Positions 1-32,524 of a stretch of DNA of 32,524 nucleotides are shown here, one piece after another. Positions within the stretch are counted from its first letter, which is position 1, and each line of letters begins with the position of its first letter. The notes under the pieces are model-generated. The model searched no databases. It saw nothing but the letters and a program-made list of their open reading frames with translations, and was not told the DNA's origin. Both the position numbers and the translations under genes were made by a program. Origin of the DNA: Nitrososphaerota archaeon. Lineage in GTDB: Archaea; Thermoproteota; Bathyarchaeia; Bathyarchaeales; Bathycorpusculaceae. Where the stretch lies: positions 1 to 32,524 of the forward strand of contig JAISPR010000062.1 in assembly GCA_031274765.1 (NCBI GenBank). Direction: 5' to 3'.

Positions 1-417
1 GGGTTGGTTTGTGTTGTTTGGGTTTGGTTTGTTTTGTTTTTGGGGTTTGTTTTTTGTGTTTTTTTGGTTTGTTGGGGTGTTTGGGGCAGGTCTTATTTTG
101 AACTGCCGAATGTCAGTATTTACGACTAAATAGGCACACATTTCTTTTAGGTAGGCATCTGGGTGTTGTTCTATGTATGTTTTTAGTTTTTGGGTGATTT
201 TTCTTTTTCGGTTGTATTTTTTGGGTTGGAGGTGTCTGTTTTTTGTTTTTGGGTTTTCTAGTTGCAGTAGGTTTGTTTGGTCATGTTGAAGGTTTGCTGG
301 TTTGTTTTGTGGGTGGTTGTTTTGTTTGTAGTTTAGGACTACTTCTTACAGATTTTTACGACATATCATGATAGACTATATATTATACTGTAAAAATTAT
401 ACTAATCGGCTATAATA
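1..417. other. G/T-rich intergenic stretch
   Basis: This stretch holds no convincing gene. Roughly the first 330 bases are strongly strand-asymmetric: the + strand is almost all G and T, with many GGTTTG and TTTGTT words and very little C. Similar segments occur at about 15.2-15.65 kb and 23.63-23.72 kb, and their A/C-rich mirror image lies at about 28.85-29.45 kb. The last 80 bases are A/T-rich and lie just beyond the stop codon of the orotate phosphoribosyltransferase gene. Confidence 0.6.
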
Positions 418-1032
418 TCAGGCTTGAACCTTGAAATCTGACTTTTTAAATATTGACCTATATTTTAATCCTGTTTGTTCAATAATGTCTCGAGCGCCGG
501 CTTCTCTATCAACAAGAGTAATTACAGCAGCTATCTGGCAATTAATCTCCAAGACTTCATCTATGGCCTTAAGTACCGAAGTTCCCTTAGTTGTTACATC
601 GTCCACCACAACGACTCGCGAGTTTGGTTGCAGACCTCCTTCGATTTTGTTCATGGTACCGTGGTCTTTGCGTTTTTCTCTAACCCAAAACGCCTGAATG
701 GGAAGACCCTTTAGATAACTTAGCTGGGCTACGGCAGTACATATGGGGATAGCGCCCGTTTGAATTCCGCCAATGGCATCTAAGTGATAGTCTTTTACCA
801 TTTCAAAAAATATTTCTGCAACCAAAGAGATACCCTCGGAATTTTGTGTTACTTGTTTACAATCAAAAAAGACCCAGCTTTCATCGCCTGACGCGAGTAT
901 GAATGGTTTATCTGTTAAAGGTGAGCGGCTCAAGAAAGCCTTCGCTTCTATTAGTTCCTTTAGGCGTCTTTTTTGATTCTCTATGGCGGTAGTATACATT
1001 TTGATAACACTTAATCTCGTGTCCTCTTCCAT
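418..1032 (-). CDS. pyrE: Orotate phosphoribosyltransferase
   Basis: The 204-residue protein should transfer the phosphoribosyl group of PRPP to orotate, giving OMP in cytoplasmic pyrimidine synthesis. The PRPP-binding signature VVVVDDVTTKGTS lies at about residues 139-152. The mobile catalytic loop of the family is visible as REKRKDHG at about 118-125. The segments FILASGDESWVFFDCKQ and GGIQTGAIPI match the usual substrate-side motifs. About 40 extra charged, helix-forming residues precede the core, so the protein is at the longer end of the family. The ATG start sits 25 bases from a TATA-like box, which implies a very short leader or leaderless transcript. A pyrE-like regulatory PRTase cannot be fully excluded. 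Confidence 0.87.
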   Translation of the reverse strand: MEEDTRLSVIKMYTTAIENQKRRLKELIEAKAFLSRSPLTDKPFILASGDESWVFFDCKQVTQNSEGISLVAEIFFEMVKDYHLDAIGGIQTGAIPICTAVAQLSYLKGLPIQAFWVREKRKDHGTMNKIEGGLQPNSRVVVVDDVTTKGTSVLKAIDEVLEINCQIAAVITLVDREAGARDIIEQTGLKYRSIFKKSDFKVQA

Positions 1033-1056
1033 TTTAGCTTTTTCTTTGATTCCCCA

Positions 1057-1066
1057 GAATTTAAAG
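1057..1066 (-). promoter_or_regulatory. TATA box of pyrE
   Basis: On the minus strand this reads CTTTAAATTC, an archaeal box-A-like sequence. Transcription would begin about 25-28 bases downstream, almost at the ATG (1032), so the mRNA is probably leaderless or nearly so. No ribosome site is visible before the ATG, which agrees. Confidence 0.5.
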
Positions 1067-1089
1067 GAAGTCTGTTTACACAGTTAATT

Positions 1090-1145
1090 GGCAGTGTGCC
1101 AATTTAGAATAGTTATTTTGGTGCAGAATCAAATTCGTATTGATT
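1090..1145 (+). repeat. Dispersed repeat family 3, copy 1
   Basis: These 56 bases match 22522-22577 on the opposite strand at about 85% identity by eye, without gaps. The shared unit starts with a short hairpin (GGCAGTGTGCC) and continues with TTTAGAATAG and AGAATCAAAT blocks. It lies upstream of pyrE in the spacer towards the ATP-cone gene. Similarity ends sharply at 1145, so this copy may be a fragment of a longer element. Confidence 0.7.
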
Positions 1146-1235
1146 CCAGGCTGCTTGAACTTTTCCAAGGTTTGAAGAGAAAAGTTACCCTTAATTTATG
1201 GGTAACACATGGAGCACCTAACCGGTAAAAAAATA

Positions 1236-1366
1236 TGGTTATTCGTCAATCAGGTGGGTGGGGTCAATAAGTTTTGTTGCGGTATAATGTTGTATGGAAC
1301 ACTAAGGAGAACATAAGAAACTTAGAAGAAAGAATGAGTGCACCCACCTAAAATAGCGAAAGGCCA
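1236..1366 (+). repeat. Dispersed repeat family 1, copy A
   Basis: This is one of five copies of a unit of about 130 bp (others at 3906-4031, 8768-9001, 12346-12476 and 21138-21271). The ends pair: AGGTGGGTG at 1252-1260 is perfectly complementary to CACCCACCT at 1341-1349. Conserved blocks are TTCGTCAA before the left arm, TCAATAAGTT and TTGTATGGAACA inside, GAATGAGTG before the right arm and AAAATAGC after it. It lies in the spacer upstream of the ATP-cone gene. It could be a miniature transposable element or a structured RNA; no ORF is conserved inside it. Confidence 0.85.
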
Positions 1367-1607
1367 TAAAACATCCACAAGACGAAATACACATAAAATA
1401 AACTATATCGCCTAAAAAATAACATCTGCCCCCATGAGCAGAATTTTAAATTCATAGACGATTAAAGTATAACAATCAGTTAAGATATATGTTTCGGGCA
1501 ATCGATAACGGGTATGGTTCACAGTTATTGTAGCTAAGCAATCACATATCTTTAAGTTTTTAAAAACACATTCTCTTATGAACAGCGGTCATTTAGGAGG
1601 ATAAATT
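1367..1607. promoter_or_regulatory. Leader region of the ATP-cone gene
   Basis: This A/T-rich stretch ends in a strong ribosome site, GGAGG at 1596-1600, seven bases before the TTG start at 1608. A TATA-like stretch (TTTAAGTTTTTAAAA) at about 1551-1565 is a plausible promoter. I saw no other gene or RNA here. Confidence 0.45.
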
Positions 1608-1958
1608 TTGGTTAAAGTTTATAATAGAGATGGCAAAGAGGAGAGTTTTGAACGCAAAAAAGTTGAAGATGACCTCAAAGCTGTGGGGTTACCCCAGCGC
1701 ATGGCAGAGGAAGTTGCTGAACGCTTAGAAGTAAGAGTGCAAGACGGTTGGACCGCTGACAAAATCAGAGATGAAACAGATATAGAATTAAGACATCTCC
1801 AGGAAGCCATAGACAAGGCGCATGCATGCTACAAAGGGGCAACCCCTATGGGCACACATAATGTAGGGGAACAAAGAACCCTGTATGAATGCGATAGTTC
1901 TATTGATATTCAGCCTCGTTCAGAAACCAGAGTAGAATGTAGAAACATTGAAACGTGA
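1608..1958 (+). CDS. Stand-alone ATP-cone domain protein
   Basis: The 116-residue protein consists of little more than an ATP-cone, the nucleotide-sensing domain that normally sits at the N-terminus of ribonucleotide reductase or NrdR. Residues about 2-78 fit the domain: VKVYNRDGKEESFERKKV at the start, then a helical part ending near the HACYKG segment. No reductase or zinc-ribbon part follows; the last 35 residues are not recognisable. The TTG start is chosen because of the well-placed GGAGG. A nucleotide-responsive regulatory role is inferred from the domain only. The stop lies 10 bases before a 95-bp repeat element, so the C-terminus may have been altered by its insertion. Confidence 0.75.
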   Translation: MVKVYNRDGKEESFERKKVEDDLKAVGLPQRMAEEVAERLEVRVQDGWTADKIRDETDIELRHLQEAIDKAHACYKGATPMGTHNVGEQRTLYECDSSIDIQPRSETRVECRNIET

Positions 1959-1968
1959 CACAAAAAAT

Positions 1969-2063
1969 GCACCCTCCGTAAACACCCTTTCAGAAAACCA
2001 AGTAATATATTTGTACGGTTTTTAACAGATGATTTTTGGGAAATATGGGTTTTCGAAGGTTGC
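1969..2063 (+). mobile_element. 95-bp inverted-repeat element (family 2), copy 1
   Basis: This is a MITE-like element with imperfect terminal inverted repeats: GCACCCTCCGTAAACACC at the left and, read from the right end inward, GCAACCTTCGAAAACCC. It aligns along its whole 95-base length with the reverse complement of 8829-8923, sharing blocks such as AAAACCAAGTAA and GATTTTTGG. It contains no ORF and no transposase, so any movement would depend on a protein encoded elsewhere. No exact target duplication is visible at this copy. Confidence 0.75.
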
Positions 2064-2202
2064 GAAAAGATACAATAGACATTAGACCCTATTGTTTTTG
2101 TGTTTTTAACGGGAATTTGGATTGCTTGTTTGAGTTTTTTTAAACACCCAGAGTTTTGATATACGAAAATTGAGAGTGTTGCATAAAGAATTATAAGGAG
2201 AT

Positions 2203-2613
2203 TTGACGCTCCATACAGACAATAGTTATGAAATACCCAAAATGCAAAACACACACCACATAAAGCAGGATACAACTACAACAAACGACGCCACAAACAC
2301 AAAAACTGCAAACCAATTCACCCAAACCACAAAACACGCCCCACCGCCACCTCTACGCCATTGGGCTATCCAGGAACGCCATTGGATGCATGCTAAAAGT
2401 CTAACCCCCACCATACGATACGGAGTGAAAAACTTTACCTTAAAAACGTATGAAAACCCCCAAGGCAAAGTTATAATTGATCTTGATGAGAGGGCACTTT
2501 TTGGGTTCAAAAAAACAAGGTCTGTTGTAGAAGGGGTATTGTCGAGCCGCCGGGGAGTTGGTTGGTTTGTTGTTTGGGAATGCAGAAACCGAAGGGCTCA
2601 AACACTAAATTGA
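2203..2613 (+). CDS. Small protein of unknown function
   Basis: I do not recognise this 136-residue reading frame. Its first 55 residues are Thr/Asn/Gln/His-rich and low in complexity (A/C-rich DNA). Residues about 55-110 look like a folded domain with mixed charged and hydrophobic runs (RYGVKNFTLKTYENPQGK, VIIDLDERALFGFKKTRS). The end runs into G/T-rich DNA. The TTG at 2203 follows AAGGAG by only two bases, which is tight; the in-frame ATG at about 2242 lacks a ribosome site. The middle part looks coding; the exact start and C-terminus are uncertain. Confidence 0.45.
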   Translation: MTLHTDNSYEIPKMQNTHHIKQDTTTTNDATNTKTANQFTQTTKHAPPPPLRHWAIQERHWMHAKSLTPTIRYGVKNFTLKTYENPQGKVIIDLDERALFGFKKTRSVVEGVLSSRRGVGWFVVWECRNRRAQTLN

Positions 2614-2987
2614 TAGGCCGCATGCTTTGGTTGTCAAGGTTTTCTTTGCAGATAATTGGGAGGTTTATGGAGTTGATTTTGCCTGTGTTGTTGGTTCAAA
2701 CGAAGGCTCAGACGCATGGGGTGGAGCGGAATAATTTTGGGTAGCGGAATTGGTGTGGGTGGTTTGTTGGAGGGCTTGCATAGTTTCTGAGTTTGCTATG
2801 ATTGGTTTGACGGTTTTTGTTTGCTTGTTTTCATGTTAAGGGTGGTGGGAGGAAATCTGGAACCTTACGTGTAATCCTTTTTGAAATATTTTTGTGATTG
2901 GAATTATATAATTCGCCCAAAACAACCACAAATCATTTTCTTACAATCCCAAGCTCAGAACACCCAAACCATAAAAAGTACTTCAAA
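2614..2987. other. G/T-rich spacer without a supported gene
   Basis: From about 2560 to 2850 the + strand is G/T-rich; it changes to A/C-rich from about 2915 to 2980. A 60-codon open frame (2562-2744) has no ribosome site and overlaps the preceding gene, so I do not call it. Nothing else was seen. Confidence 0.5.
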
Positions 2988-3746
2988 TTAGGACATTACT
3001 AAATTTTCAAGTTTATTACCAATTTGCGACGTAACCACCGCCGTCACAGCCTTGTTACAACTCACAACCCCTCCAGTAAGCAATATCTCCTTAGCCCTAT
3101 GACCCTCATTAAAAAGCAAATCAATAATGGACATATTAGGCTGAAACCCTTCAAACACCTGCGTATAACGAGGATGAAAATAATTATGCCATTGCAAAGC
3201 TATGTTAGCAACAGTAAAACGACTTTCATCAATATAGTTCTTACCACCTGAACCGGAAAGATAAACATCAGCACCAAAAAATTTACACATCGACACAAGT
3301 TTATCGTTTTTTTCTGTGCCCCCGTAGGGAAATTCTGAGGAACGCACCATTTTAACTTTTATATCAAGAAGACCAGCAACAGTTTTTATAAAATGCAAAT
3401 TTAAATTCACCAATAATTCATGATTAAAAGTTATAACATCCTTAAATATGGGAAAATACTCATTAAAATAAGGAGTTTGACGATAGTTACTTGTAATTTG
3501 ATTCAGCTGCTTATTCTTCCACTGGGTACCTGAGATTTTGACATCTTTTATCGTTTGAGGATGCCCATGGCTTATAGGTGCAGTGAGCCATTCCCAGCCA
3601 AGCAAAGTACGTATACGGTTTCGGTTATGAAAGCCGCCATGCTGATATTGTGCATCATCATAGATTACAAAAGTATCACACCTGGCCAATTTATCAAAGA
3701 AGCCCAGCCAAGGAATATATTCAGGTTGATGGACAAAAATAATCAT
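2988..3746 (-). CDS. WbqC-like family protein
   Basis: The 252-residue length and sequence fit the WbqC-like family (Pfam WbqC), found in O-antigen and glycan biosynthesis clusters of bacteria and archaea. The family start motif is clear: IFVHQPEYIPWLGFFDKL at residues 3-20, with the H-Q-P-x-Y-x-P-W-x-G core. Further family-like segments are DDAQYQHGGFHNRNRI at about 30-45 and VYLSGSGGKNYID near 160. The biochemical role is not established; an enzymatic or transfer step on nucleotide sugars or glycans is the usual guess. Here it stands alone, with no glycosyltransferase next to it. The ATG at 3746 is the natural start because the motif follows directly. Confidence 0.85.
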   Translation of the reverse strand: MIIFVHQPEYIPWLGFFDKLARCDTFVIYDDAQYQHGGFHNRNRIRTLLGWEWLTAPISHGHPQTIKDVKISGTQWKNKQLNQITSNYRQTPYFNEYFPIFKDVITFNHELLVNLNLHFIKTVAGLLDIKVKMVRSSEFPYGGTEKNDKLVSMCKFFGADVYLSGSGGKNYIDESRFTVANIALQWHNYFHPRYTQVFEGFQPNMSIIDLLFNEGHRAKEILLTGGVVSCNKAVTAVVTSQIGNKLENLVMS

Positions 3747-4559
3747 CTGTTATGCCTCAAATAAGAATACAGATAGGGCCATTGCCAAACCGTTGAAAAA
3801 TGGTTGTTACTACAGTGTTGTAAGGTCAATGCAGGAAATAAGCGTAGTGGGAACTTAGGCGTAGTGGTGTAGGTACACTATGGGTTGGCAGTGCCCAAAT
3901 TTCGGGTTTTTCGTTAAATAGATGGGCTAAACCAATAAGCTCCGTTACAGCACACCATTGTATGGAACATAGTTGATAACATACAAATGGAGAAAAAACA
4001 ACAATTTCATCCATCTAAAATAGTAAAAAGTCAAATTTTCAAATGACAACTCTTACATTTTCCACTAAAGAATAAATATGGCAGGAGATTTTTCTTTTTG
4101 TGGTTTGGATCATTTTAGGAGAAGAGGTGTAACTTCTATATGGTGACATAGCAGGTATGTTTGTAGCAAAAGTTTCTGTTGCAGCGTCTAAACACTCACC
4201 TCAGTGGAAAACGGGCTAACATATTGATGTATCTTTTGATAGGATTTATCGTGAATCTATTGCTTTTTAATCATAGAGCATTGCATAACGATTCTAAAAC
4301 ATTTATTGTTAATCTGCTTGTGCATTGTCTTTTGCTCAATAACCAGTTAAATGCCAGAGCGGGTTATTGTATAGATTTAGCCATATAAAACTATAAAGAA
4401 TGGTGGTTTGTGAAACCTATTACCTGTCTTCTATTGAAGCATGGAACAAATACCTCTTAGTAAAATGAAAGAAAAATACTTAACAAACAACCATTAAATT
4501 AATGATAATACAGCGGAAGATAGCTTTAAACGGTTAACCAAAAATTTAGAGGAAAAGAA
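3747..4559. other. Intergenic region holding repeat copy E
   Basis: Apart from the repeat at 3906-4031, I see no supported gene here. Two short open frames (3826-4014 minus, overlapping the repeat, and 4179-4388 plus) have no ribosome site and no recognisable sequence. The minus strand of about 4100-4390 reads as protein-like text broken by stops, which could be a very old pseudogene, but I could not identify it. The ribosome site of the next gene (AGAGG) is at 4548-4552. Confidence 0.5.
3906..4031 (+). repeat. Dispersed repeat family 1, copy E (divergent)
   Basis: This is the most diverged of five copies. It keeps TTCGT, CAATAAG, CCGTTAC, TTGTATGGAACAT and CCATCTAAAATAG in order. The left arm AGATGGG (3920-3926) pairs with TCCATCT (4010-4016): both arms changed relative to AGGTGGG/CCCACCT, so one G-C pair became A-T while pairing was kept. 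That compensatory change supports a paired structure. Confidence 0.72.
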
Positions 4560-5018
4560 ATGGTGTATACATTAAAACAAGTAACAATTAGAACAAATAA
4601 CACAGAGAAGGGGATGAAAGAGATTGACGAGCTTTGGCAGGACATTTTTAGCGGAAAAATGCCGATTCTTTTTGACAGCAATCAGGCATTTCAACAAGGT
4701 GTATCTCTTGTTACAAAATATAGTAACTATGAAAGTGATGAAAACAGAGATTATGATCTATCTATTATATCTGTGTCGCCTTATTTTTTTCAAGACCTAG
4801 AGATCAAAGTGAGAGAGGGTTTATACAAAAAATACGATGTGACTGATGAAACAGGCGATATGGTTTTTTGTGTAAAAAAAGCATGGGAAAAAGTTTGGAA
4901 TGATAAGCGAACAGGAGTTATATCAAGAGCATATACTGAAGATTATGAAAGCATTGTTCCTGCTCAATATGCAGCAGACAAAAAAACACATTGTCATTTA
5001 TATATTGCAGTAAAATAA
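4560..5018 (+). CDS. Effector-binding domain protein (Cass2/GyrI-like)
   Basis: The 152-residue protein resembles the stand-alone effector-binding proteins of the Cass2/GyrI-like (SOUL-related) superfamily, which bind small cationic or hydrophobic molecules and in other proteins form the ligand domain of AraC/MerR regulators. The typical C-terminal pattern is present: a Trp-containing helix (KKAWEKVWNDK), then SRAYTEDYE, then a closing strand with the HCHLYIAVK ending. No DNA-binding domain precedes it, so a role as ligand binder, sequestering protein or co-regulator is inferred. The ATG is well placed behind AGAGG (seven bases). Family membership is moderately sure; the ligand is unknown. 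Confidence 0.68.
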   Translation: MVYTLKQVTIRTNNTEKGMKEIDELWQDIFSGKMPILFDSNQAFQQGVSLVTKYSNYESDENRDYDLSIISVSPYFFQDLEIKVREGLYKKYDVTDETGDMVFCVKKAWEKVWNDKRTGVISRAYTEDYESIVPAQYAADKKTHCHLYIAVK

Positions 5019-5491
5019 TACACATAATATTGTGTGCAGGCATTTATCGATTTTGACTTTTGACAATGTGTAACTTGATTCATTTGAATCCTTGACCATT
5101 ACAATCAGGTATAAACGTTTACCGGGAACTAAACGCATGGACGATTTGCCTCACATTAGAAAGTTCTGTTTTATGATAAACATATTTGATATAAAATTTC
5201 GAACAATTAACAAAATAATCGCCATTACTTTAGATATCAAAACACTCCACACATAACCCCATAAACAGAATCAATACCAGTCAAAACACGCCATTAAACA
5301 CAAGTGAACTATCAAATCAGATAATCACAAAGTCAAAAAATATAACAAAAACAACGCCACATCAGCCACCTAAAAAAATTACGTTCACAACATCAATCAA
5401 TTAAAAAGGACAACAACTCAATTATATAAATTCGTTAACCAAAATATAAAAAGAACCAAAGTTGAGAAACCACAGGATAGAAATAATTGAG
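5019..5491. other. Intergenic region between convergent genes
   Basis: Right after the stop lies a small palindrome, ACACATAATATTGTGT (about 5019-5034), which may help end transcription. The rest is A/T-rich, then A/C-rich on the + strand from about 5240 to 5450. No gene or RNA is supported. Confidence 0.4.
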
Positions 5492-6946
5492 TTAGGGGGG
5501 ATTGTTAAATTGACGCATATTTGTTTGCCCCCGACTAACAATAAAAACAATCGTTACCACCACACCAATAGCAATCACTATCACCACAGCAGTTATTATA
5601 TCAGATTCACTAAAACCGCCAAATCCAGGTTCATTTGGGGATTCAGTAGGCAACATAGTCGGATAGAACAAAGTTGGTTCGGGATAGAAGGAATCAGTAG
5701 GATACACCCAAGGATAAGTTGGATTTGAACTTGGAGTGGGTGTAACAGTTGCACTTGGGCTTGGGGTACTTGATGGAGTTGGAGGTGGTGTTGGAACAAC
5801 AACCTCGGGTATAGCCCTTGGTGTATCGGCAAATGAAGTCAAAAAGGGTGTAAATGTCACTGTACCCAAAAATGGACGAAGATCCGGATCATAGTCAGAA
5901 ATTGTTTGACGAATAGTTGATTCGTCAGTTGTTCCCCACCAGTTATCAATAGCAATCACGTTTACACCGGTCTCAGTTAAGTGTATGCTTTCATCGGTGT
6001 TATCAATGATATTGTTGTAGCGTATTGTAGAACTACTTGTTTGACCCCATAAACCATAGGTGTTATGTGTAATGAGATTGTTTTGGATGTTGGCATCTCG
6101 ACTAATGCCACATTTATTATAGGCTATAACATTGTTGCTTACGGTGACATCTAAAACGCCTGCGGTGACTATACCGTCATTAACGTTGTTGATAATGGTG
6201 TTTTGTTTAATGGTTCCGGGTTTGTTTGTATAGATTCCGGTGTAGAAGTTTGTAATGGTGTTTCCAGTTATGGGTGCGGTGCTTCCTGTGTTATAGATTC
6301 CGTATCCTTGTTGGCCTCGTGCTCCTGAGAGGATGTTTTGAGTGATTGTTACATAGCCTGTGTTTATGTGGATGGCGGTTTGTGGATTTTGTGTTGTGAT
6401 GATGTTATCGGTGATTGAGGCGGCACCGGCATTTATGGTTATCACAGCAGCTGAGGTGGTGCCTGTGAAGTAGCTGTTGGTTATTTTTGGTGCACCGCCC
6501 TCTATGGTTATGGGAACAGAGTAGAAAACGCCATAATTGATTGTGCAGGTTTGGTCGCTTGAAGCCTTAAAGATTATTTGGGAATTGGATAGTCCATTGT
6601 TTAAAAAGGAAATTTTGTTGTTATTTGCACCTTGGGCATTGAGTCGGCCGTGGACTTGAATTTGATAACCGTTGAGGTGTACAACTACACCGGGTTGAAT
6701 GTTTAATGTTTCACCGTTGTTAATTACAAGGTTTGTGGTTAGTTCGTAGGGATTGTTATCTGGGGTCCAGGTTGCATAGCCGTTGGGTATGTTGCTAACA
6801 TAGGTGTTTGCAGATACGGCACTAAATAGATGGAGCCCAGTAACGGACATTAGTAAGAGGATAATTAGCAGGCAAGGTGATTTGTTCAAATATGACACCA
6901 CACAATGGTCGGTATGGACTGTTAAATCAATTACGGTTGAGGGCAT
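5492..6946 (-). CDS. Secreted, membrane-anchored right-handed beta-helix protein
   Basis: This 484-residue protein is probably a cell-surface parallel beta-helix of the NosD/pectate-lyase-like type. A signal peptide lies at about residues 20-46 (hydrophobic run ending AVSA). About 18 short repeats follow (residues 70-350) with the typical pattern I-x-x-N-x-I, e.g. ITDNIITTQNP, ITGNTITNFYTGIY, VSNNVIAYNKCGI, IRYNNIIDNTDESI. A Pro/Thr/Ser-rich linker spans about 385-445, and one membrane helix (ITAVVIVIAIGVVVTIVFIV) with a short basic tail closes the protein. The TTG at 6889 (residue 20), behind GGTG, gives a better signal peptide than the upstream ATG at 6946 and may be the true start. Ligand and activity are unknown; carbohydrate binding or cleavage is typical. 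Confidence 0.82.
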   Translation of the reverse strand: MPSTVIDLTVHTDHCVVSYLNKSPCLLIILLLMSVTGLHLFSAVSANTYVSNIPNGYATWTPDNNPYELTTNLVINNGETLNIQPGVVVHLNGYQIQVHGRLNAQGANNNKISFLNNGLSNSQIIFKASSDQTCTINYGVFYSVPITIEGGAPKITNSYFTGTTSAAVITINAGAASITDNIITTQNPQTAIHINTGYVTITQNILSGARGQQGYGIYNTGSTAPITGNTITNFYTGIYTNKPGTIKQNTIINNVNDGIVTAGVLDVTVSNNVIAYNKCGISRDANIQNNLITHNTYGLWGQTSSSTIRYNNIIDNTDESIHLTETGVNVIAIDNWWGTTDESTIRQTISDYDPDLRPFLGTVTFTPFLTSFADTPRAIPEVVVPTPPPTPSSTPSPSATVTPTPSSNPTYPWVYPTDSFYPEPTLFYPTMLPTESPNEPGFGGFSESDIITAVVIVIAIGVVVTIVFIVSRGQTNMRQFNNPP

Positions 6947-7047
6947 ATCTAACAGTTTTATTTACCCTGACCAAAATAAAAATGACTGGGTCATATTGAA
7001 ACTCGTCTAAATTTTTTAACTGCTTTGCACAGGGTTTAAACTAAAAA

Positions 7048-7097
7048 CATATAACCTTCCGTAACATTGGTTGACCTAAAAGATTTGGCAGGTCAAT
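7048..7097 (+). promoter_or_regulatory. Promoter and ribosome site of the four-repeat membrane protein gene
   Basis: A TATA-like CATATAACC at about 7048-7056 lies 40-50 bases before the ATG at 7098, and AGGT at 7090-7093 can serve as ribosome site. The gene is divergent from the beta-helix gene at 6946, so this roughly 150-base spacer must hold both promoters. Confidence 0.4.
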
Positions 7098-8582
7098 ATG
7101 GATACGCTTCAAAACTTGGCGTCTACACGTTTATCCAAGGGTAACTCTCAGAAAGCCTTTGGAGGTAGAACAGAGGTGCTTATCACCGGTTTAATATTGG
7201 CCATTGTTGGAGCCATGGTTGGAGGAACCTTTGAGAAAGGAACCCTGACCAACTATATGGGTTTTGGTATGTTGCTTGTGGGGATTGCGGTTTTTGTAGT
7301 TGGGATTTGTTCGGTGTTTACTACAAATATTGAGGCTCGTACGCGTAGAGAAAACCCTGATTTTTTTAGAGGGAAAAAACGGTTGCCTATCTATAATAGT
7401 ATATGGGCTATAGGGGCTGGGTTGATTCTTGCAGTTTTAGGTTCAATGTTAGCCAGTGTATTTGATCGGGCTTTGTTGATAAATACGGTGGGTTTTGGTA
7501 TGTTGCTCACAGGCATTGGCGTGTCGGTGTTGGGTTTATCAAGTGTAGCTTTGGAGACTGTGAAAATAGAGTTACTTCGAGATCAACCCTCAAAAGTTAA
7601 AACGCCGCGAGCACTTTTATTTAGTATTATTTCGCTTGGGTTGGGTTTTGTTTTTTTGATTATTGGTACAATTTTAGCAGAGTCTTATGCAAAAGATACT
7701 TTATTTAATGATTCGGGGTTTGGTATGTTGATTGCGGGTATTGCGATTTTGTGTTTAGGGGCTGCAGGAACAGCGGTTACATTGCTCAAAGCACGGCTCT
7801 ATAGACAAAGTGAAGTATCTAATGAACCTCAGCCGCAAATCGTTTTTGGAAGTATTTGGGCCATTGGAATTGGCATAATGTTTCTTATCATTGGTTTAAT
7901 TCTCACAGGCAACTTTGCAAAAAACACGTTTATGAATTATACAGGGTTTGGAATGTTGTTAGCAGGAGCCGGGGTCTTTGTTTATGGGTTGTTTGAAACC
8001 GCTAAAGCTTCAGCTATGGGTTATCTAAACTATAGGAGCTCACGCAAAAATATACATACAAAAAGAGCCACCCAACCACGGAGTCGTGTGCTTCAATTTA
8101 GTTTTTTCTGGAAAAATATGGTGCGGACAAGTTCAATATTTAACCTTGCAGGTATTATCGCGTCTGTTTGTATTTTATTTTTTAGCATTTGGCAACTTGA
8201 TATGATTGTTTCTGGGCCGGTTTGGTGGTCCTCAGAAGAGCAAGGAATGGGATATGGCTGGTCTCACCCAAATGGAGCTTATGCAAATGATTATTTCCAA
8301 TGCTTTATGTGGAAAACAACTATCGGACAAGCCTATGATACCTTATTTATGTTAATATTTATCTCTTTTATTGTCATGTTTTTAAGTGCTTATTTTTGGC
8401 CCAAAAAAGACCGCATCTCTGCGTTAAAGCAAAACAAACAAGAAGAAACAGAACCCGTCAAAGATCCGCAGTACACCCAAGAGACAACCCCCACACAGCC
8501 TAAAGAAACAACACCAGAAACAGAACAGCCAGCTGTAGCTACAACTATCTATGAAGAGATTAAAGTACACACAGATTACTAA
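7098..8582 (+). CDS. Polytopic membrane protein with four internal repeats
   Basis: I do not recognise the family of this 494-residue protein. Residues about 22-310 are four tandem units of about 65-75 residues. Each has two membrane helices with a loop containing an N-x-x-GFGML motif: NYMGFGMLLVGI, NTVGFGMLLTGI, NDSGFGMLIAGI and NYTGFGMLLAGA. Helix 1 of each unit follows the pattern G-L-I-L-A-I-V-G. Basic linkers of 15-30 residues separate the units. After the fourth come two more membrane helices (about 345-365 and 420-440) around a Trp/Gly-rich outer loop with WWSSEEQGMGYGWSHPNGAY. The cytoplasmic tail is Glu/Thr/Pro-rich. About ten helices in total suggest a membrane scaffold, sensor or transporter, but no function can be assigned. 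The ATG is placed by AGGT four bases upstream. Confidence 0.7.
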   Translation: MDTLQNLASTRLSKGNSQKAFGGRTEVLITGLILAIVGAMVGGTFEKGTLTNYMGFGMLLVGIAVFVVGICSVFTTNIEARTRRENPDFFRGKKRLPIYNSIWAIGAGLILAVLGSMLASVFDRALLINTVGFGMLLTGIGVSVLGLSSVALETVKIELLRDQPSKVKTPRALLFSIISLGLGFVFLIIGTILAESYAKDTLFNDSGFGMLIAGIAILCLGAAGTAVTLLKARLYRQSEVSNEPQPQIVFGSIWAIGIGIMFLIIGLILTGNFAKNTFMNYTGFGMLLAGAGVFVYGLFETAKASAMGYLNYRSSRKNIHTKRATQPRSRVLQFSFFWKNMVRTSSIFNLAGIIASVCILFFSIWQLDMIVSGPVWWSSEEQGMGYGWSHPNGAYANDYFQCFMWKTTIGQAYDTLFMLIFISFIVMFLSAYFWPKKDRISALKQNKQEETEPVKDPQYTQETTPTQPKETTPETEQPAVATTIYEEIKVHTDY

Positions 8583-8767
8583 CCAACACTCATCAATTAA
8601 ACATGTTTTTAAAATTAAGGCCTGTTTTACAGAGTTTAAAAAATTGTTGACAACGTAGTGCCTAAAAATGCGGAATTTAGGAATATGGACCAATGTACAT
8701 GATTTAAACGGCCCTACCTCTTGGAGTAATTCAAAACACACCTTAGCAATGACAAGCAAAGCTTTGC

Positions 8768-9001
8768 GGTTCTTCGTCAAAACAGGCGGGTGGCATCAAA
8801 AGTTCCGTTACGATACATAGTTGTATGGCGACCTCCGAAAATCTATATCTGTCCAAAAATCACCTGGTGAAAACCGTGTAACTATGTTACTTGGTTTTTT
8901 GAAATAGAGTTTTCGAAGGGGCCTATGGAACATAAGGGAGAACATAAACAAACTTGGAGAAGAAGATGAGTGCACCCACCTAAAATAGCAAAAGTCTTTG
9001 C
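8768..9001 (+). repeat. Dispersed repeat family 1, copy D, interrupted by a 95-bp element
   Basis: The outer parts match the other family-1 copies: AGGCGGGTG at 8784-8792 against CACCCACCT at 8973-8981, then AAAATAGC. In the middle, after TTGTATGG, 95 extra bases are inserted at 8829-8923, after which the unit resumes with TATGGAACATAAGGGAGAAC. The five bases TATGG therefore occur on both sides (8824-8828 and 8924-8928), as expected for a target-site duplication. Copies A, B and C show the uninterrupted site. The repeat lies between two convergent genes. Confidence 0.85.
8829..8923 (-). mobile_element. 95-bp inverted-repeat element (family 2), copy 2, nested
   Basis: The element ends are imperfect inverted repeats (CCTCCGAAAATCTAT at the left; CCTTCGAAAACTCTAT read inward from the right) and it is flanked by TATGG duplications. 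Its reverse complement aligns over its length with 1969-2063. It carries no ORF. This is the clearest mobile element of the window because both the filled and the empty target site can be seen. Confidence 0.85.
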
Positions 9002-9033
9002 ATTGACAGGCCACACAAATCAACTACTGGGAG

Positions 9034-9723
9034 CTATTGTTTTACTACTGTACCCATATAGATGCAGTTTTTCCGTTGAGGCGAATTATCCTCTTTTATA
9101 AAAGTAAACTGCTCGCTTTCCTTTGCAATGTGACAAAGAGCAATTCCCAGGTCAATACATCCCAGACGAACCGGCGCAAAACTAAAAGTTGGCTTTTTGC
9201 GATAACAATGGATTTTATCTGGTTGAGCAATAAAATACCAGTTCTGTGCATTCATACCACTGGGAGCAAGGCGTGCAGCTTCTAAACGTTTATCGGTGCC
9301 CTCGCTGATTGTGGATAGAGATTTTCGCTTGAAATCCAAAATATTGCGATGTAACGGTTCAGCGGGTTTTCCAAAGGCCATACATATGACTAAGGGCTGA
9401 GTGTTTTTCTCTTGGGGTTTTGCCATACCCAACCAGCAAGAACCAAGACCGGATTTGGAGAAAAACAGATCGAGTTGTTGTCCTATGAAACCGATATTTT
9501 CAAGATATCCCTCTTTTTCATCGCTACAGAAAACCAAATAATGCGGAGAGGTAATGCCAAATAGTCCCTTGAGTTTGTTAGTGATTTTGATAGAGTATTT
9601 AATATCGGGGTATAGTGGTTTGACATTTGTGATTTGCGTTTCTATTTTAGAGAGGGTTACATCATCCAGAGGGGTTTTTTCATATTTCCGTATGGATTTA
9701 CGTTTACGGATTATCTCGTCCAT
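9034..9723 (-). CDS. Nitroreductase-family flavoprotein (TM1586-like)
   Basis: The 229-residue protein fits the putative TM-nitroreductase family (TM1586 type), FMN-binding flavoproteins that fold as a duplicated half within one chain. The N-terminal FMN motif is RKSIRKYE at about residues 8-15. The middle motif GFIGQQLDLFFSKSGLGSCW lies at about 78-97. The second FMN-contact segment EAARLAPSGMNAQNW lies at about 148-162, followed by DLGIALCHIA near the end. A reductase using NAD(P)H and FMN is likely; the substrate is unknown. It has its own TATA box and ribosome site (AGGAAAG) and is convergent with the membrane protein gene. Confidence 0.85.
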   Translation of the reverse strand: MDEIIRKRKSIRKYEKTPLDDVTLSKIETQITNVKPLYPDIKYSIKITNKLKGLFGITSPHYLVFCSDEKEGYLENIGFIGQQLDLFFSKSGLGSCWLGMAKPQEKNTQPLVICMAFGKPAEPLHRNILDFKRKSLSTISEGTDKRLEAARLAPSGMNAQNWYFIAQPDKIHCYRKKPTFSFAPVRLGCIDLGIALCHIAKESEQFTFIKEDNSPQRKNCIYMGTVVKQ

Positions 9724-9778
9724 AATACAACTTTCCTGCTTTTCACTACTTAATGTCCTGTCTCTTCTTTGTATTGGA

Positions 9779-9787
9779 TTATATAAA
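9779..9787 (-). promoter_or_regulatory. TATA box of the nitroreductase gene
   Basis: The minus strand reads TTTATATAA, close to the archaeal box A consensus. The transcript would start near 9755, leaving a leader of about 30 bases that includes the purine-rich ribosome site GCAGGAAAG before the ATG at 9723. Confidence 0.65.
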
Positions 9788-9874
9788 TCTGTTTGCAGGG
9801 CGTCAGTAGGCGCAAAAATTCCAAGAAGATTTAACTGTTAAAACCCACATATTAATTTGAATTTTTTACAAGAA

Positions 9875-10352
9875 AACATTGACATAGAATGGATAATTGA
9901 CCGTGTTATTGCCCATATTTGAAAAAAGTTATACATGGAATGGATAAACAGTCTTGCAAGCCAAGTGTCAAGGAATTAACAAACAAATTGAACGCTTGCA
10001 ATGTGAAGAGAGGCGTGAAATATACCATTTTGACAAACGAAATAACGAATTTTGAACGGACATAAATGCGCGACAGTACGAAAATTTGAAGGGGTTAAAA
10101 AAAAGAGAATCTACACAAATACTTCTTTGGAATTAGTTTGAATACGCCAAAGTAACTTCGACGGAAATATCTAGAGCAAAAGCCACAAACATTTGAGAAA
10201 ATAAGGTGCACGAAGGGCGAAGCGGCCATAATTGCGCAACGTGAATAAAAAAGCTGACAGGCAAACCGGCTGTAACCTCAAAAGCAATTGCTTTTGCACA
10301 GTTTTTTGCGAACATATTGAAGATAACTCGAAGAAATAGCGAAAAACATTAA
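9875..10352 (+). pseudogene. dinD-like gene, heavily decayed
   Basis: No frame is open here, but joining the three + frames gives a continuous match to the middle and end of DinD (DNA-damage-inducible protein D; related to phage antirepressor-type proteins). In order one can read IDRVIAHI-stop-KKLYMEWIN (from 9896), KELTNKLNACNVKRGVKYTI and LTNEIT (about 9970-10050), NARQYENLKGLKK (about 10065-10103), then VTSTEISRAKA (from 10152) and LTGKPAVTSKA (from 10254). At least two frameshifts and several stop codons interrupt it, and the N-terminal half of the family is missing. The same peptides occur, better preserved, in the second pseudogene at 21760-22190. I rely on my memory of the family for the name. 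Confidence 0.72.
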
Positions 10353-10847
10353 TTTTTCAATTCATTTTCTCAAGATTTTTTACCACATCAGGTAGATTCG
10401 AAGGCAGCGACACGCATAGAAGCATTCTTTACTTTACGGACAAAGACCACACTATTCGCGAAACGACCAAAAATCGAAGCGACATTAACAGATGCGAAAT
10501 ATGCACAATCAAATTAATGTCTTTTCCACACACAACAAAGACACTACGAATTTATTAACAACTTTTCAAACGCTCAAATTTTCTTTTCCAGCAAAACGGA
10601 TTGTTTAAACGTGTAACGGATTCGCAAATAGTTTTGCCCCCACCAATATCAACATTTTTCTCTTGTCATACTGGTGACGTAATCATAAGTGCTTTGATGG
10701 TTCCATCACCCAGATTTTCCTTGCTTTTTACTATTTAGTTGATACACTTACGATTTATTCGCTAACTTTTTAGATTCTCAAATATGTTCATACCCCTCAG
10801 GTTACAACAGAACGCATAGTTACCCTGTTTTGACAAAGAACCAACAT
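10353..10847. other. Intergenic region without a supported gene
   Basis: This stretch follows the dinD-like pseudogene and precedes the 3' end of the ATPase gene. Two + frames stay open for about 50 codons around 10390-10550, but neither has a start signal or a recognisable sequence. The composition resembles the adjacent pseudogene, so it may be more decayed coding DNA. Confidence 0.4.
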
Positions 10848-12179
10848 TTATTGTTGCTTTACCCATTCTTTGAATTTCCAAAAAGCATAGAGAGGTAGAA
10901 TTTTTTTTGTCATTTCGTCAAGTGAAGTTAAAACAGACTTTTCGGGATGGAATTTCTGGCAATATTGTGTTAAGGACCGAGCGTGTTTTGCGGCACCTGA
11001 TTTAACTTCAATGGGTATGATATATTTTTCGTCATCTTGCACAATAAAGTCAACCTCTGCTTTTGCAGAGCCCTCAGCTGTCCAGTAGTACAAATCTTTG
11101 GCCTTAATTTTGCCATACAAACTCTTAAGCTCGCAAGCAACAAAGTTTTCCGCCATTGCACCTTTAAACTCTTTGTATGCAAATGTATCATCAAATACAA
11201 TAGAAGAAGGCAAATCTGCATGTCGTCTTAATAGACCAATGTCAGACAGGTATAGTTTAAAAAAGGTGTGATCTGCATAAGAAGAAATAGGATAATTGGG
11301 TTTTTGGATGCAGTCCACCTTATAAACAAGCCCTGCTTGGATAAGCCACATCAAAGCGTCCTCCAAATCTTTCGCCCTCCAACCTTTTTTAACTTGACTA
11401 AATATGAACTTGCGATTTTCTTTTCCAAGCTGACTGGGGATAGATTGCCAAACAGCTGAAATTTTAGGATACTCTTTGATATGGGCATATTTAACAAAGT
11501 CTTTTTGATAACCGAGAAGTATTTCATCGAGTTTTTTTTGGACTTCTTCAATATTTTTTGTATCAAGCCAAACCTGCACGACTTCAGGCATACCACCAAC
11601 AACATTGAAATCGCGATATTTTTCCAACAATTCGTTTCTAAAGGTTTTCCAAACAGCATCATTAAGAGAACAAACTTTCAGCTCCATTGCGAGCATTTCA
11701 TTTTGGGCAAGTAAAAACTCGTAGAAATTCATAGGGTAAAGAGTTAAAAACTCTACTTTGCCGACAGGAAAAGAAGCCCCCCTTTTTATAGCAACCCCAA
11801 GCAAAGAACCTGCTGAAATAATAGGGTATTCGGGGGTATCTTCGTAGAAGTACTTTAATGCGGTAACAGCCTTGTTGCAGTCTTGAATTTCATCAAAAAT
11901 TATAAGGGTTTGATGGGGTTTAATTTTTTTTCCACGTGCAAGCCCTAAATCTTTGATAATTCTTTGTGGGTCTAAATCTTGTTCAAAGAACTCTTTGATT
12001 TTGGCGTCTTTGTCAAAACGATAGTAAGCAACATCGGGGTAGTGCTGGGTTGCAAAATCTTTTATCAAAAATGTCTTGCCGCATTGCCTTACCCCTTGGA
12101 TGACAAGGGGTTTTTTGTTAGGATTGTTTTTCCATGCTATCAGATCTTGCATCAGCAGTCTTTTCATGATACATTCCAC
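10848..12179 (-). CDS. AAA-family ATPase with DUF4143 domain
   Basis: The 443-residue protein is a typical AAA_14/DUF4143 ATPase, a large and scattered archaeal and bacterial family of unclear role. Walker A is GVRQCGKT (residues 29-36) and Walker B is LIIFDEIQ (about 92-99), followed by the sensor-like ISAGSLLG. The middle holds the family's FLTLYPMNFYEFL segment. The C-terminal part has a nuclease-like core, AEVDFI then IPIEVKSG, with the E/D-x-K arrangement seen in restriction-enzyme folds. The full family length is present. The ATG at 12167 (residue 5), seven bases behind AGTGGA, is a better start than the GTG at 12179. It stands alone, with a decayed gene on one side and paired direct repeats upstream, as expected for a mobile orphan gene. 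Confidence 0.88.
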   Translation of the reverse strand: MECIMKRLLMQDLIAWKNNPNKKPLVIQGVRQCGKTFLIKDFATQHYPDVAYYRFDKDAKIKEFFEQDLDPQRIIKDLGLARGKKIKPHQTLIIFDEIQDCNKAVTALKYFYEDTPEYPIISAGSLLGVAIKRGASFPVGKVEFLTLYPMNFYEFLLAQNEMLAMELKVCSLNDAVWKTFRNELLEKYRDFNVVGGMPEVVQVWLDTKNIEEVQKKLDEILLGYQKDFVKYAHIKEYPKISAVWQSIPSQLGKENRKFIFSQVKKGWRAKDLEDALMWLIQAGLVYKVDCIQKPNYPISSYADHTFFKLYLSDIGLLRRHADLPSSIVFDDTFAYKEFKGAMAENFVACELKSLYGKIKAKDLYYWTAEGSAKAEVDFIVQDDEKYIIPIEVKSGAAKHARSLTQYCQKFHPEKSVLTSLDEMTKKILPLYAFWKFKEWVKQQ

Positions 12180-12225
12180 TTCTGGCTACGCTTATCGCTA
12201 ATAAAAACTTTATCAAAAATATTTA

Positions 12226-12271
12226 GCAAAATTACACCATAATTTTTGATTAAACCCTGCAAAATTACACC
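12226..12271. repeat. Two perfect 13-bp direct repeats upstream of the ATPase gene
   Basis: GCAAAATTACACC occurs at 12226-12238 and again at 12259-12271, 33 bases apart or about three helical turns. They lie 59-104 bases before the ATPase ATG at 12167. The spacing on one DNA face suggests a protein-binding pair such as an operator, although a structural or mobile-gene border role is possible. Confidence 0.5.
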
Positions 12272-12345
12272 TTATTTACTGTTTAACCATTAAACATCTA
12301 AAACCAAAAAACCGCCAACACTAAAACCATGAACATAAAAAGAAA

Positions 12346-12476
12346 AGGCCTTTCACTATTTTAGGTGGGTACGCTCATTCTTCCTTCTTCAAGCTTGCCA
12401 TGTCTCCTTATATTCCATATAACATATACCGTAACGAAACTTATTGACTCTACCCACCTGATTTGACGAATAACCA
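12346..12476 (-). repeat. Dispersed repeat family 1, copy B
   Basis: Read on the minus strand it matches copy A closely. The paired ends are AGGTGGGTA and TACCCACCT (plus positions 12451-12459 and 12363-12371). The last pair is A-T here but G-C in copy A, a compensatory change. It begins about 26 bases after the stop codon of the PQQ-propeller gene and reads in the same direction, so it would be part of that gene's 3' untranslated region if the transcript continues. Confidence 0.85.
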
Positions 12477-12502
12477 AGAAAAAAGGGAATAAAATTTTTT
12501 GC

Positions 12503-15148
12503 TCAAGATCGTTTTTTGAGCAACAACATTGCTAGTAAAATACCAATTATGATATTTACTATGAGAATACCGGCAACAGCGGGTATAAAGTAGAGATCAG
12601 CCATCGAGGGCTCAGGTATAGTTATAGCGGTTGTCGGCTGGGGTGCTGCAACATGAAATGCACTAACTGCCTGAGAGGGATAATAAGACTGGCTTCCTGC
12701 AAAAGTTGCAAAAAGAGTGTATTTGCCTTCGATATCAGGAGTCCAGTTACAGCTAAAGAAGCCATAACCATCACTGATAGCGGTCCCGATGATACGTTCA
12801 TTATTATTTGCATCAATAACACTCAGGGTTACTGTGACACCGGATAGATCTTTGGGTCGAGGCTTTTGCATGTAGACATAGTTCATCCAGTCATCCATGT
12901 TATTGTCTGAGATACAGGGAAGACCATTTGGAAATCTTGAGACTTGTTCGGTTTGTTTTGTGCCCGGTGATACATCCATGACTGTTCCAGTTAGAGTAAC
13001 GGTTTCTCCAGGGGTGATTTGGGTTTGTAGCGCTGAGACAGTAGTAGCTGAGGGCCCCCGGCCGATATCGTAGATTTTGCCATCGTAGTAGTTGAGATAG
13101 ATTAGTTGGTTACCATAGGCTGCCATGGGTTGGGTTTCGGTTTGTATGCTATCGATTTTCCATAGCAGGGTGCCATCGGTTGAGTTGACGGCCCAGATTT
13201 TTCCTCCCTGCCAGGTGGGGTTGCTTGGGCTGTGTTCGTTGGCGCCAATATAGACGGTGTCAGCCGTTATGGTATAGTAACTATAAGAGCCTCCAATAGG
13301 CCAGGTTCCATAAGGTGTGTTTTCTCCGGCGTCTCCAACATAGTAGTCCCAGATCAGCTTACCGGTTGTTAGGTTAAAGCAGGATAGCGTTCCATCGTAG
13401 CCGCATGAGAAGAGTTTACCATCACCGATTTGGAGATTATTTGATGCGCCTGCAAAGATGGCAAAGGCATTATCAAAAGGTTCAGTAGTGGCTATTTTTT
13501 TTCCAGTCAATCCACTATAGATATCTATGGTTAAGGTTTGGTGGGTGTAGATTACAAAGACAGGCAGTTTCTCATCAGTATATCCAGCGGTTTCTATTCG
13601 ACCCGCATAGGTTCCACCATCTGAGAATACCGTGATATTTAACGGACCCCAGAGAATCTTTGCTTCCTGATCGCCAGTAGTTGATTGTATTGCACCCAAG
13701 CCACGGATATTATAGGGCGCTTGTTTGTATTGATCAGGTTTAATGTCGATTGCAATTAACTGATTAAGAGGTTCAGAGGTATTAGTTGGAGAAATTGAAG
13801 CAGTACAAATCAGCATATCATTTGGAAGAGCTCCACTAAAGCGTAACCCCGATATCTTGGGTATGGTGATATTCCACATATAGCCCAAAGAGAAATTCCA
13901 CGTGCCTTGAGAAACCACATAAACCGTATTGGGATCATATATCCAACTATTTGTATACCCAGCACTTTGAGCTATGGCACATTCAAAGTAAGTCGAGTTC
14001 CAACAAGCTAACCAGCCGCCTGCACCATTGATATAGTAAACCAATAATTCACCACTGGGACCAGCGACTGTTCGTCCACCCGAAACAGCACCATTAATGG
14101 TTTGCACCAGATTACCCGTTAAAGGATCAAAGGTTCGCCATGTTGTTGTTGCCATGTCCCAGAGCAATTCAGTTGTACCAGTTGCCATAGTTGAACGACT
14201 AAAACTAAATCTCTGCAGATAACTAATACTATTGTTATAAGCAGTTTGTCTCCAAAGCTCTTCATTGGTTGCCAAATCAATTGCTACAAAACCAGCCCGT
14301 TGAGTACCCCCAGTTGAGGTCGTATAGTACTGTGGCAAGTTAACATACATAATGCCATTTGAGATGTAGGGTGAAAAATACTGATCACTACCACCGGGCC
14401 ATCGCCCAAATTGGTATTGTTCATCAAAATTTTCTCCGCCCACTAAACCGCCAATGGTCCAAGGCTTTGACCACATCACATGTGAAGAATAGGGTCCTTG
14501 GGTGTGAGGGTTGTAGGCATTTTGTACCCCGGCTTCAGCAAATCTTCCAGCTAACCAACCGCCGGCATATATGTACCACTGCTTATTTTGCGCTTCAATG
14601 GGAAAAGTCCAATATTCGTCTGGAAGGGGATAAACGATGTTGGAGGTTATTTTTGAGGGATCATCGGTTATCTCAAAGGTAGCGGCTTTGCTAGTCGAGG
14701 GACCATAGTTAATACCGGCACTTGGTCCTGAGGGGATAGTTTCACCTGCAAAACTTGCAATTACACTATAGTTGCCGGGGATTTCTGCAACAAAGACCTG
14801 GGTACCTGAACCAGCATAAGATGTTTCTAGATTAGTTATGTTTTTTATGCTACCATCGGGATAGGTAATTGATAGAGTGATTCCGCTCCACCAGAAGTAT
14901 CGGGGGTTATTTGTGGGATAGACTGAGGGAGGGACGTTAGCGATGATGTAGGTTATGTAGACTATTGAGCCTACTAGTTGGGGGTTTGGGGCTGCAACAG
15001 TGTGGATGTAGGTTGTGTGGTTGTATCGGTCGTCGGCTATGATTATTGGGGTGAGGACTGCAAATAGTGAGAGGACTAAGAGGATTAGTAGGGTTGTTGT
15101 GTAGAGTTGTTTTTTTGATTGGGTTTGGTTTGGGGTTTTGTTTAACAT
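12503..15148 (-). CDS. Secreted PQQ-like beta-propeller protein with membrane anchor
   Basis: This 881-residue protein is exported and tethered outside the cell. A signal peptide spans about residues 13-38 (TTTLLILLVLSLFAVLTPII). An Ig-like part follows, then a PQQ-type propeller from about residue 230 to 690 with typical blade phrases: FVAIDLATNEELWRQ, WDYYVGDAG after LSCFNLTTGKLIW, and IWAVNSTDGTLLWKID. A second Ig-like domain (about 690-840: VTLTGTVMDVSPG, GTAISDGYGFFSCNWTPD) and one C-terminal membrane helix with a KKR tail end the protein. There is no dehydrogenase signature, so a binding or scaffolding role is more likely than quinone-dependent catalysis. Repeat copy B directly follows the gene. 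Confidence 0.85.
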   Translation of the reverse strand: MLNKTPNQTQSKKQLYTTTLLILLVLSLFAVLTPIIIADDRYNHTTYIHTVAAPNPQLVGSIVYITYIIANVPPSVYPTNNPRYFWWSGITLSITYPDGSIKNITNLETSYAGSGTQVFVAEIPGNYSVIASFAGETIPSGPSAGINYGPSTSKAATFEITDDPSKITSNIVYPLPDEYWTFPIEAQNKQWYIYAGGWLAGRFAEAGVQNAYNPHTQGPYSSHVMWSKPWTIGGLVGGENFDEQYQFGRWPGGSDQYFSPYISNGIMYVNLPQYYTTSTGGTQRAGFVAIDLATNEELWRQTAYNNSISYLQRFSFSRSTMATGTTELLWDMATTTWRTFDPLTGNLVQTINGAVSGGRTVAGPSGELLVYYINGAGGWLACWNSTYFECAIAQSAGYTNSWIYDPNTVYVVSQGTWNFSLGYMWNITIPKISGLRFSGALPNDMLICTASISPTNTSEPLNQLIAIDIKPDQYKQAPYNIRGLGAIQSTTGDQEAKILWGPLNITVFSDGGTYAGRIETAGYTDEKLPVFVIYTHQTLTIDIYSGLTGKKIATTEPFDNAFAIFAGASNNLQIGDGKLFSCGYDGTLSCFNLTTGKLIWDYYVGDAGENTPYGTWPIGGSYSYYTITADTVYIGANEHSPSNPTWQGGKIWAVNSTDGTLLWKIDSIQTETQPMAAYGNQLIYLNYYDGKIYDIGRGPSATTVSALQTQITPGETVTLTGTVMDVSPGTKQTEQVSRFPNGLPCISDNNMDDWMNYVYMQKPRPKDLSGVTVTLSVIDANNNERIIGTAISDGYGFFSCNWTPDIEGKYTLFATFAGSQSYYPSQAVSAFHVAAPQPTTAITIPEPSMADLYFIPAVAGILIVNIIIGILLAMLLLKKRS

Positions 15149-15660
15149 GCTTGTTCGCCTGTTTTTATAAAATACAGGTAGGATCTTATTTATTTTTTCT
15201 ATATTCAGTTGGTTGTTTGGTTTGTGGGGTTGTGAGTTGGTGGGTTGTCTATTGAGGGAGGATTTTGGGGTGATTTGTTTTGAGGGTTTGGGTTTGTGGT
15301 GGGAGATTGTCGGAGAATAGAATTTTATGTTTGGTGTAAATGGGCGAAGGGAGAGGGGTCTTTTCTTGTTCTAAGGGTACAGTTTTTGGGCAGTCGGGTG
15401 GGTGTAGTTGGATTTATTGGTAATTTAACCTAGCGTGGGGGTGGGGGTTTGATTGTGGAATGTTTGTTTTAGGTTGATAGTTGATGGTGTGGTGTTGTTT
15501 GTTGCGAGGTGGGATCTGGTTTTGGTGGGTAGTTTGTTGTGGTTTGTTGATGTGTTTTATTTTTGTTTGTTGTTTGGTATGTTTGTTTGGGGGGGGGTGG
15601 TTTGGTTGGGTAGAGTGGTTTGGTTGGGTAGGGTGGTTTGGTTGGATTTTTGAATCATAT
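15149..15660. other. G/T-rich spacer with tandem repeat and G-run
   Basis: From about 15190 to 15650 the + strand is dominated by G and T. The first 50 bases upstream of the PQQ gene carry A/T-rich promoter candidates on the minus strand (AAAATAAATAAG near 15190; TTTTATAAAA near 15165). A run of nine G is at 15589-15597, directly before an 18-bp tandem repeat. Open frames in this part are low-complexity artefacts. Confidence 0.55.
15597..15646. repeat. 18-bp tandem repeat, about 2.8 units
   Basis: The unit GTGGTTTGGTTGGGTAG plus one variable base occurs at 15597, 15615 and 15633, the last one incomplete. With the preceding run of nine G it forms a stretch with many closely spaced GG and GGG groups, which could fold as a G-quadruplex in single-stranded form. 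Confidence 0.8.
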
Positions 15661-15753
15661 TTAATAATAAGGGTTAGAAATGGAGGTTATTTTGGTAGAG
15701 CCTCAAGTCGTGAAAGCAAAACAGATATAAATGTCGGCATAATTTCGGGACCC

Positions 15754-15957
15754 ATGTTAGGGTATCACATGAAGGTGTATTGGGATTCTGTTTTTGATAG
15801 GGGTGTGTTAGAGGAGATTTTTTGTGAGGGTGCAAAGCTATGGGTTGCTAAATTCAGAGGGCCCAAAAGTATGAGATATGTGGGTGGGTTAGAGGCAGAG
15901 GGCAAAATGTTGGTCTATCATGGGTTGTTGTGGAGTCACTTGGTTGATGTGCTATAG
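15754..15957 (+). CDS. Possible small protein of unknown function
   Basis: The open frame from the ATG at 15754 codes for 67 residues (starting MLGYHMKVYWDSV). Codon choice and amino-acid mix look better than in the G/T-rich stretch that opens the same frame further upstream. There is no clear ribosome site, and I recognise no family. It could be a remnant or chance; it lies 138 bases before the XPB helicase gene. Confidence 0.22.
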   Translation: MLGYHMKVYWDSVFDRGVLEEIFCEGAKLWVAKFRGPKSMRYVGGLEAEGKMLVYHGLLWSHLVDVL

Positions 15958-16033
15958 AGGCTTAAGAGAGGAATATTTGTGTATGATAAAGAGTGGGTAT
16001 GTGGGGTTATTGGTTGGAAGGGTTTATTGAAGG

Positions 16034-16095
16034 TATAAAATGTAGAGGTAGATCTATTGTTAAGGTTTACAATCACTATAGAGGGGTAGTTAGGT
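16034..16095 (+). promoter_or_regulatory. Promoter and ribosome site of the XPB operon
   Basis: TATAAAA at 16034-16040 is a clean archaeal TATA box, so transcription should start near 16062-16066. The ribosome site GAGGGG at 16081-16086 is nine bases before the TTG start at 16096. Confidence 0.65.
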
Positions 16096-17748
16096 TTGGA
16101 AACGCAGAGTAGCTATAAACCGCTCATTGTTCAAAGTGACATGACCTTGTTGCTTGAAACAAACAATGAGGTCTATGAATTTGCAAGGGATGAACTTTCG
16201 GCGTTTGCTGAAATAATAAAGTCACCTGAATATATCCATACATACAAAATGACGCCTATCTCTCTTTGGAATGCTGCAAGTGCGGGTGTAAAAAGCGAAG
16301 ATATTTTGGAAACTCTTGAAAAGTACAGTAAATATCCTATATCTGAAACTGTAATCGCACGCTTAAAGCAAATCAGCAATCGTTATGGAAGAGTACGTAT
16401 CATCAAAGATCAAGACGAATTGTTCTTAGAAACCGATGATGAGATTATAATGGCCCAACTTAGTGCTGAAAAAACGGTGTGTAAATTTTTCATCGAACCG
16501 CCTCAACGCAATATTGTTAAAATCAATTCGATATTTCGAGGTCATATTAAACAAGCGCTAATAAACATACAGTTTCCACCAGAAGACCTTGCAGGTTACT
16601 CTCTTGGTGAACGGTTGGAATTTAACTTAAACACTGAGGTATTTAATCTTCGAGATTATCAATTAGCCGCTGTTAGTGCTTTTCGTGCTGGCGGTAGAGG
16701 TGACCATGGTGTTGTTGTGCTGCCTTGTGGTGCGGGGAAAACCATTGTTGGGATTACGGTCATGTCAAGGTTGAAAACAGCAACGCTTGTTCTTACAACT
16801 TCTATTACTGCATTAAGACAGTGGATAAGTGAATTGAAATCGAAAACTAACATTGCTCCTGAGCTGATTGGGGAGTATAGTAGTGAGAAAAAAGAAATCA
16901 AACCAGTGACTATTTCGACTTATCAGATTATTAGCGCGAAAAATAGAGAGGAAGAGCAAAAGCATTTTAAACTGTTCTCAGAGCGTAACTGGGGGTTAAT
17001 TATTTATGATGAAGTGCATACTCTTCCTGCGCCTGTTTTTCGTATTACTGCAGAGTTACAGGCAAAACGTCGTCTTGGTTTGACTGCGACGCTTGTGCGG
17101 GAAGATGGGCATGAAACGGATGTATTTGCACTTATTGGGCCAAAACGGCATGAAATGAGTTGGAAAGTTCTTGAAGGACAAGGCTGGATAGCACAGGCGG
17201 AGTGTTTTGAGATACGTATCTCTATGCCAAATGGTCTAAGAATGCCCTATGCTATAGCGCCAAAGCGTGAGAAATTCCGCATTGCGGCAGAAAATCCAGA
17301 TAAAAATGTTATTGTAGAGAGGCTTATTGCAAAGCATCATGATGCGCATATTTTGGTTATAGGAACTTATCTTGAGCAGCTACAAGGTATTGCTCAGCAG
17401 TTGGGTGCGCCGCTTATCACTGGAAAAACAAAAAACAGAGAGCGTGAGGCACTTTATGGTCGTTTCAAAAGCGGTGAAGTTAAGTTACTTGTAGTGTCAA
17501 AGGTTGCGAACTTTGCGATTGATTTGCCTGATGCCAATGTGGCTATTGAGGTCAGTGGTAGTTTTGGTTCAAGGCAAGAGGAGGCTCAGAGGTTGGGGCG
17601 TATTTTGCGTCCTAAGCCGGGGGAGAATAAGGCATATTTTTACACCATTGTGTCCCGTGATACCTGTGAGGAAGAGTTTTCAATGCATCGGCAATTGTTT
17701 CTCACAGAACAAGGTTATCCGTATAAAATCATTGATATGGAAGTGTAA
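16096..17748 (+). CDS. XPB/Rad25-type DNA helicase
   Basis: The 550-residue protein is an SF2 helicase of the XPB (ERCC3) family, an ATP-driven DNA-unwinding translocase known from nucleotide-excision repair and transcription. Residues about 8-105 form a helicase-associated domain (Pfam Helicase_C_3) as found in bacterial XPB. The motor follows: Walker A LPCGAGKT (209-216), DEVH box IIYDEVH (302-308), GLTAT (328-332), the XPB-specific RED motif in LVREDG (335-337), and motif VI QRLGRILRPK near residue 510. With about 550 residues it resembles mycobacterial XPB rather than the shorter archaeal proteins of about 450. No Bax1 nuclease gene is adjacent; instead a gene with the same helicase-associated domain follows 18 bases later. 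The TTG start is supported by GAGGGG. Confidence 0.9.
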   Translation: METQSSYKPLIVQSDMTLLLETNNEVYEFARDELSAFAEIIKSPEYIHTYKMTPISLWNAASAGVKSEDILETLEKYSKYPISETVIARLKQISNRYGRVRIIKDQDELFLETDDEIIMAQLSAEKTVCKFFIEPPQRNIVKINSIFRGHIKQALINIQFPPEDLAGYSLGERLEFNLNTEVFNLRDYQLAAVSAFRAGGRGDHGVVVLPCGAGKTIVGITVMSRLKTATLVLTTSITALRQWISELKSKTNIAPELIGEYSSEKKEIKPVTISTYQIISAKNREEEQKHFKLFSERNWGLIIYDEVHTLPAPVFRITAELQAKRRLGLTATLVREDGHETDVFALIGPKRHEMSWKVLEGQGWIAQAECFEIRISMPNGLRMPYAIAPKREKFRIAAENPDKNVIVERLIAKHHDAHILVIGTYLEQLQGIAQQLGAPLITGKTKNREREALYGRFKSGEVKLLVVSKVANFAIDLPDANVAIEVSGSFGSRQEEAQRLGRILRPKPGENKAYFYTIVSRDTCEEEFSMHRQLFLTEQGYPYKIIDMEV

Positions 17749-17766
17749 AAAAAGATAACTAAAACA

Positions 17767-19611
17767 TTGGGTATTGTGACTTATCTGAATAATTGCAGGG
17801 TAAATGTACCCTATGATTGTGTTGCAGGAACCGGTTTAGTTGCGGTGCATAGGTATATTTTTAAGGATAAGAGAAATGTTTCTAAAGCTGAACTTGTCAG
17901 GGATCTTTCAAAGTTTTATAGTGATGAAAAAAATATTAGAGCTATTTGGGAGAGTTTTGATGCGTGTGAACGTGATTTTATTGCCTGCATTGTTCGCTAT
18001 AAGGGGACTGAATATGCACCGCTTACGCTTGCATATGCAAAGAAACATGGGCTTTCATTAAAATACACCAATAGTGAGGGGCATCAAGTAAGTATTACTA
18101 ATGATCATTCATCGTCATCTATAAAATTTTTACGTCTATTAATAAACCGTAACCCTAAAACTAAGGTGCCCTTACTGTTTCCAAGCGGAAAAGATATGCC
18201 GCCTTTTATTCTTGCAGCATTACAAAAAGTTATTCCACCAATAGGATACGAATATAACAAATATAACCCGGCAAAAACGAGCCGTATTATTTGCCGCGAA
18301 CACCGACTCAATGATTTTGCAGCAATTGTCCGATTTGCTATCGATGAGAAATTAAGAGTAAAAACAAGGACCTATGATGTTACCAAAACAAAACTGGTAA
18401 AAATGTCAGAAGCAATTGGATTTGAGGAAGTGTGTGAGAAAAACGGCAAATTTTGTGCACCAAAAGAATCAAAACACAATAACGATTTTAAAGTTGCGCC
18501 TTTTTTGTTTGCACTAACAGCTAATTCAAAATTAATAGAAATAGATACTGAAGGAAACGTTTCACCTGGAAAAAACGCATCTTTTCTGCTAATGATGCCC
18601 CCTCATGAACTTGCCAAAAAAATATTCACCGATTACAGTCGAGAAAATAAAATCTATGAAGCCCACTACAAAGTGGACATAGTATCACGCCACGAAGAAC
18701 AGATAATAGAGTGGCATAAATGTCGAAAACCGATTTTTGAATTATTAAAAACTTGCCCAATTGAAACGTTTATCAACTTTGAAGAATTCAGCAATCATGC
18801 AATGGCTTTCTGTGGAGACTTTTTCAGACAAGCCCTACATAAAGCCATCACAAGAGGACACTATTTTGATAATTATGAACAATGGACGATTTTTGAACCT
18901 CGATGGGATGGATGTGAAGAACAAATCATACGACTCATCTTAACTTTCCTATCAGCCCTTGGCATGATTGATATCGCATATGCACAAAATATTCCTCAGA
19001 CAACAATTTTACATCCCACCTATTTTGTAGGAATTACAGGATTTCGCATCACAAAACTTGGCGCATGGATTCTTGGCATGACACCTAAATATGATGCCCC
19101 CCGAGCATACAGCGCACAAAATGATGTAGGCGACTTAGTGGTATTGCCCGACTATTCTGTTGTAATCTCAGGTCTTAAATGCCGCATTGAACGCGAACCA
19201 CATCTAAGCCGATTTCTAACAAAAATATCCTCTGACGAAAACGCTTCAGTATACAAACTCGACTTCAAATCAATAATCCGAGCATATAACGATGACATAC
19301 CGCCAACAAAAATAATACAATATCTAAAAAACTCAAGCAGTAAACCCGTACCAGATAACGTACTACGTACCCTATCAGACTGGCAAGCCAAGATAGGCAG
19401 AGTAAAAATCCGTGACCTCATGATTCTTGAAACCGATGACGCATTGCTCCTTGAAGAAATAAAACACATCAAAGCAATGAATGAGATAATAATTGATGAT
19501 TTACCCCACGCAGTTATCCTTGCCAACAACAGCCAAAAAAAGGCAAAGATAATAATCGAAAAACACGGCTGGCTAGTAGAAATCGAAAAACACTCACAAC
19601 CAGATACATAA
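17767..19611 (+). CDS. Helicase-associated domain protein, partner of XPB
   Basis: This 614-residue protein has no helicase motor. Its C-terminal part (about residues 454-570) is clearly related to the N-terminal domain of the neighbouring XPB. Compare LVVLPDYSVVI with PLIVQSDMTLLL, VYKLDFKSIIRAYNDDIPPT with TYKMTPISLWNAASAGVKSE, and DWQAKIGRVKIRDL with ISNRYGRVRII. This is the Helicase_C_3 module; the N-terminal 450 residues look helical (winged-helix-like) and are not assigned. From memory, actinobacteria carry a similar large protein next to XPB. It probably binds DNA or loads the helicase. The frame opens with TTG at 17767 without a good ribosome site; the GTG at 17776, just after a GGG, is an alternative. 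Both genes form one operon. Confidence 0.78.
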   Translation: MGIVTYLNNCRVNVPYDCVAGTGLVAVHRYIFKDKRNVSKAELVRDLSKFYSDEKNIRAIWESFDACERDFIACIVRYKGTEYAPLTLAYAKKHGLSLKYTNSEGHQVSITNDHSSSSIKFLRLLINRNPKTKVPLLFPSGKDMPPFILAALQKVIPPIGYEYNKYNPAKTSRIICREHRLNDFAAIVRFAIDEKLRVKTRTYDVTKTKLVKMSEAIGFEEVCEKNGKFCAPKESKHNNDFKVAPFLFALTANSKLIEIDTEGNVSPGKNASFLLMMPPHELAKKIFTDYSRENKIYEAHYKVDIVSRHEEQIIEWHKCRKPIFELLKTCPIETFINFEEFSNHAMAFCGDFFRQALHKAITRGHYFDNYEQWTIFEPRWDGCEEQIIRLILTFLSALGMIDIAYAQNIPQTTILHPTYFVGITGFRITKLGAWILGMTPKYDAPRAYSAQNDVGDLVVLPDYSVVISGLKCRIEREPHLSRFLTKISSDENASVYKLDFKSIIRAYNDDIPPTKIIQYLKNSSSKPVPDNVLRTLSDWQAKIGRVKIRDLMILETDDALLLEEIKHIKAMNEIIIDDLPHAVILANNSQKKAKIIIEKHGWLVEIEKHSQPDT

Positions 19612-19984
19612 CATTATTTTTCATAATTTTAACAAGCCAACATACCGCTCAGACAAACATCCACAAAGTTACCCATATTTTTACCCGCCACCATTGTTTG
19701 ATAAAACCATCACCCAACATTATACCTAGGTGAAAACTCTCAAATTTATTTTCAAGCAATCCCTAGACTTGACAGTTTGGGATTATTGAGGTTCTATGGC
19801 AATATTGTGAGGATTAATGAAAACACTTTTTAGCAATGTTAGATACCTGTTTTTGAACGATTATGCCGTCACGAATTCGGGTGTATAGTATCGTTTGTAG
19901 AACTATGCCTTTGTGGCAGTATTTAACGCTGAGCAGGTTTGGTTAGAAGTGGGTTGGTCTTTAACGGCTATGGAGCAGTAGCTT
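19612..19984. other. Spacer with promoter of the TIM-barrel-like protein gene
   Basis: No gene was seen here. A TATA-like GTATTTAACG at about 19918-19927 and a GGAG at about 19973, nine bases before the ATG at 19985, are the likely signals for the next gene. Confidence 0.4.
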
Positions 19985-21130
19985 ATGAAGCCAAAAGTTT
20001 TTGCGCTATTGGTGCTCATATTCCTTCTTGTTGCAGCTATTGTCGGTTTCCAACGATTAAACCTATCAGAGGATTTAGCATCAGATGAGTTTTACTTTGG
20101 AGTCTCTTTTGGCGGCCAAACCCCTGAAGAAGCCAGAGGTTTAATCGATAAAGTCAAAAACTACACGAACTTTTTTTTGATAAACTCCTATGATCTCGCA
20201 ACAAACGAAACGGCTCTAAACGAGGTCTGCGAATATGCTACTCAAGCAGGATTAAAATTTACAGTGTATTTCGAGTTCATATCCCGTGTTACCTATCCCT
20301 GGCATCAAACCTGGCTTGATAGTGCCCAAACACGTTGGAACAACAGTTTTTTGGGGGTTTATCTCCACGATGAACCGGGAGGCAAACAAATTGATGACCA
20401 AAAAACGTTTAGCGCGGCAGCTAACTATAGTGAAGCCGCAAACCTCTTTGTTGGGAATACCGCCCAATCCAATAGTATGATAGACGCCAAAACCAAATCT
20501 GTCCAAACTTTCACTTCAGATTATGTACTTTATTGGTGGGATTATCTTTCGGGTTATGATGTAGTATTTGTCGAGTTAGGCTGGCAACTTAATTCAACAC
20601 AACAAATCGCACTCTGTCGAGGTGCGGCGACCATGCAAAACAAAATCTGGGGAGCTATTCTTGTTTGGTCCCAATATGAACCGCCTTATATGGCAAGCGC
20701 TCAAGAACTCTATCAAGACATGCTTTTAGCATATGGCGCAGGAGCAAAATATGTATCGGTTTTTAACTACCCTACCTATCCCAAAGACAACCCCTATGGA
20801 GTGCTTTCTGAGGAGCATTTCAGGGCTATGGAAAACTTTTGGAGATATGTTAGAGCAAATCCCCGCCCCAAGGGTGGAGTCGTCCAGGCCAACACTGCAC
20901 TTGTTTTGCCATCTGATTACGGCTGGGGTATGCGCCGTAATGAGCATTTACCAGTGGATAACATCTGGGGTCTTTGGCCTGAAGACGAAAAAGTTCCAAT
21001 TATTTTGGAGAATATAAACAAACTGTTAACTCAATACGGAACAGATTTTGACATAGTTTTTGATGATATAAGATTCAATTTAAACGATAAATATAATAGA
21101 GTCTATGAATGGGATCAGTTTATACCATAA
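19985..21130 (+). CDS. Membrane-anchored, TIM-barrel-like extracellular protein
   Basis: The 381-residue protein starts with a signal peptide or anchor helix (KVFALLVLIFLLVAAIVGF, residues 4-22). The remainder looks like a glycoside-hydrolase-type TIM barrel: alternating strands and helices with FYFGVSFGG near the start, FTVYFEFISR, FLGVYLHDEPGG (acidic D-E pair at the end of a strand, a typical catalytic position), YVLYWWDYLSGYDVVFVELG, IWGAILVWSQYEPPY and KYVSVFNYP. Many Trp and Tyr residues fit a sugar-binding cleft. I cannot name a family, and activity is inferred from fold-like features only. The gene is followed within eight bases by repeat copy C. Confidence 0.62.
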   Translation: MKPKVFALLVLIFLLVAAIVGFQRLNLSEDLASDEFYFGVSFGGQTPEEARGLIDKVKNYTNFFLINSYDLATNETALNEVCEYATQAGLKFTVYFEFISRVTYPWHQTWLDSAQTRWNNSFLGVYLHDEPGGKQIDDQKTFSAAANYSEAANLFVGNTAQSNSMIDAKTKSVQTFTSDYVLYWWDYLSGYDVVFVELGWQLNSTQQIALCRGAATMQNKIWGAILVWSQYEPPYMASAQELYQDMLLAYGAGAKYVSVFNYPTYPKDNPYGVLSEEHFRAMENFWRYVRANPRPKGGVVQANTALVLPSDYGWGMRRNEHLPVDNIWGLWPEDEKVPIILENINKLLTQYGTDFDIVFDDIRFNLNDKYNRVYEWDQFIP

Positions 21131-21137
21131 ACACAAA

Positions 21138-21271
21138 GAAAGGCCTTTGGCTATTTTAGGTGGGTACACTCATTCGCCCTTCTTTACGTCTTATGTTCTC
21201 CCTTAGTGCTCCATACAACATTACCGCAACAAAACTTATTGACTCCACCTACCTGATTGACGAATAACCCA
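21138..21271 (-). repeat. Dispersed repeat family 1, copy C
   Basis: On the minus strand it shares TTATTCGTCAATC, GAGTCAATAAGTTTTGTTGC, TTGTATGGA, GAGAACATAAG and ACCCACCTAAAATAG with copies A and B. The arms are at 21158-21166 and 21246-21254 and pair less perfectly (one mismatch and one G-T pair). It begins seven bases after the stop codon of the preceding gene, in opposite orientation. Confidence 0.85.
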
Positions 21272-21584
21272 AAGAAATCTAATTCTTGAGGCCGGCAAAA
21301 AATAGGTGATAAAAACACAACCAGACACACAACAACACTCAGGCCCGAGAATCAACACGCATACACACCTATTGAAAAATTTACATCAGTTTTCATAAAT
21401 TTTAATTCATCACCAGCATCATATAAAAAATATCAAACATATTGCACACACTGTTGCTTTTGCGCAATCTAACACAGCATTCACAAATCACATTTAACAA
21501 CCCCAGAAGGGTGCTATGTAGTAGAGAACCAGATTCAACCAAACGCAACTATAATATTGTCGCAAAGCCAGATTCACGGGAAGT
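21272..21584. other. Spacer upstream of tRNA-Ile without a supported gene
   Basis: The region is A/T-rich with an A/C-rich part near 21305-21350. I found no open frame with a start signal and no RNA structure that I can support. Confidence 0.4.
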
Positions 21585-21593
21585 CTTATAAAG
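21585..21593 (+). promoter_or_regulatory. TATA box of tRNA-Ile
   Basis: CTTATAAAG, a good archaeal box A, lies about 40 bases before the mature 5' end of the tRNA, leaving a 5' leader of about 10-15 bases to be removed by RNase P. Confidence 0.65.
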
Positions 21594-21627
21594 CAACACA
21601 TCATTTAGTTTGTACCACTTTAAGTGC

Positions 21628-21705
21628 GGGCCGGTAGCTCAGCACGGCTGGAGCGTTCGACTGATAATCGAAAGGTCGCCGGTTCAAATCCGGCTCGGCC
21701 CACCA
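21628..21705 (+). tRNA. tRNA-Ile (anticodon GAT), CCA encoded
   Basis: All arms can be folded by eye. The acceptor stem is GGGCCGG with TCGGCCC. The D stem is GCTC/GAGC with a GG-containing loop. The anticodon stem is TTCGA/TCGAA around the loop CTGATAA, with GAT at 21663-21665. The variable loop is AGGTC. The T stem is GCCGG/CCGGC around TTCAAAT. Discriminator A at 21702 is followed by a genome-encoded CCA. There is no intron at the canonical site. A strong hairpin and a decayed dinD-like gene follow directly, as often seen where elements have integrated next to tRNA genes. Confidence 0.97.
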
Positions 21706-21715
21706 AACAACCCCC

Positions 21716-21757
21716 AGACTGTCCAAAAACTAGAAAAATCTAGTTTATTGACAGTCT
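21716..21757. terminator. Strong two-part hairpin just after the tRNA
   Basis: The outer arms AGACTGTC and GACAGTCT (8 bp) and the inner arms AAACTAGA and TCTAGTTT (8 bp) pair perfectly around an AAAA loop, with a 3x3 internal bulge. Short C-runs flank both sides. It begins 11 bases after the CCA end and overlaps the last codons of the decayed dinD-like frame on the minus strand. It might end the tRNA transcript, or mark the edge of an inserted element; no T-run follows, so a classical terminator is not certain. Confidence 0.55.
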
Positions 21758-21759
21758 CC

Positions 21760-22190
21760 CCCGCCTTGTCTTGCTACGTTTACATTTTCATCAAAGGTTT
21801 GCGGTTTTTGCTTTTTTGAAAGTGTGGTTGTGGTCACTTCCGCAAGCTGGTTAAGCGTTAGCTCCAACATTGACATATTATTCCGGAGGTTTTCTTTTTT
21901 CAGTCCTTTCAAGTTCTTATATTGTCTTGTGGACACTCCTGCCCAGGCTTTGGTTATTTCATCAGTTAAAATGACATCTCTGCACCTTGTTTACTCCGCA
22001 GTCACTCCACTTAGCAGTCAATTCTTTGCGTACCTGTATGCTTGTAAACGTTGGTTAATCCATTCGCGTGAGTAGCCTTTTCTTAAATATGTAGCAAGTG
22101 CGCGATCAATCGTTAACTCCGGATCCAGAGTTTCATCAATCCGATCTTTACCAACAGATGCCAACCATTGCTTCCTAAATTCCCGCAAAA
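21760..22190 (-). pseudogene. dinD-like gene, truncated and frameshifted
   Basis: Reading the minus strand from 22190, three frames together give the middle and C-terminal part of DinD: REFRKQWLASVGKDRIDETL, then TIDRALATYLRKGYSREWIN and QRL, a frameshift near 22035, VRKELTAKWSDCGVNKVQ, a second shift near 21985, then LTDEITKAWAGVS, RQYKNLKGLKKENLRNNM and KPQTFDENVNVARQGG. The N-terminal BRO-like half is absent, and the protein stops at the hairpin beside tRNA-Ile, where the family would continue with KVAGNARK-like sequence. DinD is a damage-inducible protein in E. coli and, in many prokaryotes, a prophage or island gene. The family name is from memory but the match is extensive. Confidence 0.8.
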
Positions 22191-22239
22191 TTTATACACA
22201 GTGTGGGAACTATTTGAAAGATGCATTTGGTTTTGAAAA

Positions 22240-22324
22240 ACGCCTCAAAACAACGCTTAACGATTAAACAAAACACGTGTATAATTCAGATCTAATTATA
22301 CATAGACCATATTGTTTAAGGCGT
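22240..22324. repeat. Long interrupted palindrome
   Basis: The outer arms ACGCCTCAAAACAA (22240-22253) and TTGTTTAAGGCGT (22312-22324) pair with one mismatch and one bulge. In the middle, TGTATAATT (22278-22286) and AATTATACA (22294-22302) pair perfectly around CAGATCT. The 85-base unit has no ORF. It could be another miniature inverted-repeat element or a regulatory palindrome. Confidence 0.6.
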
Positions 22325-22420
22325 ATTTTACAGCCATTTTTATAATTTCAGCTATTTTCATGGATTTCCATCAACCGGTGTATAATAAATCCGGGAAATT
22401 AGGTAAAAATTAAAGCAATG

Positions 22421-22577
22421 CACAATAGAATAGATTTTTACAGATCAGACGTTTGTGTGTTGTACATAAATTTAAGCGTGGTTTTTCCCCAAAAAAATTG
22501 ACGAACCCATCAACCATCATGAGTTAACACGGATTTGATTCTACACCAAATTATCTATTCTAAAGTGGCACACTGCC
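22421..22577 (-). repeat. Inverted-repeat element containing dispersed repeat family 3, copy 2
   Basis: The right end (22522-22577) matches 1090-1145 on the opposite strand. In addition this copy has near-perfect terminal inverted repeats: CACAATAGAATAGAT at 22421-22435 and ATCTATTCTAAAGTG at 22553-22567. It looks like a roughly 150-bp miniature element of which 1090-1145 is a partial copy. No ORF lies inside. Confidence 0.65.
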
Positions 22578-22750
22578 CAAAAACCAAACAACCCCAAACC
22601 TACAAATACACACAACCACCAAAATTCACGCATGATAATTCTCAGCAAAGATATAACGTTTCTTACATGATTTAATTGAAATTAAATCGCCACACCCTTT
22701 TTATTCAACACCAACTTATACACCATGCCAATATGATGCATTCACATAGA

Positions 22751-23629
22751 CTAAACACAGGTAACTTTTTTGTCAAAAGAAAACTGCTTTGTACGACCAC
22801 AAGTCATAACATAAACTTTAGAAACTTCTGCCCCAAAAAACACAATTTGATTGAGAACAAAAATCCACAACAAAATAATCAAAAGCGAACCCGCAGTACC
22901 CGCAACGGTGGTCACAGTAAATGCTTGAATATAGGCCCCGAAAATATAATTAACTACAGTGAAAGCCGCACCCGTAACTATGGCCGCTAGAGCCACATCG
23001 CGCCAATGCACTCTAGTTTCTGGAAGGGTTTTGTAGATAATTGCAAAAAGCAGAGTTGTAACTCCAAAAGAAAGAATCAGGGGGGCAATGGTGAGAGCTA
23101 TCAAAGTTAAAAGCTCATTAATAGACAACAGCATTATGGAACTAACTATACCGCGAGAAATAATTGTCCAAGCGATTACAATTAGTCCAAGAGAGGACAC
23201 CACTGCAAACGGTTTGATTTTTTGTTTAATTTGCCGCCAAAAGGGTTGAGTTTTTGGTAGCTGAATATGCCATATGCAGTTTATGGTGTCACTTAGAACT
23301 GAGAAAGCACCTATAGCACCACCAATAGAAAACCCCACCACTACTGTTGCGGTCCAAGCAGACGTAAAGGGTGAACCGGTGCTGTTTATTAGTTGATTAA
23401 ATAGGTCTGCTATAGCAGGGCCTACCACGGCAGTTATTTGTTGGACCAGTGTTTGGCTGGCTTGGGTTTCGCCCAGAAACAGAGCAAAAATGCCGGTGAC
23501 TATGAGAAGCAGAGTGGGTAGAGGAAGGATTATAAAAAAGGTTAATGCAGCTGCACGTAGGGTTGCGTTGTCGTTTATCCAATTGGTTAGGGCGCTTTTG
23601 AAGATGTGGGTGAGGGTTTGTTTGTTCAT
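22751..23629 (-). CDS. YihY/BrkB-family membrane protein
   Basis: The 292-residue protein belongs to the YihY/virulence factor BrkB family, once misnamed ribonuclease BN. It has about six membrane helices. The family start is visible: an amphipathic first helix, then NATLRAAALTFFIILPLPTL (about 20-39). Later family parts are SIGGAIGAFSVLSDTINCIW near 103-122, LPETRVHWRDVALAAIVTG near 200-220 and FGAEVSKVY near 268-276. Function is unknown; envelope roles or transport are discussed for the family. The ATG is the natural start; no good ribosome site is seen and the upstream sequence is G/T-rich on the + strand. Confidence 0.88.
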   Translation of the reverse strand: MNKQTLTHIFKSALTNWINDNATLRAAALTFFIILPLPTLLLIVTGIFALFLGETQASQTLVQQITAVVGPAIADLFNQLINSTGSPFTSAWTATVVVGFSIGGAIGAFSVLSDTINCIWHIQLPKTQPFWRQIKQKIKPFAVVSSLGLIVIAWTIISRGIVSSIMLLSINELLTLIALTIAPLILSFGVTTLLFAIIYKTLPETRVHWRDVALAAIVTGAAFTVVNYIFGAYIQAFTVTTVAGTAGSLLIILLWIFVLNQIVFFGAEVSKVYVMTCGRTKQFSFDKKVTCV

Positions 23630-23766
23630 GTTTGGGGCCTGTGGTTTGGTGGTTTAGTTGTTTGGGTTAGTCTTTGGTTTTGTTTATGGGTTTGTGGGGG
23701 TGTTTGTTCAGTCACAGGTAAGCATATTTTTTTAAGTCTGTGTCAAATAATAGATTGTCTTGAGGT

Positions 23767-24141
23767 ATGAATGTGAGTCAAGAGGAAATATTGTCTGAAT
23801 TAAAAAAAATACGTGAAGTTCTAGAAAAAACGCCTCCCGCTGCGCCGGTGCCCCGTGGTTTGTGGAATGAATTCAAGGATTTTTTGTCGAAATACAAAGT
23901 TTTTGGTCTAGCGGTTGCTTTTATTGTGGCTTTATATGTAGGCACGCTGGTTCAATCGGTAGTCCAGAATTTATTGTTGCCTCTGATTGGTTTAGTAATT
24001 CCAGGTATGGATAATTTAGTAACTTTTAGTGTGGGGGTTTTTGGTGTTGGGCAATTTCTTGTTGCTTTGTTAACTTTTCTCATTGTTGCGTTTCTTGTGT
24101 TTTTAGTTGTTAAAGTTGCTAAACGATGGAATCTTGAATAA
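23767..24141 (+). CDS. mscL: MscL-like large-conductance mechanosensitive channel
   Basis: The 124-residue protein (122 from the alternative start) fits MscL, the membrane channel that opens under turgor after osmotic downshock. An N-terminal amphipathic segment (GLWNEFKDFLSKYKVFGLAV, about 32-51) leads into TM1 with VALYVGTLVQSVVQNLLLPL, which holds the conserved pore-lining glycine and the VxxLIxxxxxPxIG-like end. TM2 is FLVALLTFLIVAFLVFLVVK. The periplasmic loop is short and the C-terminal helix is almost absent. The ATG at 23767 touches the ribosome site GAGGT, so the GTG at 23773, six bases behind it, is the more likely start. A hairpin and T-rich tract follow the stop. Confidence 0.85.
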   Translation: MNVSQEEILSELKKIREVLEKTPPAAPVPRGLWNEFKDFLSKYKVFGLAVAFIVALYVGTLVQSVVQNLLLPLIGLVIPGMDNLVTFSVGVFGVGQFLVALLTFLIVAFLVFLVVKVAKRWNLE

Positions 24142-24143
24142 GC

Positions 24144-24170
24144 GCCTGAGCACTCAGGCTCTTCTTTTGT
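24144..24170 (+). terminator. Hairpin terminator of mscL
   Basis: GCCTGAG (24144-24150) and CTCAGGC (24153-24159) pair perfectly, followed by TCTTCTTTT. The hairpin starts two bases after the stop codon. The two-base loop would open to a slightly shorter stem in practice. Confidence 0.55.
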
Positions 24171-24373
24171 ATGATATATTATTATTGTTTTAATATTTTA
24201 TGTAAGCATTAGTTGCATTTTTATAAATTCTCCAGGTAAAAATCAGTTAGGTCATAGATAGTCGCCTATAGGACGGGTAAGTCGTGGAATTATTTTGCAT
24301 CGGCTCAAGGGGACATATATTTGCGCTCAGACGCCAATATTTACAGAGTTTGCAGTAGTTTGTTTCGCGAACC

Positions 24374-24413
24374 CTTATATTTAACGTGCATATAAATTAA
24401 TTGTTTTAGAGGA
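24374..24413 (+). promoter_or_regulatory. Promoter and ribosome site of the thioredoxin gene
   Basis: CTTATATTTA at 24374-24383 is a good box A with an expected start near 24405. AGAGGA at 24408-24413 lies six bases before the ATG. A second A/T-rich box, TATAAATTAA (24391-24400), is close by but would give a start at the ATG itself. Upstream, 24171-24370 contains another TATA-like TTTTATAAATTC near 24212 but no recognisable RNA. Confidence 0.5.
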
Positions 24414-24419
24414 AACTGT

Positions 24420-24743
24420 ATGAGTGTTCATCCTTTCCCTGTAACGGATTCAAATTTTGAGCAGATACTCAAAGACAATCGATTGGTGTTGATAGATTTC
24501 TGGGCGAATTGGTGTGGACCCTGTAGAGCCTTAACGCCTATCATTGAAGAACTCGCTGTTGAGTATAGGGATAAAGTTTTAATCGGGAAACTTGACGTAG
24601 ATGGAAATCCCAAAACTGCTGAAGCCCTACAAGTCTTTAGCATCCCAACCCTAGTCATATTCAAAGATGGACAAGAAACTGAGCGGCTTATCGGCTTATG
24701 CCCAAAAAGTCGCATAACCGACGCATTAGCAAAGCATCAATAG
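24420..24743 (+). CDS. trxA: Thioredoxin
   Basis: The 107-residue protein is a complete thioredoxin, a cytoplasmic dithiol-disulfide reductant. The active site WCGPC lies at residues 31-35 in the context DFWANWCGPCRALTP, and the conserved cis-proline loop is SIPTLVIF with P76. The conserved LDVDGNP segment precedes it. There is no signal peptide. No thioredoxin reductase is adjacent. Its stop is only four bases from the stop of the convergent gene at 24748, so the two transcripts probably overlap at their ends. Confidence 0.95.
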   Translation: MSVHPFPVTDSNFEQILKDNRLVLIDFWANWCGPCRALTPIIEELAVEYRDKVLIGKLDVDGNPKTAEALQVFSIPTLVIFKDGQETERLIGLCPKSRITDALAKHQ

Positions 24744-24747
24744 CTCT

Positions 24748-25407
24748 CTATGGGCCCTTCATTTTTTCATACATCTTTTCAAGGGTCCAACGGACGCTTG
24801 ATTTAAGTTCTTTTACGCGTTCTTCATCAACGTTTTTAATGATTATTTCTTTGATAAACTCACCTTCACGTACAATATTGTAACTAAACATGCGATCCTG
24901 TGTTAGCTGTCCTAACCGCACAAATTCGCGGTCTTTTTCTTGCATCTTGGCAAACACTTTCTCGACTAAAAAATTGGTAAACGGCGGCGTGTTGACACTA
25001 AAGTTTTTACTTTCATCAGGCATCACATGAATCTGCTGACGCTCAAAATACATAAGCGCCAAGGGCTCCTCAGCCATGGTTTTTAGGGGTATGACGGTTT
25101 CTGTTTCAACCACTGCCACGGGTGCTGGCGCAGAAGATGACAAAGACAGAGAAGCACTATTAGTTGAGGACTCCGCAGAAACAGACACCTCAACCTCTTT
25201 TAGAACAGGCACAATAGGGGTAACAATTTCTTTTATATTACCACGTTTAAAGCCCTTCTCAAGCAAAATCATATTAACCGTTTCAAGTGCAGCCTGCACC
25301 TCTTGACTCTCAGTATGGAGCCTCTCGAGTTGATCTTCTAAACGCTTTTTGAAAGCAATCAAAGCTTTCATTCTCTCAGTGTCTTGAGCCAACAACATCC
25401 CTTGCAC
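24748..25407 (-). CDS. Coiled-coil protein of unknown function, linked to DNA ligase
   Basis: The 219-residue protein matches no family I recognise. Residues about 10-55 form a coiled coil (KALIAFKKRLEDQLERLHTE onwards). Residues about 70-110 are Ser/Ala/Val/Pro-rich and probably disordered. Residues about 112-219 look like a folded domain: LMYFERQQIHVMPDES, NTPPFTNFLVEKVFAKMQEK, then RMFSYNIVREGEFIKEIIIK and a basic helical end. The gene starts 42 bases after the stop of the ligase gene on the same strand, so both are probably one transcript, hinting at a role in replication or repair. Start choice is unclear: GTG at 25407, or ATG at 25398 or 25371. Confidence 0.7.
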   Translation of the reverse strand: MQGMLLAQDTERMKALIAFKKRLEDQLERLHTESQEVQAALETVNMILLEKGFKRGNIKEIVTPIVPVLKEVEVSVSAESSTNSASLSLSSSAPAPVAVVETETVIPLKTMAEEPLALMYFERQQIHVMPDESKNFSVNTPPFTNFLVEKVFAKMQEKDREFVRLGQLTQDRMFSYNIVREGEFIKEIIIKNVDEERVKELKSSVRWTLEKMYEKMKGP

Positions 25408-25449
25408 TACAATGTAGTATGTGCTTAATCAGGCTTTAGTTCACCCGCT

Positions 25450-27219
25450 CTATGGCAGGGTTTCACCGATTTTTCTAAGTTGGCCTCTATACATCGCAAC
25501 AATTTCTTTTGCGGTGGTAGCATCTTGAGGACTTTTGTCATTGCGATATTTCCCTGTGAACCGGGGAAACCGAATAGCCATACCACTCCCCCTACGAACT
25601 ATATCTAACGCAGTCATATGGATAGGACTAAGAGTAACCTCCGCACCCAAAATCTCCAAAACCACAGCAGGTTCAAACCATACATCAGCCTCCAAGGTAG
25701 ACTGAACACGACTATTTTTGCGGGGCACTATGTGCTTTTGCAACATCTCGTAGAGTTGACATAGATCTTTATCGGTAAACCCTGTGCCACATTTAGTTAC
25801 AGTTTCAAACTGGTCCTTTTCAGGATTATATGTTGCCAAAAGCAGTGCCCCATAGGCACCAACTCGTTTACCCCTGCCATGAAATGCGCCAACAACAACC
25901 AAATCTACGGTGTCAGTCATTTCACTTTTATAATCTCGTTTATACTTAATCCACAACCAACCACGATTACCGGCTTGATATACAGAGTCAGGATTTACTG
26001 ATTTACACATTAAGCCCTCACAGCCTTCCTCGATAGCTTTCTCAAAAAAGTCTTCGAGCTGCTGGGAAGTTTTGATAAGTTGCTGACTAGCAGGTTTTAA
26101 ACGGATGTTTGGTTTGATGATTTTTTCTAGGATTTGACGTCTTTTGGGAAACGGCTGCTGAGTTAGGTCTGCACCATCCACATAGAGGACATCAAAGCTG
26201 AAAAGGGAAATAGGATATTTAGTTATGGCTGTTTCAATACCGTATTTACGCCTGCGATGCATCAATTCTTGGAAGGGACGCATGTCTCCACTTTCAAGGT
26301 CTATAGCGACACATTCCGCCTCAAGAATTGCCTCTTGGGCATCAATTTGTGTGCGGATTAATTCGACCACATCAGGGTATTGTTTGGAAATGTTTTCAAG
26401 GCGACGCGAAAACAGCAAAACATGGTCATTTTTTTTGTGGGCCTGTACCCGTTCACCATCATATTTGTATTCGGCAAGACAGCTACCGTAGTATTTTCCC
26501 AAGATCTCCTCAGGGACTCCGAGACGTTCAGCTAACATGGGGCGGATGGGTTCCCCTACGTGCACTTGGAATTTTTCTATACCCTCTATGCCTTGTTGGG
26601 CTACAACAGCCGCCACTCGTCCTAAATCAGAAGATATGTTGTAGGCTCTTTCGATTTTTTCACGGGTTTCTTTGCCACCGCCATAAGCAATTGCTAAAGC
26701 ATCTAAAACAGTCATATCTGCAATACCCAATCGTAGGTTTCCTGTGACTGTTCGAATAAGCCATTTTGCCTCTATAGAAGTAGCGTCTGTTAAAAGTCCG
26801 CTAATGAGACTCAGTTTGGTATCTACGGCGCCCGAACCACTGGTTTTAGCGAGTTTATCAAGTGTTTCATAAACCCGCTCAACGGTAAGGGGTTTGGTGA
26901 AAAACGTGACTTGTTTGCGTTTAGTGAGAAACGTTTCTGCGGTTTTTCCAATATCGCCGCTTTTTAATAATTCTGACTGGATGGAGGATTCGTTACTGCC
27001 CGAGGCCCACATTAGCGCACGTATGGCGAGTTTTTCGGCAATGCCCATTTCTATGCCAACAAAGTCGGGGTAGAGTTTACCCTGAGTTAAATAAATCACT
27101 TTGGAGATGACATTTGGGGGTGTTTTTTTTAGCAGGTCTACTAAGTATTCGGTCATTTCCAAACGTTTGGTGGTGGCTTCGATTTTTTTGTATGCCTCAG
27201 CGATTATTAAATAATCCAT
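25450..27219 (-). CDS. lig: ATP-dependent DNA ligase (archaeal/eukaryal type)
   Basis: The 589-residue protein seals nicks in DNA during replication and repair, using ATP through a covalent lysine-AMP intermediate. The three parts of LIG1-type enzymes are present: an all-helical DNA-binding domain (residues 1-220), the adenylation domain with motif I EYKYDGER and active lysine K252, then motif III (SLFSFDVLYVDG), motif IV (EGLMCKS) and motif V (WIKYKRDY), and the OB-fold domain with family-typical RFPRFTGKYRNDK near the C-terminus. Full length matches other archaeal ligases. It is the first gene of a probable two-gene operon with the coiled-coil protein. A TATA-like TTTTAATA lies about 35-40 bases upstream of the ATG. 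Confidence 0.96.
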   Translation of the reverse strand: MDYLIIAEAYKKIEATTKRLEMTEYLVDLLKKTPPNVISKVIYLTQGKLYPDFVGIEMGIAEKLAIRALMWASGSNESSIQSELLKSGDIGKTAETFLTKRKQVTFFTKPLTVERVYETLDKLAKTSGSGAVDTKLSLISGLLTDATSIEAKWLIRTVTGNLRLGIADMTVLDALAIAYGGGKETREKIERAYNISSDLGRVAAVVAQQGIEGIEKFQVHVGEPIRPMLAERLGVPEEILGKYYGSCLAEYKYDGERVQAHKKNDHVLLFSRRLENISKQYPDVVELIRTQIDAQEAILEAECVAIDLESGDMRPFQELMHRRRKYGIETAITKYPISLFSFDVLYVDGADLTQQPFPKRRQILEKIIKPNIRLKPASQQLIKTSQQLEDFFEKAIEEGCEGLMCKSVNPDSVYQAGNRGWLWIKYKRDYKSEMTDTVDLVVVGAFHGRGKRVGAYGALLLATYNPEKDQFETVTKCGTGFTDKDLCQLYEMLQKHIVPRKNSRVQSTLEADVWFEPAVVLEILGAEVTLSPIHMTALDIVRRGSGMAIRFPRFTGKYRNDKSPQDATTAKEIVAMYRGQLRKIGETLP

Positions 27220-27285
27220 GTTTTTCGTTTAAAGAGTATTATGTCAGAGATATTAAAATTTGCACTGTTTGGTTTTATTGCTAGG

Positions 27286-27313
27286 GTGCCAGATGGTTTG
27301 TTCTATCTGACAC
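27286..27313. repeat. Small hairpin upstream of the ligase gene
   Basis: GTGCCAGAT and ATCTGACAC pair with one mismatch around a ten-base loop. It lies about 70-95 bases upstream of the ligase start, beyond the TATA-like box. It may be an operator or a chance palindrome. Confidence 0.4.
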
Positions 27314-27503
27314 TTTGTGTTTTATGTTATTTTGTGTCAAACTTTTTAAAGTTAAATAGACCTTAGGCGTTATTATTTGTCGATTCTAAAACAAGTGTGC
27401 CTTGTTTAAATGATTCAAAAAACATACACTTAAAACATAACTGTCACAATAACTTGCCAACAAAACGCACGCTCTACCACTAAACACTAATAACACCCAA
27501 GGC

Positions 27504-27790
27504 CTATTGTTTATAGCACCGTTTTACTATAACAAACACTACATATGAATCATTTTGATGTAAAACACTGTCATAGCGGGAATCTGCTAAATAGTAACAT
27601 TTGCCATTTAAATCAAGTAATTTTGCGATCACAGTTGCTGATGGACCAGTAATGATGGCCATCAATAGTTTAAAGACGATGGTGTGCTGTCAACAATGGG
27701 TCTACTGCATTATTTAGCGTAGTGCATCTACCGGTGATTTCACAAAGATAAGCATTTTCCACTGCATAGATTCGGGGTGAAAACAAAGTA
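27504..27790 (-). pseudogene. Decayed reading frame, unidentified
   Basis: On the minus strand two frames read as protein-like text and join with one frameshift. First comes IYAVENAYLCEITGRC followed by TTLNNAVDPLL (about 27770-27700). Then from 27662 a frame of 52 residues beginning MAIITGPSATVIAKLL continues with LNGKCYYLADSRYDSVLHQN and ends in KRCYKQ at a TAG (27504-27506). I recognise no family. The 52-residue part alone could be a small gene, but it lacks a ribosome site. Confidence 0.35.
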
Positions 27791-27889
27791 AACAAACCAA
27801 ACCATTAACATCGTAAATGATAAGGTAATTATGAATTTGAATCTTCTACTTGCATATTCTAATTTTTTATAATCAGTCACTTTTACTTT

Positions 27890-28153
27890 TTGGTTTTACA
27901 CATTATTTGTGATAGTGATTTGATTTATTTCAAGCAATGTTTAGTGTTCCTTGTTTGGTTGCTTTTGGGATTTTGGTTTGTCAAAGAACATGCTAGATGG
28001 GCCGAGCTTTTGGAGCGGGTTATGTTTATGGGCTTTGAGATAATTTGTGAGGGATACGTGGATGAAATGCGAAAAATAAATTACAAGAATCATCCATTAG
28101 AAAAAACGTTAAGAATACATGTTATAAAAAACATTATTGTCGTCTATATGTGA
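27890..28153 (+). CDS. Possible small membrane protein
   Basis: The 87-residue frame starts at a TTG without a visible ribosome site. It has one hydrophobic helix (CLVFLVWLLLGFWFV) followed by a charged, amphipathic part (EHARWAELLERVMFMGFEII) and a basic end. Codon use is plausible, but the region around it consists of decayed frames on the other strand and I recognise no family. It may be chance. Confidence 0.28.
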   Translation: MVLHIICDSDLIYFKQCLVFLVWLLLGFWFVKEHARWAELLERVMFMGFEIICEGYVDEMRKINYKNHPLEKTLRIHVIKNIIVVYM

Positions 28154-28206
28154 AAATTCTCAAAAACAAACCAACTATTACAACGTTGAAAATAGGACAT
28201 AGCAGA

Positions 28207-28362
28207 CTATGTCTGTGATTGTGATTGTGATGTTACACCTTTCACCCCTCTAACAAAAACAAACATGTACATGATAACTTCTATCGAGATGGATGCTAAA
28301 GTGTTGCCAAGTGCTAGGTAAATCTCATACCATACTGTAGCAAGACAATAGTAAATGACACC
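28207..28362 (-). pseudogene. Fragment of a membrane protein frame
   Basis: A 51-codon open stretch on the minus strand, without a start codon at its head, reads VIYYCLATVWYEIYLALGNT then LASISIEVIMYMFVFVRG, with two hydrophobic helices, and ends at a TAG (28207-28209). It looks like the end of a lost membrane protein. No family is recognised. Confidence 0.3.
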
Positions 28363-28547
28363 CTAGGAGTTATGTGTTACACAGGAGTTTTAAATGTGGC
28401 AGGGTGGTGATACCTCTATGCTTTGTACACAAGTTACACCCGGGCAACTTTGCTCAGATCTGAACTAGCGCGATTGTCCTTTAGGTAAAAACCCTTCAAA
28501 ATAAAGAAAATGCGGGTTGTTGGGTAGTTCTGAAATTAGCGCTGTGT

Positions 28548-28824
28548 TTATATTCCATCAATTAGATGGGCGGTTCCGTCTGGACAGTAGACCTTGTCAA
28601 ACACTTCAGTTGTGCTGTAGCGTTTACGGCAAGCCTTCATTTCAGAGCATCCATCGCAGTCACGTGATAACGTTTGTTTTTCCTCCTGTGGTATGCTTGA
28701 GGCAGTTAATTACGCGTTCGACACTTAACTGAAGTACACTTCCAAGATTACCTAGATGGCGTCAAGGGGCAACATAAGCGGTTAAGCCGTATACCACATA
28801 AAACGCCGCCTGTAACTCAGAAGA
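28548..28824 (-). pseudogene. Decayed cysteine-containing protein gene
   Basis: The minus strand from 28824 reads SELQAAFYVVYGLTAYVAP, an in-frame TGA at 28762-28764 where a Gly codon would need one base change, then RHLGNLGSVLQLSVERVINC and LKHTTGGKTNVI. A frameshift near 28667 leads to SRDCDGCSEMKACRKRYSTT and EVFDKVYCPDGTAHLIDGI, ending at a TAA (28548-28550). The C-x2-C-x5-C pattern plus a fourth Cys suggests a small metal-binding domain. The 5' part is missing. I do not recognise the family; the case rests on long protein-like text in two linked frames. Confidence 0.5.
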
Positions 28825-28849
28825 CTAACAACCACAAGCGAACACACCA

Positions 28850-29460
28850 ACAACTAATACTAAAACCCCGATATAAAGATTCAGTTTATTCACTACCGCC
28901 CACCAAACCACCCGCCATAACAAACCAAAAAACAAACCAACCCCCACAAACCATATCAAAAACTAACAACCTCTACAAAAACCAAAGTTCTCCACTCACT
29001 TTCGACAAAAACACAAAACTCTAGTTCAAAATACACAAAGACCCTGATAAAAATCGTCAAAACCACAACATACAATACAGATGATGCTATGCGACCAATA
29101 ACGTTTCGTCTGTTGTTTTTGACTTTTTGCACAGTCTGAGTTTCAAACAACCCCACCACCCCACCCAGTCCAACCGCCCACAACATTTCTCCACGGCACC
29201 AAACCCAAAACCTATCAACAAACTACCACAAACCCAACAACACCCCACAAACAACCACCACAAAACAACACCAACTCTCAAACCAAAACAAACACCCAAC
29301 ATCACACACAAACCCCACAAATAACCACACACCCAACAACCACACACCCAACAACCAAATCACCCAAACCCTCTACCATCCACTAAACCACAAAACAACC
29401 CCTAACACCAAAAAGCCACTCCTCCCGCACAACCCTTTTATTCTAACCATCAATCAAAGA
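28850..29460. other. A/C-rich, low-complexity stretch
   Basis: The + strand consists mostly of A and C (CCAAAC, ACAACC, CCACAC words), the mirror image of the G/T-rich stretches elsewhere. A perfect 16-bp duplication, CCACACACCCAACAAC, occurs in tandem at about 29326-29357. Open frames here are artefacts of composition. It lies directly upstream of the small gene at 29511. Confidence 0.65.
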
Positions 29461-29510
29461 AATCATAAACCCCTCAATACACATCAAACCACCTCAAACG
29501 GCGATATAAG

Positions 29511-29873
29511 TTGACAACACACAAACATGAAATCAAAAAAACTCATGTAAAATTTGTAGAATTCGACGACGTAATATTCACCAAACTAGCCACAGACAAC
29601 AACTATTTTGGCGAAGGCAACTCTGAGAACCGAACAATAGAAACTGATTTTGAATACTGTCTATACTGCAACCTCCGCCTCCTAAATGGACAACCAATAA
29701 TGACCAAAGATATCTTAGAAGATGAATTCGAAAAATACGTAACCCAGGCAAACCACAACAATTACCAAAAATCAGCAGAAACAACAGTACAGCATAGCAA
29801 TTTTGAAACACTAGAAAACCTAATCAAAACTGCATTAGCATTTGGTAAACTAAAACAACCCCAAACGGTCTAA
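29511..29873 (+). CDS. Small protein of unknown function
   Basis: This 120-residue frame starts at TTG (29511), just behind a TATA-like CGATATAAG, and has no obvious ribosome site. The protein is acidic and Asn-rich. Visible features are HVKFVEFDDVIFTKLATDNN, a CLYC pair at about residues 50-53 and a C-terminal helical part. Nothing indicates a membrane segment. No family is recognised. Its composition (A/C-rich wobble positions) follows that of the flanking DNA. Confidence 0.42.
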   Translation: MTTHKHEIKKTHVKFVEFDDVIFTKLATDNNYFGEGNSENRTIETDFEYCLYCNLRLLNGQPIMTKDILEDEFEKYVTQANHNNYQKSAETTVQHSNFETLENLIKTALAFGKLKQPQTV

Positions 29874-30237
29874 CAAACCCCTCCAGAAAAATACAGCTGC
29901 CCCAGCAACTAAAGAATGACACAAAAAAACGCAGGTATTCAACTCAAAGAAATACTACACCACATTAATCTGCAGACACAAATACACATTTCAACCATAT
30001 TTTTGAACAAAACCATGAAAAACTAAATTTCAACGAAGCTAATACTTTAAAATCTAACAACATATTGGGCAATTTGACCTAAGCAGCCAAAATTAAATTG
30101 TTCCCCAACAATATTTGAAAAATAAGAAAATTATTGTAAAAATAACTAAACTCACAACAACCTGCGATATAAATAATTCAAAGTATTTTTTCCAAACTGT
30201 CAACGTGAGTAATAACCCGCATGAACTAAATACTTAC
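29874..30237. other. Spacer between convergent genes
   Basis: The sequence is A-rich without a supported gene. A small perfect hairpin, ATTGTT-CCCC-AACAAT, lies at 30097-30112. The right edge is the A-run that forms the T-tract of the surface protein's terminator. Confidence 0.4.
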
Positions 30238-30280
30238 AAAAAAAGAAAAAGGGATGTTAAGCAAGCATTAGCCGCTTAAC
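30238..30280 (-). terminator. Hairpin and T-tract ending the surface protein gene
   Basis: On the minus strand GTTAAGC pairs with GCTTAAC (plus 30274-30280 and 30256-30262) around an 11-base loop, followed after five bases by TTTTTCTTTTTTT. The stop codon TAA is part of the left arm. This is a good candidate for transcript end. Confidence 0.6.
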
Positions 30281-32524
30281 AGCCACCCAAGACACTGTTG
30301 TTAAACACTGGGTCGCCAAACAACGGAACAATTTGGGGCTGGCATGAAATAATGTCACCTGGGAAGTTGGAACCAACCAAGTAAACAATCTCTTTCACCG
30401 CACCCGATGAGTCACCAGAGTTAGCCAACACATCTTGGAGAGCATCAGCAAATTCATCTGCATCATAACCGTCTTGAGCAACACGCATATTTTGAAGAGA
30501 AGCATCATTGTTGTGTATCAGTGCCCATACAGCCATCTGGGAAAGAACCTTAGTTGACTGCGCTACAGTAATAGGTCCAGTATTTCCCTGCCATGCATCC
30601 ACACTACCATATTTATTGTAGATATAGTTAAACGCGGCAAGGATTTTGTCGTATGTTTCTTGATCTAGTTTGCCTGCTACATAGGGTTCTGTTTCAGCAA
30701 AAGTTCTGGATGTGCCATCAGCGCAAAATGAGGTATAGGCTTTGTAATCAGCGTTAAGGGATGTCCTTGTTTCAATGTTCCAGACCTCGATTATGTAGTA
30801 GTAACCAAGGGGTACGTCAGTTAGACCAACTCGGCCCGCACTGTTAAACCAATTCCAGCTTACAAAGTAGTTAGCGTTATAATCAAAGTCTTCAATGATA
30901 TCACCGTTTTCAGAGATGGATATATAGAGAGGGACAGTATCGGCAAAAATTTCTGCGGCTGTTCCTGTGAGGGTTTCAACGATTGCATATCTGCCTGCTA
31001 AGAGGGCGGGTGTATTAAAATCTATCTTGTTATCTGTGAGTGCGCCATTTGCAACAACGTCATCATAGTTAATAGTGCCATCAGCATTCACCCGATAGAG
31101 CGTAAAGGCCATACCGGAAACAAGCTCAGCAACACTACCACCATAACCAGTTACCCATGCATCAAAAGCAAGACCGTCAACGGTCTTTGCAATGGAAAAA
31201 GAGCCTTGGGGAGGCTTTAGTTGGTTGTCAATTGCTGGTTCGCCATAGATGGGTATGATCTGGGGTTGGCAGTAGAGTAGATTGTTGGGATAGTCTGCAT
31301 CAGCTAAAAAGATAAGGTCTGTTATGGTTTGTGAACCGCTATATCCTTTGTAATTTGCAAGAACATCAGCGATGCAATTATTGATGTAGGTAAAGTCAGA
31401 GTGTGCTTCAGTTATGCCGTCGTTTAGTAGTAGCCATACGGTTATTTGTGTAATGAATTTGGTTGATTCTGTAGCAGAGGAAGTGCCAGCTGCATTGGGC
31501 CATTGATCTAAGCTCCCCCATGTATCATAGATGTAGTTGAATGCCGATATGAGGTCTGCTTTTACGCCTGGTTTTAGAGCTGCAAAGTTAGCTGTCATGT
31601 CTACATAGATATATGTTGGACCATTGTAGGTATCGCCGCCTAATTTACCTGAGCCATAGTAGCCGCAGAAAGATGAGTATGTGGTGCCATAGTTGCCAGT
31701 TGTTGGATTGTATTCTCTTGTCTGGAAATCATTGAACCAAGGATTTATCATAACAGTAGATGATGCTAAGGTGTAGGTTACTGTCAGATCAGCGGTGCCT
31801 TTGTTTCTGTAAAAGTTATCAGTGCTCCAGTACATAGCATCAGAATCAAAGTCGGTAACGCCCGCCATTTTGCCATCGGTGCCTATCCAGATGTAGAGGG
31901 GATCAATTTGTTCAAAGATATTTGCAGCTTGTCCGGTGAATGATTCAACGACAGCATATTGGCCAGCCACGAGTAGGGGAGTATCAAAGGTTATCATACC
32001 GCTATTTGCATTGAGTGCGCCATTTGCAACAACGTCATCATAGTTAATAGTGCCATCAACGTTCACCCGATAGAGCGTAAAGGCCATACCGGAAACAAGC
32101 TCAGCAACACTACCACCATAGCCGGTGGCCCATGTTTCAAAGGCAATGCCGTCAACGGTTTTGCGTATGGATCCAATGGTTCCAGGGTCAGGGTTTGCGG
32201 TGTAGTAGAATATGAATTCATTGCCAGTTGCAGACAAAATCTTTGTCAAACTTGTTGGTTCAAGGGCAGTATAACCAGCCACATTAAGGGCATGTTCAGT
32301 AACTTGAGAAGCCATTATTTGACCAGTTACAGCTTTATCTGGAGCAATCGAGGTTGAGGTGTCAACTAAATAGTAATGCACCACATACTCTAGGTCATAT
32401 TTTGGAGTGTAGTAGAAAGTGATCACATTACCAGACACACCAATATCAATAGTTGCACTTGTAGGCACTACTTGATTGTAACCCTCGATACCAATAGCAT
32501 ACTCAGTAACAGATGTCCCAAAGA
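30276..32524 (-). CDS. Giant surface protein with MucBP-like, SpaA/Cna-B-like and thioester domains (partial)
   Basis: The frame stays open to the window edge, so this is the C-terminal 748 residues of a longer protein. It begins with MucBP-like repeats ending ITFYYTP and FIFYYTANP. Two tandem modules of about 300-325 residues follow. Each starts with a SpaA/Cna-B-like segment (KTVDG; SGMAFTLYRVN; then AGQYAVVES or AGRYAIVET), whose Lys and Glu are placed as in isopeptide-forming domains. Each continues with a thioester-type (TED) segment: SSFCGYYG with FITQITVWLLL, and TSFCADGT with VLSQMAVWALI. The Cys codons are 31665-31667 and 30723-30725; the Gln codons 31446-31448 and 30537-30539. Both modules end in CQPQI(I/V)P. 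There is no membrane anchor or sorting motif; the protein ends NNSVLGGC. Covalent adhesion to host or neighbour surfaces is inferred. Confidence 0.75.
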   Translation of the reverse strand, partial: FGTSVTEYAIGIEGYNQVVPTSATIDIGVSGNVITFYYTPKYDLEYVVHYYLVDTSTSIAPDKAVTGQIMASQVTEHALNVAGYTALEPTSLTKILSATGNEFIFYYTANPDPGTIGSIRKTVDGIAFETWATGYGGSVAELVSGMAFTLYRVNVDGTINYDDVVANGALNANSGMITFDTPLLVAGQYAVVESFTGQAANIFEQIDPLYIWIGTDGKMAGVTDFDSDAMYWSTDNFYRNKGTADLTVTYTLASSTVMINPWFNDFQTREYNPTTGNYGTTYSSFCGYYGSGKLGGDTYNGPTYIYVDMTANFAALKPGVKADLISAFNYIYDTWGSLDQWPNAAGTSSATESTKFITQITVWLLLNDGITEAHSDFTYINNCIADVLANYKGYSGSQTITDLIFLADADYPNNLLYCQPQIIPIYGEPAIDNQLKPPQGSFSIAKTVDGLAFDAWVTGYGGSVAELVSGMAFTLYRVNADGTINYDDVVANGALTDNKIDFNTPALLAGRYAIVETLTGTAAEIFADTVPLYISISENGDIIEDFDYNANYFVSWNWFNSAGRVGLTDVPLGYYYIIEVWNIETRTSLNADYKAYTSFCADGTSRTFAETEPYVAGKLDQETYDKILAAFNYIYNKYGSVDAWQGNTGPITVAQSTKVLSQMAVWALIHNNDASLQNMRVAQDGYDADEFADALQDVLANSGDSSGAVKEIVYLVGSNFPGDIISCQPQIVPLFGDPVFNNSVLGGC
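31038..31145. repeat. 108-bp near-identical internal repeat, copy 1
   Basis: This segment of the surface protein gene differs from 32013-32120 at only about two positions. It encodes the conserved GYGGSVAELVSGMAFTLYRV part of the SpaA-like segment and its flanks. The remainder of the two modules is far more diverged. Confidence 0.9.
32013..32120. repeat. 108-bp near-identical internal repeat, copy 2
   Basis: Partner of 31038-31145, in the N-terminal module, same orientation and same reading frame, 975 bases apart. Confidence 0.9.

Follow-up and report, generated by a model that had tools for sequence, protein, structure and literature searches.

Internal thioesters between a Cys and a Gln that react with surface amines are found in complement C3/TEP, which have an unrelated fold and a short CGEQ motif; the modules described here are predicted to work alike and are not members of that group. 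Thioester domains (TEDs) have been described from Gram-positive bacteria exclusively (PMC4450167); in SfbI and FbaB the thioester is attacked by a Lys of the target (PMC4450167). The Gln and Trp of the TQxxW helix are dispensable for this thioester, and the bond-forming Gln is located on a later strand (Walden et al. 2015, PMC4450167; Miller et al. 2018, PMC6194298), with a Cys-Gln spacing of 129-153 in the solved class I TEDs (PMC4450167). In Cpa (Spy0125) of the Streptococcus pyogenes pilus tip, a TED is inserted in a SpaA/CnaB isopeptide domain (PMC6194298, PMC12617251); in the TED2 structure (PDB 2XID), SpaA comprises residues 291-384 plus 588-598, with Lys297, Glu347 and Asp595 (PMC12617251). 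Archaeal surface proteins with predicted self-cross-links have likewise been described, namely the CLIPPER/DUF11 isopeptide proteins (PMC12617251), which differ from the protein studied here in being CnaA-like and stalk-forming and in having no thioester. Here we describe predicted TED-type modules in an archaeon. The original prediction knew of no characterised covalently binding adhesin in this group, and among the papers searched we found none on archaeal TEDs.

The window, the whole stretch of DNA that was analysed (32,524 nucleotides), ends in a single unbroken open reading frame on the minus strand (30276-32522), where a surface protein had been proposed. It encodes 748 amino acids followed by a stop codon at 30276; the C-terminus is complete and the N-terminus is cut off by the contig edge. 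All four motifs that had been named (SSFCGYYG, TQITVW, TSFCADGT and SQMAVW) were found in the translation. The protein is composed of two MucBP-like repeats followed by two modules of about 310 residues each. The proposed SpaA character was borne out by Pfam (PF17802, E = 1.5e-6, 28.7 bits against a cut-off of 23.1), with no other Pfam match in the rest of the protein; NCBIfam gave no match either, nor did the PDB when its sequences were searched with the entire protein. The MucBP-like repeats (about two, residues 1-113, 32184-32522, minus strand) were below the cut-off of Pfam MucBP (PF06458) in the window, but the related repeats of G028:C88 passed it with 28.2 bits, and the proposed repeats are therefore kept by kinship and not by a direct Pfam match.

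Both modules, module 1 (residues ~117-434, 31221-32174) and module 2 (residues ~442-742, 30297-31199), were assigned by family alignment and AF2 models as a SpaA/CnaB domain with an inserted TED, and like all features below they are read from the minus strand. The predicted isopeptide residues of module 1 are Lys121 (32160-32162), Glu193 (31944-31946) and Asn433 (31224-31226), and those of module 2 are Lys446 (31185-31187), Glu516 (30975-30977) and Asn742 (30297-30299). For the thioesters, the predicted residues are Cys286 (SSFC, 31665-31667) and Gln419 (CQPQIIP strand, 31266-31268) in module 1, and Cys600 (TSFC, 30723-30725) and Gln728 (CQPQIVP strand, 30339-30341) in module 2. The FC motif is present in both modules, and the residues after the Cys (G-Y and A-D, respectively) match the rest of the [YFL]C-Phi-zeta pattern loosely. 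The helix motif TQxx-Phi-W is found as TQITVW in module 1 and as SQMAVW, with Ser replacing Thr, in module 2; it contains Gln359 (31446-31448) and Gln662 (30537-30539), respectively.

To place these residues in a family, 30 TED-like modules were collected from Bathyarchaeia by iterative HMM searching, and the only invariant columns among them were the Cys of the FC motif and the Gln of the TQxxW helix. A longer alignment of 23 modules included the preceding SpaA half (the first module of L075 has no SpaA half, and its signal peptide was aligned there instead). In this alignment the starting Lys did not vary, nor did the Cys, the Gln of the helix or the Gln that opens QPQ[IL]VP, and the Glu, the helix Trp and the closing Asn were each conserved in at least 90%. 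When archaeal and bacterial modules were aligned together, the Cys and the helix Gln were kept in all 40 modules, the helix Trp and the strand Gln of QPQ[IL]VP in 39 each, the Lys and the closing Asn in 37 each, and the Glu in 35, which upheld the proposed isopeptide-forming positions of Lys and Glu. In the 40-module alignment, these seven residues rank with the best-conserved positions. As read from the alignments, the conserved set is that expected for a TED combined with a CnaB isopeptide domain.

One part of the original prediction had to be corrected. It paired the Cys with the helix Gln of TQITVW or SQMAVW, but the solved TEDs form their bond with a Gln of the C-terminal strand (PMC4450167, PMC6194298), and the helix Gln was rejected as the bond former in view of the mutagenesis and structures in the literature. 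Because the solved TEDs bond through the strand Gln, the thioester pairs are likely Cys286-Gln419 and Cys600-Gln728, and Gln359 and Gln662 most likely belong to a conserved helper motif, a role taken from PMC4450167. The Cys and the strand Gln are 133 residues apart in module 1 and 128 in module 2, a predicted spacing that fits the range of the solved class I TEDs. The strand motif CQPQI is only a loose match to the published PhiQzetaPhiPhi pattern.

Membership in the TED family was examined with profiles and models. The Pfam TED profile (PF08341) gave no match when each window module was searched alone, but a module of this family from a congener (G001:C101) passed it with 26.7 bits against a cut-off of 22, and the TED profile matched 12 of the 30 Bathyarchaeia modules at E <= 1 (best 2.7e-5). 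The proposed Pfam assignment thus failed for the single window modules and held for close relatives and through a profile-profile link. For the latter, a reference TED profile was built from a Clostridia class sample (30 bona fide loci, 19 of them used). Aligned to it by hhalign, the module family scored 38.0 (probability 70.8%, E 3.8e-5), and the two profiles coincided at the Cys and at TQ..W; the maximum among 100 column shuffles was 15.7. N-terminal TEDs of the same archaeal genomes reached a probability of 94.9% against the bona fide TEDs and 96.8% against the main family, and the QP motif recurs in them (YQPL). By these profile comparisons, the N-terminal archaeal TEDs are a bridge between the main family and the Clostridia TEDs, and the homology of the module family to TEDs is supported. 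A PDB profile search gave as its two best matches a SaTIE-TED chain and a B-type Cna protein, which we take to be another TED chain, both weak (E 0.08 and 0.37).

In the AF2 models, the order of secondary structure matches that of TEDs. Module 2 was modelled with a pLDDT of 83.8 and a pTM of 0.82, and module 1 with moderate confidence (pLDDT 76.6, pTM 0.64). In the model of module 2, according to DSSP, Cys600 ends a strand (model residues 160-165) before a helical part, Gln662 and Trp666 lie in helix 222-234, Gln728 is found just ahead of, or at the start of, strand 295-300, and Asn742 lies in the last strand (304-307). In both the alignment and the model, Lys and Glu precede the TED and Asn follows directly after the Gln strand; therefore the TED sits inside the isopeptide domain, inserted ahead of the last CnaB strand as in the Cpa-type layout. 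The claim of TED-type modules inside SpaA/CnaB domains is thus sustained by the alignments together with a profile-profile homology far above the shuffles. Foldseek searches with both models gave matches to CnaB/prealbumin folds and to the pilus adhesins RrgA and SpaC, which concern the CnaB/prealbumin half only, and no TED was among the matches.

Compared with the known systems, the window protein shares with Cpa TED2 the predicted class I TED within SpaA/CnaB, with Lys and Glu before and Asp/Asn after it. It differs from Cpa in being archaeal, in having a C-terminal tandem pair of TEDs, in its closing Asn instead of Asp, in the MucBP-like repeats upstream and in having no LPXTG or sortase. 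The Gram-positive TIE pattern of an N-terminal TED, a C-terminal LPXTG and a sortase is not found, the predicted TEDs being C-terminal. With the TEDs of SfbI/FbaB, CpTIE and other TIE proteins (PF08341) the modules share [YFL]C, the TQxxW helix, a later strand Gln, matching spacing and profile-profile homology; unlike those, they are below the Pfam cut-off, use QPQ[IL]VP as the strand motif and have no fibronectin-binding repeats. The class II TEDs (BaTIE, SaTIE and EfmTIE86) gave the best, though weak, PDB profile matches, but the window modules lack the beta-sandwich insert of about 75 residues before the Gln strand, and their spacing is class I-like.

A TED fold could also exist without a live thioester, the Cys being structural (in a disulfide or as a metal ligand) and the binding non-covalent. 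A second Cys adjoins the strand Gln in each window module (CQPQ), the typical subfamily of these TEDs has four invariant Cys (A4 columns C74, C90, C191 and C204) with CAH and CExH motifs, and Foldseek returned no TED, all of which would suit such a reading. The adjoining Cys, however, is replaced in relatives (HQPQ in two module 2 orthologues; QQRQ or AQP elsewhere) and the TED Cys is kept in every module of the 40; moreover, the strand Gln is kept in all but one, although neither a disulfide nor a metal site would require it. We therefore consider a structural Cys unlikely. A disulfide with the neighbouring Cys in particular was rejected on account of the replacement of that Cys in the orthologues. 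The set of four Cys with CAH and CExH, which may form disulfides or a metal site, is missing from the window modules.

We propose, with a probability of about 0.7, that the gene product is a surface protein secreted by Candidatus Bathycorpusculum with two Cpa-like modules, each combining a self-locking isopeptide bond with a reactive thioester, and that it most likely binds a surface encountered in the termite hindgut. The SpaA/CnaB domain would lock itself through an isopeptide bond between Lys and Asn that Glu catalyses, and the TED Cys (286 and 600) and the strand Gln (419 and 728) would be joined in an internal, buried thioester. On the model of SfbI and FbaB, an amine of the target, for example a Lys side chain, would open the thioester and leave the Gln carbonyl amide-bonded to the target, and the cell would then be irreversibly fixed. 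The two TEDs would provide two attachment points. The target in the hindgut could be the gut wall, the gut lining, material in the gut or a partner organism's cell; since washout is a reason for attachment in the gut (Loh et al., PMC7886697), covalent attachment could help the archaeon to resist it. The analysis establishes the module family, the conservation of the two sets of cross-link residues, the homology to TEDs, the archaeal origin and a distribution in keeping with termite guts, and we infer the bond formation, the reactivity, the target and the biological role. The gene family may thus offer a concrete attachment mechanism for termite-gut archaea, and it adds predicted amine-reactive protein domains to study.

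The protein belongs to a Candidatus Bathycorpusculum archaeon (Bathyarchaeia) whose lineage consists of MAGs from termite guts; the genus was described from higher termites, with members from soil, sediment and digesters too (PMC10684969). The source genome is a draft MAG of 2.5 Mb in 170 contigs, the gene lies at a contig edge, and its best-known relatives are Gram-positive, as would be expected if the gene were bacterial and the contig chimeric or misbinned. Against such an origin, the contig encodes a DNA ligase of the ATP-dependent type, together with an XPB-type helicase, and the codon usage of the TED gene (r 0.78) is inside the range of its archaeal neighbour genes (0.65-0.88). Orthologues were found in two other Bathycorpusculum MAGs, many relatives of the protein occur in its own genome and in congeners, and the module family was detected in 10 of 257 Bathyarchaeia genomes, all ten in this genus. 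The bacterial relatives have a GC content near that of the contigs on which they lie, and LPXTG-type signals, present in some of them, are missing from the archaeal ones. In addition, a contig of 1,488,669 bp, from a genome that shares its class with a Methanomassiliicoccaceae MAG, encodes a protein of 952 aa whose TED is 39% identical to that of module 2, which argues that archaeal carriage is not a binning artefact. The archaeal host that had been supposed is thus supported, and a chimeric or misbinned contig is extremely improbable; contamination was rejected on the codon usage, the congeners and the chromosome-sized archaeal contig. On a 1.49-Mb archaeal contig of this class, a TED protein with an N-terminal module was noted at L172/L174 (G910:C1:476000-488000). 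In the window, a 3-kb stretch that separates the DNA ligase from the TED gene (27220-30275, GC 37%) is nearly without plausible genes and includes an A/C-rich, repeat-like part at about 28880-29360, and a tRNA-Ile (gat) is located at 21628-21705.

The distribution of the family was scanned over 84,980 species with two peptide patterns, by which more distant members may be missed. The scan gave 27 loci, every one in a MAG with a termite-type host code; the codes were confirmed as termites in 22 of the 27 (Lab, Emb, Nt and Th) and not in the other five (codes including Coa324, Cus372, Ast373 and Nl494). Besides Bathyarchaeia, the carriers as binned are Bacillota/Clostridiales, Peptococcaceae, Oscillospiraceae, Coriobacteriia, Dehalococcoidia, Synergistaceae, Treponema and, as a second archaeal lineage, Methanomassiliicoccaceae. 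This distribution fits termite guts. No relative was found among the plasmids and viral contigs searched. In the tree, archaeal and bacterial modules were intermixed and many branches were poorly supported; after removal of five long branches, the AU test rejected a single archaeal clade (p 0.006). The gene family may thus point to gene exchange between domains of life inside one animal gut. More broadly, and with somewhat less than even confidence, termite guts may hold a habitat-specific pool of reactive TED modules passed between archaea (Bathyarchaeia and Methanomassiliicoccaceae) and several bacterial phyla, to which each domain of life would add its own export and anchoring signals, and with which archaea would fix themselves irreversibly to the gut or to organisms living in it.

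A live thioester could also act on a target other than the termite, such as another microbial cell, a protist, a food-derived protein or the cell's own surface layer. The modules are common to microbes of many phyla, and a class II TED adhesin of Bacillus subtilis is reported to be required for efficient conjugation, i.e. cell-cell contact (PMC8092201). The habitat restriction, on the other hand, fits a termite-specific target, but it would also fit a termite-specific community. We give a non-termite target a distinctly lower probability than the reading proposed above.

As for export, an orthologue (G002:C26) has an ordinary signal peptide, and by kinship to it the window protein is predicted to be a secreted surface protein. 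At the C-terminus of the window protein, no LPXTG and no recognisable anchoring signal were found, and a search of nine genomes detected no sortase; a C-terminal sortase anchor was not found. The protein's own genome has an archaeosortase (TIGR04178), but the window protein is without a recognisable C-terminal signal. The archaeal family members have neither sortase nor LPXTG, and three bacterial ones end in LPQTG, LPRTG and MPQTG signals. Most archaeal TED proteins have a lipobox-like VxGCFA in the signal peptide (Ser or Thr in two), with such N-termini in L063, L064, L067, L068, L071, L073, L075, L079, L082, L083 and L085; the motif possibly reflects lipid anchoring or merely a conserved hydrophobic core, and it is missing from the orthologue of the window protein. 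The C-terminal residue of the window protein, Cys748 (30279-30281), is conserved in the two orthologues (..NNC*, ..NSC*); a C-terminal Cys of this kind, placed directly behind the last module, was noted in the window protein, L065 and L073 (NNSVLGGC, NNVLNNC, NNISNSC). Long short-period repeats (YERTVQDF, DVYAQDFY), which may be stalks, follow the TED in L066, L068 and L083. Finally, another TED-like family of archaea, distinct from the first and marked by AYCM..., QxAIWxL and a Big_1-like part, was observed in L084 (4792-5892, G029), L078 (7014-8069, G025) and L167 (1012-1905, G458). It occurs in several genera of the archaeal family, some members exceed the Pfam TED cut-off, and its C-terminal VPESPIG/VPELPLG-TM-basic tail resembles an archaeosortase PEF-type signal.
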